Source: an uncultured Bacteroidota bacterium
GTDB taxonomy: Bacteria; Bacteroidota; Bacteroidia; AKYH767-A; 2013-40CM-41-45
Length of the DNA stretch: 56,594 bases
Reading direction: 5' to 3'
NCBI GenBank assembly: GCA_937871435.1
Contig: CALMQM010000113.1
Coordinates: 1 to 56,594 of the forward strand
Shown in pieces: positions 1-56,594 of the stretch; the first letter of the stretch is position 1; the number at the start of each line of letters is the position of its first letter. Under the pieces are notes generated by a model, which saw nothing but the letters and a program-made list of their open reading frames with translations, was not told where the DNA came from and searched no databases. Made by a program: the position numbers and the translations under genes.

Positions 1-102
1 CACAGGTATCGCCTGTTCCTGAATAGGAGTAGGAGTAGTGTAACCTTCATTTTTTAGTGCTTTCAGGATGGGTTCTATCAGGTGTAATTGGTCGAATGTC
101 AT
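1..102 (-). CDS. DEAD-box ATP-dependent RNA helicase, N-terminal fragment cut by the window edge
   Basis: Reading the minus strand from the ATG at 102 gives 34 open codons up to the window edge, beginning MTFDQLHLIEPILKALK. The end of the fragment, PTPIQEQAIPV, is the Q motif that DEAD-box helicases use to recognise the adenine of ATP, preceded by the usual aromatic and Gly-Tyr residues. The pattern resembles the RhlE group, which remodels RNA during ribosome assembly or decay. The Walker A, DEAD and SAT motifs lie outside the window, so the exact subgroup cannot be decided. Its upstream region is occupied by heptanucleotide repeats starting three bases before the ATG. Confidence 0.85.
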   Translation of the reverse strand, partial: MTFDQLHLIEPILKALKNEGYTTPTPIQEQAIPV

Positions 103-104
103 TG

Positions 105-209
105 TTGGTTGTTTGTTGGTTGTTTGTTGTTGGTTGTTGGTTGTTGCTTGTTGCTTGTTGATTGATGGTTCCTGGTTGATGGTTGTTGGTTGATGGTTGT
201 TGGTTGATG
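105..209. repeat. Heptanucleotide array, GTTGTTG/GTTGATG type, 15 units
   Basis: Fifteen consecutive 7-base units run without a phase break. Most are GTTGTTG or GTTGATG, with CTTGTTG, ATTGATG and GTTCCTG variants in the middle. The array sits directly in front of the helicase start codon, where its promoter and leader would be expected. Confidence 0.9.
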
Positions 210-247
210 GTTTTGTGTTTAGTAATTCCTTAATCTGATACAATACC

Positions 248-380
248 TACTCTGTACCTAATACCTAATACCTGGTACTTAATACCTAATACCTGGTACC
301 TAATACCTAATACCTAATACCTAATACCTGGTACCTAATACCTAATACCTAATACCTAATACCTAATACCTAATACCTAA
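248..380. repeat. Heptanucleotide array, TACCTAA/TACCTGG type, 19 units
   Basis: Nineteen 7-base units keep strict phase. TACCTAA dominates, with TACCTGG at 269, 290 and 325 and single variants TACTCTG and TACTTAA. It ends 12 bases before the stop codon of the protease gene on the minus strand. The same TACCTAA unit recurs at 23344-23370. Confidence 0.92.
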
Positions 381-391
381 TACACCGTCGC

Positions 392-1240
392 TCATTTCTT
401 ACTGTACTTCACACCATGATCATCCAGGAAGCGCATGATAGTATTGATGTGTACACCCCAACCTACATTCAGAAATTGATTTTCTTCTACTTCCTGATTC
501 CCTTTTTTAATTTTCGGAGTGAAACCTAAAGGTAGATGTCGGGTCTGGCTTTGGATCGCCCAGATATTCCCGTCTACATCAAAGATAGGTCCGCCGCTTT
601 GTCCGCGTAACCCTGGTGATGATGTTTCGATAAATTGTACATCATATTTTCCATCTGCTGATTTTCCTGCATGAATATTCCGTGTAAAAATTCCTTCAAT
701 CGGGAAACGCGGAATCGGAAAGATTGACGGATCGAATACGAAACTGTTGTTGCTTTCATTAAAGCTCGCCTTGACATCGTAGAAAGGATATCCAAGTTTA
801 CACAGACTGGTGCCAATTTTCAATTTCTCCGGATTGATCAATGTCGGATAATGGGTAACAAATGCCGGATTGTAGTTTTCAATTTTACCAATAGCAAGAT
901 CATTTTCTTTCAGGATCATAAACTGATTTATCCTGTGATGATCCGCTCCCCACCAATGAGAATAATTCACCAGCCATTTGGGATTCGGAGAAAAATAACT
1001 GATACGCTGATCAGTGGATGATATACTTTGCATCGACTGATTGTATTTCGCGATTTCCGCTGCATGTTGCTGAAACATAAACATCGGATCCAGGATATGA
1101 GCAGCAGTAAGGATCCAGCCTTCTTCGTTCAAAATAACAAAACTCCCCAGTCCACTTTCAACAGTTTTGTCAAAGTATCGGAAAGAAAGCAACACGGGAT
1201 GTGTGAACTTACTCGCAATTTCATACGCATTTGCAAACAT
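392..1240 (-). CDS. Trypsin-like serine protease (S1/HtrA-type fold), cytoplasmic
   Basis: This 282-residue protein has the trypsin-fold catalytic triad: His48 in LTAAHIL, a probable Asp114 in ENDLAIGKI, and Ser215 in RGQSGGPIF. The Gly-x-Ser-Gly-Gly motif with the following VDGNIWAIQSQ strand is typical of DegP-like and viral-type serine proteases. There is no signal peptide and no PDZ domain, unlike HtrA proteins, so it is probably cytoplasmic and may be a housekeeping or phage-defence-associated protease; the substrate is unknown. The start chosen is the only sensible ATG. The gene stands alone: 28 bases separate it from the chitinase upstream, and its 3' end runs into a TACCTAA array. Confidence 0.8.
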   Translation of the reverse strand: MFANAYEIASKFTHPVLLSFRYFDKTVESGLGSFVILNEEGWILTAAHILDPMFMFQQHAAEIAKYNQSMQSISSTDQRISYFSPNPKWLVNYSHWWGADHHRINQFMILKENDLAIGKIENYNPAFVTHYPTLINPEKLKIGTSLCKLGYPFYDVKASFNESNNSFVFDPSIFPIPRFPIEGIFTRNIHAGKSADGKYDVQFIETSSPGLRGQSGGPIFDVDGNIWAIQSQTRHLPLGFTPKIKKGNQEVEENQFLNVGWGVHINTIMRFLDDHGVKYSKK

Positions 1241-1268
1241 AGTAATGGGATTACCGGACTACTCGAAA

Positions 1269-2567
1269 CTATTCTACAATGAGTTTGTATGTATTCTCAT
1301 TGATCTTGAGGAAATAAACACCCTGAGGATATTTTTCCAGAGAAATACTTAGTTCATGGCTTTGCAAAAGTATCGATTCCATCTGAACTCCGGTGATCGA
1401 AAATATTTTCAGCTTTTGCTCCCCGACTTGTACATCTGAACATTGAATATTCAACAAATCACCGGCAGGATTGGGATAAAATGAAAAAGTATTTTTTTCT
1501 TCCTTATCAATCATACTCAGAGATCCGAATATAGTTTCATAAGTTGTGGCAAAGTCATACACTGAGGAACAATTGGATGTGGCATCCCAATTGATCGACC
1601 AGGTCATCATTCCTCTCAAGGCCGGATAACCGGAGGAATTGCGCAAACTGTAATTCCCCGGCTGTGGACCATTTCCAAGAAGATAATTCAACGCTGAAAT
1701 CACCGACGAAGCTGAAACATAGCCTCCGCCCGCTGCAAGGTTACATGCAGGAAGTGCAACAGCTACACGATTTGCCGGGAGCCCTGAAAAATTTCCACCT
1801 GAAGTTGAAAAACCAAGGATGACTGCTTCTGTCATGGCGACTATAAAATCTTCTGTGCCTTGTGTGTACACATTGCCATCCAGACCATACATGGAACCAC
1901 TGTTATACAATTGTACCTGGAGAATATCAATCGAATCCTTTAGCGCTTCAATTACCGGCAGGTACGCTCCCCAGATACTGCCGAATGCCGACATACCACC
2001 CTGAACATAGGCTGTCTCAGGTGCCATCGTCAACACCAAATGTTTTGAATGTTGGGCATAATAACTTTGCATGATTTCTCGAATTCCCCGGATGAGGTAA
2101 ACTATTCCTGAATCGGTCGGGTTAGCGATTGTTCCTCCACTTACTGAGAGTGAGTTCCCTTCAAGATCAATATCTATTCCATCGAAATCATAAGTATTCA
2201 GAATTCCAAGCATCGTGCTCACAAATTCATTTTTGTCGATGCTGTCTTGTATTGTGACTGGATCAGTTGCTCCGCCAATGCTTATCAGAACCTTTTTATT
2301 CTGACTTTGTAACAGATGAACATCATTGATAAAATCCTGTACTGTGGAACCATCCGGAATAAATTGCATAGAGGCATGTGTACCAAATGAAGGAGTGGCA
2401 AAAGCAATTTCTATAACATTGTATCTGTTGTCGATTTGATGCAGCGGAATATACGGAGCATTCGCATCGTTCCAGTTTTGCCAATATCCGACCAGGGCAG
2501 GGTTCGGAATCTGAGAAATAGCTTGTATACTGATGAATAAAATGAGAAGCAGAATTTTGGTACGCAT
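1269..2567 (-). CDS. Secreted GH18 chitinase-like glycosidase with T9SS sorting domain
   Basis: The protein (432 residues from the ATG at 2567) begins with a signal peptide ending near residue 19 (AISQ). The GH18 signature DGIDIDLEG places the catalytic acid at Glu136, with SIGGA and the strands LTMAPE and QLYNSG also present. The barrel ends near GMMTWSINWD. The last 75 residues form a T9SS type A sorting domain with FYPNPAGDLLNI and a final YKLIVE strand. Family knowledge: hydrolysis of chitin or related beta-1,4-GlcNAc polymers by a substrate-assisted mechanism. I prefer this start over an in-frame codon at 2618 because only it puts the signal peptide at the N-terminus. The epimerase gene ends 76 bases upstream, so they may be co-transcribed. 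Confidence 0.9.
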   Translation of the reverse strand: MRTKILLLILFISIQAISQIPNPALVGYWQNWNDANAPYIPLHQIDNRYNVIEIAFATPSFGTHASMQFIPDGSTVQDFINDVHLLQSQNKKVLISIGGATDPVTIQDSIDKNEFVSTMLGILNTYDFDGIDIDLEGNSLSVSGGTIANPTDSGIVYLIRGIREIMQSYYAQHSKHLVLTMAPETAYVQGGMSAFGSIWGAYLPVIEALKDSIDILQVQLYNSGSMYGLDGNVYTQGTEDFIVAMTEAVILGFSTSGGNFSGLPANRVAVALPACNLAAGGGYVSASSVISALNYLLGNGPQPGNYSLRNSSGYPALRGMMTWSINWDATSNCSSVYDFATTYETIFGSLSMIDKEEKNTFSFYPNPAGDLLNIQCSDVQVGEQKLKIFSITGVQMESILLQSHELSISLEKYPQGVYFLKINENTYKLIVE

Positions 2568-2643
2568 GGTAAAGTGTCTTTCAATTCTATAAATAATTGA
2601 TAGGATCTTATGTGGCATTTCTATTTGTTCAATTCAAAATGCA

Positions 2644-3762
2644 TTAATTGATAATTTGCTTACTCTGTTTTTGCAGATAATTCTCATCTACCCAAACGCC
2701 AAAACCTGCTTTGTCGGGGGTATGTATACTTCCATTTAAACCATATTCTATTCCACCGGTTGCAGGATCTTCTGCAAACATCAGTGGTGTGTCAAAGTCG
2801 ATGTAATTTACATTCTTGCTGCTTAATGCAAGATGTGCAGCCGCTGTGAAGCCAATGCGGGATTCAAGGAATCCTCCGATTTGGATTTTCAGTTGCGCTT
2901 TTTCCGCGAGATCAATTATTTTTTTAGCTCTGAAAATACCAGAAGATTTTCCAAGCTTTACATTGACTGAGTCACAAGCATCGAGTTGAATTAGCCTCGC
3001 AGCATCATTCTCGTCGCAGCAGGATTCATCTGCCATTATAGGAATGGGAGAATTTTTTCTCAGAAGAGGTAAATTCATATAATCCCATCGCGCAATCGGT
3101 TCTTCGCAATGCTGAATGTTCAAAGTACTCAATTCATTCAAAATTTTCTCCGCATCCTTTACTGACCATCCCTGGTTGGCATCAATACGGACCGGAATTT
3201 CCAGGCCTACTGCTTCACGGATTTTCTTCATGCGTTCAATATCTTCGTCTACCGTTCCTCCTAATTTAATTTTAATTACCGGAAATCCATTTTGTTGGAT
3301 TTGAACCGCGTCATTCACCATTTTCTGAACAGGACCGAGACTCACGGTGTAATCCGTAAACAAGACTCGAGGATGATTGCCACCAAGAATTTTATATACC
3401 GGTAGATTTTCAAATTTACCAAGGATATCATACAAAGCGCAATCAAATGCACTTTTGATACTTGTGTTGCCATATATTGTTTTTGACATCAACGCATGAC
3501 ACGAAGCTATATCCAGCGGGTTTGCACTGATCAAATGGCGTGCGATTTCAGAGCCTACACTCATATTGGTGGCGATCGTCTCACCATGGATGCTCCGAAA
3601 CGGACTACATTCACCAATCCCGCTGATTCCTGAAGAGGTGTGAATGATGACGAGAGTGTTTTCAGCAAAGTCCAATGCGCCCAACGAGATGACAAATGGT
3701 TCTTTCAGCCTGATTCGTGACGAATACAATTCAATTTGCTGAATACGAATGGGTGATGACAT
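2644..3762 (-). CDS. Dipeptide epimerase / muconate-lactonizing-type enolase superfamily enzyme
   Basis: This 372-residue protein has the full catalytic set of the MLE subgroup: the KxK pair Lys164/Lys166 in VIKIKLGG, metal ligands Asp194 (RIDANQGW), Glu220 (QHCEEPI) and Asp245 (MADES), and the opposing base Lys269 in VNVKLGKSSG. The N-terminal capping domain spans about residues 1-125. In Bacteroidota the closest characterised role is L-Ala-D/L-Glu epimerase in murein peptide recycling, but the family also holds o-succinylbenzoate synthase and cycloisomerases, so the substrate is an inference. The start is the ATG at 3762; upstream in-frame codons have no family similarity that I recognise. 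Confidence 0.8.
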   Translation of the reverse strand: MSSPIRIQQIELYSSRIRLKEPFVISLGALDFAENTLVIIHTSSGISGIGECSPFRSIHGETIATNMSVGSEIARHLISANPLDIASCHALMSKTIYGNTSIKSAFDCALYDILGKFENLPVYKILGGNHPRVLFTDYTVSLGPVQKMVNDAVQIQQNGFPVIKIKLGGTVDEDIERMKKIREAVGLEIPVRIDANQGWSVKDAEKILNELSTLNIQHCEEPIARWDYMNLPLLRKNSPIPIMADESCCDENDAARLIQLDACDSVNVKLGKSSGIFRAKKIIDLAEKAQLKIQIGGFLESRIGFTAAAHLALSSKNVNYIDFDTPLMFAEDPATGGIEYGLNGSIHTPDKAGFGVWVDENYLQKQSKQIIN

Positions 3763-3898
3763 TGTAAGAATTCTATTTCCGCGAATGTAGTCAAATTCAA
3801 CCTTTCCCGGCTCTGTCAAGATGCTCTTTGGACCAATCAATCGGAATAAATAATGTTCATGGAATATGGAGGTTCAATGACAAACCGGGATTCGGGTA

Positions 3899-3931
3899 TT
3901 TGGTTGGAATTAAAAATTTAGTTTATCTTTA
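3899..3931 (+). promoter_or_regulatory. Weak candidate Bacteroidota promoter for the DNRLRE protein
   Basis: TATCTTTA at 3924-3931 matches seven of eight positions of a TAnnTTTG -7 box. TTTG at 3899-3902 and TTGG at 3904-3907 are candidate -33 elements, with spacings of 21 and 17 bases. A start site near 3938 would exclude the upstream in-frame ATG at 3932 and supports translation from 3956. Confidence 0.25.
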
Positions 3932-3955
3932 ATGTTGGATAATAAATTCTTACGT

Positions 3956-4915
3956 ATGAACCGATATTTACCGGTACTACTTTTTCTTTTCTCTTTGATT
4001 ACATTCTCTGGAAAAGCACAAGTCACAATTACATTGCAACCTAATTCTTCCACAGGAAAGGATGCAGAATTGGCCAGCTGCGGACCTTGTGGTTACAGTG
4101 TAAGAAATTTTGGAACAAAACAGGATTTTGCTGCATTCGCCTGGACAAATGGAGGCAATACTTCCAATGCAAGAAGCATTTTACAATTCGATCTCAGCTC
4201 TATTCCAGCAGGAGCTGTGATAACAAGTGCTGTACTTTCTTTGTATTTCAATCCGAATAGTGCTGAAGGCGGGCATGTTTCTTCTTTCCTGAGTACTAAC
4301 AGTTGTTACCTTCAACGCATTACTTCCAATTGGAATGAAAGTACTGTAACATGGAATACAATGCCATCTACAACTACATTGCATCAGGTGACTATTCCGA
4401 AAACTACTTCTTCCACTCAGAATTTTCCTTCCATCAATGTGACAAGTCTTGTGCAGGATATGATAAATAATCCGACACAAAGTTTTGGCTTTATGATGAA
4501 ATTAAAAAATGAAGTACGTTTTAATAAAATGATTTTTGCATCAAGCGATCATCCTACGACTAATCTCAGGCCGAAATTGGTTGTAAGCTATGTTCCTCCT
4601 GCTGTTGCAGAGCAGACAAGTAGTTTGTCTGCAAATTCTTTTTACAGGAATGCAACTACCTATACGGATCAGCTTTATTTATATCCGAATCCTGCAAGAA
4701 GTACAGTAAACCTGAACTTCAATTCTGAGACGGAAGGAGTTGTTTCGGTTCAGGTGATGAATATTACAGGCAAGCAAATGTCTATGCGTTCCGTTTTTGT
4801 AACGAATGGAATTAATGTAATCGGATTTGACGTTGCAGACTGGGGAAAAGGAATGTACTTTGTAAATGTTCGCGGAGCTCACATAATCAGAACTTTACGA
4901 CTGGTTGTTGAGTAG
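3956..4915 (+). CDS. Secreted DNRLRE-domain protein with T9SS sorting domain
   Basis: A signal peptide of about 22 residues (ending GKAQ) leads into a DNRLRE-type domain: ARSILQFDLSSIPAGAVITSA, then RITSNWNESTVTWN and a final RPKLVVSY strand are the family hallmarks. This domain is a carbohydrate- or surface-associated beta-sandwich often attached to secreted enzymes in Bacteroidota. The last 75 residues are a T9SS type A domain (LYPNPARSTVNLNF). No catalytic domain is present, so it is probably a surface or matrix protein. I chose the ATG at 3956 over 3932 because the signal peptide then starts properly (MNRYLPVLLFLF). It converges on the AlkD gene with a gap of only four bases. Confidence 0.85.
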   Translation: MNRYLPVLLFLFSLITFSGKAQVTITLQPNSSTGKDAELASCGPCGYSVRNFGTKQDFAAFAWTNGGNTSNARSILQFDLSSIPAGAVITSAVLSLYFNPNSAEGGHVSSFLSTNSCYLQRITSNWNESTVTWNTMPSTTTLHQVTIPKTTSSTQNFPSINVTSLVQDMINNPTQSFGFMMKLKNEVRFNKMIFASSDHPTTNLRPKLVVSYVPPAVAEQTSSLSANSFYRNATTYTDQLYLYPNPARSTVNLNFNSETEGVVSVQVMNITGKQMSMRSVFVTNGINVIGFDVADWGKGMYFVNVRGAHIIRTLRLVVE

Positions 4916-4919
4916 GAGT

Positions 4920-5591
4920 TCATGCATGCCTTAATGCCTCTCTCACACTCAGTGGTTTCAAGGAGTGAGATTCTACAAACTTTTTCACTGTTTTCATGTC
5001 TGTATAAGCATATTGACGGAGCGCCCAGCCAATTGCTTTTTGATGAAAAAATTCTTTCGACTCCAGGTGAGGAAGGATCGACATAAATAAAAGATCTACA
5101 TCAGTTTTATCACGATACTTCAATTGAAAAATCATTGCTGTCCTGTTGAGCCACATATTTTTGCTTTTCATCCATTCCATGGTTTTTTTTCTTTTTCTCT
5201 CCGGAAATTTCTGAAAATAGTATCCGACCAATGTGGAAGCAATGTAATCTACACTATCCCACCACGAATTGCTTACAATTAATTCTTCGAATAATTCAAG
5301 AATATTTTTATCCCATATTTTTTTGTTACGAAATAATAGTTCAAAAGCGAGATAATGCATTTCACGCTCCTTCTGTTTCCAGAGCCATTTCACGCCTTTT
5401 ATCTGATCTTCTTGTGAAATATTTTTTAGCTGTGTTAAATATGGTTTAAGAATTTCCTTCCTGATTGGTTTTTTTATTCCAAAAAATATAAATTTATCCT
5501 TCATATAAGTCTGCATTGCTAATGAATTTACGTCTGAGGCATGTTGACTATATTCTTCGCGGATGCTTTTTAGGACATTTAATATTTCCAT
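4920..5591 (-). CDS. AlkD-like DNA alkylation repair protein
   Basis: At 223 residues it matches the usual length of the AlkD/AlkC HEAT-like family, which excises N3- and N7-alkylated purines. Visible hallmarks are FFGIKKPIRKEILKPYL near the N-terminus, the helical-repeat segment WWDSVDYIAS with its conserved Trp and Asp, and the C-terminal QKAIGWALRQYAYTD, the most conserved segment of the family. It is cytoplasmic with no signal sequence. The gene converges on the DNRLRE gene and is divergent from the AT-hook gene, separated by 165 bases that contain the promoter of the latter. Confidence 0.88.
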   Translation of the reverse strand: MEILNVLKSIREEYSQHASDVNSLAMQTYMKDKFIFFGIKKPIRKEILKPYLTQLKNISQEDQIKGVKWLWKQKEREMHYLAFELLFRNKKIWDKNILELFEELIVSNSWWDSVDYIASTLVGYYFQKFPERKRKKTMEWMKSKNMWLNRTAMIFQLKYRDKTDVDLLFMSILPHLESKEFFHQKAIGWALRQYAYTDMKTVKKFVESHSLKPLSVREALRHA

Positions 5592-5690
5592 ATTCGATTG
5601 TTAATTAATACAATTTATTGCGTTGCTCAATTCTTCGTTAAAGAGAATGAATTCCTGATTAAGGCTCGTGTTCAAAACATGTTTATACTG

Positions 5691-5723
5691 TTGTACAAAT
5701 CAAACAGAGTTATGTATATTTGA
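5691..5723 (+). promoter_or_regulatory. Candidate promoter of the AT-hook repeat gene
   Basis: TATATTTG at 5716-5723 is a perfect TAnnTTTG -7 box, with TTG at 5691-5693 upstream. The 22-base spacing is longer than the 19-20 seen at rpmH. The implied leader before the ATG at 5757 is about 25-30 bases. Confidence 0.5.
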
Positions 5724-5756
5724 GTTCTCTTATTTTTTACACCTAAAATAATTATT

Positions 5757-6260
5757 ATGGCAAAAAGAAAACCAGGTCGTCCACCTAAGTCTGCGGGTCC
5801 CGGACGTCCACCCAAGCACAAAGGTCCGGGTAGGCCTCCCAAAGCCAAAGGTCCCGGAAGACCTCCTAAAGCCAAAGGTCCCGGAAGGCCTCCAAAGAAA
5901 CGTGGTCCCGGTAGACCACCGAAAGCAAAAGGACCAGGTCGCCCACCACTGCACCGCGGACCAGGTCGCCCGCCACTGCATCGCGGACCGGGTCGTCCTC
6001 CACTGCATCGTGGGCCAGGTCGTCCACCTAAAAAACGCGGACCAGGACGTCCTCCTAAAGCTGAATCGATCAGACATTCCAAAGTATCAGCAAACGATCT
6101 CGGAAAGTTCATTGATTTGCAAAGTAAGATTTTAGATGTTCAGCGTGAAGTATACAAACGTACCGGACGCTTTGATTCAGAAATGCACAAACAATTCACC
6201 GAGAATTTCAGCAGTATTGATAAACTGATTTCAAACGTAGCCAAGTTTTTCGAAGCTTAA
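5757..6260 (+). CDS. AT-hook-like GPGRPPK repeat protein, probable DNA-binding architectural factor
   Basis: The first 101 of 167 residues are eleven copies of a nine-residue unit with invariant core PGRPP and basic flanks (GPGRPPKAK, GPGRPPKKR, GPGRPPLHR). This is very close to the AT-hook of HMG-I/Y proteins, whose Gly-Arg-Pro core lies in the minor groove of AT-rich DNA. The last 66 residues are non-repetitive, charged and predicted by eye to be helical (KFIDLQSKILDVQREVYKRT). They resemble the histone-H1-like C-terminal helices of some Bacteroidota small proteins, which could mediate dimerisation. No enzyme domain is present. It is a single-gene unit with its own promoter and a strong terminator. 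Function as a nucleoid protein is an inference. Confidence 0.75.
   Translation: MAKRKPGRPPKSAGPGRPPKHKGPGRPPKAKGPGRPPKAKGPGRPPKKRGPGRPPKAKGPGRPPLHRGPGRPPLHRGPGRPPLHRGPGRPPKKRGPGRPPKAESIRHSKVSANDLGKFIDLQSKILDVQREVYKRTGRFDSEMHKQFTENFSSIDKLISNVAKFFEA
5769..6059 (+). repeat. 27-base tandem coding repeat, 11 units of a 9-residue AT-hook-like motif
   Basis: Each unit encodes x-x-Gly-Pro-Gly-Arg-Pro-Pro-Lys/Leu. Codons vary between units (GGTCGTCCACCT, GGACGTCCACCC, GGTAGGCCTCCC), so protein sequence is conserved more than DNA. Units 7-9, ending Leu-His-Arg, are nearly identical in DNA and look like a recent expansion. Confidence 0.93.
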
Positions 6261-6290
6261 CCGGTTCTACAGGAGCACGACCTGAGTACC

Positions 6291-6324
6291 AAAAAGAGCA
6301 TGCATCAAAGCATGCTCTTTTTTT
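6291..6324. terminator. Bidirectional intrinsic terminator between AT-hook and NTF2-like genes
   Basis: The arms AAAAAGAGCATGC (6291-6303) and its complement (6310-6322) form a 13-base-pair stem with a six-base loop, flanked by runs of A and T on the two sides. It serves the plus-strand AT-hook gene and, read in reverse, the minus-strand NTF2-like gene whose stop codon it overlaps. Confidence 0.85.
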
Positions 6325-6697
6325 ATGAATGATAAACTCTGCTCGATTGAATTTTTCCCTGTTTGATTTCGAGTACTTCAGCAATCATCATCGGATTTTC
6401 TCCTTCAACCGTCCTCAGATACTCCATCACTATCCTGTCTTCCGACGAAGTAAGAGTTTGCACAATGTAATGAAGTGTCGGTAATCGATGAAACGCATCT
6501 GCCCACCATTTTCTTAATTCATTTTTACCACTGATCCATCCTTCCGTTTCCGGTCTGCGTTGTTTTAATTTCGGACTGAAGTGTTTTGCGTCTTCAGCAT
6601 ACAATTCAAGCAAACCGTCCAGATCTTTTGTGTTAAAACAATCAAACCAGTTATAGGCGATCTCCTCGTTTGTCAATACATCTTTCATTTCTTTCAT
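6323..6697 (-). CDS. SnoaL/NTF2-like family protein
   Basis: The 124-residue length and the pattern of an N-terminal helix (NWFDCFNTKDLDGLLELYAED) followed by curved strands fit the NTF2-like alpha+beta barrel fold shared by ketosteroid isomerases and SnoaL polyketide cyclases. GWISGKNELRKWWADAF and the closing EVLEIKQGKIQSSRVY strand are typical of the nuclear transport factor 2 family. The fold serves either as a small-molecule enzyme or a binding module; no clear catalytic Asp pair can be assigned, so no reaction is proposed. It is cytoplasmic, monocistronic, and shares a terminator with the AT-hook gene. Confidence 0.7.
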   Translation of the reverse strand: MKEMKDVLTNEEIAYNWFDCFNTKDLDGLLELYAEDAKHFSPKLKQRRPETEGWISGKNELRKWWADAFHRLPTLHYIVQTLTSSEDRIVMEYLRTVEGENPMMIAEVLEIKQGKIQSSRVYHS

Positions 6698-7079
6698 TTA
6701 TTGAATGAATCAAATATAGAGCATTTCTTTTCATCCTTTATTAGTCTTGCCGGATCCTGATTATTGTCATTCTTCAAAAGAAGTAAATTTCTCTTTCAAT
6801 CATTCTCAGCAAACAAAAATCAAAAAAGATTTTTCCATAAATTTTTGTTCTGATCATTCTAAAATACTCCTCTGTATTAATCATTCAAATGAAGAAATAG
6901 CTCATATTTATTCTGATGAAAGGGACCCGAAATGCAGCAGGTCGTGTGTAAAATGAATCAGTGAATTTAGAGGTGCTCTAAAATAATCAGATAAAAATGA
7001 GCATTTTAGCACTTTCTTTCAAAAATAATATGACCCGAGGCAACGCGCGGCAGTTTTGAAGCATTATTAGAGCAAGGAC
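6698..7079. other. Intergenic region upstream of the sigma-factor operon, no gene recognised
   Basis: These 382 bases separate the NTF2-like gene from the ECF sigma operon and must hold both promoters. A 69-codon open frame at 6747-6956 shows no recognisable protein features. I found no clear TAnnTTTG box. Confidence 0.5.
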
Positions 7080-7631
7080 ATGAAAGAATTCAGTTACAGT
7101 TTTATTCAGGAGTGTGAAAACGGGAACAAGCAGTCTCAGAAAATCTTGTTTGAGAAATTGTATGTCCCCATGTTCCGTACCTGTTTAAGATATGTGAATA
7201 ATCAGTCGGATGCGGAAGATTGCCTCATGCGCGGCTTCCTGAAAATGTTCCAGAATCTTTCTTCTTTTCGCTTTGAAGGAGAACACAGTTTATTCGTTTG
7301 GGTGAGAAAAATTATGGTAAATGAAGCTTTGATGTTTCTAAGGAAAAGACATAATTTCTTTTTGTCTCTGGATGCGGAAGTTGAAGATGTGTCAATTCCG
7401 AGTGAAGTAATCATCAATATGGATGCGCAGGATCTGCTACAAAAAATTCAACAATTACCTACCGGATACCGTACCGTATTTAATTTGTTTGTCGTGGAAG
7501 GCTACTCACATCAGGAAATTGCTGTTGAGTTGGGGATCAGCGAAAATACTAGCAGGACACAACTTGCCAAAGCAAGAATGAAGTTAAAAAAAATGATTGA
7601 AGAAAAGGAGGTTCAAAATGCTTCATGCTGA
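7080..7631 (+). CDS. ECF-type RNA polymerase sigma factor
   Basis: This 183-residue protein has sigma region 2 at about residues 25-90 (LRYVNNQSDAEDCLMRGFLKMFQ, WVRKIMVNEALMFLRK) and region 4 at about 120-175 (LPTGYRTVFNLF, EGYSHQEIAVELGISENTSR with the helix-turn-helix). ECF sigmas direct polymerase to a small regulon and are held inactive by a cognate anti-sigma factor. The next gene starts inside its last codons and encodes a single-pass membrane protein, which fits that arrangement. Region 4 resembles the Bacteroidota sigma-70 group described next to unknown-function membrane genes; the signal it responds to cannot be read from the sequence. Confidence 0.9.
   Translation: MKEFSYSFIQECENGNKQSQKILFEKLYVPMFRTCLRYVNNQSDAEDCLMRGFLKMFQNLSSFRFEGEHSLFVWVRKIMVNEALMFLRKRHNFFLSLDAEVEDVSIPSEVIINMDAQDLLQKIQQLPTGYRTVFNLFVVEGYSHQEIAVELGISENTSRTQLAKARMKLKKMIEEKEVQNASC
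7605..7611 (+). promoter_or_regulatory. Strong Shine-Dalgarno AAGGAGG for the anti-sigma gene
   Basis: A perfect AAGGAGG lies six bases before the ATG at 7618, inside the end of the sigma gene. Bacteroidota rarely use such sites, and it decides this start over an in-frame TTG at 7597. Confidence 0.75.
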
Positions 7632-8292
7632 AGATAATTTAATCAAAAACAAACTGGAAGAATCTGAACTTCTTCCGCAGGATTATCGTCCTGATCTGGA
7701 ATCTAAATGGAATATCCTGGATACAGCTTTGAACAGCAATAAAAACAATATTGAATATTTCTCAATATTAAAAATTGGCATTGCTGCTTCAATACTATTC
7801 TTGCTCGGACTTGGCTGGTATCTGAATACCGTGAAAACAATCCGAACAAATAGCGCGGATACACCAATTGTATCTGTTCCGGATCAAAAACCGACGAACA
7901 TAGCTGAGCCTTCTACAGAAACACCGAAACAGAATTTTATCGCGACTCTTCCTAAAGCACACAAAAATTTTCATCAGAAAAAAAAGAAAAGTAATTTACC
8001 TGTGAATGCTCCAACTATTGAGACGCAGGCAATTCTTCCTGACGCAACAACGGAGAATATTCCCGAACCCCAAACTTCAGATCAGCTTGCCGCTACATTA
8101 CAAATGCAAAGCTCAGTGAAGTCAGCCCGATATGTTCAACTTGATTTCGGTACTGAGTCGGGTGAAATATCAAGAACCAGTGCAAATGCGGAACCAACAT
8201 TTCGTGTACGCATCATTTCCACTGTTCCTCCTGAACTGAATTCTACTCCTCAAAATACATCCCGGCCAATTCGTTTGTTCAGCCGGTTCTAA
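7618..8292 (+). CDS. Probable membrane-anchored anti-sigma factor
   Basis: The 224-residue protein has an acidic N-terminal region of about 49 residues, one transmembrane helix at about 50-68 (ILKIGIAASILFLLGLGWYL), and a Thr/Pro/Ser-rich outer region with a Lys stretch (HQKKKKSN). Single-pass topology with a short cytoplasmic head and partnership with an ECF sigma gene is the classical anti-sigma arrangement. I see no recognisable zinc-binding anti-sigma motif (HxxxCxxC), so the assignment rests on context. It overlaps the sigma gene by 14 bases, suggesting translational coupling, and is followed 18 bases later by the barrel-like gene. Confidence 0.65.
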   Translation: MLHAEDNLIKNKLEESELLPQDYRPDLESKWNILDTALNSNKNNIEYFSILKIGIAASILFLLGLGWYLNTVKTIRTNSADTPIVSVPDQKPTNIAEPSTETPKQNFIATLPKAHKNFHQKKKKSNLPVNAPTIETQAILPDATTENIPEPQTSDQLAATLQMQSSVKSARYVQLDFGTESGEISRTSANAEPTFRVRIISTVPPELNSTPQNTSRPIRLFSRF

Positions 8293-8310
8293 CCCTCTAA
8301 ATCTAATATT

Positions 8311-9330
8311 ATGAACTGTAAATTGCTTTTGGCAATAGGGCTGTCCTTTGCCCTTAAAGTTTCAGCCACCGCCGGTGATGAACCGCAAAAGTCTTCTTCG
8401 TTGAACGACACAATTATTTTTTCTCCAATACCAGATTCAAAGGTTCTCATCATCGGACCAGATATGCGTGAAATGCAACGCTACACAAAGCTGGATTCCA
8501 TTAAAGTACTTTTTCTCGGTGATTTGAAAACCGCAAAGGAGCAACATACGTATCCTGAAGGTTCCAGACTCACACATTATTTTGTCCATCCAAACGGGAA
8601 AAGAAGAATCAAAGCTGAAAGTGCCGACTATCAGGAGCCTGAAGTTGATCTCGAAGCAGAGAAAAGATCGATGAGTTTGGAGCTTCCGCCTTTCGCATTT
8701 CTGTTACACGATCTGGAATCGGAAATAGATTGCGAGATTTATCTCAAAGATCCGGCACAAATTTCTCTTCTTGAATCAGTGAGTTTTACAGATGCTGTTA
8801 AATCTCTTGGAGAAAATAAAAAATCGATGCGTAAATTTTCACGTATTGATCTCGAAAAGGAAGGATCTTCCTGGAAACAAAAATTCGAATCAGGAAATGA
8901 TCTGGATTATCTTGAAGTAACTCCTTCATTCGGATTCGGAATGATAGGCGGAGCCTGGAGCCCGATCATCGGAGCGAATATGAGTTTGAGATTTACAAAT
9001 AAATACGGAATACCTTTTTTACGAACTGGTTTGGCAATGTATGGAAGAATGCTCGCGGATTATTCCCATAAGGAATTCAGTAATTTTAACAAAGTTGTGG
9101 AGTATGAAATGAATGTAATGTTGAATGTCGCTGGAAGAAAGGCTTCCAAACCAAGTTGGTTCGGACTTCAGGGAGGATTTTATTCAGCAGAGAAGAACAC
9201 AAGTTTACGCGGAGCATTCAAAGCCGGATTCATTTGTGAAGGCTTTGGAAGTTTTAATTACGGTGTTGACATTATCAAACTAAAAAATAATCAAACCCTT
9301 TTAGGACTCTCCTTACGTTTTCCTTTCTGA
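8311..9330 (+). CDS. Secreted protein with beta-barrel-like C-terminus, third gene of the sigma operon
   Basis: A signal peptide (residues 1-20, ending KVSATA) precedes a charged region of about 180 residues and a glycine-rich C-terminal half (about 208-339) of alternating amphipathic strands: SFGFGMIGGAWSPIIGANMSL, FLRTGLAMYGRML, TLLGLSLRFPF. The final aromatic Phe is the usual recognition feature for BAM-assembled outer membrane proteins. I do not recognise a named family. Being co-transcribed with the sigma and anti-sigma genes suggests it is the sensor or envelope target of that system; this is inference. The barrel would be small (about 6-8 strands). Confidence 0.55.
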   Translation: MNCKLLLAIGLSFALKVSATAGDEPQKSSSLNDTIIFSPIPDSKVLIIGPDMREMQRYTKLDSIKVLFLGDLKTAKEQHTYPEGSRLTHYFVHPNGKRRIKAESADYQEPEVDLEAEKRSMSLELPPFAFLLHDLESEIDCEIYLKDPAQISLLESVSFTDAVKSLGENKKSMRKFSRIDLEKEGSSWKQKFESGNDLDYLEVTPSFGFGMIGGAWSPIIGANMSLRFTNKYGIPFLRTGLAMYGRMLADYSHKEFSNFNKVVEYEMNVMLNVAGRKASKPSWFGLQGGFYSAEKNTSLRGAFKAGFICEGFGSFNYGVDIIKLKNNQTLLGLSLRFPF

Positions 9331-9344
9331 TAAAATGATGAAAT

Positions 9345-9377
9345 GAAAAAGGCATCTTATCCGGATGCCTTTTCTTT
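9345..9377. terminator. Intrinsic terminator after the sigma operon
   Basis: The stem AAAAAGGCATC / GATGCCTTTT with a seven-base loop, followed by a T-rich tract, sits between the converging barrel-like gene and LamG gene. It can act for both strands. Confidence 0.85.
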
Positions 9378-9381
9378 TCTA

Positions 9382-10842
9382 TTAATTTTTGATGAACTTT
9401 TGTAATGTTAAATTTTCTCCGTCATTCATCCGCATAAAATACATTCCGGCCTGCAGTTGATTTAAATCTAAAGTCACACGCTCAGAATTGAGAGATGCTG
9501 AACTTACATTCAAAACAATTCTTCCTGTTTCATCTAAAATTTCTAATTGCACTGCGGTTTTTTCTGATCCTGAGAAAGTAATGTTCAATTGATTCTGAAC
9601 GGGATTGGGAGATAATTCAAATCCGTTCAAGTTTGTTGTTAATGATGATGTATTCAAGGGTGAATTTCCGGTCGTGCCAATTACATATTGCTGACTCAAA
9701 GACGCTGCATTGAAATGAATTGTTCCATTCAGACTACTTGCAGAAGTCGCAGAAGACCAGATACCCCAGTTCCCCACATCATTCGCATTTCTCAGATACA
9801 ATTTCAAATTTGATGGATTACTTTCATCTTGTGAACTGATAATTCCTGCTCCAAGATTGAAATCAAATGTTCCTGTGAATGGATTGGGATTTCCATAATG
9901 ATCCAAAACCCAGTAACCATACACATAATCAACACTCCCCGAAGGTTGTGTGCCGCCAGGTTCGCATTGGATAAAAGTCGCGACGACAGTATCACTTCCT
10001 GTCAGGCTGCCTACATTGACATCCAGACGAATTGTAGCAGGGTCAAAATTAAATGTTGAACAACAGGAGATAACTTTCAATTCACTGCTACCGATTCCGT
10101 ATGGGCCATCTGTATAAACCCATGCAGGCAGAGTAGAGCCAGATAAAGTTCCGTTGTTGTTCATGCCGCTGAAATCTGCAGTACTGTTACCACTTCCTTC
10201 TGAAAATTTCCAATAACCAATAAGATGCTGTGTGGGTCCGGTAAAAGACAGTCGCATATCTTCTCGGATGGCAGTGATTGGCAACTGAACATTGAACACT
10301 TTCACTTCGTCGATATTCCCATAGAAATTGAAATATGTCTGATCCCATGGTGCAGAACCGATAATGAAATTGGTAGTTCCGGTATTTCCAATCGGAGTAC
10401 TTCCTACAGAGGTAGAGAATACTTCATTTCCGTTGATATATCCTTTCATTGTTCCATTCACCAGAAAGCTGAATGCAACATGTGTCCATTCATTGGAGTT
10501 AATTTGTCCGGCACGGAAAAAAGTGAGTAAACCGCTGGTGTCTTTTATTTCACAGTACAATTTGTTGCTGTCAATTGCCAACTCGTAGCCTGAATTTGTA
10601 AAAGGATCAATGTTACCGGCAATTTTCTGATTCAGAGAAGCATCAAATGGATAGATCCAGGCTTCAACAGTAACTCCGGTTTCCGGATGTAAAGCAATTG
10701 CGGGACCACAATCAATGTATGAATTGAAGCCTGCGAAATTGAGGAGATGATCACATGGCACTGCTTTTAATATGCTTGGAGAAAGCTGAAGCAGCGAAAT
10801 CAATAAACAAAACAAGAGGGAGAATTTGTTTCTATGTTTCAT
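9382..10842 (-). CDS. Secreted LamG/concanavalin-fold protein with T9SS sorting domain
   Basis: After a signal peptide of about 27 residues, residues 33-215 form a LamG/jelly-roll domain: LNFAGFNSYIDCG, VTVEAWIYPFDA, NEWTHVAFSFLVNGTMKGYINGNEV and NIDEVKVFNVQL are the standard strand motifs. A beta-rich middle follows (STFNFDPATIRLDV) with several cysteines. The last 75 residues are a T9SS type A domain (ELSPNPVQNQLNITF). LamG domains bind glycans or proteins at the cell surface; no catalytic residues are seen. It starts 11 bases after the stop of the cytochrome/monooxygenase-like gene, so the two are probably one operon. Confidence 0.88.
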   Translation of the reverse strand: MKHRNKFSLLFCLLISLLQLSPSILKAVPCDHLLNFAGFNSYIDCGPAIALHPETGVTVEAWIYPFDASLNQKIAGNIDPFTNSGYELAIDSNKLYCEIKDTSGLLTFFRAGQINSNEWTHVAFSFLVNGTMKGYINGNEVFSTSVGSTPIGNTGTTNFIIGSAPWDQTYFNFYGNIDEVKVFNVQLPITAIREDMRLSFTGPTQHLIGYWKFSEGSGNSTADFSGMNNNGTLSGSTLPAWVYTDGPYGIGSSELKVISCCSTFNFDPATIRLDVNVGSLTGSDTVVATFIQCEPGGTQPSGSVDYVYGYWVLDHYGNPNPFTGTFDFNLGAGIISSQDESNPSNLKLYLRNANDVGNWGIWSSATSASSLNGTIHFNAASLSQQYVIGTTGNSPLNTSSLTTNLNGFELSPNPVQNQLNITFSGSEKTAVQLEILDETGRIVLNVSSASLNSERVTLDLNQLQAGMYFMRMNDGENLTLQKFIKN

Positions 10843-10853
10843 GTGTTTTCAGA

Positions 10854-12410
10854 TCAGTGTGTGATAATTAATTTTTTTGTGAGTGAATGTGAACCTGATT
10901 TCAGTTGAAAGAAATATTCACCGGAGGGAAAATCAGTTGTATTAATCCATTGACTTTGATAACCTGCGGGAACCGTACGTCGTGCACTATTCCAGATTTG
11001 TGCACCTTTTAGATCAATCAAAGAAAATTCCAGCTCTGAAGCAATCGGCAAATAATAATCAGCGCGTGACTGATTGATCGATGGGTTCGGATAAGGAGTA
11101 TACAACTGTGGTGTGGAAACGATAGCATTGTAAACAACACCTGGAACAGAAGCAACTACGTTCGTGTCTAAGATCACATTTTCATCGCCGGGCAGGTAAT
11201 AAGTATAACTGAAAAAAACCAGCATCATTTCGTCTGTCGTAGCTTCACCTACATAAACAGGTTGAGGCGGATTATTCGGATTTTCCGGATTGTTTATCGT
11301 GTTGTCATAAAAAGCACTTGAATACAGTGTAGTCCCATTTGGAATTTTCAACAATCTTGGAAAATGATACATTCCTTGCCAGTGAAAATCCCATTCCGGA
11401 ATGTCAATGAACGGAATGGTGTCATTCGCTGGTGTTACACCGTAACTCCGGATACTTCTTCCGATCAGATGCATGTGTGGTCCGACAGCCAATGCTGTAA
11501 TATCAAATCCTACCTGATAATGCGCGGTGAAAGTTCTTGTTTGATTCGCCGGAATAAACAGCGGTCCGTTATCAAGAGCATAGTGATTCAAGGGTGCATC
11601 AATGGAAACCTCTCGCTGGAAATTAGACGTGAGCTGGAACCGTATTTGTGTACTGTCCACCTGATTCACTATACCACGAGGATAGTGAATTTGTAAAATG
11701 ATGCTGCTGTTTGCATCCATACCAATGCCCATTCCATTCGGAAGATATTCTGCTTCCTGTCCGGGCACCCACACTCCGATCAATTTGGAATAAGCTGATC
11801 CTGTTCCTCCGAAATTGGTGTAGCCCGGTTGTGGATCAGCTGCATCAAGTTGAGCCGGAACAGATGAAGTGTCTGAATAAATTAACACATGATGCACAAC
11901 AGATCTGTTGCCCGGAATAGCTTCCAGTGCAGTAATGTACTTATGCAAGGAAATTCCGGTTGGCAAAACAAAACAACGATACAAATCGGTGTTGGGTGTA
12001 TTCACTGTGTATGGAGGAATCTGTACAATGAGGTCGGGATTTGTCAGTTGAGCAATTCCGGAGAATACCGGAGCTGAAGGTTCCTGCAAACTGTCGCCCC
12101 GTGGTGTGCCATTGTTCATCCAGGCATTGATTTCATTAACTTCCTGTACTGACAATACACGTTGATGTGCAAAACCGGAATAATTTTCATCCGGCGGCCA
12201 TGGCGGCATTGATTTATCATTCACAGCATCTACAATGTCCGATGCATTGTCAACCGCATCCTGATAACTCATCAGAGTGAATGGTGCAATACCATTGGCA
12301 TTGTGACATTTTGAACAGTTGCTGTAAATGATATTTGCAACAGATCCCGACCAGGTTTGAGCCTGAGAGAGGAATGGCAGAAAGAGTAGAGGGAGTAATT
12401 TTTTAATCAT
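10854..12410 (-). CDS. Secreted cytochrome c / type II copper monooxygenase-like protein with T9SS domain
   Basis: The 518-residue protein has an 18-residue signal peptide and then a c-type heme motif, Cys-Ser-Lys-Cys-His, in a segment that also contains MPPWPPD, typical of planctomycete/Bacteroidota cytochrome domains. Residues about 160-430 look like the PHM-type copper fold: VVHHVLIY (His pair of the first copper site), ILQIHYPRG, GPHMHLIGRSI and DFHWQGMYHF supply the candidate His/Met ligands. A T9SS type A domain ends the protein. PHM enzymes hydroxylate peptide glycine or small organics using copper and a reductant; here a fused heme domain could deliver electrons. The true substrate is unknown. 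The ATG at 12410 is chosen because it begins the signal peptide (MIKKLLPLLFLPF). Confidence 0.8.
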   Translation of the reverse strand: MIKKLLPLLFLPFLSQAQTWSGSVANIIYSNCSKCHNANGIAPFTLMSYQDAVDNASDIVDAVNDKSMPPWPPDENYSGFAHQRVLSVQEVNEINAWMNNGTPRGDSLQEPSAPVFSGIAQLTNPDLIVQIPPYTVNTPNTDLYRCFVLPTGISLHKYITALEAIPGNRSVVHHVLIYSDTSSVPAQLDAADPQPGYTNFGGTGSAYSKLIGVWVPGQEAEYLPNGMGIGMDANSSIILQIHYPRGIVNQVDSTQIRFQLTSNFQREVSIDAPLNHYALDNGPLFIPANQTRTFTAHYQVGFDITALAVGPHMHLIGRSIRSYGVTPANDTIPFIDIPEWDFHWQGMYHFPRLLKIPNGTTLYSSAFYDNTINNPENPNNPPQPVYVGEATTDEMMLVFFSYTYYLPGDENVILDTNVVASVPGVVYNAIVSTPQLYTPYPNPSINQSRADYYLPIASELEFSLIDLKGAQIWNSARRTVPAGYQSQWINTTDFPSGEYFFQLKSGSHSLTKKLIITH

Positions 12411-12528
12411 GCGAATAGGTCTTGGCTCGAAAATAAGAAGAAATTTTCTTAGTTTGAAGAAAGCCTTGGTAAAATACAACAAGCTGTATGCTTGTATTTA
12501 AAGCATATCAACTAAGGTCGGAAGGATA

Positions 12529-13428
12529 TCAGAAAAGTTCTGCAAGCATGCAGCGCGCTCCACCACCACCCAATGTTTCAATTGCTTCAATATCGCAATG
12601 TAACAATGTACAGGTTTTCCTCATCGTTGTTTTTTGTTCAGTTGTGAAGTGATGATAGGCATTGGATGACATAATTAAAAAATGCTCACCTGTATTGTTT
12701 TGCAATGCAAGACAATTTCCACAGAAATGATTCATCTGATCGAAACTTATATCAAGTATTTCTCCCTGATTTTTATGCAGTGATTGTATAACAGATTGTT
12801 TTTCGCTTTCATCCGGAATCGAGGCAGAACAAATAATTGCAAATGAATCCGCGATGGTTAACAGTACATTCGTATGATAGATTGCCTGCTTGTTCTGATC
12901 CGCGGCATGAAAACAGATCAGCTCAAAGCTCATTTCTTTTGCCCATTCTTCCAATGCGGATTTGTTCGTACGTTGTGAAAGGGCAGCATACGCGATTTTA
13001 TTCCTGTGATCCAATACCAAACTTCCGGTTCCTTCCAGATATTGATCCTTTTTCTCAAACGCTGAAAAATCGATACAATTCGGATAATAAATTGAAAGTT
13101 GACGGATGATTTCCTGTCTTCTTTCCAGCCTCCGGTTTTCGGCTTTCATCGGATATAAAACGATTCTGCCACCAGAATGAGTGGAAAACCAATTGTTCGG
13201 AAATATCGCATCAGGGGTATTCAGTTGGTCCGTCTGATTATATACCACCACCTCAATTCCATGCGACGTAAGTATGTTTTTCAGGTTGGAAAATTCTTCA
13301 TTGACTTGTTCCTGCGTAAAATTGAAACCTGTTTGTTCTTTTTGAAAATAATTATCTTCTGCTGTTTCCGGATTGGAAATAAAATTTCTTGGTGCAACCA
13401 TCAGCACTTTACCGGCAAGACTATTCAT
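12529..13428 (-). CDS. ctlX: Citrulline utilization hydrolase CtlX-type amidinohydrolase
   Basis: This 299-residue cytoplasmic protein carries the guanidine-modifying-enzyme (pentein) fold. Markers are VLMVAPRNFISNPETAEDN near the start, DAIFPNNWFSTH, LEGTGSLVLDH (acid/base region), YHTNVLLTI with the catalytic His, and GGGGARCMLAELF near the end with the nucleophile Cys293. These segments match the CtlX subgroup that hydrolyses citrulline-type ureido or amidino compounds in Bacteroidota. It is a single gene on the minus strand between two T9SS genes with no arginine-pathway neighbours, so it is probably expressed independently. Confidence 0.85.
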   Translation of the reverse strand: MNSLAGKVLMVAPRNFISNPETAEDNYFQKEQTGFNFTQEQVNEEFSNLKNILTSHGIEVVVYNQTDQLNTPDAIFPNNWFSTHSGGRIVLYPMKAENRRLERRQEIIRQLSIYYPNCIDFSAFEKKDQYLEGTGSLVLDHRNKIAYAALSQRTNKSALEEWAKEMSFELICFHAADQNKQAIYHTNVLLTIADSFAIICSASIPDESEKQSVIQSLHKNQGEILDISFDQMNHFCGNCLALQNNTGEHFLIMSSNAYHHFTTEQKTTMRKTCTLLHCDIEAIETLGGGGARCMLAELF

Positions 13429-13535
13429 GGCGCATTATATTATTTAAATGTAATTACAGGAATAGAGAATCTTGAGTTGAAAAGAAAAATGATTCAAATT
13501 TTTTCCGGGATGTGAGTGTTCATTTTGCATCAAGA

Positions 13536-16500
13536 TTATTGTGCCAGCTTGATAATCTTGTAGGCATACTGAGCGGATTCATCGTTGATTTTTAAACAAT
13601 ACATTCCTTCAGCAAAATCATGCAATTCAAGTTGAATATCCTGAGTGTTAATGATATTTCTAGTATAAATCAAATTGCCTGCTATTGAATAAACAGATAC
13701 ATTCCAGGTTCCACTACCAATCTTCATTTTGTGAATGTTGATTGTATTCACAAATGGATTTGGAGAAATACCGTAATGCTGAAAAAGCAGATCTTCAATT
13801 CCGGATACATCAACGTGTAAGGGACTTGATTCTGCAGTACATCCGTTTGCGTCTGTAACCTGTACATAATAATCTCCACTGCTTAACACAGTATAGGAGG
13901 AACTGTCGGCACCGGCAATAATTCCGGATTGAACATTAAACCATTGATAGGTAACCGCCGGAGTAGAAGTGAGTGTATTTCCAACCTGACTTACTACGGG
14001 AATAGCGGCAGATTGAACCTGGATGTAATTCACAATGGAACGGGTTTTCATACAGGTTCCGTTGTTCACAGTCAAGGTTACCGGAAAAGTTCCGGAAGAT
14101 GCATAACAGATGTTCGATGGAGTTGCAGTTGTATCGGTCGCGGGTGATCCTCCGGAAAAGAACCATGACAAAGAAGAAATTGTTCCCGCCGTCAGATTGC
14201 TGAATGATGTACATTCTCCGGTACACAAAAGTGAATCAACTGATGTAAACAATACTTCGGGTGAAGGAAGCATGGTTACCGCCAATGTTTGTTCCAATGT
14301 ATCACTGCCGGCTCCGTTGTTCACGATCAAGGTTACAGGATAATTCCCCGGCTCTACAAAACAAAACGGATCCGGACTGGAACCGGATTGCAGAGCATTC
14401 ACTGCACCCGGACAAGACCACGACCATTGTATCGGACTGCCTTGTGACAAATCAGAAACAGAAACACAACTTGTATCACAGCCTTCCGACAATCCATTGA
14501 TATTAAAATTCGCAACCGGACCGCTTAGATTGACGGTAGTTGAAGTGGCACTGCATCCATTGCTGTCGGTCGTCACTACATAATAGTCGGCGCCGGAAGA
14601 AGCTGTGAATGTACTTTGTGTGGCTCCGGGAATCAATCCATTTTGTACACTGTACCATTGATACGACTGAGCAGCAGAAGAAGTAAGCTGGTTCCCATTT
14701 ACCGTAATTGTTGGAACAATGGGTGTATGCACTTCGATATATGAAGTGATTGTTCTGCTTGAACTACAGGAACCATTGTTCACTGTAAGTGTGACAGAAT
14801 AATTTCCATCATTTGCATAACACACAGAAGAAGGATTGTTGTTTGATGAGGAGCCGGGATTTCCTCCCTGGAATGACCAGTCACTTGAGCTGATACTTCC
14901 TGAAGTCTGATTTAGAAAACTGATACATTCTCCTTCACACAATGCAGTATCGCTTGCACTAAATGCAACAGTTGGCCTTGGCAATACATTCACCTGAATT
15001 TGTTGTGATGTGGAACTTGAACCAATTCCGTTACTCACAGTGAGCGTCACAGTATATGTACCTGAAGCTGTAAAACAGAATGGGGCAGGAGTACTTCCTG
15101 TTTGTGAAGGATTGATTGCAGCCGGACAAGACCACGACCATTGACTTGGATTGCCGGTTGAATTATCGCTTAACTGAACACAAGAAGTATCACACGCGGT
15201 CGAATTTGATACAACAGATATGGATGCTGTCGGACCGGCAACATGGCTCACTCCTGATTGTCCCTGACATCCATTCATATCGGTGGTTACAACATAATAA
15301 TCTCCGGGCTGTGTAACAGTATAACTAACCTGGGTGGCTCCCGGAATAAGTCCGTTTTGTACACTGTACCACTGATAACTTTGTGCAGTGGATGAGGAAA
15401 GAATATTTCCATTGACACTAATTGTTGGTGTAGAAGGACTATTTACAGTAATATAATTCGTTCGTGTTGCACTCGCGGAACAAATTCCATTGCTTGATGA
15501 AAGTGTGACGCTATAATTTCCCGAAGTAGAATAACAAATCGATGGAGGAGTAGAGGCGTTGGAAGTGGATGGAGAACCTCCGGGAAAATTCCACATCTGC
15601 GAGGAAACTGTTCCGGTGCTCTGGTTGTTGAATGAAATGCAGTCACCCTGACAAAGAACAGAGTCAGTAGTTGAAAACTGAACATGTGGTCTCGATGTAA
15701 CTGTGACAGCTATATTATTGGTGACAGAATTTGAGCCGTTGGAATTACTCACAGTCAACGTAATCGGGAAAGTACCTGAACTTACAAAACACAAAGGTGC
15801 AGGACTGGACGAGACTTGAGGTGAATTGATCGCGTTCGGCGACGACCAGGTCCATGTCGAAGGATTTCCGGTGGAAGCATCACTCAAGGAAACACAAGCT
15901 GTGTCGCAGGAGTTAGAAGGAACTGAGCTCGTAAATACGGCAACAGGTTGAGTGGTTGAAGGAACTGACAACTCAATGTCATCTATGGCGAAGGAAGGAT
16001 CATTGCCAATTCCATCATCGTTATTCATCCAGCGAATAGCCAGTCTGAAATTGGGAATATTTTCGCAGATATTTGGAAGAATGGAAGAGAAAGAAGTCCA
16101 CAATCCCTGAGGCTGACAAGTGAAAGGAGTTTTAGGAGTGTTAGTAAATCCAAGCCAGCTTGCTCCTCCATCAATACTGAATTCAATTATTGCATCATCA
16201 AGAGAATTTTGTCCGAGTTCAATGTATTTGAAATGAAGAGAAATATTTGTTTTACCTACAGTACTTATCAGAGGAGAGATTGCTCTTTTATTCGTCGTCG
16301 GATCTTCACCTGAAATTGAAGAAGGTCCTGCATTATAAGCTGCTCCACAATCACCGGTCGGACAGGTAATGCAAATTGAACAGGGAACACTTCCGACATG
16401 AAGTGTCGCATTGTTTCCGCAGGAAGCGCCGCAAGAACCTACAGCTTCTCCGTTTTCCGAACAACTTACAAACCACTGATTCGCAAAAGCACCCGGTGGA

Positions 16501-16661
16501 GTGACATCAACTACTGACCAACTTCCATTGATACCGGTGTATGTATCAGCATTGCAATTGTCAGTACAGCCATTATTAAAATCTTCCGACCAGATAATGG
16601 TTTGTCCATGTGAAACAAATGGGAATAAGAGTATTAGAATAGCTATCCGGATCGTAGGCAT
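13536..16661 (-). CDS. Giant secreted protein with six PKD domains in three repeated modules and T9SS domain
   Basis: The 1041-residue protein has a signal peptide (ending SHGQ) and an N-terminal jelly-roll-like region with a Cys-rich segment (CTDNCNADT, CGASCGN) and FAIDDIELS near residue 225. Then comes a module of PKD, PKD and an Ig-like domain (PTISVNGN..., YQWYSVQNGLIPGAT, VVTTDMNGC), repeated three times at about 237-residue intervals. It ends with a T9SS type A domain (GISPNPFVNTINI). PKD and Ig-like domains act as adhesive spacers; no catalytic site is seen. The start at 16661 is favoured by the signal peptide and by the promoter at 16679-16709, which overlaps the longer frame to 16733. 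Confidence 0.88.
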   Translation of the reverse strand: MPTIRIAILILLFPFVSHGQTIIWSEDFNNGCTDNCNADTYTGINGSWSVVDVTPPGAFANQWFVSCSENGEAVGSCGASCGNNATLHVGSVPCSICITCPTGDCGAAYNAGPSSISGEDPTTNKRAISPLISTVGKTNISLHFKYIELGQNSLDDAIIEFSIDGGASWLGFTNTPKTPFTCQPQGLWTSFSSILPNICENIPNFRLAIRWMNNDDGIGNDPSFAIDDIELSVPSTTQPVAVFTSSVPSNSCDTACVSLSDASTGNPSTWTWSSPNAINSPQVSSSPAPLCFVSSGTFPITLTVSNSNGSNSVTNNIAVTVTSRPHVQFSTTDSVLCQGDCISFNNQSTGTVSSQMWNFPGGSPSTSNASTPPSICYSTSGNYSVTLSSSNGICSASATRTNYITVNSPSTPTISVNGNILSSSTAQSYQWYSVQNGLIPGATQVSYTVTQPGDYYVVTTDMNGCQGQSGVSHVAGPTASISVVSNSTACDTSCVQLSDNSTGNPSQWSWSCPAAINPSQTGSTPAPFCFTASGTYTVTLTVSNGIGSSSTSQQIQVNVLPRPTVAFSASDTALCEGECISFLNQTSGSISSSDWSFQGGNPGSSSNNNPSSVCYANDGNYSVTLTVNNGSCSSSRTITSYIEVHTPIVPTITVNGNQLTSSAAQSYQWYSVQNGLIPGATQSTFTASSGADYYVVTTDSNGCSATSTTVNLSGPVANFNINGLSEGCDTSCVSVSDLSQGSPIQWSWSCPGAVNALQSGSSPDPFCFVEPGNYPVTLIVNNGAGSDTLEQTLAVTMLPSPEVLFTSVDSLLCTGECTSFSNLTAGTISSLSWFFSGGSPATDTTATPSNICYASSGTFPVTLTVNNGTCMKTRSIVNYIQVQSAAIPVVSQVGNTLTSTPAVTYQWFNVQSGIIAGADSSSYTVLSSGDYYVQVTDANGCTAESSPLHVDVSGIEDLLFQHYGISPNPFVNTINIHKMKIGSGTWNVSVYSIAGNLIYTRNIINTQDIQLELHDFAEGMYCLKINDESAQYAYKIIKLAQ

Positions 16662-16678
16662 AGAATTAGTTGAATTTT

Positions 16679-16709
16679 CAAATTTAACCAATTCGCTGAA
16701 TTTTACCAA
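16679..16709 (-). promoter_or_regulatory. Promoter of the PKD protein gene
   Basis: On the minus strand TTG (16709-16707), 20 bases, then TAAATTTG (16686-16679), a perfect TAnnTTTG box at standard spacing. The expected transcript would start near 16672, about 11 bases before the ATG. Confidence 0.6.
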
Positions 16710-17002
16710 TGTGTACAGGAAGCTAAAAAGCATGACAGTTGCTTGGATTTTGTCATGAATAACTGCTATAAAATGTAAGATATTTCTTAACTATTGAAGA
16801 ATTTACATTCGGAATTCTGTTTCAGACTTAATGAAAGAGGGAAGCAGAAATTCATTAAGCGGATTGTTTCGGTTTTGCATTTTAAGTCAGTTGCTTATCG
16901 GATATTTTAAAAAATGTGGATGAAATCTTACAATGTAAGATTGGAAGGGTTATCCATACACGCGTATTGCTCTTTCGTTGTATTCTTAGAAAAAATAAAA
17001 CG

Positions 17003-17179
17003 ATGAAAAGCGAACCCGTAGTAACCTACAATCATATGGAGGAGGATGATCAGGGGCAACTTTCTGAAAATTTTCAGGATGCGAAAGCGGAGATCCCTAT
17101 CAGTCTTTATATGATTCTTATTGTTGATGCCATCCTTGTTTCAGCAATCGTATTTTTCACCTTTACGGTGATTTTTTAA
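17003..17179 (+). CDS. Small single-pass membrane protein, 58 residues
   Basis: From the ATG at 17003 the protein has an acidic soluble head (MEEDDQGQLSENFQDAK) and one C-terminal transmembrane helix (ISLYMILIVDAILVSAIVFFTF) ending right at the C-terminus. I do not recognise a family. The longer in-frame start at 16916 adds a Cys/Arg-rich stretch with no signal features and is rejected. It is monocistronic, followed 26 bases later by a strong terminator. A clear acidic head, single helix and terminator make a real gene likely, but no homology was checked. Confidence 0.55.
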   Translation: MKSEPVVTYNHMEEDDQGQLSENFQDAKAEIPISLYMILIVDAILVSAIVFFTFTVIF

Positions 17180-17205
17180 AACACACCAACGCACAATTCA
17201 TTGAA

Positions 17206-17234
17206 GAGCCCGGGTAATTCCGGGCTTTTTGTTT
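17206..17234 (+). terminator. Intrinsic terminator after the small membrane protein
   Basis: The stem AGCCCGG / CCGGGCT (17207-17213 with 17220-17226) has a six-base loop and is followed by TTTTGTTTT. Confidence 0.9.
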
Positions 17235-17309
17235 TCTGGCATAGCTTTTAGGGAAACGACAGGTGATAGCTTATTTTCTTAGGAATGCTGTTCAATTCAT
17301 TCCGTTTTC

Positions 17310-17317
17310 TATTTTTG
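17310..17317 (+). promoter_or_regulatory. Candidate -7 box for the sugar dehydrogenase gene
   Basis: TATTTTTG is a perfect TAnnTTTG match 29 bases before the ATG at 17347. No good -33 element lies at the right distance. If real, it rules out the longer frame starting at 17263. Confidence 0.4.
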
Positions 17318-17346
17318 TAGGGATACCAAAGAACATTCCCTCTTAC

Positions 17347-19230
17347 ATGAAAAAATCATTACTCCCCCTGCTTGCAGCGATCCTTGCCTGTTATGGCAGC
17401 TTTGCTCAAATTACCGCGACCAGTTTCTCTACAGGTTTTACCAGTCCTGTTGATATCAAAAATTGTGGCGACGACCGTCTCTTCATTCTTGAACAACCCG
17501 GCAGAATTCAAATTATCGATACCAATGGCGTCAGAAACTCATATCCGTTTTTAAACATTGTATCAAGGGTCATTACAAGCAGTGAACAGGGTTTGCTCGG
17601 ACTGGCATTTGCTCCTGACTTTGAAACGAGTGGATATTTCTACGTGAATTATACCGCGAGACCCAATGGAGACACACGTATCTCCCGTTTTCATGTGAGT
17701 GCAACGAATCCCGATTCAGTAGATCCTGCAACAGAAGAAATTTTACTCACGATCTGGCAGCCTTATTCCAATCACAACGGAGGACATCTTGCTTTTGGTC
17801 CCGATGGCTACTTATACATTGGCACAGGAGATGGCGGCTCTGGTGGTGATCCGGAAAATCGTGCACAGAACAAGGATTCATTATTGGGAAAATTTCTGCG
17901 CATCGAAGTAGATCCTTCCATTCCTACATATAAAATTCCACCATTGAATCCTTATGCATGCAATGCGCTTCCGGGAAGAGAAGAATTGTGGTCAATAGGA
18001 AGTCGCAATCCTTGGCGTTGGAGCTTCGACAGAATCACAGGTGATCTCTGGATTGGTGATGTCGGACAAAATGCAGTGGAAGAACTCGATTTCCAACCGG
18101 CCTGGGCAGCAGGGGGAAGAAATTACGGATGGCGCTGCTGGGAAGGAACATCACAATATGCTTCAGACCCGACATGTCTGCCATTGCAAAATTATACCAG
18201 CCCGATTTACACCTATACACACACGAGTGGAAATTGTTCCGTGACCGGTGGTTATCGTTACCGCGGAGCAGCACACAATGATATGTGGGCGAAATATTTC
18301 TTTACCGATTATTGTTCTTCCAGTATCCGTTATGTAGAAGTTGATTCACTCGGAGCATACAATATAACCAATCTTGGTAATATCGGACCGGTAAATGTAT
18401 CTTGTTTTGGTGAAGACAAATACGGTGAATTATATTGTGGTGGAGTAGGGAATGGAATTATCTACAAATTCAGTTCCGCTGATTGTACACCTTCCGCTTA
18501 TATCAATGGTGGTGTAGATACTGTGATTGATTGCGGTTTTGGTGAAGCATTGTTGAGTGTGCCTGCCGGAAAGGGATTCAGTTACGAATGGAGTTTCAAT
18601 GGTACTCCTTTGCCAGGTGCTACTCAGTCCTCTTACCTCGCAACTCTTCAGGGGACCTATGCGGTTACAGTAACAAGCACAACGGGATGTACAAATTCCG
18701 GTTCTACCTTTTTTACCAATACGACTCCTTTCACACTCAGTTTCGCCGGACTTGATACATTGTATTGTGTGTACAACAATCCTGTGAATTTGCAGCCCTC
18801 TGTCCTTGGTGGATATTTCACAGGAGATGGAATGAACTGCGCAACATTTGATCCTGCTGCTGCTGGAATTGGTACGCATGTGATTACCTATAAATATCAT
18901 ACTTCACAAGGTTGCAATTACGAAGCAAGTCAGACAGTAAGAGTGGATGCATGTTTGGGAATTACTGATAACACCTGGCTGAAAACAATTTCTTTGTATC
19001 CGAACCCGAACAGTGGTTCATTCACACTCGGAATATCCAGCGATCGTGACAAGGAATTAAAAGTTGAAATTTGTAACATGCTTGGACAAACAGTTTATTC
19101 TGAAATAATGCAGGTTACAAAAGGTATGTCCGGTAATGCTGTGAATACTGAACTTTCCAACGGTGTCTACTCTGTGAGACTTAATGACGGAGTTTCAAGT
19201 GTCACCCGCACATTTATTGTCAGGAAATAA
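17347..19230 (+). CDS. Secreted PQQ-type glucose/sorbosone dehydrogenase with Ig-like and T9SS domains
   Basis: After a 21-residue signal peptide (ending SFAQ), the GSDH six-bladed propeller covers residues about 22-390: SPVDIKNCGDDRLFILEQPG, EQGLLGLAFAPDF, HNGGHLAFGPDGYLYIGTGDG and SIGSRNPWRWSFD are the family blocks, including the His in NHNGGHL and the Arg of SRNPWR. A Cys-containing Ig-like domain follows (YEWSFNGTPLPGATQ), then a T9SS type A domain (LYPNPNSGSFTLGI). These enzymes oxidise aldoses with PQQ, though many Bacteroidota members lack a known substrate. It probably forms an operon with the kelch-like gene six bases downstream. Confidence 0.9.
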   Translation: MKKSLLPLLAAILACYGSFAQITATSFSTGFTSPVDIKNCGDDRLFILEQPGRIQIIDTNGVRNSYPFLNIVSRVITSSEQGLLGLAFAPDFETSGYFYVNYTARPNGDTRISRFHVSATNPDSVDPATEEILLTIWQPYSNHNGGHLAFGPDGYLYIGTGDGGSGGDPENRAQNKDSLLGKFLRIEVDPSIPTYKIPPLNPYACNALPGREELWSIGSRNPWRWSFDRITGDLWIGDVGQNAVEELDFQPAWAAGGRNYGWRCWEGTSQYASDPTCLPLQNYTSPIYTYTHTSGNCSVTGGYRYRGAAHNDMWAKYFFTDYCSSSIRYVEVDSLGAYNITNLGNIGPVNVSCFGEDKYGELYCGGVGNGIIYKFSSADCTPSAYINGGVDTVIDCGFGEALLSVPAGKGFSYEWSFNGTPLPGATQSSYLATLQGTYAVTVTSTTGCTNSGSTFFTNTTPFTLSFAGLDTLYCVYNNPVNLQPSVLGGYFTGDGMNCATFDPAAAGIGTHVITYKYHTSQGCNYEASQTVRVDACLGITDNTWLKTISLYPNPNSGSFTLGISSDRDKELKVEICNMLGQTVYSEIMQVTKGMSGNAVNTELSNGVYSVRLNDGVSSVTRTFIVRK

Positions 19231-19236
19231 TTTATC

Positions 19237-20844
19237 ATGAAAAAATTAGTAGTTACAGGAATCATGATACTGATCATGATTTCTGAGGGGCTGTCTGTAT
19301 TCGGCCAACAACCATTTGCTGTTTATTTACAGCCTTCAGTTTTGAATATTCCAGCTACTCATTCCGGAGCATTTGCCAGTAGAAATGGAAAATGGTTTTT
19401 TATTGGTGGGCGGATTGATGGATTGCATATCATGCAGGCAATGCAGGCATTTCCTGCATATGGCAGGAACGATTCGATTTATATAGTAGATCCTGTTTTA
19501 AATACTCATGTTTCATTGGATGCGACTTTACTTGCTCCGGATATTTACCAGGCAGTTACTTCCTCAAACATGCAGTATTATCAGGACGGATCGCACCTTT
19601 ATATGATAGGAGGTTATGGAAGAATGGCTTCCCAAAATACATGGATTACTTTCCCGTCGCTCATTTCAGTTGATCTGGATTGTCTCTTATCTGCAGCTGC
19701 TTCAGGAACTTCTCCTGTTTCATGTTTCAGGCAAATCATTGACACATCCATGGCGGTGTGTGGTGGAATGCTTGAGAAAATTGACAGCACCTATCAACTT
19801 GTATTCGGACATCGGTTCGATGGACAATATGCAAGAACTACCGCGATGGGTATGTTTACACAACAATACACAAATGAAATTCGCCGGTTTGTAATACACG
19901 ACGATGGAATGAATCTTTCTATTTCCAATTATACTACATTATCAGATACGACTGTTTTTCATCGTCGCGATTTCAATCTCGTACCACAGATTTTTCCCTC
20001 TGGTGAATATGGTCTGACGGCATTTGGTGGTGTTTTTCAGAAAAATGCTGATCTGCCATATCTGACTCCGATAGATATTACTGCAGGTAATGTTGTTCAT
20101 CAGTCAGGATTCAACCAAAATCTGAGTCAATATACTTCGGCTGTAGTTCCTGTTTATGATTCCGTATACAATGAAATGCACACATTGTTTTTTGGAGGAA
20201 TGAGTCTGTACACCCTGGATACCACTACTCAGACATTGGTGCAGGATACCGCGGTGCCTTTTGTGAATACAATAAGTAAAATTACACGTGATGCCACAGG
20301 TACATTACATGAATTTAAATTACCTGAAGACATGCCGGGATTAATCGGCAGCAATGCACTGTTTATCCCTGAAAATAATCTGTCATTGTTTGACAACAGG
20401 ATTATATTGCTAAACCATCTGAATGGTCTTACAAGAATAGGATATATTGTTGGAGGTATACAAAGCGATCATCCAAATATTGGTTTACTCGATCCGGAAA
20501 GTATGAGTCGCCCCAATGCGCAGGTTTATGAAGTTTACCTTGACAAGAATGTAAGTTCCACAAATGAGATTCTGATCCGCAATACAATTAATGATCTTGC
20601 TGTTTATCCCAATCCGGCAAAAGATAAATTTGTTATTGAATTTTCTGTGCGGGACAATTCAAAAACTAACATTGATCTTTTTGATCTTAACGGCAAATTT
20701 ATCCGTTCATTTTTATCAGAAGAAAAACTGAGTGGGAAACAGAGTTATCAATTTTCTTTGCATTCCATTAAACCGGGAGCCTACCTGTGCAGAGTGCAAT
20801 CAGGGGAATCTGTAAAAGGAGTTCAATTGATCATCGGGAAATAA
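19237..20844 (+). CDS. Secreted kelch-like propeller protein with T9SS sorting domain
   Basis: The 535-residue protein has a signal peptide (ending SVFGQ) and repeats of the type GKWFFIGGRIDG, SHLYMIGGYGRM and HTLFFGGMSLYT, which look like divergent kelch blades (Gly-Gly pair followed by a hydrophobic strand). The last 90 residues are a T9SS type A domain (VYPNPAKDKFVIEF). Kelch propellers usually bind proteins or glycans; galactose-oxidase-type active residues are not evident. It is six bases from the sugar dehydrogenase gene and converges with lptG, 45 bases away, without an obvious terminator. Confidence 0.8.
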   Translation: MKKLVVTGIMILIMISEGLSVFGQQPFAVYLQPSVLNIPATHSGAFASRNGKWFFIGGRIDGLHIMQAMQAFPAYGRNDSIYIVDPVLNTHVSLDATLLAPDIYQAVTSSNMQYYQDGSHLYMIGGYGRMASQNTWITFPSLISVDLDCLLSAAASGTSPVSCFRQIIDTSMAVCGGMLEKIDSTYQLVFGHRFDGQYARTTAMGMFTQQYTNEIRRFVIHDDGMNLSISNYTTLSDTTVFHRRDFNLVPQIFPSGEYGLTAFGGVFQKNADLPYLTPIDITAGNVVHQSGFNQNLSQYTSAVVPVYDSVYNEMHTLFFGGMSLYTLDTTTQTLVQDTAVPFVNTISKITRDATGTLHEFKLPEDMPGLIGSNALFIPENNLSLFDNRIILLNHLNGLTRIGYIVGGIQSDHPNIGLLDPESMSRPNAQVYEVYLDKNVSSTNEILIRNTINDLAVYPNPAKDKFVIEFSVRDNSKTNIDLFDLNGKFIRSFLSEEKLSGKQSYQFSLHSIKPGAYLCRVQSGESVKGVQLIIGK

Positions 20845-20888
20845 TGAGAGGCAGATTTCTGTGAGAGAATAAATCGGACTGTTCATGC

Positions 20889-21968
20889 TTACTTCGGAGC
20901 ATACCGAATCAGCAAAGCTGCAATGCCGGCAAAAATGATGTTCGGAATCCAGATTGCAACCAAAGGAGGTATCGAACCGTTGATGGCAAATGTATTGCTG
21001 ACCTGCATGAATAAAATGTAGGAGAAACTCAATGTAATTCCCAATCCGAGTTGTGCGCCGATTCCACCACGAACTTTTCTGCTCGACAATGACACTCCGA
21101 TTAACATGAGGATGAAGGTGGAGAATGGAACTGCAAGTCGTCTGTATTTTTCGATGAGGTAAGCATTCACATTTTCCGAACCCTGACTTCTTTCTTCCTC
21201 GATAAATCTGTTTAATGCAGGAGTATCCATTGCTTCAATGATATTTAATCTGCGTTTAAAATCTCCGGGTTTAATCGAAAGCGTGGTATCCATTTTTTGT
21301 CCGGAACTCAGTTTTTCATGAAAGCCATCAATTGAACGAATGAAATAATTTTCAATTCTCCATTTCGATGAAGTAGAATCCCAAACAATACGATCTGAAT
21401 TTAAAAACCATGTGCGCTTCCCGTTTTCAATTTTTTCAAGAGAAAAACGATAACCAATATTGTCAATATTGTTATAACTCTCAAGGTACATGTAAGTTCC
21501 CGGACTGATCTGCCGGTGAAGATTTCTGTCTTTAAATTCAACCGGATTTTTTATGTATTGATTTTCGAAAGCGAGTTTAATTTTGTTGGAATGTGGAATC
21601 ACCCATCCGTTAAAATAAAAAGAAAGGAGAGCAAGTGCGGAACAGGCAATGAAATAAGGATAAAGCAGCCTTCTGAAACTGATTCCACTGTTCAGGATCG
21701 CAACAATTTCTGTATTCGCGGCGAGTCGTGCCGTAAAATAAATAACAGAGATGAATACAAACAGATACGCAAAGAGATTCGCGAAGTAGGGGATAAAATT
21801 AAAATAGTAATCAAAAATGATTTTACTTAACGGAGCTTTTCTTTCAATGAAGTCATCCAGCTTTTCTGATATATCAAAAATCACCGCGATCAAAATGATC
21901 AATGCCAGGGAAAAGAAAAATGTTCCCAGAAATTTTCGGATGATGTATCTGTCGAGGATTTTAAGCAC
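20889..21968 (-). CDS. lptG: LptG-type lipopolysaccharide export permease (YjgP/YjgQ family)
   Basis: The 359-residue protein has the LptF/LptG topology: three N-terminal transmembrane helices (residues about 16-110), a periplasmic jelly-roll (about 130-245) and three more helices from about 275. Start motifs MLKILDRYIIRKFLGTFFFSLA and ANTEIVAILNSGISFRRLLYP are characteristic. Together with LptF and LptB it pulls lipopolysaccharide from the inner membrane across the Lpt bridge. It begins with GTG; no in-frame ATG lies nearby. In Bacteroidota the gene often follows tgt, as here, although 133 bases holding two heptad arrays lie between them. Confidence 0.92.
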   Translation of the reverse strand: MLKILDRYIIRKFLGTFFFSLALIILIAVIFDISEKLDDFIERKAPLSKIIFDYYFNFIPYFANLFAYLFVFISVIYFTARLAANTEIVAILNSGISFRRLLYPYFIACSALALLSFYFNGWVIPHSNKIKLAFENQYIKNPVEFKDRNLHRQISPGTYMYLESYNNIDNIGYRFSLEKIENGKRTWFLNSDRIVWDSTSSKWRIENYFIRSIDGFHEKLSSGQKMDTTLSIKPGDFKRRLNIIEAMDTPALNRFIEEERSQGSENVNAYLIEKYRRLAVPFSTFILMLIGVSLSSRKVRGGIGAQLGLGITLSFSYILFMQVSNTFAINGSIPPLVAIWIPNIIFAGIAALLIRYAPK

Positions 21969-21978
21969 TCAGTAGGTT

Positions 21979-22027
21979 GGTTGTTGGTTGTTGGTTGTTG
22001 GTTGTTGGTTGTTGGTTGTTGGTTGTT
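21979..22027. repeat. Heptanucleotide array GGTTGTT, seven perfect units
   Basis: Seven identical copies of GGTTGTT run without interruption, ten bases before the GTG of lptG. This is a cyclic permutation of the unit in the 105-209 array. Confidence 0.95.
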
Positions 22028-22084
22028 AGTGCCTGGTGGTATGTACTTAATATTACTTATTAAATTTATAAATTCTGATCCTCT

Positions 22085-22105
22085 AACTCAGAACTCATAA
22101 CTCAA
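22085..22105. repeat. Short heptanucleotide array AACTCAN overlapping the tgt stop codon
   Basis: Three units, AACTCAG, AACTCAT and AACTCAA, run in phase. The TGA stop codon of tgt on the minus strand (22104-22102) lies inside the last unit. Confidence 0.7.
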
Positions 22106-23232
22106 AGCCTTCTTCCCAGAACCCCAACTATTCCATCCTTCCACTGCCGGAATGTTCCCTCCAGAATTTTTGTTCTTGCTTCAGTTACCAACCAGAGATA
22201 GAATGCCAGGTTATGTAACGTAGCGATTTGTGCACCCAAAATTTCTTTACTGATGATGAGGTGGCGAAGATAGGCTTTTGAATAATAGTGATCCACATAG
22301 GAAGTTCCTTTCTCATCCAAGGGACTGAGGTCATCTTTCCATTTTTCATTTCGGATATTGATAATACCCTGACTTGTAAAAAGCATGCCGTTGCGAGCAT
22401 TGCGTGTAGGCATTACACAATCAAACATATCAACCCCTAATGCAATTCCTTCCAGAATATTGATTGGTGTACCAACACCCATGAGGTAACGAGGTTTGTC
22501 ATATGGAAGTATATCACATACAAGTTCTGTCATTTCATACATCATCTCGGCAGGTTCTCCGACGGAAAGTCCTCCGATCGCGTTTCCTTCCCGTTCCATC
22601 GAAGCGATAAACTCCGCGGATTCTTTTCTTAAGTCCGAGAATGTGCTTCCCTGAACGATCGGAAATAAAGTCTGAGAATAACCGTAGAGTCCTTCCGTTG
22701 CATCAAATCGTTTGCAACAACGTTGCAACCAACGATGAGTCATTCCCATACTTGTTTTCGCGTAACGATGATCACAAGGGTAGGGCGTACATTCATCCAA
22801 AGCCATCATAATGTCGGAACCAATGCTTCGCTGTATGTCGATCGCCCGCTCCGGTGTGAAGATGTGTTTGGAACCATCAATATGTGAACTGAATGACACA
22901 CCCTCTTCTTTTATTTTCCTTCTGTCCGCCAAAGAATAAACCTGATACCCGCCACTGTCGGTGAGAATGGGTCTGTCCCAATTGATAAACTTATGCAATC
23001 CTCCCGCCTGTTCCAGCAAACCGGTGCCCGGTCGAAGAAAAAGATGATATGTATTTCCTAAAATGATCTGGGCTTTGATGTCATTTTTCAGTTCAGGTTG
23101 TTGAACAGCTTTTACTGTTCCACCTGTACCCACCGGCATAAAAATGGGAGTCAGTATTTTTCCATGATCTGTTGTAATCTCTCCCGCTCGAGCCTTGGAT
23201 TCAGAATCAGTTTTATGAATGTTGAAAAGCAT
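22102..23232 (-). CDS. tgt: Queuine tRNA-ribosyltransferase
   Basis: This 376-residue enzyme exchanges G34 of tRNAs with GUN anticodons for the queuine precursor. It shows the nucleophile and recognition segments of bacterial Tgt: LTDSGGYQVYSL, EEGVSFSSHIDGS, IMALDECTPYPC (Asp-Glu-Cys around the catalytic Asp), YLMGVGTP, GVDMFDCVMPTRNARNG with the second catalytic Asp. The bacterial family commonly has a C-terminal zinc site of Cys-x-Cys-x-x-Cys-His; here that region reads DEKGTSYVDHYYSKAY and the cysteines are missing. Its start is at 23232, eight bases downstream of a heptad array. Confidence 0.92.
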   Translation of the reverse strand: MLFNIHKTDSESKARAGEITTDHGKILTPIFMPVGTGGTVKAVQQPELKNDIKAQIILGNTYHLFLRPGTGLLEQAGGLHKFINWDRPILTDSGGYQVYSLADRRKIKEEGVSFSSHIDGSKHIFTPERAIDIQRSIGSDIMMALDECTPYPCDHRYAKTSMGMTHRWLQRCCKRFDATEGLYGYSQTLFPIVQGSTFSDLRKESAEFIASMEREGNAIGGLSVGEPAEMMYEMTELVCDILPYDKPRYLMGVGTPINILEGIALGVDMFDCVMPTRNARNGMLFTSQGIINIRNEKWKDDLSPLDEKGTSYVDHYYSKAYLRHLIISKEILGAQIATLHNLAFYLWLVTEARTKILEGTFRQWKDGIVGVLGRRL

Positions 23233-23239
23233 TTTTTTT

Positions 23240-23295
23240 TGAAGAGTGAATGGTGAAGTGAGAACGGTGAAGTGTGAACTGTGAAGAGTGAATGT
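23240..23295. repeat. Heptanucleotide array TGAAGAG/TGAATGG type, eight units
   Basis: Eight 7-base units in phase: TGAAGAG, TGAATGG, TGAAGTG, AGAACGG, TGAAGTG, TGAACTG, TGAAGAG, TGAATGT. It begins immediately upstream of the tgt start codon and shares its TGAAGAG unit with the array at 41182. Confidence 0.85.
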
Positions 23296-23343
23296 TTTTC
23301 TATTGTCCCGCAGAGTATCTCGATTAAACTAATTAACCCCTCC

Positions 23344-23370
23344 GCCTAATACCTAATACCTAATACCTAA
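23344..23370. repeat. Short TACCTAA heptanucleotide array
   Basis: Three full TACCTAA units preceded by a six-base partial unit. This is the same motif as the large array at 248-380, 23 kb away. Confidence 0.85.
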
Positions 23371-23420
23371 TCAAAGCTTCATCAACAAACGAGCGTTAAT
23401 ATCTCCGCAAATATAGAGAC

Positions 23421-23448
23421 TTTGATAGGAAGGCTCTGGATACATTTG
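23421..23448 (+). promoter_or_regulatory. Weak candidate promoter of the glycosyltransferase/sigma operon
   Basis: TACATTTG at 23441-23448 is a perfect TAnnTTTG box, 39 bases before the ATG. TTTG at 23421-23424 is only 16 bases upstream of it, shorter than normal. Confidence 0.35.
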
Positions 23449-23487
23449 TAGAAAGTGAATCAGATTGATTAATTTTTAAAAGACTCA

Positions 23488-24612
23488 ATGATCCTGATAA
23501 AAGGACCGGTGACGGATCTCTTGTTTTTATTACTTAGTTGTGTGACCTTCATTCAGTTCTGGGTGTATTGGGTGACTTACCGCCGGCTCGCTTTTTACAA
23601 AGAGGAAAAAGGAAATGTTGGTACTGAGCCTGTTTCGATCATCATTTGCGCGAAGAATGAAGCGAACAATCTGCGGAAAAACCTGGAGGCTGTATTGGAG
23701 CAAGCCTATTCTGAATATGAAGTGATTGTAGTCAATGATTGTTCCTGGGATGAAACTGCTGAATACCTCGAAGAGATGGCAAGCCGTTACACTCATCTCA
23801 AAATTGTGACCATCAAAGAGCAGGAAAAATACCGTCATGGAAAAAAATTCGCATTGACGCTGGGAGTGAAGGCAGCAAAGTATGAACTCTTGTTGCTGAC
23901 TGACGCGGATTGTATTCCTGCATCCAAAAACTGGCTGGCTCTCATGCAAACTCAATTCAATAAAGAAACTGAGATTGTTCTGGGTTATGGAGCATATCAA
24001 AAGTTGCCGGGTTTTCTCAATAAACTCATTCGCTTCGATACTTTTCTAATCGCGATGCAATACCTGAGTTTTGCTCTGGGAGGAAATGCCTATATGGGAG
24101 TTGGAAGAAATCTTGCGTACAGGAAATCACTCTTTTTCCGCAACAAGGGTTTTGCCAAACACAATCATATTTTTTCAGGAGATGATGATCTGTTCGTAAA
24201 TGAAAACGCGACTAAGCACAATACCAAAATAGAAGTGAACCAGGCTGCGTTTACTTATTCCAGTCCCAAGACAACTTTTGGAAGCTGGTTTAGTCAGAAA
24301 CGCCGTCATATGAGCACAGGAAAGCATTATAAAGGGCAACACAAAATTCAACTATTCCTGATTTCGACTTCTGGAATTATGTTCTATTTGTTGTTAATTG
24401 CCTTACTATCATTGCGTTTCGAGTGGAGAATACTGGTATCTTTATACGCAGGACTCTTGTTGCTCAAACTTCCGGTTTTATGGAAAAGTGCGGTTCGTCT
24501 CCAGGAGAAAGATCTGTTTTTCCTGTTCCCTATTCTTGAACCTGTGCATACAGCTTTGCAACCGGTTATCTATATATCAAACATGTTTACAAAACAAAAA
24601 GCATGGAAGTAA
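23488..24612 (+). CDS. Membrane-anchored family 2 glycosyltransferase
   Basis: The 374-residue protein has a transmembrane helix at about residues 9-29, a GT-A domain from about residue 48, and C-terminal helices at about 288-345. GT2 motifs are VSIIICAKNEANNL, EVIVVNDCSWDET, LLLTDADCIPAS (the metal-binding Asp-x-Asp) and SGDDDLFVNENAT, followed by WFSQKRRHMSTG, a variant of the QxxRW motif of processive enzymes. It probably transfers a sugar to a lipid or polysaccharide at the inner membrane; the donor is unknown. The stop codon overlaps the next gene's start by ten bases, coupling it to a sigma factor, which is an unusual partner. Confidence 0.85.
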   Translation: MILIKGPVTDLLFLLLSCVTFIQFWVYWVTYRRLAFYKEEKGNVGTEPVSIIICAKNEANNLRKNLEAVLEQAYSEYEVIVVNDCSWDETAEYLEEMASRYTHLKIVTIKEQEKYRHGKKFALTLGVKAAKYELLLLTDADCIPASKNWLALMQTQFNKETEIVLGYGAYQKLPGFLNKLIRFDTFLIAMQYLSFALGGNAYMGVGRNLAYRKSLFFRNKGFAKHNHIFSGDDDLFVNENATKHNTKIEVNQAAFTYSSPKTTFGSWFSQKRRHMSTGKHYKGQHKIQLFLISTSGIMFYLLLIALLSLRFEWRILVSLYAGLLLLKLPVLWKSAVRLQEKDLFFLFPILEPVHTALQPVIYISNMFTKQKAWK

Positions 24613-25208
24613 ATCCCAACCTCTCTGAAAAAGCACAAGTAGACTTCAAGCTCGTGCAACTCGCCGTTAAAGGTGATCAAAAAGCCTATGCGGAGCTGAT
24701 GTCTCGCTACAAAGATTCCATTTACTTCATGCTGTTGAAAATGGTCAACAACCGTGACGACGCGGATGATTTAACGATAGAAGCGTTCGGTAAGGCCTTT
24801 AAAAATCTGCATCAATACACTCCGGACTTTGCATTTAGTACCTGGCTTTTCAAAATTGCTACGAATAATTGCATTGATTTTATCCGCCGCAAGAGGAAGT
24901 ATACATTTTCTATTGATAAAAATATGGAGAATGACAGTGGACAGGAAATGCAATTCGAAATCAAATCTCCGATGCTGGATCCGGAAGAGAAGATGATCAA
25001 AAAGCAAAAGGCTATTCTGATGCGAGATGTGGTGGAGAAATTAAAACCTCGATACAAGAGACTGGTCGAGTTGCGTTATTTTCAGGAAAGATCATATGAG
25101 GAAATTGCAGACGAACTCAAACTTCCTCTTGGCACAGTGAAAGCACAATTGTTCAGAGCACGTGAGTTTCTGTATCAGATCCTGAAGAATCAGGAAGAGC
25201 AGATATAA
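24603..25208 (+). CDS. ECF-type RNA polymerase sigma factor (second in window)
   Basis: The 201-residue protein has sigma region 2 at about residues 22-95 (YAELMSRYKDSIYFMLLKMV, DADDLTIEAFGKAFKNL, FSTWLFKIATNNCIDFIRR) and region 4 at about 140-195 (LKPRYKRLVELRYFQERSYEEIADELKLP, GTVKAQLFRAREF). Such widespread Bacteroidota sigmas without an adjacent anti-sigma gene may be constitutive or regulated by abundance. The start overlaps the glycosyltransferase stop by ten bases. A large palindrome separates it from rsmG 91 bases later. Confidence 0.92.
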   Translation: MEVNPNLSEKAQVDFKLVQLAVKGDQKAYAELMSRYKDSIYFMLLKMVNNRDDADDLTIEAFGKAFKNLHQYTPDFAFSTWLFKIATNNCIDFIRRKRKYTFSIDKNMENDSGQEMQFEIKSPMLDPEEKMIKKQKAILMRDVVEKLKPRYKRLVELRYFQERSYEEIADELKLPLGTVKAQLFRAREFLYQILKNQEEQI

Positions 25209-25218
25209 AGTAATATTA

Positions 25219-25286
25219 TTTCACGCGAAGGCGCAAAGGACGCAAAGGATTAATAATCTTTGCGCGCTTTGCGCCTTCGCGTGAAA
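25219..25286. repeat. Long inverted repeat with 20-bp perfect arms (CGCGAAGGCGCAAAG element)
   Basis: Arms at 25219-25238 and 25267-25286 are perfect complements of 20 bases around a 28-base loop that itself carries a second inner stem (CGCAAAG / CTTTGCG). It ends in a run of seven A residues on the plus strand side. It could act as a terminator for the sigma gene or belong to a dispersed family of GCGCAAAG repeats. Confidence 0.85.
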
Positions 25287-25299
25287 AAAAGAATTCCGC

Positions 25300-25935
25300 A
25301 TGCACTTTGAATACTCAGACATTATCCTTCACTATTTCCCTTCTCTTTCTGAAAAGCAACAGAAGCAATTCAATATGCTTGGATCGCTCTATAAAGAATG
25401 GAATGAAAAGATCAATGTGATCTCCCGAAAGGATATTGAAAACCTTTACATCAACCACGTGCTGCATTCCCTTGGCATCGCGAAAGTGATCAGTTTCGTA
25501 CCAGGAACAAGTGTGTTGGACGTAGGAACCGGCGGAGGTTTTCCGGGTATTCCTTTGGCAATACTTTTTCCGGAGGTACGCTTTCATCTGGTGGATTCCA
25601 TCGGGAAAAAGATTACAGTAGTAAAGGAAATTTCCGCGGCTCTTGGACTTCAAAACCTTCAGGCTGAAAAAACAAGGGTGGAGGATGTCAATGAGAAATT
25701 CGATTTTGTGGTTTCGAGGGCTGTTACGACATTGTCTGAATTCTATGGCTGGGTATACCGGAAAATTAAACCGGGTGGAAAAAATGCCCTTAAAAACGGA
25801 ATTTTGTACCTTAAAGGAGGAGATCTTGAGAAGGAAATTAATGAGCTCGGAAAAGCAAGCCTGATTTTCGATCTGAACAACTATTTTCAGGAGGAATTCT
25901 TCGAAACAAAGAAAGTTGTTTATATAAGTATCTAA
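25300..25935 (+). CDS. rsmG: 16S rRNA (guanine-527 N7) methyltransferase RsmG
   Basis: The 211-residue enzyme methylates G527 of 16S rRNA near the decoding site. The SAM-binding segment VLDVGTGGGFPGIPLAILFP is diagnostic, followed by VRFHLVDSIGKKITVVKEI, the acidic-loop strand and DFVVSRAVTTLSEFYGW. Length matches the family. It lies between an ECF sigma gene and rpmH; no conserved partner such as parA or mnmG is seen. It starts 13 bases after the palindrome, so it is probably transcribed from within or before it. Confidence 0.95.
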   Translation: MHFEYSDIILHYFPSLSEKQQKQFNMLGSLYKEWNEKINVISRKDIENLYINHVLHSLGIAKVISFVPGTSVLDVGTGGGFPGIPLAILFPEVRFHLVDSIGKKITVVKEISAALGLQNLQAEKTRVEDVNEKFDFVVSRAVTTLSEFYGWVYRKIKPGGKNALKNGILYLKGGDLEKEINELGKASLIFDLNNYFQEEFFETKKVVYISI

Positions 25936-25975
25936 TAATCAGCAGTTAAGTGTAATATCTTCTTTTACATCAATA

Positions 25976-26006
25976 TTTGTTCTGAAACAAAAATAGTATA
26001 CCTTTG
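25976..26006 (+). promoter_or_regulatory. rpmH promoter, textbook Bacteroidota type
   Basis: TTTG at 25976-25979, a 19-base spacer, and TACCTTTG at 25999-26006 match the Bacteroidota consensus exactly. The expected start is about 26013, giving a leader of about 30 bases. Confidence 0.85.
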
Positions 26007-26015
26007 CCATCCTGA

Positions 26016-26189
<174 letters not shown>

Positions 26190-26207
26190 TCTTTCTATAG
26201 TACAATC

Positions 26208-27113
26208 TTATTGAAGATGCTGGTTGATTCCAGCATCTTTTTTATTGTCCGAAACTCTGCTTTCAATTTCTGTCGCCACTTTTTCTTTGAGCAGATTGTG
26301 GCCCATTTCCAGAATATCGAGTGAGTAAGGAACATCCAGCCCTCGGATAAATTTTTTGCCCAAGCTTGCGGGAATGATTGTGTCATGCTTGCCAAAAAAA
26401 AGATGTAGGCTAACCTGGTTTTCTTCCAACGCAATTTTGACAAGGTAGGGGTCGGGCATAATGCCGCGGAAGATCATCCAGACATTATACACTTTCTGAC
26501 GTTTTTCTGCCGTATCAAAATTACTCTTCGCGAATTTGTATTGTTTGTCTCCCACCAGTTTCATTCTGTTTAACATTTCCGCAAACCTGAAAAAGCGATC
26601 AGGATTTTTTACCGCGCGTTTGAAGAGCCGCATTCCAATACTCCAATGGGTAAGGAAAACGTACCACCGGCTTAGTTTGATTCCATCAGGTGCCAGAAGT
26701 ATTACACGATTCAGTTGCTCCGCGAAATCAATGCAGAGTTGTAAAACGATTTTACCTCCCAGACTGAATCCCATTAATGAAAAACGGGTGGCATTGAAGT
26801 GGGAAAGAAATTCCTGAAACAATTCTTTCAGATCCTTCTGAACAAATCCGGGTTTTAAAAGTCCTTTCTCCGTATAGCTTTTACCATGGAAAAATAAATT
26901 GATGGCCACCAACGTATATCTCTTTCCAAGAGCTTTCTCAAAACAAGCAAAATCTTCCGCATCATTGTCGAAGCCATGAAAAGCAAACAGCAATTCAGGC
27001 CCGTCACCAAATGTGATGTATTCCCAGTGATATCCATTCTTAGAAATGATTCCGGATTTCTCCGGATTGGAAGATAGGATTTCAACTTTTTGTTCTTGAT
27101 TCACTGATTGCAT
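26208..27113 (-). CDS. Alpha/beta hydrolase, cytoplasmic
   Basis: The 301-residue protein has the alpha/beta-hydrolase nucleophile elbow GFSLGG with Ser117, the oxyanion segment FHGFDNDAEDF near residue 46, the acid in GKHDTIIP near residue 255 and the catalytic His in EMGHNLL near residue 280. There is no signal peptide. The fold covers esterases, lipases and C-C hydrolases; I cannot assign a substrate. Its stop codon abuts the rpmH terminator, which probably works for both genes. A fairly basic cap region with several Trp and Arg residues fits the family. Confidence 0.85.
   Translation of the reverse strand: MQSVNQEQKVEILSSNPEKSGIISKNGYHWEYITFGDGPELLFAFHGFDNDAEDFACFEKALGKRYTLVAINLFFHGKSYTEKGLLKPGFVQKDLKELFQEFLSHFNATRFSLMGFSLGGKIVLQLCIDFAEQLNRVILLAPDGIKLSRWYVFLTHWSIGMRLFKRAVKNPDRFFRFAEMLNRMKLVGDKQYKFAKSNFDTAEKRQKVYNVWMIFRGIMPDPYLVKIALEENQVSLHLFFGKHDTIIPASLGKKFIRGLDVPYSLDILEMGHNLLKEKVATEIESRVSDNKKDAGINQHLQ
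26214..26243. terminator. Terminator shared by rpmH and the hydrolase gene
   Basis: The stem AAGATGCTGG / CCAGCATCTT with a six-base loop is followed by TTTTT on the plus strand. It overlaps the last codons of the hydrolase on the minus strand. Confidence 0.85.
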
Positions 27114-27280
27114 GATAAAAAACGGAATCTGAACCCAACAGATTATTCAGATGCAAATTAGCTATAAATAGCAGATAAAGAAATAGGGAGGTAGATCCGG
27201 CCATTTCAGTGGGGATTTATTGCATAAACGTCACTTCGAAAATGAAAGCTGGAAATGATTAGTAGTCCTAAAAAGAAATA

Positions 27281-28516
27281 TCATACAGTATACGCGCTTT
27301 CCTTTGCTGGAGTTTTCCCGGTTAAAAAGTAAGTAAGGATTTCACCTTTCCCTTTAACTTGTATCAAACCTCTTTTTTCAAATTCAAAATGATCTTTGCA
27401 TTGATGATAAAATTCATCACTAACCTGAATTCTATTCGCGCAACCGGAAGATTCCAGCCTTGACGCAATATTCACAGTGTCTCCCCACAAGTCGTAGGTG
27501 AATTTTTTCATACCTATCACTCCCGCGGCGACAGTACCGCAATGTATCCCGATGCGAATGTCCATATCATACCCGTTTTTCAAATTACAGGCATGAAATG
27601 CGTTTAACATGTCAAGGGAAAATTCAGCCATAACCAGGGCGTGATCTGTAATTTTATCGGGAACTCCGGCTGCAACCATGTAAGCATCACCAATAGTTTT
27701 TATTTTTTCTAACTGATATTTTTCAACCAACGCATCAAACTCAGAAAAATAATTATTCAGAATAAGTACTAATTCTTCAGGATTAATTTTTTCTGAAAAA
27801 TGAGTAAAGCCAACCAGGTCTGCGAACAGAATAGAAGCTTCCGGAAAACGTTCAGAAATAATTTCGGAGCTTTCTTTGAGCTTACTGGCTATTTTCCTGG
27901 GAAGAATATTCAATAATAGCAATTCGGATTTCTCATTTTCTTTATCGAGTTGTTCTTCTGATTTATTTCCGGCATAGTTGAAATGCGCGCCGAGAATACC
28001 AACACATATAAACGCGAAAAGTAAATTGGATCCTTTTAGAAATGTGAGATAGGATGGCTCTAACTGAATGGATGTAACATGTGGCTGAAAATAAAATAGG
28101 ATGAACATGTAACTGATCAAAGGCATTAGAAAAATCAAAATCTTAATAAACAAATGCCATTTCGGCATAATGAAAGGAAACAAGGCCACCACCAATAAGT
28201 AATGCTGAAAACCCGATTCAATTCCTAAGAGATACGTCGCCAGCAATTGATGTCCTACAATTTCAATCATCGCAGTTGATGTTGTGAGCAAGTGATATCC
28301 TTTCCGGTTGATTAAAATGCAGAAGAGAAAAAAAGGCACGCTGAACAGATTGAAATAGAAGAGGGGCTTGACCGGAATAAGAAAAAATAAGACGAGCCAC
28401 AGTGAATGGACTACAATGGCAAAATTATAGGCAATGTGAGCTACGAGGTAGTACCGGAAGTTTCGTATAGAAACCGAATTCGGAATTTCAGTAAAATACC
28501 TGCTCAGTAAAGACAT
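27281..28516 (-). CDS. Membrane-bound class III adenylate cyclase
   Basis: The 411-residue protein has about six hydrophobic helices in residues 20-190, then a linker (KENEKSELLLLNILPRKIASKL) and a catalytic CHD domain from about residue 225. ILFADLVGF and IKTIGDAYM carry the two metal-binding aspartates; the latter's Lys and the Asp in YDLWGDTVN are the adenine-specifying pair of adenylate cyclases such as Rv1625c, and SRLES includes the transition-state Arg. It should make cAMP from ATP as a homodimer. It stands alone; no cAMP receptor or phosphodiesterase is near. Six-helix topology resembles the mycobacterial and mammalian membrane cyclases. Confidence 0.88.
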   Translation of the reverse strand: MSLLSRYFTEIPNSVSIRNFRYYLVAHIAYNFAIVVHSLWLVLFFLIPVKPLFYFNLFSVPFFLFCILINRKGYHLLTTSTAMIEIVGHQLLATYLLGIESGFQHYLLVVALFPFIMPKWHLFIKILIFLMPLISYMFILFYFQPHVTSIQLEPSYLTFLKGSNLLFAFICVGILGAHFNYAGNKSEEQLDKENEKSELLLLNILPRKIASKLKESSEIISERFPEASILFADLVGFTHFSEKINPEELVLILNNYFSEFDALVEKYQLEKIKTIGDAYMVAAGVPDKITDHALVMAEFSLDMLNAFHACNLKNGYDMDIRIGIHCGTVAAGVIGMKKFTYDLWGDTVNIASRLESSGCANRIQVSDEFYHQCKDHFEFEKRGLIQVKGKGEILTYFLTGKTPAKESAYTV

Positions 28517-28702
28517 AAAAAAGAATCAAATTGTATTTCCAAATTGGAAACTACAAAAAAAAGTATTCAAGTGGCAAAAATTACGGATGCACTATATGAA
28601 AACTGAATTTCTGATCAAAATTCGCATTTCAAAAGGAGCATACAACAGTGCAATGAAATGCTAATATTCAAAACGAGAGGAATTCTGTTTTCGCATATTC
28701 GG

Positions 28703-29128
28703 TTAAGATTTTCTCTCAAATCCAAACCGAATCGCTTCCATAAGTACATCTTCCTGTATATCCTGCAGGTTTTTAAATTTAATGCAATAGCCAGTCACAC
28801 TTGCTTTGCCTATTTTTTTTCCAAAAGTTTTGTCAAGGTATTTTTTATCCTCAATTCCCATAATATAAACGGAAATACCAGTGGTGTTCGCACTCAATCC
28901 AACCTGGTAAAATTCTCTCGATTTTCCGCCAGCGTACGTCATAGTTAAACTTCCATAGCCGATGTTGGGATTAGAGACGATTTTATTCTCACTGTTTTTT
29001 CCATCCAGAAACCATAATTTACACTTTGGCTTCAGTTTTAAAATCATGGAATGCAATTTTTGCATTTCCTCACTTTTTGCTTCAGGCTGAGAGGCGATGT
29101 ATTTTTTTATTTCTTCTTGTACGGACAT
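28703..29128 (-). CDS. DUF1801 (YdhG/CyaY-like fold) protein
   Basis: The 141-residue cytoplasmic protein has DUF1801 marks: MSVQEEIKKYIASQPEAK, an aromatic-rich KLWFLDGKN where the family often has a WG motif, NIGYGSLTMTYAGGKSREFYQVGLS and GKKIGKASVTGYCIKFKNLQDI with the conserved Gly-Lys-Gly/Ala-Ser. The family is of unknown function, thought to have a frataxin-like fold. Nothing in the neighbourhood suggests a role. Its upstream region consists almost entirely of a GTTTCGG-type heptad array, so its promoter must lie inside or beyond the array. Confidence 0.8.
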   Translation of the reverse strand: MSVQEEIKKYIASQPEAKSEEMQKLHSMILKLKPKCKLWFLDGKNSENKIVSNPNIGYGSLTMTYAGGKSREFYQVGLSANTTGISVYIMGIEDKKYLDKTFGKKIGKASVTGYCIKFKNLQDIQEDVLMEAIRFGFERKS

Positions 29129-29143
29129 TTTTATTTTATTTGA

Positions 29144-29227
29144 GATTCTGGTTCCTGGTTCCGGGTTTTGAGTTTCGGGTTTCGGGTTTCGTGTTTTGGG
29201 TTTTAAGTCTGGAGATTTTGGTTACGA
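29144..29227. repeat. Heptanucleotide array GTTTCGG/GTTTTGG type, twelve units
   Basis: Twelve phased 7-base units: GATTCTG, GTTCCTG, GTTCCGG, GTTTTGA, GTTTCGG twice, GTTTCGT, GTTTTGG, GTTTTAA, GTCTGGA, GATTTTG and GTTACGA. The first base of every unit is G, and the second unit, GTTCCTG, also occurs in the array at 105-209. Confidence 0.85.
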
Positions 29228-29284
29228 AAAGAAAAAACTGCCTGGTCGTAACTTAATTCCTGCTAATAAATATTATAAACAGTA

Positions 29285-29319
29285 ACCAACAACCATCAAC
29301 CAACAACCAACAACCAACA
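29285..29319. repeat. Heptanucleotide array ACCAACA, five units
   Basis: Units ACCAACA, ACCATCA and three more ACCAACA copies end six bases before the stop codon of the SRPBCC gene. This is the reverse complement of the GGTTGTT-type unit found elsewhere. Confidence 0.9.
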
Positions 29320-29324
29320 AGCCT

Positions 29325-29855
29325 CTACCCAACGCCTTGCACCTTCCTCAGCATCTTCACTAAGGCAGCCAGAGTCATTGTCATTCCGATCTTGAATCCT
29401 TCGAGCAAACCTTCCAGACGGGCGAGTGACTCGTTGTAGATAGTGATCCTGACTGTTGTGATTCCATCTTTCTCACTGAAGGTATAATCCCAATCAGATC
29501 CGGGGAGCTGTGGATTTTCGTCTTGGTCGGCAAAAGCGTTGAATAATTTGAAATTCGTTTTTGGTGTGATGGAGGTGTAAGTTTGAATAGCCCATCGTTC
29601 TTCACCGGAAGGACTTACCATCGCGTAAAATCTTTTACCGCCTTCTACAAAATTCATGTACTTGGTTTTCGAAGTCATCGGTTCAGGAGCGATCCATTGA
29701 TCAAGGTATTCCTGCTTTGTAAATGCATCCCATACCAGCGATAATGGTGCATCAAATTCCCTGACAATTACAACCGTTTTGGTTTCCTTATTCACTGTGA
29801 AATCGTAGAACAAATCACGGTTCTGCTCTTCGGCTGATTTTTTAGGATTCGACAT
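29325..29855 (-). CDS. SRPBCC/AHSA1-domain protein partnered with an ArsR regulator
   Basis: The 176-residue protein is an AHSA1-type START-like fold: [60 protein letters not shown] and a long C-terminal helix ([20 protein letters not shown]) that closes the hydrophobic cavity. The N-terminus starts with a Lys/Glu-rich lead. These proteins bind hydrophobic ligands or modulate Hsp90-like chaperones; substrate unknown. It overlaps the ArsR gene by 14 bases, a pair common in many Bacteroidota and thought to respond to a small molecule. Confidence 0.85.
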
Positions 29856-30177
29856 GTTGAATTTTTTTTAATGCGTTTAATACTTTGTCCAGCTGATTGA
29901 ATTTCTTTTCCCAGATAGTACGGAATGGATCCAGCCATTTGTCTATCTCTTTCATTTTACGAATGTCAAGCTGATAATAAATCTCTCTTCCTTTTTGTTC
30001 CTGTTTCACCAGTTCACATTCCGTAAGTACCTGGAGATGTTTGGAAATAGCCTGTCGGGAAGTTTGAAAATTTTCTGCCATCGCGTTCGGAGTCATAGCC
30101 TGTAAGGCGATCATGGCAATGATGGCTCTCCGCGTCGGATCGGCTATTGCCTGAAAAATATCTCTTCTGACTTTCAT
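29842..30177 (-). CDS. ArsR-family winged-helix repressor
   Basis: The 111-residue protein from the ATG at 30177 is a small winged helix: [19 protein letters not shown], then [37 protein letters not shown], which contains the recognition helix and wing. No metal-binding Cys motif (ELCVCDL) is present, so it is not a metal sensor. The longer start at 30237 adds a stretch that overlaps the promoter and is rejected. Its operon partner is the SRPBCC gene; a dyad overlapping its own promoter suggests autoregulation. Confidence 0.88.
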
Positions 30178-30193
30178 AAATTTAATTTGATAC

Positions 30194-30238
30194 GCAAATA
30201 TATGGTTGCAAATATACGCAACTATCTGATTGCGCAAA
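30194..30238 (-). promoter_or_regulatory. ArsR promoter with overlapping operator-like dyad
   Basis: On the minus strand TTTG (30238-30235), 18 bases, TATATTTG (30216-30209), with a second TATATTTG at 30201-30194. A perfect inverted repeat GTTGC-N8-GCAAC (30205-30222) covers the first -7 box. Binding of ArsR here would block transcription; this is inference. Confidence 0.55.
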
Positions 30239-30423
30239 ACTTTTTATGAAAATATTTTTTTCGTTAAAAATGAAGAAATTGTGCACCAGGCAGGATTTAA
30301 GCGAAATCCATCGTTTCTAAAAAAAACGAATGAAAAGATCAGGATTGCGCCAGAAAATAATGGAAAATTCTATATCTCCCTATTTGTCTGTAATTTTTTC
30401 TTAAGAGCAGTGAACAGAAAATT

Positions 30424-32343
30424 TCAGTTCAGATTTTGAATTATCACTTTCTTACTGAATATACCTTTCTCTGTTTTAATCTCAGCCATATAAATTCCTG
30501 CCGCCAGCTTGTCGACAAAAATATCAGTGTTCATTTCTTTCAATGGAACAGTCAGAATCAGTCTTCCCGAAACATCCCGTAGATTGAATTGTGCATTTGA
30601 GTTTTTTGTAATCAACACATGAAGGATGTTTTGTGTAGGAACAGGCCAGATATTCCAGGTGCTCGCTGATTCATTTTCCGACACAGCATTTGGCCAGTTT
30701 GTAGCAGGAAGAGTAATGCCTGAGCTGTGCAGACTGTTTGTATACACAGTATTGGTAGCGATAAGTGGATTTACCAGTGTATCAGGATTCAAAGAGGGAT
30801 ACATGGTTCCATCCGTATTCATGTTTCTGTTGAATCGTGGATAATTCGATGAACTTACATCCACACGTATTCTGTGACCGGCGAGAAAAGTTATGGCTGT
30901 TTTGGGCAATTCTATATTAACAGCATACTGATTACCCGGAACAAGAGCAGCCGTATCTGCCGGAGCAAAACCATTCAGAAAACGCATACGGTAGGCTGCG
31001 TCATTCACCAGCATTGAAGCACCTGAAGGATATACATCACACAGCCGGATATCAAAATCTGTATCGTAACGATTGGAAGATATTTCCAAATGAACAACCG
31101 CATTTCCTGTAAGTGTAAGATCCTGTGCAAGCACATCTGTCGTAAATTTCAGCACATCATTTCTTACTTCAACTGAATCACTCTGGTCATACGGACCTTG
31201 AAGCTGATCAGAACGCAATGTCGGACCTCCAACAGTAGGAGAAGGATCATTCGGATCATATGTATAGCTTAGTGAGGCGGTTGATGATGTTGGAATTGTA
31301 ATGTCCATAGATTGATCCGGATGAAAGTAGAGTGTGAGCGGATTAAAACCGGACGGAGGCCAGGTCGCGGAATTCTGCCATGTATTTTCTCCCATTCGAA
31401 AATACCGGACTGCAGAGGAATTATCCCAACCATTTGCAATTCCACGTAAATGGAAATCGAAAAATACCAAAGCCAATGAATCACTCCAGCCTTCTGCATC
31501 CGGATAGCTGAGTTCTCCCTGATTTGCTGTTCCTACATGTGCGCTGCCATGCCCGCCGTGAGCCCATGGACCCATGAGCAGCCGATGTTCCGCTCTTACA
31601 TTTGAAGGAGATTGCGTACGGATCGCATTAAAAAAATCAATCATCTTTTCCACATTGTGATCATACCATCCACCAATCATAAAACAAGGAACAAAAATAC
31701 TATCCGGGTAGAATGAAGCAGGTTCTGCAAGTGCAGACCATGCATAAGAATAAAACGGAAATGGTAAGACCCATGAGGAAGTACCAAAACCAAGTGCATC
31801 CAGTTGCTCAAGATACTCTGTGCGTAAACATCCATTGGGATAATATTCCTGATAGATGGTTTGTGGTCCGGCAACGAGCGGACAAATACACCGAAGATGC
31901 GGAGGATTTTCTTTGGCTGTCAGGTATTGAACATTTCCAAGAGCAGATGGGCCCCAGGTTCCCACCTCACCATTACTCCAGCTTTGTGCCGCGATCCACT
32001 CTACGATAGAATATCCATCTTGTCCATTCCCAGGAGCACCGGAATATTCAGCCTGCGCGCCTCCCCAGAATCCGCGCCAATCGGTAATTACAAATGCATA
32101 ATGACTGCTGTCGATGGCATTGCCGATACCAAGCGGCAAACCGCTGAGTCGAAACAACTGACGGTTATAAGGAGTCTGAATCAGGATCACAGGTCCGGAA
32201 GTCCAGTTGGCGGGGATATAGACATCAGCAGGCAATTTTTTCCCGTCACTCATTGGAACGGAATCAACAAAATCAGGAAGAATGAATTGCGCGGAGAGTG
32301 TATGTGTAAACAGGAGCAATGCAACGAGCAACGGGTTTTTCAT
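30424..32343 (-). CDS. Secreted CocE/NonD-family alpha/beta hydrolase with T9SS domain
   Basis: The 639-residue protein has a signal peptide (ending TLSAQ) and the X-Pro dipeptidyl-peptidase/cocaine-esterase S15 fold: MSDGKKLPADVYIP, PVILIQTPYNRQ, FVITDWRGFWGG, a nucleophile elbow TWGPSALGN with Ser, MIGGWYDHNVEKM carrying the catalytic Asp, and GPWAHGGHGS with the His. A jelly-roll C-terminal part (about 390-545) precedes a T9SS type A domain (IWPVPTQNILHVLI). It probably hydrolyses a peptide or ester outside the cell. The elbow GPSALG differs slightly from the usual GxSYxG. Monocistronic. Confidence 0.9.
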   Translation of the reverse strand: MKNPLLVALLLFTHTLSAQFILPDFVDSVPMSDGKKLPADVYIPANWTSGPVILIQTPYNRQLFRLSGLPLGIGNAIDSSHYAFVITDWRGFWGGAQAEYSGAPGNGQDGYSIVEWIAAQSWSNGEVGTWGPSALGNVQYLTAKENPPHLRCICPLVAGPQTIYQEYYPNGCLRTEYLEQLDALGFGTSSWVLPFPFYSYAWSALAEPASFYPDSIFVPCFMIGGWYDHNVEKMIDFFNAIRTQSPSNVRAEHRLLMGPWAHGGHGSAHVGTANQGELSYPDAEGWSDSLALVFFDFHLRGIANGWDNSSAVRYFRMGENTWQNSATWPPSGFNPLTLYFHPDQSMDITIPTSSTASLSYTYDPNDPSPTVGGPTLRSDQLQGPYDQSDSVEVRNDVLKFTTDVLAQDLTLTGNAVVHLEISSNRYDTDFDIRLCDVYPSGASMLVNDAAYRMRFLNGFAPADTAALVPGNQYAVNIELPKTAITFLAGHRIRVDVSSSNYPRFNRNMNTDGTMYPSLNPDTLVNPLIATNTVYTNSLHSSGITLPATNWPNAVSENESASTWNIWPVPTQNILHVLITKNSNAQFNLRDVSGRLILTVPLKEMNTDIFVDKLAAGIYMAEIKTEKGIFSKKVIIQNLN

Positions 32344-32725
32344 AATTAAGGAAGGATAAATTTCTGAACCGGAAAAATTAAAGAGGCAGCTTCTCCGGAT
32401 AAGTTGTGAAGTTCCGAAAAGTGAAGCAGTTTGTGAAATATTATTTTAGGAAAAAAGCCGGAAATGAGTCAAAGAAATCGATTTAAATGGTTCGACAGAT
32501 TTTTAAAGATGGATGAAAAGAAATCTATGCACTGTAACATCTCATTCTTTAAATATGGTCATGATCTACACATGTTAATAATTCATGATGAATTGAAATT
32601 TATACCAAAATTCAAAGCTCATTAATAAAGCTTGTTATAATAGATGTTAATCTTGTACTTTTTCCTGATGCGTTGTTTTAGAATATGGTAGTCGTTATAT
32701 TGTTTGAAATTTAAATTTTATCATT
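32344..32725. other. Intergenic region between divergent secreted-protein genes
   Basis: These 382 AT-rich bases separate the CocE-type and propeller genes and must contain both promoters. I see no open frame, no repeat array, and no convincing TAnnTTTG box at normal spacing. Confidence 0.5.
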
Positions 32726-34477
32726 ATGAAAACTTCTCTTTCACTCTTATTCTTTTCAGTAATGTGTTTCAACCTGAATGCGCAACAATTTCGTTGGGCA
32801 AAATCATTCGATCATCAGGGATTCGGAGTATCTCCCTCAAGAACACAGGCAGATTACGATAACAGCTTGCTGACATTCGGAAGCTTTGCAGTCTTAGGTG
32901 CACGTATTGACCTGGATCCTGATCCTGTTGATTCTTTTGTCGTAAGCAGCTTTCAATACGATGGATACATTTCAAAATATTCTGAAACCGACGGATCTCT
33001 GTTATGGTCATCCGGCTTAGGAAATGATTTTAATGGAGACTTTGGGTTGGGTGAAGTTCTGGTGGATCATTCCGGGAACCATCTTATTTCGGGGTACTTG
33101 TCAGGCAATGTGGATATTGATTTGACCTCATTGGTTTTGAATGTCAGCAACACATTTAATTCTTCTGCCGGAATACTGGTTAAGTATGATAGTGCATTTA
33201 ATTACATTCAGCATATACTGCTTTCCGGACTTAACAATGAAGCGTATGTTCAAATACGCAAAATGGATTGTGATGATTCTAATAATTACTTTCTTTTTGG
33301 AAGCTATTATGATAGTGTTGATATTGATCCCGGGCCGGGGCAACAAATATTGTTTGGTGATAGCGGGAAGGTGAATCTGTTTTTGGCAAAATTTGATCAG
33401 AGCTTAAATTTACTCTGGGTCGATACCTTTATCACACAAGCTCACATGGGTCCCGGTTTTGACTTCGAATTTATGCACTATGATTCATGGTCAGGAAACC
33501 TTCTGATGATGGGTAACTTCCAGACAAACGATACCATTGATCTTGACCCGGGAACAGGGCAGGCTTTGTTGTATAATCCATTTGATGAATCATCCTTTAT
33601 TGCTATTTATAACAGTTCTGGACAATTCCTAAGAATGTGGCAATCTACCGGGCATTATTCGAACGATGTTGATGGTATTGCAACAGACGACAATGGTTAC
33701 ATTTATCAGTTGGTGGATTTCGAAGATACACTATTCCTGCAGCATCCTTCTTCTCCTCCTTATCTGGTTTCTGCGTTTCCAAATTCCGGGTATGGTGTTG
33801 TAAAATATGATATGAATGGAAATTACATTGCTTCTTCCATTGTTTATTCCGCAGATGAACCTGAGTTTAATAGTATTGTAGAGAGGAACGGTAAATTGTA
33901 TATCGCCGGATCAATGGATGCTGGAACAATGGATGTGGATCCTTCTACTGCTGTTTACAACCTTTCAGCAGCCAATGGAAGTATGTTTTTGTTGTGTTAT
34001 GCCAGTTCGCTCGGGATTAATTCCTTTCTCTGGGGATTCTCCGATCCGGATTCCGATTCAGAAAATGAACAGTTTAATATTTCAGAAAATGGAACCATGT
34101 ATGTTTCCGGTGCATTTCAGGATTCCCTGGAATGTGATCCGGGACCTCAGGATTTCTATTTGTATGCGCCGGCCTACGGGTACAATTTTCACATTGCCTA
34201 TGATTCAACAAGTATACTGGCTTTGTCAGAGCCCTTCAAGAGTAATTCTGTTTCGGTTTATCCAAATCCTGTGCATGATTATTTGCAACTTAATGCCTCT
34301 GTATCTATAGAAGGAACGGCAACTGTTTGTAACATGCTTGGAGAAGAACTCCTGAAGAATATTGATATCGGAGATCAAATGAAGATCGATGTAAGTGAGT
34401 TGTCTGACGGCATGTATTTTCTTCAACTCTTATCTGATAAAAAAAGACAGGTCTTAAAATTCATGAAAGTGAATTAG
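32726..34477 (+). CDS. Secreted DPGPG-repeat propeller-like protein with T9SS domain
   Basis: The 583-residue protein has a signal peptide (ending LNAQ) and repeats with acidic calcium-binding-like loops: IDLDPDPVDSF, VDIDPGPGQQIL, IDLDPGTGQALL, MDVDPSTAVYNL and ECDPGPQDFYLY, each following a hydrophobic strand and spaced 50-100 residues. This DxDPGPG pattern is common in Bacteroidota surface propellers. Aromatic and Gly-rich strands (NHLISGYLSGN, NLLMMGNFQTND) lie between them. A T9SS type A domain ends the protein (VYPNPVHDYLQLNA). No catalytic site is visible; an adhesive or matrix role is an inference. Confidence 0.82.
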   Translation: MKTSLSLLFFSVMCFNLNAQQFRWAKSFDHQGFGVSPSRTQADYDNSLLTFGSFAVLGARIDLDPDPVDSFVVSSFQYDGYISKYSETDGSLLWSSGLGNDFNGDFGLGEVLVDHSGNHLISGYLSGNVDIDLTSLVLNVSNTFNSSAGILVKYDSAFNYIQHILLSGLNNEAYVQIRKMDCDDSNNYFLFGSYYDSVDIDPGPGQQILFGDSGKVNLFLAKFDQSLNLLWVDTFITQAHMGPGFDFEFMHYDSWSGNLLMMGNFQTNDTIDLDPGTGQALLYNPFDESSFIAIYNSSGQFLRMWQSTGHYSNDVDGIATDDNGYIYQLVDFEDTLFLQHPSSPPYLVSAFPNSGYGVVKYDMNGNYIASSIVYSADEPEFNSIVERNGKLYIAGSMDAGTMDVDPSTAVYNLSAANGSMFLLCYASSLGINSFLWGFSDPDSDSENEQFNISENGTMYVSGAFQDSLECDPGPQDFYLYAPAYGYNFHIAYDSTSILALSEPFKSNSVSVYPNPVHDYLQLNASVSIEGTATVCNMLGEELLKNIDIGDQMKIDVSELSDGMYFLQLLSDKKRQVLKFMKVN

Positions 34478-34546
34478 CATGTAACTTCATTGCTACTATT
34501 CACTTATTTTTTTAGGATTAGTAAATGAACATATTCAATTCATGAT

Positions 34547-34993
34547 TCATTTACTTTCAAGTGTATTCTTGATATCCTTTAAATCCTGAAGAATTGCTTT
34601 TTTCAAAACACCTTTGAAAAAAATCATGGGTAATGATTTTAGTTTTGAAAGAAAACCCAATGGAATGGTTTCGTGTGTGCTTGTGAGAATTGTTTGTTCA
34701 TTGCTTTGGGAAAGATTCATTGTCGTGATGAAAATGAATCCATCCATTTCAGCTCTTGTTTTGTAAAATTCGTTTTCCACGGCTTCTGTAATACATTTTT
34801 CGACAGATGCCGGTTTGCCAAAATACATTCGCGTTTCACGCCATTTTAATCCGACGAGCTCTGAAGAAGGTTCATTCAATATCTCAATCTTCACGATACC
34901 ACTGATTGTTTTCTCCAGTTTTCTGATATCCGAGATGACCTGCCAGACCAGTGATTTGTTTTTATTTATTGTGATCGTTTCTGCTACTTTCAT
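34547..34993 (-). CDS. SRPBCC/polyketide-cyclase-type small protein
   Basis: The 148-residue protein has START-like fold signatures: ETITINKNKSLVWQVISDIRKLEKTISGIVKIEIL, GLKWRETRMYFGKPA and a C-terminal helix LPMIFFKGVLKKAILQDLKDIKNTL that covers the cavity. It starts at the ATG at 34993; a longer frame begins with GTG at 35011 but adds no conserved residues. It binds an unknown hydrophobic ligand. The GNAT gene ends 21 bases upstream, so the two are co-transcribed from the far side of the 35477-36107 region. Confidence 0.8.
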   Translation of the reverse strand: MKVAETITINKNKSLVWQVISDIRKLEKTISGIVKIEILNEPSSELVGLKWRETRMYFGKPASVEKCITEAVENEFYKTRAEMDGFIFITTMNLSQSNEQTILTSTHETIPLGFLSKLKSLPMIFFKGVLKKAILQDLKDIKNTLESK

Positions 34994-35014
34994 ATTGGAA
35001 ATATTATTCACTCC

Positions 35015-35476
35015 TCATTCTTCACTCTCCGCCTTTCTTACCCAAAACCAGGCATCACCAATTTCAGTGTCTTGTACAATTTTAGTAAAAACAAATTTAT
35101 TCTTTTCCAATATTCTGGTTGATGCATTATGCCTCGGTTCAGTTTTGGCTTCAAGGGTGATTCCGGGATGTGCTCTGTTGGCAATTTCTATAAGTTCTTT
35201 GCAGGCAAAAGACGCTACACCTAGTCCTTCAAATTCCTTAAATGTCCAATATGCCAATTCTACACTACCATCCCTTGGCGCCCCGACGAAACCGCAAGAT
35301 CCAATAATTTGTTCATCTCTCGTGACAAAATATCCAACCCACGGAATATTAAATCCGATTTTTGGGTAAAAGTCGTCATACATTTTCAATAACAGTTGAC
35401 AATCATCAGACGCATATTCATGTTTAGACTTGTCTTCCTTTTGTTCAATAACTCTTAATTTCAAGACTTCTTCCAT
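35015..35476 (-). CDS. GNAT-family N-acetyltransferase
   Basis: The 153-residue protein has the GNAT fold: a substrate loop (QLLLKMYDDFYPKIGFNIPWVGYFV), the strand IIGSCGFVGAPRDGSVELAYW, motif A with a pyrophosphate loop (FEGLGVASFACKELIEIA, a variant of QxxGxG/A), and the C-terminal strands TLEAKTEPRHNASTRILEK. The Asn-Ala-Ser in PRHNAS is the family signature of the RimJ/RimL-like subgroup that acetylates N-terminal or small amines. Acetyl-CoA is the donor; the acceptor is unknown. It is the first gene of a two-gene unit with the START-like gene. Confidence 0.85.
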   Translation of the reverse strand: MEEVLKLRVIEQKEDKSKHEYASDDCQLLLKMYDDFYPKIGFNIPWVGYFVTRDEQIIGSCGFVGAPRDGSVELAYWTFKEFEGLGVASFACKELIEIANRAHPGITLEAKTEPRHNASTRILEKNKFVFTKIVQDTEIGDAWFWVRKAESEE

Positions 35477-36107
35477 CGATTATTAATAAGGTATCTGTCG
35501 GTCTTTTATTCAGGAAAAACCGGGAACTTCAATATTGTATGTGGTAGAACATCATGTTGATTTATATCCCAATTTCCCAATCTGGATTTACAAAATTAAG
35601 GGGTTTTATATTTCTGAAAAAAATTGAGATCAGATGTTATCTCTACTCTCTAGTCATATTTCAAAACAGAATTAAACCCTGGTGTGAGTATCACTTTCAA
35701 TGAAGTAAATTTTATATTGATTTTCAGGCGACTATTCAATTTCAATCCGGATTTTTTCTTTTCTTAGTCATAATCTGCATCCAAAAATCCCGTTATTTTC
35801 TCATTTTTCAGGTGTACATTTTCAGTCTTAAATTGTAATTCTGAGTGAATAAATTTTCAACAATTGTTTACAAAATCGCGTCAAAGAAAAATTTTAACAA
35901 ATAGAATTTCCTAAGTTCATACAAAAGCCCAATTGTCTGAGTAGCATTGCAAACGTAAAATTGAACAACCGAGGAAACTATTCAGTATCTGTTTGCAGAC
36001 TGAATTGGAGGAAATCAATTTTCAGCAAATTATTTATTAAAGGATCACTTGACGGGATAGTTGTTACAACAGCTATTTTATCTTTCATTTATTAATCAGG
36101 CTCAAAG
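35477..36107. other. Long AT-rich intergenic region, no gene recognised
   Basis: These 631 bases lie between divergent genes and must hold both promoters. I see no open frame worth reporting, no heptad array, and no clear TAnnTTTG box; a weak seven-base dyad (ATTCAGT/ACTGAAT) occurs near 35980-36005. It is the longest stretch without any structure I can name. Confidence 0.5.
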
Positions 36108-37109
36108 ATGTTTAGAAAAAAAATTACTCCTTCTCTCTTATTTATTTCAATTTTCAGTCTGGTCTACATAGTTCTTTTTCTCACCTCTTGTACAAAAGAA
36201 GATACTCCCGTTGTTTCAAACGACCCTTCAGCATTGACTAATGATGAGTCACGTCAAACTAGTTTAGCACTTCCGGATCTGTTCGGATTTATCACCCATC
36301 CGTCTTACCTTACTATTGGCAATACCACAAGTGAAAATGCAACGCTGAGTTATTTGAGAAACAAGGGCGGCAACATGTTGAACTGCTATGCACGCAATTC
36401 CATGGCGACTTCCACGGGAAGAGCTCAGTTCGCGGCATTTTGTCGCAAAGCGGTAAGCACTTACGGAGTTCAATTTATTTCCTGTGATATCCGTGAAATA
36501 ACTGAGATTCCGAACTGGACAGCTTTCTATACTTCTTATCCCGATTTACGTACCGTTGTTTCTCCACTCACTGAAAAAGAACCCTGGGTAACGAATGATT
36601 ACACTGGCTGCTTTGCTCTTCTGCGACAGACCAAAGCAATGTGTAATCTATTTGGAGCTAAATTTTATTTTTATGAAGGATGGATGGGAAAGAATTATTC
36701 CAATCCACAGGCTGCCGTTGATTCCATGGTGTACTATTGTGATGGAGTCTTTTTGTCGAACTATGTAACGGTGACAGATTATTTATCTACTGCTGCAGGG
36801 TATGGCAAATGGGACAACCGCATTAAATACCGTCTCGATCAGGGTGCATCTACTTATGGTGGAATTACAAAAGGAGCTAAGAAATTCAATAAGCTCGATT
36901 ACCCTATCATCGAACTCCAATCGGTTGAACCATCTTATTTATTTACACTCTATGCCGTTTCAGGTTCCAACCGTTCTTTTTATGGAACAATGTATAACGA
37001 TGCGAAAGCCTTATACAATGCTTCTAATTCAGATGTCCTGAAGTACACTGAACTGAGAGGAAAAAGTATCTTCTATCAGAAATATGTGTTGCAGGCACAG
37101 CCGAATTGA
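36108..37109 (+). CDS. Lipoprotein of unknown function, glycoside-hydrolase-like appearance
   Basis: The 333-residue protein has a type II signal sequence with lipobox LTSC, acylated at Cys28, so it should be anchored in a membrane, most likely the outer membrane. The mature part shows alternating strands and helices of a possible TIM barrel: MLNCYARNS, VQFISCDIREITEIP, FYFYEGWMGKNY, CDGVFLSNYVTVTDY. The motif FYEGWMG resembles the ends of barrel strands that carry acidic catalytic residues. I do not recognise a named family and no substrate is proposed. It stands alone between two large intergenic gaps. Confidence 0.7.
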   Translation: MFRKKITPSLLFISIFSLVYIVLFLTSCTKEDTPVVSNDPSALTNDESRQTSLALPDLFGFITHPSYLTIGNTTSENATLSYLRNKGGNMLNCYARNSMATSTGRAQFAAFCRKAVSTYGVQFISCDIREITEIPNWTAFYTSYPDLRTVVSPLTEKEPWVTNDYTGCFALLRQTKAMCNLFGAKFYFYEGWMGKNYSNPQAAVDSMVYYCDGVFLSNYVTVTDYLSTAAGYGKWDNRIKYRLDQGASTYGGITKGAKKFNKLDYPIIELQSVEPSYLFTLYAVSGSNRSFYGTMYNDAKALYNASNSDVLKYTELRGKSIFYQKYVLQAQPN

Positions 37110-37299
37110 GCTGAATCAACTGATATTTCTTGTGCAGAATTGATTCCTGTTTTTTATTCAAGACAGAATATTCAATTTCGAAAATGAAATTATGGTGTGA
37201 GATAATTTTTCACAAAAATTTACTCACGCGTTCATTCTTCTGATTTTCGAAATTCAGAAAAATCTGTTTGATCATTAGCTGTAGAAGCTGAGCTTTCAC

Positions 37300-39351
37300 T
37301 CAAATAAAATACTTCGGATCTCCTTCCAGAATTTCCTGCTCCAGTTTAGGTGCTTCGCCGGCTTTCCACATACGTGTTCGATGAATAACACGATAGGAGA
37401 GAGGACCACCATCCGGACTTTCGCTTCGTTCAAAAGGAATAGGAATACATACAAATTCTGTCGAGAGTTGATCGGAAGTTGCAGTGACCAATCCATAACC
37501 ATGTCCGCCCATATCCAATAAAGATAAATGCGGTGACAGGTCCGGATTTCTCACAGCTCTGGCTTGTGCCATATCTCCGGTTTCCTTCAATTTCAGAGTG
37601 GAAAGTACTCCGTGCAAAGCAGTGACATTCACAGATGGAATCATTTTCCCATCCGGAAGATCTATAAGTTGTAAGACTCTTTTTGGATGATCCTTTTTCA
37701 TCGTTACCTCCAAAACTTCCACCAATGTTTGTTGAGAAATGGATCCTGTAATGAATTCAACTCCGATTGGTTCGAATTTTTTCGGTGGCAAAGCTTTTGA
37801 AACGAGTCCCGCGAAAAACGCATGACGGTCACCTCCAACTACAGCGAAGCCGGTAATTTTCTGATCTTTTATAAAATCAAAGATGATGTCTTTGTCGCGC
37901 ATAAACCGGTTATCCATCACAGCGTAGCCTACATCTTTCGGCCATTTGCTTCCTAATTCTCCCGGTAGGTTCTGATAATCGCAGCGTAGTTCCATTGTGC
38001 CAAATGTATGCCCCCAGATTTTCCAGCGCGCTTTGGAAGCTCCCAATTGTTCCATGAACCATTTCCTTTGTTCAGAGCCAAGGAATGTTTGCGCAAACAC
38101 ATCTTTGGTAGGATTCGGAATTTCTTTGCCGTTGAAGCTGATTGTTTCTGGTGGATGGTTGTCGTTGTAATGACTTCCATAATTCATAATTTCATAAGGT
38201 ATCTGAGGACTGACTCGCGGATATTCCGGAATATAAAAATCATCGCTCGACATATCCGGAGAACGGAAAGACCAGTTATCTGTCATCAGCAAATCCACAT
38301 TTTTACCCCAACGTAATACACGTTGTATCTTCAGGCTGTTGATTGCAATCAGGTTGTTTTTTTCCTCGCACAGTCCGTCGTCGTTGAATTCTTCCATTGG
38401 AGTATCCACAACTACCGGCGGAATGAATTTCTCAAGCTTCGGATTTCCGGGTTGTTGTACACGCGCAGGAATAAATTCCCACCAAGCCTGATTGGCGTAT
38501 ACTTTCTGATTTTGAGCCGGAGCATTGTATCCGCCACCCGCGACATACTGGCTCTGGAAACCAGCCCAGGCAAATTCATGATTATCCCATACACAAACGA
38601 ATGGCCAGCGGGCGCGTGCATCCTGCAAATCCGGATCTTCGAGATAGGCGCGGTACAGTGTACGGTAATCTTCAAGAGTAGCAGGAAGATGAAAATTGCT
38701 CACTTTCCTTCCTTGCGGAAACTTATACAGATTTCTGATTCTTCTTCCACGGTTTCCGTCGGGATTATCTTCAGCATACCAGGTGACTTCATAAATAAAA
38801 TCTCCCAGGTGCAAGACAAAATTCAATTGCTGATCTTTTGGTTTGGCTTCATCTTCAAAAATCATTTTCCGGTATGCATTTAAGCCTGCTTCATTCGGAC
38901 ATTGACAGGAAACAAAAGTAAATCGAACCGGAGCGTCTGAATTCTCCGCAGGAGCAGTCATGGTCCGACCGACTCTGCTTGCAAAACCATGCTCATCAAT
39001 GAAGCGATAATAATATACATGATCAGCATCGAGATCAGTGGCTATGAAATGGCAGGTCCAGTCTGAATCAGCATCTATTTTTGATACACCACCTGCAAAT
39101 ATTTTTTTGAAATCCGGAGTGGTAGAAATTTCAACGGTGAGCCGGGTTGCTGAGCTGTCCTTCACCGGAGGGCGTCGCGTCCATAACAGCATACTGTTAA
39201 AGGTAGGATCTCCGGATGCGACTCCCTGAGGAAATAAATCACGTCGCTCTGTTGCGGATAATGGAGTTTTGTTTGACCAACCTTTTTTTGTCGCTATGGC
39301 AAAGCCAAGGAACAGGGATGCATGTAGAAACTCGCGGCGGTTTAAGTTCAT
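37300..39351 (-). CDS. Tat-exported PhoD-like alkaline phosphatase/phosphodiesterase
   Basis: The 683-residue protein starts MNLNRREFLHASLFLGF, a twin-arginine signal (Asn-Arg-Arg-Glu-Phe-Leu), so it folds in the cytoplasm with its cofactors. It has an N-terminal Fn3-like domain, then the PhoD metallophosphoesterase core: VSCQCPNEAGLNAY, VLHLGDFIYEVTWY, VCVWDNHEFAWAG and GDRHAFFAGLV provide the His/Asp/Asn ligands for calcium and iron. PhoD releases phosphate from mono- and diesters outside the inner membrane, supporting phosphate acquisition. No Pho-regulon neighbours are seen. There is no T9SS domain, in contrast to many secreted neighbours. Confidence 0.9.
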   Translation of the reverse strand: MNLNRREFLHASLFLGFAIATKKGWSNKTPLSATERRDLFPQGVASGDPTFNSMLLWTRRPPVKDSSATRLTVEISTTPDFKKIFAGGVSKIDADSDWTCHFIATDLDADHVYYYRFIDEHGFASRVGRTMTAPAENSDAPVRFTFVSCQCPNEAGLNAYRKMIFEDEAKPKDQQLNFVLHLGDFIYEVTWYAEDNPDGNRGRRIRNLYKFPQGRKVSNFHLPATLEDYRTLYRAYLEDPDLQDARARWPFVCVWDNHEFAWAGFQSQYVAGGGYNAPAQNQKVYANQAWWEFIPARVQQPGNPKLEKFIPPVVVDTPMEEFNDDGLCEEKNNLIAINSLKIQRVLRWGKNVDLLMTDNWSFRSPDMSSDDFYIPEYPRVSPQIPYEIMNYGSHYNDNHPPETISFNGKEIPNPTKDVFAQTFLGSEQRKWFMEQLGASKARWKIWGHTFGTMELRCDYQNLPGELGSKWPKDVGYAVMDNRFMRDKDIIFDFIKDQKITGFAVVGGDRHAFFAGLVSKALPPKKFEPIGVEFITGSISQQTLVEVLEVTMKKDHPKRVLQLIDLPDGKMIPSVNVTALHGVLSTLKLKETGDMAQARAVRNPDLSPHLSLLDMGGHGYGLVTATSDQLSTEFVCIPIPFERSESPDGGPLSYRVIHRTRMWKAGEAPKLEQEILEGDPKYFI

Positions 39352-39688
39352 GTGTTTTCTGTTTAATATCTGTAGAAACTGACTGATTAGTTACTGTATA
39401 AATTTACTCTGTTACGAAATAGAAGATTAGCAATTCAAACCCGGGAATATCATTCCGCACTATGTTGTGAGAGAATAGATGAGTTATACCTTTTTCAGAT
39501 AAACAACGAGAGTTGATGATTCTCTCAATTTAAATGCGGGGGATTTTTGCAAATTGTTTTGAGTCTTATGGCAGAGAAATTTATTTTATTCAGTAATTAT
39601 TAAACAGAAGTGAATTTATTTTTCAGAATTTATTTGTGATAAGATGATGTAGTGTAGAAATATCCAGCTATACGATTCAGCAGGATAT
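39352..39688. other. Intergenic region with no recognised feature
   Basis: These 337 AT-rich bases contain no gene and no clear repeat. They lie downstream of the PDZ-hydrolase gene and upstream of phoD, so they hold the phoD promoter, although no full consensus was found. Confidence 0.5.
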
Positions 39689-41059
39689 TTATGTATTAGA
39701 CTTTAACCATTGCAGGGATGTGACGATTGGAGCTGGATTCACTTTTGTTTCTTGTCCGAGGTAACTATCCCATTCACTGGCTGCATTGAGACTCCAGTGA
39801 TCGGCATTGGGAACTTCAATATACGTTGCATTTCCGGGGTGATATGCATTGACAGTTTCCGCAAGCTGTTTGTGTTCGATGCCTGAAGAAACAAAATCGG
39901 AAGCTCCATGCAGAGCGAGAACTTTTACCGTTGTTTTCATCCATAGTTCACGGATATTGATGTCCGCGACTTGCTGGAAATATTCTGTCCGCATAGGGTA
40001 ACGAAATAAATGACCTGCAGTTTCCGGATGCTCTGCAAGAATTTGTTCGGGTTGCTTTTTCTCAACAAACAACTGATAGAGTCTAATATATTCACCGCGC
40101 ATATAAATATCGATGGAATCAGCCGGTCTCTTTTCCAGCACTTGTTGGCGGGAAGCATTTTCAAGTTCGTATTCCAGCCAGTTTCTTCCCACTGTTCCGT
40201 AAACGATAATTCCTTTCACGGCTTCTTCCTGCGCGAGCAATGGAGCGATCACGCCACCGATACTGAATCCGGCAAGGAATATTTTTTCGGTGTTGACATA
40301 AGGAAGTGATTTGAGTTGTTTGAGACCATCGAGGAAACCATGAGCTTCAGTTTTGAAATCACATTCACTGCAGGGAATTCCCCGGCTGTCACCCATACCT
40401 GTTTTCTCAACGCGCATCGTTACGTATCCGTTTGCTGTCAGCGAATCCACCCACATGCGAAAGGAAGCTATCTCTGGCAAGTTGGAATTATCAATGCTAT
40501 AACATCCAACACCACCGATTATGAGTACTGCCGGATAAACAGCATTCCCTTTTGGTTTGGTGATGATAGTTCTGAGGTGATTGCTTCCGGAAACGACAGA
40601 GGAATAGATAATGTCGTAACTGTTGCTGGTTTCCATTGGCTTTGCAGCTAAAACCACGGTCACGGTATTCAATTGTGATTGTCTGTAATAGGTGATATTG
40701 ATTTTATCTCCGCCATTTTTTTCTTTGAGCATGCGCAGAAACTGAGCGGTGTTTTGGATTTTCTCTTTGTTGAAAGTAACGAGAACATCGTTTTCCATGA
40801 ATTTCGCAGAAGCTGCCGCGGAACCGGGAAGCACACGTTGGATTAATGTTCCATCCTTTGAAGAAAGTTTCAACGCGGTCATGCTGCTATCGTTCAGGTC
40901 GCGCACCTGCGCGCCAAATGAAGCGGAGCGGGGGAGATCCTGACTGACACAGAAATTAATCGAAAATATGATAGCAACTGATGAGAGAAAAATCTTTCGC
41001 CTAATTGAATTAGATTCAGATCTGTTGAGAAATTCTTGCTTTGTAGAATATTTTATCAT
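39689..41059 (-). CDS. Exported PDZ-domain / alpha/beta hydrolase fusion
   Basis: The 456-residue protein has a late, basic-led signal sequence (RRKIFLSSVAIIFSINFCVSQ) starting near residue 20. A PDZ domain covers about residues 45-140 (FGAQVRDLNDSSMTALKL, GTLIQRVLPGSAAASAKFMENDVLVTF, INITYYRQ), followed by an alpha/beta-hydrolase domain with nucleophile elbow GFSIGG near residue 266, acid in LHGASDFVSS and His in NADHWSLN. Family context: resembles dienelactone-hydrolase-like periplasmic enzymes; the PDZ part could bind peptide tails or the active-site lid. Four Cys (GVGCYS, CSECDF) are notable. An in-frame TTG at 41083 is possible, but the promoter at 41094 leaves little leader for it. Confidence 0.75.
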   Translation of the reverse strand: MIKYSTKQEFLNRSESNSIRRKIFLSSVAIIFSINFCVSQDLPRSASFGAQVRDLNDSSMTALKLSSKDGTLIQRVLPGSAAASAKFMENDVLVTFNKEKIQNTAQFLRMLKEKNGGDKINITYYRQSQLNTVTVVLAAKPMETSNSYDIIYSSVVSGSNHLRTIITKPKGNAVYPAVLIIGGVGCYSIDNSNLPEIASFRMWVDSLTANGYVTMRVEKTGMGDSRGIPCSECDFKTEAHGFLDGLKQLKSLPYVNTEKIFLAGFSIGGVIAPLLAQEEAVKGIIVYGTVGRNWLEYELENASRQQVLEKRPADSIDIYMRGEYIRLYQLFVEKKQPEQILAEHPETAGHLFRYPMRTEYFQQVADINIRELWMKTTVKVLALHGASDFVSSGIEHKQLAETVNAYHPGNATYIEVPNADHWSLNAASEWDSYLGQETKVNPAPIVTSLQWLKSNT

Positions 41060-41093
41060 GCAGGCGATAGTATTTGAATTCAATCTTTCATGA

Positions 41094-41101
41094 CAAATAT
41101 A
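41094..41101 (-). promoter_or_regulatory. Candidate -7 box for the PDZ-hydrolase gene
   Basis: On the minus strand TATATTTG is a perfect TAnnTTTG match 34 bases before the ATG at 41059. No TTG lies at the proper -33 distance. Confidence 0.4.
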
Positions 41102-41181
41102 TACGCCCTTGCATTAGAATAAAGATTTGAAAAAGATTCCTGATAAGTTTAACACATTTTATGTTAAGAAAAGTTTAAAGG

Positions 41182-41258
41182 TGAAGAGTAATTAGTGAAT
41201 AGTGAAGAGTAAATTGTAAATAGTGAAGAGTAAACTGTAAATAGTGAAGAGTAGATAG
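41182..41258. repeat. Heptanucleotide array TGAAGAG/TAAATAG type, eleven units
   Basis: Eleven phased units alternate TGAAGAG with TAAATAG, TAAATTG, TAAACTG, TAATTAG, TGAATAG and TAGATAG. TGAAGAG recurs exactly every 21 bases between 41203 and 41251, so a three-unit higher-order repeat exists. Confidence 0.85.
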
Positions 41259-41303
41259 GTAGTTATTAATTGGTAGTTTGAATAATGCATAAGAAATATT
41301 CTT

Positions 41304-41457
41304 CCACCAACCAACAACCACCAACCAACAACCAACAACCACCAACCAACAACCACCAACCTCCAACCAACAACCACCAACCAACAACCAACAACCACCA
41401 ACCTCCAACCAACAACCACCAACCAACATCCACCAACCAACAACCAACAACCACCCT
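41304..41457. repeat. Heptanucleotide array CCAACAA/CCACCAA/CCTCCAA, 22 units
   Basis: The largest array: 22 units in perfect phase, using three main words in a quasi-regular order (CCACCAA, CCAACAA, with CCTCCAA at two places). The pattern CCACCAA-CCTCCAA-CCAACAA-CCACCAA occurs twice, 42 bases apart. Frames through it remain open on both strands because the unit has no stop codon; those frames are not genes. Confidence 0.95.
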
Positions 41458-41512
41458 TCCGCGTCCCTCTGTGGTTAAAAAAGCAAAATACATCAGACCT
41501 ACCTGAAAACGA

Positions 41513-41571
41513 GAGCACGAGAGTGAAGGACACAGAGTATCGCAGAGTACGCACAGAGGATCACGGAGATT
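41513..41571. repeat. Short CACAGAG-type repeat, about 10-base period
   Basis: CACAGAG, CGCAGAG, CACAGAG and CACGGAG follow one another at 10-11-base spacing from about 41530. This does not share the 7-base period of its neighbours. Confidence 0.6.
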
Positions 41572-41582
41572 ATTTTATATCT

Positions 41583-41609
41583 ACAACCAACAACCAACAA
41601 CTAACAACC
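41583..41609. repeat. Short ACAACCA heptanucleotide array
   Basis: Units ACAACCA, ACAACCA, ACAACTA and a partial ACAACC in phase. Same sequence class as the 41304 array. Confidence 0.75.
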
Positions 41610-41611
41610 TC

Positions 41612-41679
41612 AATCCCGAAGGGATGAAACTATTATAGTAAAACACAAAACACACAAAAGAAATCCCGAAGGGATGAAA
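41612..41679. repeat. Two copies of hairpin repeat ATCCCGAAGGGATGAAA
   Basis: Copies at 41612-41629 and 41662-41679 each contain the palindrome ATCCC-GAA-GGGAT followed by GAAA and an AT-rich tail. The identical 18 bases in a 70-base region suggest a dispersed REP-like element. Confidence 0.8.
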
Positions 41680-41696
41680 TTATTTCATTTTTACAA

Positions 41697-41724
41697 GTAA
41701 ATGGTAAATAGTGAATAGTAAAAA
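41697..41724. repeat. Short GTAAATA heptanucleotide array
   Basis: Four phased units: GTAAATG, GTAAATA, GTGAATA, GTAAAAA. They share the words of the array at 41182. Confidence 0.65.
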
Positions 41725-41822
41725 TCTTTCCGGGATTTGAACTGAGCTTTATGGAGATTTCCTGAATTCTGCAATCAACAATCTTCAATCCAAAGCTTTT
41801 CATCCAGCCAAAGCCAGGCCTT

Positions 41823-41837
41823 GACCCTGTAAGGGTC
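41823..41837. repeat. Hairpin repeat GACCCTGTAAGGGTC
   Basis: A perfect six-base-pair hairpin with a three-base loop, followed by AGATATCTATAGC. Its layout (short GC hairpin plus AT tail) parallels the ATCCCGAAGGGAT copies nearby. Confidence 0.6.
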
Positions 41838-42138
41838 AGATATCTATAGCATTAAAAATAAACTACAGAAATTGGAGAATTTGTGAACCCTGGCACTAGG
41901 CAATTCTTTACGCTTTAGCAGACCTGAATAGCCCGGATCTATGAATGAATATCAAACAGTGTACGGGCAAAGTATCCTGCAGATCCTTTCCGGCGGAAGA
42001 TAGCCTGAAATGTCAAATACAAATTCTCTTCGACATCAATTCCAAATAAATAAGTACATTGTATTTGTAAAAAATGTCAGGTCCATTCATTAATCAATGT
42101 TTAGGATTTTAATTGAAATGATAAATAATTTTCGAAAA
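41838..42138. other. Intergenic region upstream of the TPR protein gene
   Basis: These 301 bases show no gene. A word resembling the ATCCTT-type repeat (ATCCTTTCCGGCGGAAGAT, itself partly palindromic) occurs near 41988-42006. The promoter of the TPR gene should be here, but no full consensus is present. Confidence 0.45.
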
Positions 42139-42963
42139 ATGAATAAGCAACTACTTATATTAATTGCCTTAGTAGGAATCTGCTCCACTGCAATAGCACA
42201 AAAACATAGTACAAAAGTACTTTTACCGGACTCCACAACTGTAGAAATAACAGACCCGGCCTTCACGTATAAAGACACACTTGTTCATATTTTTTTCATA
42301 GAAAATAAAACAGCTATCTGGAATTTAAGAACCAAAATCAGCCATCTCAATTTTGATCATTGCAACCGAAGCTTACGGATACTTTTTTATCTTGATACCG
42401 CAGGTCAGGTGACCGGTCAACAGCTGCTACAAGGAACAGGATTGATAAGTGTTGACAGTACAATCCTCTCCTACATCAGTGACCTTTCAGGAAAACTCAA
42501 GCCGGTTGAATTTGAAGGCCAGAAAATGCAACCCGCACTTTATATTCGATTTCCATTTTATAGTCAGATGATTGAAAAAGATCTGGAACAACGAAATTTA
42601 GCCGGACAGATAAATATACTATTTATGCTGTTGGATTACTCACGGTCCCGGAACTACAATCCAAACAATTTTATCCGATTTAAAAAAGAGGTGAATGAGT
42701 GTACAGATGATATATATTTTTATGAAGCCGGGGTTAAAAGTTATGCCGAAGGTGATTATAAAATGGCTGTTTATAATTTCAATCAGGCCTTACGTTCAAA
42801 TGGACGTGATTATGATGCCCTATTCAATCTTGGTCTGACGTATGTCAAACAAGATAAACTCAAAAAAGCTTGCGAATGTTTTCAGTCCGGCAACGAAGTT
42901 GGCTATCCTGAATCAAAACTGGCAATTGAAAAATATTGCAAGGATGCGGAAGCAATAAAATGA
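42139..42963 (+). CDS. Exported TPR protein with TonB-C-terminal-like N-terminal part
   Basis: The 274-residue protein starts with a signal peptide (MNKQLLILIALVGICSTAIAQ). Residues about 55-140 resemble the energy-transducer TonB C-terminal fold as used in Bacteroidota (LRILFYLDTAGQVTGQQLLQGTG, ISDLSGKLKPVEFEGQKM). Residues about 205-270 hold two tetratricopeptide repeats (YFYEAGVKSYAEGDYKMAVYNFNQAL, DALFNLGLTYVKQDKLKKACECFQ). A periplasmic scaffold role is likely, but no TonB-dependent receptor or ExbBD is nearby, so the target is unknown. The longer start at 42097 is rejected because it hides the signal peptide. Confidence 0.75.
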   Translation: MNKQLLILIALVGICSTAIAQKHSTKVLLPDSTTVEITDPAFTYKDTLVHIFFIENKTAIWNLRTKISHLNFDHCNRSLRILFYLDTAGQVTGQQLLQGTGLISVDSTILSYISDLSGKLKPVEFEGQKMQPALYIRFPFYSQMIEKDLEQRNLAGQINILFMLLDYSRSRNYNPNNFIRFKKEVNECTDDIYFYEAGVKSYAEGDYKMAVYNFNQALRSNGRDYDALFNLGLTYVKQDKLKKACECFQSGNEVGYPESKLAIEKYCKDAEAIK

Positions 42964-43102
42964 GATGAAGAAAGGAAAAAATGACTTCTTCAAGTATCTT
43001 TCCCTCTGCAAAGGATCTAGGAAAACCATCGCATAGAGGGACGGTTATATCCTTCCCGGCGGGGTATCAATTTTTAATATTCTTAAATCCAATTCTCCTT
43101 CT

Positions 43103-43588
43103 CTAAGAATATTCTTGCTCTTTTGATTTTTCCTGGATCAGAAAATCCAGTGCTTGTTCAGTATCCGCAAATTTCCGATTATAGTGCCGCTCCATTTTCT
43201 GAATTTTATCATTCAGATCACTGTGTTGAATGGCTGATTTTCTTAGTTGAATAAATGAACGTACAATTTCAATATTCATTTTCACGGCGGTTTCACTGTT
43301 CAGTAAACCCGATAGCATTGCCACTCCGTATTCAGTAAATGCCACCGGGTGATACCGTTTTCCTCCCCAACTTGAGGTCACAATTTGTGACCTCAAGTTT
43401 TGTCATTCTGTTTCTGTCAGTTCAAATAAAAAATCTTCCGGGAAGCGTGTTCTGTTCCTGCGCAGGGATTGTTTCAATACTTTAGTAGGAACATCATAAA
43501 GTTTGGCCAAATCAAAATCGAGAATTATTTTAATGCCACACAGCTCATGAATTTTATGATGAATCAGGATATCTATTTTTTTATTCAT
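43103..43588 (-). pseudogene. ORF6N-domain gene interrupted by an in-frame TGA
   Basis: The first 61 codons (KIHELCGIKIILDFDLAKLYDVPTKVLKQSLRRNRTRFPEDFLFEL) and the 99 after the stop (LRSQIVTSSWGGKRYHPVAFTEYGVAMLSGLL) form one uninterrupted ORF6N domain in the same frame. Only the TGA at 43405-43403 (codon 62) breaks it; no frameshift is involved. ORF6N is a phage and mobile-element DNA-binding domain related to KilA-N antirepressors, common in Bacteroidota. A C-terminal coiled segment (SDLNDKIQKMERHYNRKFA) follows. Either a fresh pseudogene, a sequencing error, or stop-codon read-through; I favour the first. Confidence 0.85.
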
Positions 43589-43789
43589 CTTTCAAAGATA
43601 CCAGATAGCTATTCACGAAGCATTCCACATAAGCTGTATTTTGATTTGAACTTGTTTTTGTTTTGTGATTTACCTAAAGCGTCTTCAACTCACTATCTTG
43701 AGTAAAGGATCTTTGGAATCTATCAAATCGGAATTTTACTGTTATCCTCCGCCGTTGATTCATACATTTAAAATGCAGCTGGCATTAGC

Positions 43790-43981
43790 ATATCTGAAAA
43801 GCACAGATCAGTGGATGAATATCACACAATTTAAAGGCAAAGGATTTTTGTAAATCCTTCGCAGCGGTTATCTCCTGCGCAGCTGGGATCCTTCGCAGCG
43901 ATACCATCCTTCGCAGCTATTCGCTTTTAACTGGGGTCATATCCTGTGAAACAGGTGTGAACTTTTAACTGGGGCATATTC
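43790..43981. repeat. Composite dispersed repeat, copy 1 (ATCCTTCGCAGCGGT element)
   Basis: Begins ATATCTGAAAA, continues through a 20-codon remnant, then ATCCTTCGCAGCGGT and two or three more CTTCGCAGC-like words at 16-18-base spacing, then TTTTAACTGGGGTCATATCCTG twice. The first 79 bases align with 56278-56355 with about nine differences by eye and one indel. Confidence 0.75.
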
Positions 43982-44012
43982 TCGGCAGTGGGTAAAGACC
44001 TGCAATGATATA

Positions 44013-44033
44013 CTGGTGCTTTAAAAGCACCAG
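44013..44033. terminator. Possible terminator hairpin of the delta-60-type gene
   Basis: CTGGTGCTT and AAGCACCAG form a nine-base-pair stem with a three-base loop just after the stop codon of the minus-strand gene. A following T-run is missing, so termination is uncertain. Confidence 0.4.
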
Positions 44034-44037
44034 CTAT

Positions 44038-46407
44038 TTATTCAAATAAGATTCTGGTAGTAATTCGATTGTGATCCTGCAGATCAAGTGTGATGAAGTA
44101 AATGCCTGCAGGAAGATTTCCTTTTTGTATTTCAAATCTATTTTCAGAACTGTCTACATGAATGGATTTTACAAGCTGACCCATTCTGTTAAAAAGTGAT
44201 ACTTCTAAAATGGACTGTCCATCATTTGTAAAAATAGTACATGAATTCCGGGCCGGTTGAGGGAAGATTAAAACCTCATTTTTAGGTATAAAAATTTCTT
44301 TGATCCCGGCTGTAAAATCAATTGAAAGGCCTGCGAGAAAATGATGTACTTGGGTATTTATTGTCTCGAAATCACCACCCAGATAAACATACCCTTCTCC
44401 ATTTTCCATACATCCGGCAAGTGAACTCACAGTCAAGCTTGCAGTCCATGGAGTAAGTGAACCCGTGGCACAATTAAATGAGGCCAACCGTCTTCTGGTT
44501 TGCCCGTCAACTGTATTGAAAAACCCACTTACAAAAAGTTCCTGGCCAGAGTTAGTCATGCATTCAATCGATCCATCAATGACCGGATTCCAGGAGAGAA
44601 GTGCATCATTGGTTAAATCGACAGCTCTTAAATAATTGTTTGATTGGCCATTAATAGTGTGAAAAGAACCACCTACATACAAAGTGTCACCTTTCTGACT
44701 GAAAGCGGTAATGTCATTGTCGAAGCTGAGACTAAGCGGAACATTTACACCTGCATTGCTTAAATCAAAGGAGGCGAACCGGAATTGATTACCTGCATTG
44801 ATACTGGTAAATTCACCACCTGCATAAAGTCTCGATCCATTTATTGCAAAGGCATGTACAACATCACTGAATCCCGGATTCCATGCAGTAAGCCTGCCGG
44901 CTGAATCAAAACATGCGGCATATCTTTGAGACACTGTACCATTCATTTGGGTAAAAAATCCTCCTGAAAAGAGCGAGTCGCCATAAGCTAAGAAACACAA
45001 TGGTCTGCTGTTCGGATCAGGATTCCAACTCGTCACCTCTCCGGTAGAAGCATTTGCAGATGCCATAAAATTTCGCACCGAATCACCGGTTTGGTGAAAG
45101 TATCCACCGTAATACACTTTACCATTGCGAGCATATACAGCAGTGACAGTAGAGTCAGCACCCGGATCAAAAGGAGTTGCAATTTTTGTGATTTCATCTA
45201 TGGCAGCAATGAAATCTCTACTTACAGCATTGGCTGAATAAAAACCACCTCCAATAAAAGCCTTGTTTCCCGTTAAACAAATTGTGTATACATCGGATCC
45301 CATCATGTGTGGGTCCCAAACACCTGGTAATCCCGTCGAAAGGTTCACAGAAGCGGCGTAGTTTCGTTTCTCTGTACCGATCATTGTAAACCGACCACCA
45401 ACAAGCAAATTTGCTCCATCGAGACACATCGTAAAAACTGAACTGTTCGCTGAAGGATTCCAGTTGGTAGCAGATCCGGTTATGGTGTCTATTTCAGCAA
45501 GGTTGGAGCGTGACTGTCCACCGATGCTTGAAAAGCTTCCTCCTGCCAATAAATTGGACCCATGAAGCAGTAAACAGGAAACTGGAGCATTCGCGGAAGG
45601 ATTCCAGGAAGTAGCAAGCGCAGATTGCAGGTCCAATGCCGCAAGGTTCTGACGAGAAGCTCCGCCAATATTGTTGAAATTCCCTCCTACAAAAAGTTGA
45701 GAGCCATCGGAAACTAATGAACCAATACCTGAGGCGGAAATTAAATTTGGATTCCAGGAATCAAGTGTATTGCTAGATAAATCAATTGCAGCCAGGTTAT
45801 GAAATGCTCCTGCACCACAACTGAAATTGCCTCCGAAATACAATTTATTATTGACGATTTCCATACAGCCAACTACACCGCTCAATGCAATTTGAAGGGA
45901 CCCCAATGTTCCACTTGTCGCATCAATAGCTGCAATACCCGAGACAAACGTTCCATTCACGTATGTAAAATTACCTCCTATATAAAGTGTATTTCCGTCC
46001 AGGCGCAAACAGGAAACGGTAGAGTTTGCGCCAATTGAAGGTGCCCAGGAGGTAAGCTGGTGGTTTGCATCCAGATGAGCCAATCCTACTCGGCTTTGGT
46101 CATAAATTTTAGTAAAGGAGCCTCCAATATACAGACCTCCATTTCCATCCGGAATAGCGCATCGAACTCCGTGGTCAATGTCATTAAGGTTGGAGCTAAC
46201 CAGTCCGGTATTCCGGTCACAATAAGCACCATAAGGGGTGTTCGGACCAACCTCGTGAAATATTCCGCCAATATATAATGTTGACCCATCATGAAACATG
46301 GTCTGTACGATACCATCTGTTACCCATTGTTCCGGATCCAGAATTTGTGCCTTAATCGTTAGAGATGTAAAAAAAAGAAAGAATAGAGATATGATCCCGG
46401 ATTTCAT
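44038..46407 (-). CDS. Secreted delta-60/DUF5122-type double propeller with T9SS domain
   Basis: The 789-residue protein has a signal peptide (ending TIKAQ) and fourteen repeats centred on LYIGGNFTxVNG-type strands (LYIGGIFHEVG, LYFGGNFSCGA, LFVGGNFNNIG, LLAGGSFSSIG, LYAGGEFTSIN, VYLGGDFETIN). Fourteen blades of about 48 residues would suit two seven-bladed propellers. Each blade has a following Asp/Thr-rich SxxxWNP turn (SWNPSANAPVSC). The T9SS type A domain ends it (IFPQPARNSCTIFT). No enzyme site is visible; probably a large surface or binding protein. Confidence 0.87.
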   Translation of the reverse strand: MKSGIISLFFLFFTSLTIKAQILDPEQWVTDGIVQTMFHDGSTLYIGGIFHEVGPNTPYGAYCDRNTGLVSSNLNDIDHGVRCAIPDGNGGLYIGGSFTKIYDQSRVGLAHLDANHQLTSWAPSIGANSTVSCLRLDGNTLYIGGNFTYVNGTFVSGIAAIDATSGTLGSLQIALSGVVGCMEIVNNKLYFGGNFSCGAGAFHNLAAIDLSSNTLDSWNPNLISASGIGSLVSDGSQLFVGGNFNNIGGASRQNLAALDLQSALATSWNPSANAPVSCLLLHGSNLLAGGSFSSIGGQSRSNLAEIDTITGSATNWNPSANSSVFTMCLDGANLLVGGRFTMIGTEKRNYAASVNLSTGLPGVWDPHMMGSDVYTICLTGNKAFIGGGFYSANAVSRDFIAAIDEITKIATPFDPGADSTVTAVYARNGKVYYGGYFHQTGDSVRNFMASANASTGEVTSWNPDPNSRPLCFLAYGDSLFSGGFFTQMNGTVSQRYAACFDSAGRLTAWNPGFSDVVHAFAINGSRLYAGGEFTSINAGNQFRFASFDLSNAGVNVPLSLSFDNDITAFSQKGDTLYVGGSFHTINGQSNNYLRAVDLTNDALLSWNPVIDGSIECMTNSGQELFVSGFFNTVDGQTRRRLASFNCATGSLTPWTASLTVSSLAGCMENGEGYVYLGGDFETINTQVHHFLAGLSIDFTAGIKEIFIPKNEVLIFPQPARNSCTIFTNDGQSILEVSLFNRMGQLVKSIHVDSSENRFEIQKGNLPAGIYFITLDLQDHNRITTRILFE

Positions 46408-46435
46408 ATGAGTTTATTTTAATTATTTGGAATAT

Positions 46436-46443
46436 CAAACATA
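46436..46443 (-). promoter_or_regulatory. Candidate -7 box for the delta-60 propeller gene
   Basis: On the minus strand TATGTTTG is a perfect TAnnTTTG match 29 bases before the ATG at 46407. There is no TTG at the expected -33 distance. Confidence 0.4.
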
Positions 46444-46781
46444 TGAATAAATTGTAATCTCCATTTAGTATCATGAAATAAATCAAGGCAAAAAATGCGG
46501 AAAATTCAGTTTAATTACCAGGGTTGCTGATGGTGTTCAAAGCAATTTTTATTTCCGGATAAATTTAAATGAAGACCCTATAAACACATCACCTTCTACA
46601 GGTTTTTTTTATATTAGAGTCAATAGACCACTAAACACAGAAGTATGAATTGGATTGAAGGGTGAGAAAAGCGCAAATTCTTATCTGTTATTATTGAATA
46701 GATTTTAAATGCAAGATATTTACGCAGACCTGAAGTTATTATTCTGATCACCCAATTGATTGAACGAAGCCCTCACTAAAT
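46444..46781. other. Intergenic region upstream of the propeller gene, no gene recognised
   Basis: AT-rich non-coding DNA with no array and no recognisable coding segment. It also marks the end of the BatD-like gene, for which no terminator hairpin is evident. Confidence 0.45.
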
Positions 46782-47339
46782 TTACTTTTGTTTTAATTTA
46801 ATAACTTCTTCCTTTGTCAATCCCCTCACAAAATCCCAATTGGGAACATTATAAACTTCTATATAACCCAGACTGTCACCAACAACATATCTGAGTGTAC
46901 CACTTGGTTTTACATAACTCTCACGAAAACTGTCAATCTGAAGTTTCTTTAATTCTTCCTCACTCAGATTTTCGCCTGAAATTTTCAATACGATGATTGG
47001 TCCCATCTCCGGTTTTCCCATTATGTAAAAATAAGGTGAGGGAACCCAGATTTCACCAACACGATTTGCTTTTAGAACATAGGTGAGACGATAACTGTTT
47101 TCAATCTTCCCGTTGGTGATTGAATAAGAAGTGCTTTTGGATGGTCCCTTTACAATCGTAAATCCATCACAAATCAAATTTGTGTTGGAATCAACTTCCG
47201 CTTTCACCTCAAATTCGACTGTAATTTTTTCTTCGATTTTGTAATCCTTCTTTTCTGTAAAGGAAGTTACCTTTTGCCCATAAACAAGGGTGAAAGAGAA
47301 AGCGAGAATTATAAAAGAGCAGAGAGTCTTCGCATTCAT
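46782..47339 (-). CDS. BatD-like single-domain exported protein
   Basis: The 185-residue protein has a signal peptide (ending VYGQ) and one beta-sandwich domain that follows the first BatD/oxygen-tolerance domain: YKIEEKITVEFEV, GFTIVKGPSKSTSYSITNGKIENSYRLTYVLKANRVGEIWVPSPYFYI with the characteristic strand-loop-strand and GPIIVLKI. A full BatD is about 600 residues with more domains and a transmembrane anchor; only the N-terminal domain exists here, and a short tail with SLGYIEVYNVPNWDF. No batABCE genes are nearby. It may be a stand-alone periplasmic protein derived from BatD. Confidence 0.7.
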   Translation of the reverse strand: MNAKTLCSFIILAFSFTLVYGQKVTSFTEKKDYKIEEKITVEFEVKAEVDSNTNLICDGFTIVKGPSKSTSYSITNGKIENSYRLTYVLKANRVGEIWVPSPYFYIMGKPEMGPIIVLKISGENLSEEELKKLQIDSFRESYVKPSGTLRYVVGDSLGYIEVYNVPNWDFVRGLTKEEVIKLKQK

Positions 47340-47406
47340 GTTGATGGTTTTTTTTGGGATGGCCTTAACAGCCGGGTTAAAGAGTTGTTATTCTTAAGAG
47401 CTATAT

Positions 47407-49086
47407 TTATAATTTGATAATCTTTCCTGAGTAGCTGAATTTCTGACCCAGGATATTGATCATGTATACTCCGGATGAAAGGGAGGAAAGGTTTATATTG
47501 GTTTCATTGTCATAGCAAGGACCGGAAAGTACCTTCTTTCCATAGATGGAATAAATTTCATATTCCGACCCAATACCGTTTTCATCTGAAAATTGAATGG
47601 TGATTTCTGAAACAAATGGATTAGGATAAATGTGGACTGGGTTTTCGTTTTGTATTTCAGAAATTCCTACCGGAGCTTCATAGACAATTGTATCACACAA
47701 ATAATCATTGGAGGTGTTACGATCAGGTTTGTTATTTGGACAGGAAACCCATGAACAAAATTGGTAAGTAAAAGGGAAATGTGGGATATACATTCCGTAT
47801 TCGTTCAGTGTGTCAATCGCTAAAGAGGTGGTTTGCCCCGGAGCAATATTTAAATTGTTGAATTCTTTCCAGTATTTGAAATTGCCGCAAGGTCCAAAGA
47901 GATAACTTTCCGCATTTGCATAGAAACTATGAATTGTATCAGTTCCTGTGTTTGTGATCGTCAGTCTGCAAACAAAAATCAACTCATAGACATTGGCGGG
48001 AAGGCTAGAGGGGTGTGTGACATAGGACGTATCAAATCCTACATCCGTAAGTGCAAGATCACTGGAATAATAAGTTGTGTTGCCCGAGGTGGAATATGTT
48101 TTCAGGTAGCAATGATTCTTAACATCAAGTTCACTTCCTCCAACCATGATAGTTGTATCAGCCACCGCGAATGAATTTGAATTCACTGAAGATGCAAGTG
48201 TTGAGAAAGAATTGATAAGTTGAAAATTCAGATCCAAAGCTGCAAAAGCGGAATCTTGTGATTTCCTCAACCAGATTGTCCCGGATTCCACCAATACATC
48301 TGCATTAGAAAAATTAATCGTGCTGAGATCAAGCTGATTCAGGATATTAAAATTGGAATCAATCTTAATTAAAGTATTGGAAGTGAGTAAGAGCGCTGTT
48401 GAATCTTGCAAAAGACTGATGTATCCTACCGGAGAAATAAAATAAAGCTGATTTACCAGTTGTCCGGATGAATTAAGTATAATGAGTCCTTGTTGATTCC
48501 CACAGAGGATTGTTGAATCGAGGCCTCCGGAAACAGTTGTAAAATGCTCGTTGCTAAGAAAGGTAAACAATGAATCTCCCGTTGAATTAAAAGCGTATAA
48601 TGTTGTATCAGAAACAAAAATTACTTTGCCATCCGGAAGTACCGCAACTGACCGGCATTGATTATCCGCAATTACACCGATCTGCTGTGGATTAATTTGC
48701 CTGGCCCATAGTGTATCACCATTGGGATTGATTTTTAAAATTAATCCGGAACTTATACCAAAATCACATCCGCTGATGTTCCCGCCGATAATGAAATTTC
48801 CGTCTTGAGTGGGTTTTATGTCTCTGAAATAGGTTTCGTCACTGTAGTAATAGTATTTTTCAAAAAGGAAATTACCTTGTTGATTTATTTTGGTGAATAT
48901 CCCCGGCGCGCTGAATTCGACATTCTCGACACTTGATCCAACAGTATAAAAATATCCTGAAGTGTCATGAGCGATTCCATGAATGCCTGAGTTAAACAGG
49001 GGCTCATAGCATTTTTCAAAATTTACTGTTTGAGAAAGCGCGTTGGATAGTGAAAGGACAAATAGAATGTACAATGATATTTTCAT
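47407..49086 (-). CDS. Secreted propeller plus CARDB-like protein with T9SS domain
   Basis: The 559-residue protein starts with a signal peptide (ending ALSQ). Residues about 25-330 look like a divergent beta-propeller (YFYTVGSSVENVEF, FIIGGNISGCDFG, VIFVSDTTLYAF). Residues about 340-465 form a CARDB-like sandwich (FVCRLTITNTGTDTIHSFYA, NIAPGQTTSLAIDT) with a Cys-rich loop (FCSWVSCPNNKPD). The last 80 residues are a T9SS type A domain (IYPNPFVSEITIQF). No catalytic residues stand out. It resembles the 52221 and 54180 genes in overall build. Confidence 0.8.
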   Translation of the reverse strand: MKISLYILFVLSLSNALSQTVNFEKCYEPLFNSGIHGIAHDTSGYFYTVGSSVENVEFSAPGIFTKINQQGNFLFEKYYYYSDETYFRDIKPTQDGNFIIGGNISGCDFGISSGLILKINPNGDTLWARQINPQQIGVIADNQCRSVAVLPDGKVIFVSDTTLYAFNSTGDSLFTFLSNEHFTTVSGGLDSTILCGNQQGLIILNSSGQLVNQLYFISPVGYISLLQDSTALLLTSNTLIKIDSNFNILNQLDLSTINFSNADVLVESGTIWLRKSQDSAFAALDLNFQLINSFSTLASSVNSNSFAVADTTIMVGGSELDVKNHCYLKTYSTSGNTTYYSSDLALTDVGFDTSYVTHPSSLPANVYELIFVCRLTITNTGTDTIHSFYANAESYLFGPCGNFKYWKEFNNLNIAPGQTTSLAIDTLNEYGMYIPHFPFTYQFCSWVSCPNNKPDRNTSNDYLCDTIVYEAPVGISEIQNENPVHIYPNPFVSEITIQFSDENGIGSEYEIYSIYGKKVLSGPCYDNETNINLSSLSSGVYMINILGQKFSYSGKIIKL

Positions 49087-49381
49087 GCTGGAAATTTTAA
49101 AACATGCAATGTAAATATAGTCAGAATTTCTCCTGTCCGGTAATTCGAATATGGCGAATATTTGGAATTGCTTGAGTTAGGAATGAATTAATCACTTGTA
49201 ACCGCTGCGAAGGATCTCCAAGATCCTTCGCAGCGGTAAGGATACCAAAGCTTCCGGTGTCTCTATCTGCGATCATTTAAAGATAAATGTTTATTGGTGA
49301 GGTGTAAAATAAAACGGGCTTCAGCGTATCTTGATTTCAGTCCGATCGATTACCTGCTTGACCGGCTTAAGTTTTCTGGTT
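49087..49381. other. Short gap with one palindromic repeat
   Basis: Apart from the palindrome at 49201-49237 I see only AT-rich DNA. The promoter of the 47407 gene must be near 49090-49130, where TATATTTA is one base off the TAnnTTTG box. Confidence 0.45.
49201..49237. repeat. Perfect palindrome built from two inverted ATCCTTCGCAGCGGT words
   Basis: The arms ACCGCTGCGAAGGATCT (49201-49217) and its complement (49221-49237) pair over 17 bases with a three-base loop. Each arm is the core word of the composite repeat found at 43790, 53991 and 56278, here joined head to head. Confidence 0.85.
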
Positions 49382-50434
49382 TTAAAGGCCGTTTTTAATC
49401 TTCTCAAAGTCTGCAAAATATTTATTGTGATCAAAATCTACAATTGATTTTCTTGCGTTTGTAGAAAACTGTGAATACTCTGAGTCGGTCATATCGTGGA
49501 ATTGATTTATTCTTTCTTTAAAATCGGTTATTGTTTCACAAAAATAACCATTCACTCCGTCCACAACGACTGAGTTGTTTTCAGGAAGATTAGTACTTAA
49601 CACAGGAACTCCGTTATTCATATATTGTTTCGCTTTGATTCCTGATTTTGATACTTGCATTTCTGTATTTGTCAGAGTGGCAATGCCGATATCAAATAAC
49701 GCAATTCTCTTTTGTATGTCAACTTCATTATTCCAGTCAATTCCTGAAGGGATTTCAATTTCAATAGTTGAATTGTCCTGAAAAAACTTTTGAATAAATT
49801 CTATGTCATCTCGGTTTATAACTCCTACGAGAATCAATTTCAACTGAAATCTAAGCTCTTTTAACGCCGGAAATACCAATTCGACCAGGCTGGCTTTATG
49901 GCCTCCACCAAATCCGCCAATCCAACCAACAGTAAAAATGGAATTTCTCTGAGTCTTCACTATTTCCAGGTCAACAATTGGAGAAGTTGTATGAACAATT
50001 TTACGATTAAATTGACTCAAATATTTTTCTATCTGTTTGCTTCCGACAGATAAACTTTCACAATGTTTCGCGAAATAATATATTGTTTCAGCATTCACTT
50101 CTAAATAGTCAGCATCATCAAGATCGTACACTGTGTCTTGATTTTTAATGCTGATAAGTAATTTCAGCAGAGTAGAATATATGAAATGTGATTGAACCCT
50201 CTGTATTATTATTAAAGAATTCGGCTTCCTGAAAAGGAGAGCTGATACATACGCTTTAATAAATCTATAAATCTCCAATGGTCTATAGCCGGGAACGACA
50301 AAATAACTTTCTACGCCTTTGTATTTTTTAAAAAATTCCAGCGGATATTTTGCTCTGTACCTTACACTTGGTGAGTCAAGATTATAATATGCAAACCAAT
50401 ATATAAATCCAATTTTCTTATTCTTAAAATTCAA
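49382..50434 (-). CDS. GT-B fold glycosyltransferase, possible capsule or O-antigen enzyme
   Basis: The 350-residue protein has a two-Rossmann GT-B shape: an N-terminal part starting IGFIYWFAYYNLDSPSVRYRAKYPLEFFKK, and a C-terminal half with FTVGWIGGFGGGHKASLVELV, DIGIATLTNTEMQVSKSGIKAKQYMNNGVPVLST, where the acidic-Lys segment and GVPVLST match the family 1/4 donor-binding region. Sugar and acceptor unknown. The start codon is TTG: the in-frame stop TAA lies four codons upstream and no ATG precedes residue 270. The gene stands alone, not in a polysaccharide cluster. Confidence 0.8.
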   Translation of the reverse strand: MNFKNKKIGFIYWFAYYNLDSPSVRYRAKYPLEFFKKYKGVESYFVVPGYRPLEIYRFIKAYVSALLFRKPNSLIIIQRVQSHFIYSTLLKLLISIKNQDTVYDLDDADYLEVNAETIYYFAKHCESLSVGSKQIEKYLSQFNRKIVHTTSPIVDLEIVKTQRNSIFTVGWIGGFGGGHKASLVELVFPALKELRFQLKLILVGVINRDDIEFIQKFFQDNSTIEIEIPSGIDWNNEVDIQKRIALFDIGIATLTNTEMQVSKSGIKAKQYMNNGVPVLSTNLPENNSVVVDGVNGYFCETITDFKERINQFHDMTDSEYSQFSTNARKSIVDFDHNKYFADFEKIKNGL

Positions 50435-50630
50435 TGTGTCATCTGTTTAAAAAGATATCTAACTGTTTGCCTGTTTATGATTTGGCGATTCCGGAGCAGA
50501 AAACTGTTAGCAATTTACGTAATGAAATAAATACAAAAGTTCATCAAAATACAAAAGGGTCAATTTCACAAACAAGATGTCAACATTTTGGTGTTTCTCA
50601 GGTTCGACCTTATGTATCATTGAATACACA

Positions 50631-51353
50631 TTATGGGTTCATTTTATTGTAAGTCGCATGTATAATGTCCGGTGTAGCTTTTGACATTACTTCACTAAAA
50701 CCAAAAGTTAATTCTGTTTTACCTTCCTTTAATTGTTGGAAGACAGCATTTACAAAATCTGCAACAGGAGGTTGTCCGTCATGTAAGCCTTTACCGCCAA
50801 GGTCTGTATTTAAAGCCGGTGGGATCATTTCGATGACTTCAATATTTTTTGACTTTAGCATATGTCTCAATGAAAGAGTAAAAGAATGAAAAAATGCTTT
50901 GGTAGCGCAATAAACAGGAACTTTAGATAGTTGTACAAAAGCTAAGCCTGAAGTCACATTGATAATTGTGTCTATGGACTTTAGAGCGCTGAACAAAGTG
51001 ATCAAATGAACGGGAGCTATAACATTGATCTGAATCTCGTTAATAGTCTTTGGGTAGAAATCAGAATCGGAAATGTTCATCCAATTTTGATTTCCCGCAT
51101 TATTGATCAGAACATTTAAGTCCGGATGATTTTCTGATACCCACTTGTAAAGTTCAATCCTGTCCGCTTCCGCTGATAAGTCGCACACTTTTGTTATCAC
51201 AGTGGGAAATTTATCCTTTACATCTTTAAGCGCTGATTCTCTTCTGCCGCAGATTATGACTGTATTATTTTCCTGGATAAATCTTTCAGTCAGCCCTGAA
51301 CCAATACCACTTCCTCCGCCGGTAATTAAAATTTTGTTGTTTGATATTTTCAT
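50631..51353 (-). CDS. Short-chain dehydrogenase/reductase (DltE-like)
   Basis: The 240-residue protein has all SDR landmarks: ITGGGSGIGSGL binding NAD(P), VLINNAGNQNW, and VPVYCATKAFFHSF with the catalytic Tyr-x-x-x-Lys; the preceding NVTSGLAF holds the catalytic Ser. C-terminal KNIEVIEMIPPALNTDLGGKG resembles the DltE-like or short-chain oxidoreductase subgroup of unknown substrate. It is followed by a partly overlapping non-coding tail and preceded by a divergent or separate unit. Cytoplasmic, single gene; cofactor preference (Arg-Arg after the Gly-rich loop, CGRRES) suggests NADP. Confidence 0.88.
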   Translation of the reverse strand: MKISNNKILITGGGSGIGSGLTERFIQENNTVIICGRRESALKDVKDKFPTVITKVCDLSAEADRIELYKWVSENHPDLNVLINNAGNQNWMNISDSDFYPKTINEIQINVIAPVHLITLFSALKSIDTIINVTSGLAFVQLSKVPVYCATKAFFHSFTLSLRHMLKSKNIEVIEMIPPALNTDLGGKGLHDGQPPVADFVNAVFQQLKEGKTELTFGFSEVMSKATPDIIHATYNKMNP

Positions 51354-51610
51354 TTTTATTTGGGTTTCAATTTGTTGATTGTGTAATGGAATTGCGTCCT
51401 GTAATGACTACTAACGAAATTAGAATCAAAGCAGTTTAAATAAGAAGGAATAACGCGGAACAGACTCTCATGAAAAAATGCAGCGGACAAAAGTAAATAT
51501 TCTCCGCTTCGATGCATTGCTTTTGTTTTAACCTGCATACTGTTTTTATGAGCTTGCTCTTGAAATATTTTAGCTGTCATATATCCGGAAAGATATTAGC
51601 AGTAACCCTT

Positions 51611-52036
51611 TTATTCAGTAATCTGTTTTATTTGTTGCAATACGTTTGTCCACGCTTGCTGTGAGTGTTGTTGTGCCTGTTCATTAGCAAAACCTGTTTG
51701 TGTCAATGTTAGCTTGGTTTTACCGTTTGTCGTGTCAAGTTTATATTCAACCAATGAATAATTTTCCGGTTTGTCTTCAAGTCCGCTAAAACCACTCCAA
51801 TATGAATACTGTAAAAGTTTGTCTTTCGTGATGTGAAGGATTGTTCCTTTGTCTTTGTATTGTTGACCTTGATATTCGCCCTGGAAAATAATATCGCTAC
51901 CAGTTTCCCAATTGCTCAAGGTCTCTGTTCCGAATAGATAAACTTTAATTTTTGCAGGGTTTGTCAATGCATCCCATACTTTTGCTTTGTCAGCATTGAT
52001 TTCAATGCTTGTTGTAACTATCAGTTCTTTATTCAT
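51611..52036 (-). CDS. SRPBCC/AHSA1-domain protein (second in window)
   Basis: The 141-residue protein is a stand-alone AHSA1-type domain: VTTSIEINADKAKVWDALTNPAKIKVYLFG, DIIFQGEYQGQQYKDKGTIL, YSYWSGFSGLEDKPENYSLVEYKL and the closing helix NEQAQQHSQQAWTNVLQQIKQITE. Unlike the gene at 29325 it has no ArsR partner. Its ligand is unknown. It is one of four START/AHSA1-like or GNAT-type small metabolic proteins scattered in the window. Confidence 0.85.
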   Translation of the reverse strand: MNKELIVTTSIEINADKAKVWDALTNPAKIKVYLFGTETLSNWETGSDIIFQGEYQGQQYKDKGTILHITKDKLLQYSYWSGFSGLEDKPENYSLVEYKLDTTNGKTKLTLTQTGFANEQAQQHSQQAWTNVLQQIKQITE

Positions 52037-52220
52037 TTAATACTCTTTTTCATTAGGTTCTCAATGATTTGTTGTGTTGTGCAATGGGTATTATTACCAT
52101 CGAGACTTAACTGATGTGTCTTTCTTGATTTATTCGAAGATACAAATTATTTTCCCGCTTGGCAGGAAATATCATGAGATCCTTCACTTAGAAGAACCTT
52201 CACAGCGGGATTTCCTTTAT

Positions 52221-53723
52221 TCAATGTAGTATGATTACTTTTCCGGAATACAAGCTTCCATTACTCGTGACAAAATTGTAAAAATACATTCCGGATGAAA
52301 AATAATCGGCATTGAACAGAATTGTTTTTGTGGTCGGATTTGCAACTTTTACCATCAAATTTGAATGTGCGTCATACAGATTAAAAACAGCTCCGAAGGC
52401 AAGACCTTCCTGTTGAAATTTCACTTCGCCAGTTGCGGGATTTGGAAAAAGATTATACTCCTTCATTTCCAACTGCTCTGTTCCTAAAGAAATACAGCCA
52501 TTGTCCATAGTTATTCCGGATGAAGAATTCCATGACGTGCTTGTTGATAAAAACTGATTTGTCCCAGAAGAAATTTCTAAATACGAATTATCCGCCCAGA
52601 TCCAGGGTTGACAGGTGGGGTTTAAGACTATTGAATCTTCAATGAAGCAATTACTGTAATGAGTATCATACATAGCGAGTGTGTGTGACGATCCGAAAAT
52701 TGCTCGATTTTCTTTTAAGATGGCTTCTGTCGCGATCAATGCATTCCCTATTTTATAATTCATGATCATCCGTGAAGAATTCACTACCATTCTAAAAGCC
52801 CGATTGCCATTGACACGACCGGTAAAAACAAGATTGCTGTCGGCCAATGAATAAGCGGAGAGGTAGTCGCTGACATCACCAGGGCCGTATATGCTACAGA
52901 GATATGTTCCATTCGTATCTACAATATTTATAGAAGCACTTTCTGACCCCATCCACCAATATTTAGAAATTATCCAATATTCTCCAGCTGAACTTTCCAC
53001 TACATCTGTATAATTTTCGTATTCGAGAGCATTGCAGAACGTCCACAAAATATCGCCATTTGAATTTAATTTAGCGAGAAGTGTGCTTTGGTGAATATTA
53101 CCAGGATAGGTACTTCCCTCCATTCCCGTACAAATGATATTGTGATTTCTATCAACAATAAAATTCACTATTTCAGGACTGTTATAGGAACTGTGTAACG
53201 CATCACTGCCAAAGAATATTTCCTTGACAATGTTTCCCTGAATGTCCATCTTCAACAAATAGCATTTATGTGCAATCCTGCAAAGAACAAAAAGAGAATC
53301 CTCGTCCACCAATTTGAGTTTCATAAATTCCATTACAGTATCTGTCAGAAAATAATTCTTTTGCCAAATAATTAGTCCGTTTTTATCAAGATTCATGATA
53401 GAGGAGCCAGAATCTGTTTTGGTCATTACATAAAATGAACTGTCTACGTTCGATTGCTCAACGGAAACAGCAACAACATTGTTGGCATTAGAATATCGTT
53501 TTGTCATTAAGGTATCCCCCAGAGTGTCCAATTTGATGAACAGAAGTTCATCAAGTGAATTTCGGGAGCAACGTGCAAAGACTGCAATGTTTGAATCTTT
53601 TGAAATAAGAATGTCCGATATCTGAACAGTATCGTTAATGTCGCCAAATTCTTTACTGAATATTTGCGCGCTTATCTGAAGAGCGAAACACAGAAGTAAT
53701 CCAATTAAGCCCGATGTTTTCAT
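52221..53723 (-). CDS. Secreted propeller-type protein with T9SS sorting domain
   Basis: The 500-residue protein starts with a signal peptide (ending QISAQ). A beta-propeller-like region covers about residues 22-390, with strand-turn patterns KDSNIAVFARCSRNSLDELLFIKLDTLGDTLMTKRYS, DRNHNIICTGMEGSTYP and LLAKLNSNGDILWTFC, which look like the SBBP/PQQ-like repeats of the 54180 protein. Residues 420-500 are a T9SS type A domain (LFPNPATGEVKFQQ). No catalytic residues are evident. An adhesive or signalling role is inferred from the family pattern. Confidence 0.8.
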   Translation of the reverse strand: MKTSGLIGLLLCFALQISAQIFSKEFGDINDTVQISDILISKDSNIAVFARCSRNSLDELLFIKLDTLGDTLMTKRYSNANNVVAVSVEQSNVDSSFYVMTKTDSGSSIMNLDKNGLIIWQKNYFLTDTVMEFMKLKLVDEDSLFVLCRIAHKCYLLKMDIQGNIVKEIFFGSDALHSSYNSPEIVNFIVDRNHNIICTGMEGSTYPGNIHQSTLLAKLNSNGDILWTFCNALEYENYTDVVESSAGEYWIISKYWWMGSESASINIVDTNGTYLCSIYGPGDVSDYLSAYSLADSNLVFTGRVNGNRAFRMVVNSSRMIMNYKIGNALIATEAILKENRAIFGSSHTLAMYDTHYSNCFIEDSIVLNPTCQPWIWADNSYLEISSGTNQFLSTSTSWNSSSGITMDNGCISLGTEQLEMKEYNLFPNPATGEVKFQQEGLAFGAVFNLYDAHSNLMVKVANPTTKTILFNADYFSSGMYFYNFVTSNGSLYSGKVIILH

Positions 53724-54179
53724 TTGTGGTATAGAATAAAACTGAACAATATCGCAAGTGTGAACGCCTTATAATTTTCATTTGATGTACAAAAGCAGAT
53801 TGAAAATAATTTAAGATCTTCGAAAGTATATACTTGCATTAGTTACAGAATATTTCTGGCAAAGCCTTCTCGGTGAATCAAATATAATACATAATGAGAC
53901 ACTATTTTGATTCTATTCCAATTAATCAATAAAACCTGCTATGCAGGAAATAACCTGGTTAAATACCCAGCACTACGAATGATGCAAAGCTGCGAAGGAT
54001 TTTTGCAAATCCCTTGGAGCGTTTCTATCTTTCGCATCTGTTTGCTTTAACCGGGGTAATATCCTGCGCAGCCGGGACTGCTTTTTTTACACACAGCGTC
54101 CCTGGTACGACAGATGAATATCCGTTGAAGCGAGGAATTAAGTGAATAGAAGAGTGAGGAAATACCGTGAAGTTGATAA
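53724..54179. other. Intergenic region with dispersed repeat copy
   Basis: These 456 bases separate two minus-strand T9SS genes. The part from 53991 to 54079 is a diverged copy of the composite repeat; the rest is AT-rich with no frame. Confidence 0.5.
53991..54079. repeat. Composite dispersed repeat, copy 2 (diverged)
   Basis: GAAGGATTTTTGCAAATCCC, then TTCGCATCTG and TTTAACCGGGGTAATATCCTG follow the order of copy 1. The ATCCTTCGCAGCGGT word is degraded. Confidence 0.6.
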
Positions 54180-56021
54180 TTACAATTTCACCAACCGAAC
54201 CGCGGCCGTTTTGTCGCCGGTACCAATTTTCAAAAGGTAAAATCCCGGTGATATATCAAGGTTTAAATGCAGTAATTGTTTATTCGTGTGTATCTCTGAC
54301 CGGATAATTTTTCCATTCAGGTCAGCAAGATTTACTGTAATAGTCTTGTAGATTTCTCCTAATTGAATATAAAAATCAGCCAGGGATGGATTTGGATATA
54401 GCGCGAACTTATTTCCGAAATCATTTTCAATAATACCAATATGTGTTATTGCCTGGCAATCTGTTGTATCCACACAATTATGTTGTGTCAGTTGAACAGC
54501 ATACAGACCATTATATCCGGGAGTAAAAGTTTGGGTTGTTGCATTCGGAACAATTGCGTAATTGTTACCACAATCCAGCCATTGATAGGTTGCATGAATA
54601 TTATTGGCAGTTATTGAGGTATCGGTTAGGGAAGTTGTTATGTCCGATACATAACATCCATTTGAAAATTCAGCAAAAATCGCGTCGCCGTGATTGTTGC
54701 TGATAGAATCTGAGTCATAGTTATAGATAAATGGACCATCAATTCGTCCGGCATAGAGAATCCGATTGTCTTTGCAGGTAACCTCATTTTCAAAAGTAGC
54801 TGATACTTTCTTTGCCCAGTTCGCCACCAGGTTGTTATCCAATTTTAATAAAAAGCCGTTATAGAAGCCGGTGAGCATGATTGTGTCAGGTGCTACTCCG
54901 AGAATTACAGTATCATTAAATGTCCCGGTGATAAAGCATTCATCCGAACTATTAAATGTAATACTGTGTAAGCGACAATAATTCGATGAATAAATTTCTT
55001 CCGTTTGTACAGCACCATTCAAATTATAAAATCCCAGGAGCCCATCCGGATTTGATCCCAGAGAACTATAACCTGCGACACCGATCAGACCGGCGGATGA
55101 AATACCCAATCCCTGGCAATAGGAATAACCGTTATTAAACAAAGCAGTCTTCCATAACTCCGTTCCATTGGTATCGTATGCGACCAGATAAGTAGCATAG
55201 CTGGCTGTAGTAGATAAGACGCCAGTATCAAAATAGGCGTCTTTTTCAAATCCCCCCATAATGATCAGTTTGCCGGAAGTCCGGTCAAACGCAATGTTAT
55301 GACCGTAAACAAATGAGTTGTGTACCGTGCCGCCAACATGTTTTGCCCACAAGAGGTGACCATTGGATTGATACTTTGCAACAAACATATCTTTCGTAGT
55401 ACCACTCGTAGTATTTGTCAATGTAATTGAATCTCCCAATGTAATCGTACCGGCAAACCAGCCGGTTAAAAAGATGTTTCCCTGGTCGTCGCTTGCAACG
55501 TTCTGAAAAGAGCTTGAAATGGATCCATGGTCATGCCACAGATAATTCCCGTCATTATCGACTTTGATGATCACGCCTTCACCACTGTATTGTCCCGGAG
55601 AAATTATACCGGCAAGTACCTGTCCGTTGTATGTAAAGTTATGTCCCGCGGAAGTTACAAGTATGATCACATTATCATTGTCATCGACATGAATATCCAT
55701 ACCTGAATCGTAATAAACAGCGTCATCGCCGCCTAAAGTTTTAAACCATAACAATTGATGGCCGGGAGAAAACTTCGCGATGAAAGCATCACCGTCGCCA
55801 TTCGCGTTGTAACTGGTGCTATCGATTTCCACTGTTGGTCCTGTACTATAACCTATGATAAACAGATTCCCATGAGAATCCAGATCAGAAGCAACACCAT
55901 ATTCATAATCGTTACCTGAAACACTTTTTGCCCAAAAAGCTTCCTGTGCATTACTTGTTTTTGCAAAAAGTAAAATCATACTCAGGCATAATTTGTATAA
56001 AGAAAATTTTGTTCTGTTCAT
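54180..56021 (-). CDS. Secreted SBBP-repeat propeller protein with T9SS domain
   Basis: The 613-residue protein begins with a signal peptide (ending TSNAQ) and an SBBP-type beta-propeller: WAKSVSGNDYEYG, DAFIAKFSPGHQLLWFKTLGG, DMFVAKYQSNGHLLWAKHVGG and NGFLLKLDNNLVANWAKKVS are recurring blade sequences with the DxFxAKF...G...W..GG pattern. Around residue 490 a Cys-containing Ig-like domain (YQWLDCGNNYAIVPNATTQTF) precedes the T9SS type A domain (LYPNPSLADFYIQL). SBBP propellers occur in many Bacteroidota adhesins and exported scaffolds. No enzyme motif. Confidence 0.87.
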   Translation of the reverse strand: MNRTKFSLYKLCLSMILLFAKTSNAQEAFWAKSVSGNDYEYGVASDLDSHGNLFIIGYSTGPTVEIDSTSYNANGDGDAFIAKFSPGHQLLWFKTLGGDDAVYYDSGMDIHVDDNDNVIILVTSAGHNFTYNGQVLAGIISPGQYSGEGVIIKVDNDGNYLWHDHGSISSSFQNVASDDQGNIFLTGWFAGTITLGDSITLTNTTSGTTKDMFVAKYQSNGHLLWAKHVGGTVHNSFVYGHNIAFDRTSGKLIIMGGFEKDAYFDTGVLSTTASYATYLVAYDTNGTELWKTALFNNGYSYCQGLGISSAGLIGVAGYSSLGSNPDGLLGFYNLNGAVQTEEIYSSNYCRLHSITFNSSDECFITGTFNDTVILGVAPDTIMLTGFYNGFLLKLDNNLVANWAKKVSATFENEVTCKDNRILYAGRIDGPFIYNYDSDSISNNHGDAIFAEFSNGCYVSDITTSLTDTSITANNIHATYQWLDCGNNYAIVPNATTQTFTPGYNGLYAVQLTQHNCVDTTDCQAITHIGIIENDFGNKFALYPNPSLADFYIQLGEIYKTITVNLADLNGKIIRSEIHTNKQLLHLNLDISPGFYLLKIGTGDKTAAVRLVKL

Positions 56022-56277
56022 GTCGGTAGGGTAGAGTGTTTACGATTTGTTATTGCTCAATTCTATTGAGGATCAATAAAACCAAATAGTGTAATGGCTA
56101 AAATCGAATTCGTAATATACTATGGAAAGATAATCTGTTTAATTCATTTCAGCAAATGGTATGTATTTTCTTTTTTATAGGTTAAATAGGACTCATTTGA
56201 CGATTAATTTTTGTAAGGAAGTAGAAAGATTCAGCATGAGAAATGTAATTCGCTATGAAATAAAATCCTGAAATTTG

Positions 56278-56400
56278 ATATCTGAAAACTCTTGATCAGT
56301 GGATGAAAATCACACAGTTTAAGGGCAAAGGATTTTAGAAATCCTTCGCAGCGGTGGCATCCTTCGCAGTGGTGTGAATTTAGCTAGGGACATATTCTGA
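56278..56400. repeat. Composite dispersed repeat, copy 3
   Basis: ATATCTGAAAACTC..., a 20-codon remnant ending KITQFKGKGF, ATCCTTCGCAGCGGT, a second CCTTCGCAGTGG and then TTTAGCTAGGGACATATTCTG. The first 78 bases match copy 1 with about nine differences. Confidence 0.75.
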
Positions 56401-56425
56401 ACAGCGAATTAGATGCACATCAGTG

Positions 56426-56508
56426 AAATCAAATAAATCAACAAAATCACAGTTCAGACAATTGAACGGCAGTAGTCTGAACTATGATTTTGGTGATTGT
56501 TTTGATTT
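56426..56508. repeat. Long imperfect inverted repeat, about 34-bp arms
   Basis: Left arm 56426-56459 and right arm 56475-56508 pair with about five mismatches around a 15-base loop; the inner nine pairs, AGTTCAGAC/GTCTGAACT, are perfect. The right arm is followed by a repeat of GATTTTGGTGATT at 18-base spacing. Confidence 0.8.
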
Positions 56509-56594
56509 TGGTGATTTTGAGAAGTCATCATTGATTGATTTTCCTAACAAATGCTGAACATAAATCAATTCTTTCAATCCCACCCACTAATATG

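Follow-up and report, generated by a model that had tools for sequence, protein, structure and literature searches.

What kind of protein is encoded by a small gene made largely of PGRPP repeats in an uncultured Bacteroidota bacterium, and what might it do? The window analysed here is a whole stretch of 56,594 nucleotides. The ORF at 5757-6260 on its forward strand starts with ATG and encodes a small and strongly basic product of 167 residues, which a sequence-only reading had described as an eleven-fold array of AT-hook cores. The locus is laid out as follows.

5757..6260, + strand: ORF of 167 residues (pI 11.9, net charge +34), putative variant AT-hook array followed by a predicted helical C-terminal module
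5769..6059, + strand: eleven units of 9 residues with the core PGRPP, charge about +33, secondary structure predicted to be absent
5931..6011, + strand: units 7-9 (GPGRPPLHR three times), the most recent duplicates, with silent differences only
6060..6257, + strand: non-repeated C-terminal module of 66 residues, about 50% identical in two relatives
6090-6164, + strand: predicted helix 1, residues 112-136
6177-6254, + strand: predicted helix 2, residues 141-166
5691..5722, + strand: possible Bacteroidota-type promoter TTG-N21-TATATTTG, a pattern that is not above chance window-wide
6291..6322, + strand: intrinsic terminator hairpin with a 13-bp stem, a 6-nt loop and a T run (z = -6.4)
4920-5591, - strand: DNA alkylation repair enzyme
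6323-6697, - strand: SnoaL-like protein
7080-7631, + strand: ECF-type sigma factor

The eleven-fold repeat is indeed present in the 167-residue ORF. The array spans residues 6-101, with GRPP cores at residues 7, 16, and so on to 97, and the spacing between successive cores is exactly 9 residues in all ten intervals. PGRPP is invariant in all eleven units, while its five positions use 3, 2, 4, 3 and 4 distinct codons, which indicates that the core is under purifying selection as protein. Comparison of the whole 9-codon units gave a pS of 0.70 and a pN of 0.26 (pN/pS = 0.37). With a fixed core, changing codons and pN below pS, the array appears to be old and maintained at the level of the protein. 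Units 7-9 are the youngest copies, having 22-25 of 27 bases in common, compared with 11-23 for other unit pairs. The proposed recent duplication of middle units thus holds for these three, whereas the proposed alternation of Lys-Arg and His-Arg is inexact, since units 1-11 end in SA, HK, AK, AK, KR, AK, HR, HR, HR, KR and AE.

Whether these units match the AT-hook profile depends on one residue per unit. Neither the window protein nor its six-hook relative in genome G009 matches the Pfam AT_hook profile (PF02178) at E <= 10. The GRP tripeptide is found in 11 of 11 units, and in nearly all of them a K or R lies no more than 3 residues away from it, on one side or both. Replacing GRP by alanine is a standard way of disabling AT-hooks, for example in Swi2 (PMC10164574). 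The residue before GRP is Pro in every unit of the window protein, and the units therefore lack the RGRP core. In the HMGA-DNA complex, RGR is inserted into the minor groove, and its first Arg makes a key contact there. The orthologue in genome G007 passes the Pfam profile, with 17.6 bits at the protein level, where the cut-off is 17.4, and 20 bits in the genome search, and its hook RGRGRPPKA aligns in register with RGPGRPPKA of the last unit in the window protein. Exchanging Pro for Arg before GRP in silico caused AT_hook to match 10 stretches of the window protein (E = 2.9e-10), and the opposite exchange, Arg to Pro, abolished the match of the orthologue. Both exchanges reveal that one position per unit decides the Pfam match. 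PGRP and RGRP units also stand side by side in single arrays of related genomes, namely in L021 (KRGPGRPPG ... KRGRGRPRK ... KRGRPKK) and in the tail of L018. An AT-hook-like nature appears well supported by homology in register, and the units are best called putative variant AT-hooks that are homologous by register and lack the first Arg of the RGR insert. What survives of the sequence-only reading is the GRPP core, with an in-register orthologue that passes Pfam, but not a classical hook, as Pro takes the place of the first Arg.

The sequence-only reading had not described the C-terminal part, which is free of repeats. AlphaFold predicted a two-helix hairpin for these 66 residues with moderate confidence (pLDDT 75, pTM 0.46, alignment of 3 sequences). 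The whole protein reached a pLDDT of 61, and the array was predicted without secondary structure. Searching the PDB structures with the helical module returned only generic helix pairs (VIA-align Z up to 7.8, Foldseek E >1), and the window protein had no sequence-based match among solved structures. It matched neither the CarD nor the HU family of Pfam, and its only non-hook part is this segment of all-helical prediction. A function is not readable from the predicted helix-pair fold; our guess is that the hairpin may self-associate.

We searched for relatives with the whole protein and with a profile of its C-terminal part, covering 11 genomes of the taxonomic family, 42 of the order, 395 of the class and 395 of the phylum, as well as phages, plasmids and IMG/VR. 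The contigs of 84,980 GTDB species were covered by a pattern-seeded search, which is hence less sensitive. The only convincing relatives were two, in G009 and G007, which belong to one other genus (g8) of the same family. The G009 protein (L002) has 183 residues and six GPGRPP units spaced 18-19 residues apart by linkers of the type GTGTGTYKK. The G007 orthologue (L003) has 91 residues, with one RGRKPK near its start and one RGRGRPPK. In the C-terminal part, the two proteins share 51-52% identity with the window protein, and it is this part that defines the family. Hook number (2 in G007, 6 in G009 and 11 in the window) and spacing vary among the three members, and the core is kept. The sequence-only reading had named a homolog search as the test that could overturn it through a GRPP core that is not conserved; the core is retained in both relatives. 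The gene is present in 3 of the 11 family genomes and absent from 8, which argues against a core nucleoid protein. Phages and plasmids yielded no relative (a loose phage search with the orthologue reached only E 0.5), nor did IMG/VR, and there was no match to defence families.

Weaker candidates were set aside. PHROG 3330 appeared at E 0.03 with the orthologue, and a class-wide search gave weak scattered matches, none of them in this taxonomic family. C-terminal matches in G094, G157 and G350 (E ~0.01) were judged to be chance, as was a weak one in G531 after its frame was read. The tandem-PGRPP matches in G215 and G226 either contained stops or had no such protein among the ORFs, and were likewise judged to be chance. 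Pfam zf-DBF (13.9 bits with 24.8 needed) and an NCBIfam glycerol-3-phosphate dehydrogenase model (14.6 against 491) are noise. A collagen-like reading is ruled out because Gly does not occupy every third position, and a secreted proline-rich peptide because the sequence has no hydrophobic signal peptide.

We then consider the gene surroundings. From their placement, none of the neighbours could share an operon with the hook gene. The terminator expected downstream is found in the 13-bp stem at 6291-6322; it is probably bidirectional, as the symmetry of its A-run and T-run and its position between convergent genes suggest that it may also serve 6323-6697. The strong promoter claimed alongside it is not demonstrated: sigma-70 matches upstream reach 9/12 at most, and the window holds 10 copies of the Bacteroidota-type pattern where 7.7 are expected. 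In both g8 genomes, the hook gene sits between mutY and the HU gene (L002, L003, L044, L047). The HU gene is highly conserved, and downstream follow a TPR gene and then an apparent RNase G gene. In the genome that contains the window, mutY and HU are direct neighbours on another contig (C101), with no hook gene between them, which shows that the position of the gene is not conserved. The adjacency in both g8 relatives fits a role at the chromosome weakly, because the HU of the window's genome lies on that other contig without a hook gene.

The sequence-only reading had also pointed to AT-rich intergenic stretches and heptad arrays as possible targets. Neither suggestion gained support. The window has 39.5% GC, and its A/T runs lie within ~20% of the first-order Markov expectation, about what such a composition gives. 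This one 56-kb window does hold many tandem arrays whose period is 7 bases (108-212, 255-383, 21976-22027, 23240-23371, 29139-29320, 41181-41453), with units such as GTTGGTT/AACCAAC, TACCTAA, CCTAATA and relatives, so that they share the period and not the unit. We found no A-tracts of the kind preferred by AT-hooks in the four arrays checked (108-212, 255-383, 21976-22027, 41304-41453), which leaves the heptad arrays unsupported as targets of the hook protein. A/T runs do not exceed 2-3 bases in arrays of the GTTGGTT/CCAACAA type, and the TACCTAA arrays offer only the TpA-containing TAATA or TTAATA; the array at 41181-41258 holds A/T runs of 6 bases, such as TAATTA and TAAATT. Most of these heptad-array sequences are poor targets for AT-hooks.

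On the whole, we consider it reasonably probable that the protein is a multivalent DNA-binding protein of variant AT-hooks, joined to a helical module for self-association or partner binding, and possibly nucleoid-associated. It would probably coat or bridge DNA. Each PGRPP unit may follow the minor groove of A/T-rich DNA as an extended chain and would insert one Arg, against two in the classical RGRP hook, as known in general from the HMGA-DNA complex. With one inserted Arg, single units should bind weakly, and the array would bind by avidity. An extended stretch of nine residues would span about one DNA turn, which means that a single molecule could occupy ~100 bp or tie separate duplexes together. 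The helical module would self-associate or recruit a partner. The outcome would be an architectural protein, either nucleoid-associated or a co-regulator, with an avidity set by hook number (2, 6 or 11).

Other readings of the same data should be weighed. The protein might be a general polycation that binds RNA, the ribosome or any polyanion without preference for A/T or the minor groove, in which case the PGRPP repeat would be a flexible, basic extension of a helical protein. We hold this to be unlikely, though it deserves consideration: 101 residues that are predicted to be disordered carry a charge of +33, and Pro at the place of the first Arg removes both a key minor-groove contact and the Pfam match. 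However, a bare polycation does not need an invariant PGRPP amid free synonymous change, and the identical core at a different spacing in G009, together with the classical hook in register in the G007 orthologue, speaks against it. Rather less probable is a transcription co-regulator, whose functional part would be the helical module, binding RNA polymerase or a regulator, with the hooks serving only to concentrate it near a few A/T-rich promoters. No part is better conserved than the C-terminal module, which persists even next to two hooks in G007, and CarD offers a parallel in that its non-hook domain carries the activity; yet the neighbouring genes are not conserved, and no partner fold is recognisable. 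The narrow distribution, with no convincing relative found beyond the 3 of 11 family genomes, would agree with a repeat ORF that has no function or has expanded spuriously. This last reading is made unlikely, to the point that we give it very little credence, by the C-terminal part conserved in two other genomes, the purifying selection on the core and the terminator that the gene has of its own.

Returning to the favoured reading of a variant AT-hook protein, we compared it with known systems. HMGA and Drosophila D1, which has 10 hooks of the PF02178 type and bundles satellite DNA (PMC5957525), resemble the window protein in the GRP core, the basic flanks, the large copy number within a disordered basic chain and the non-hook C-terminus. 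The window protein differs from them by Pro before GRP in all units, a strict head-to-tail period of 9 residues, a C-terminus that is predicted to be helical where theirs is acidic, and a bacterial host. CarD of Myxococcus xanthus, with four RGRP hooks in an HMGA-like domain, is likewise bacterial and combines a hook array with a folded protein-interaction domain. In contrast, the window protein has no CarD/CdnL domain (which binds RNA polymerase and is N-terminal in CarD) and no acidic segment; its domain order is reversed, and it carries eleven variant hooks. H-NS and Lsr2 may work in a similar manner, pairing a helical association part with a disordered hook-like DNA contact, whereas no sequence relationship to them was found and they have one hook per subunit against eleven here. 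In the literature searched, bacterial multi-AT-hook proteins were represented by CarD and passing mentions only, and the motif GPGRPP was not found.

Small basic hook-array proteins are scattered in this Bacteroidota order: L015 (G019:C485), L016 (G018:C40), L021 (G001:C40), L004 (G004:C10) and L038 (G008:C5). The eight-hook L015, which also has a C-terminal domain, scores 64 bits with PF02178. They come from the same order or family and some contain PGRPP, but their spacing is irregular, their units are mostly classical RGRP, and their non-hook parts differ from each other and are unrelated to that of the window protein. Hook arrays seem to have been gained repeatedly in this order. Meanwhile, we notice AT-hooks on MetK (S-adenosylmethionine synthetase), in C-terminal tails of ~70-90 residues with 1-5 hooks, examples being GKRGRPRK and KRGPGRPKKRGRPRKYK. 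Three of the genomes that encode them belong to one genus, and a fourth, separate case comes from another family (L018/L101, G054:C139; L073/L020, G021:C6; L074, G014:C6; L075/L030, G017:C62), and the 26 other MetK loci that we read have no such tail. Our literature search found no paper on hook-tailed MetK, whose tail could tether SAM production to DNA.

Bacterial AT-hook proteins (CarD) and ten-hook proteins (D1) are known already, so the window protein varies a known idea. The protein is bacterial and restricted to one lineage, and its array of variant AT-hooks is unusually long and keeps a strict period. A bolder proposal, which we regard as improbable, is that PGRPP arrays form a distinct bacterial DNA-reading module, in which n weak single-Arg hooks, with a 9-residue period close to one helical turn, would measure or bridge a set length of A/T-rich DNA, and hook number, varying from species to species, would act as a tuning knob. 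If the favoured reading is true, the multi-hook architecture of HMGA and D1 would also exist in bacteria, where one residue per unit hides it from profile libraries, and the family would provide a natural series of 2, 6 and 11 hooks on one tail for relating hook number and spacing to DNA affinity and bridging.
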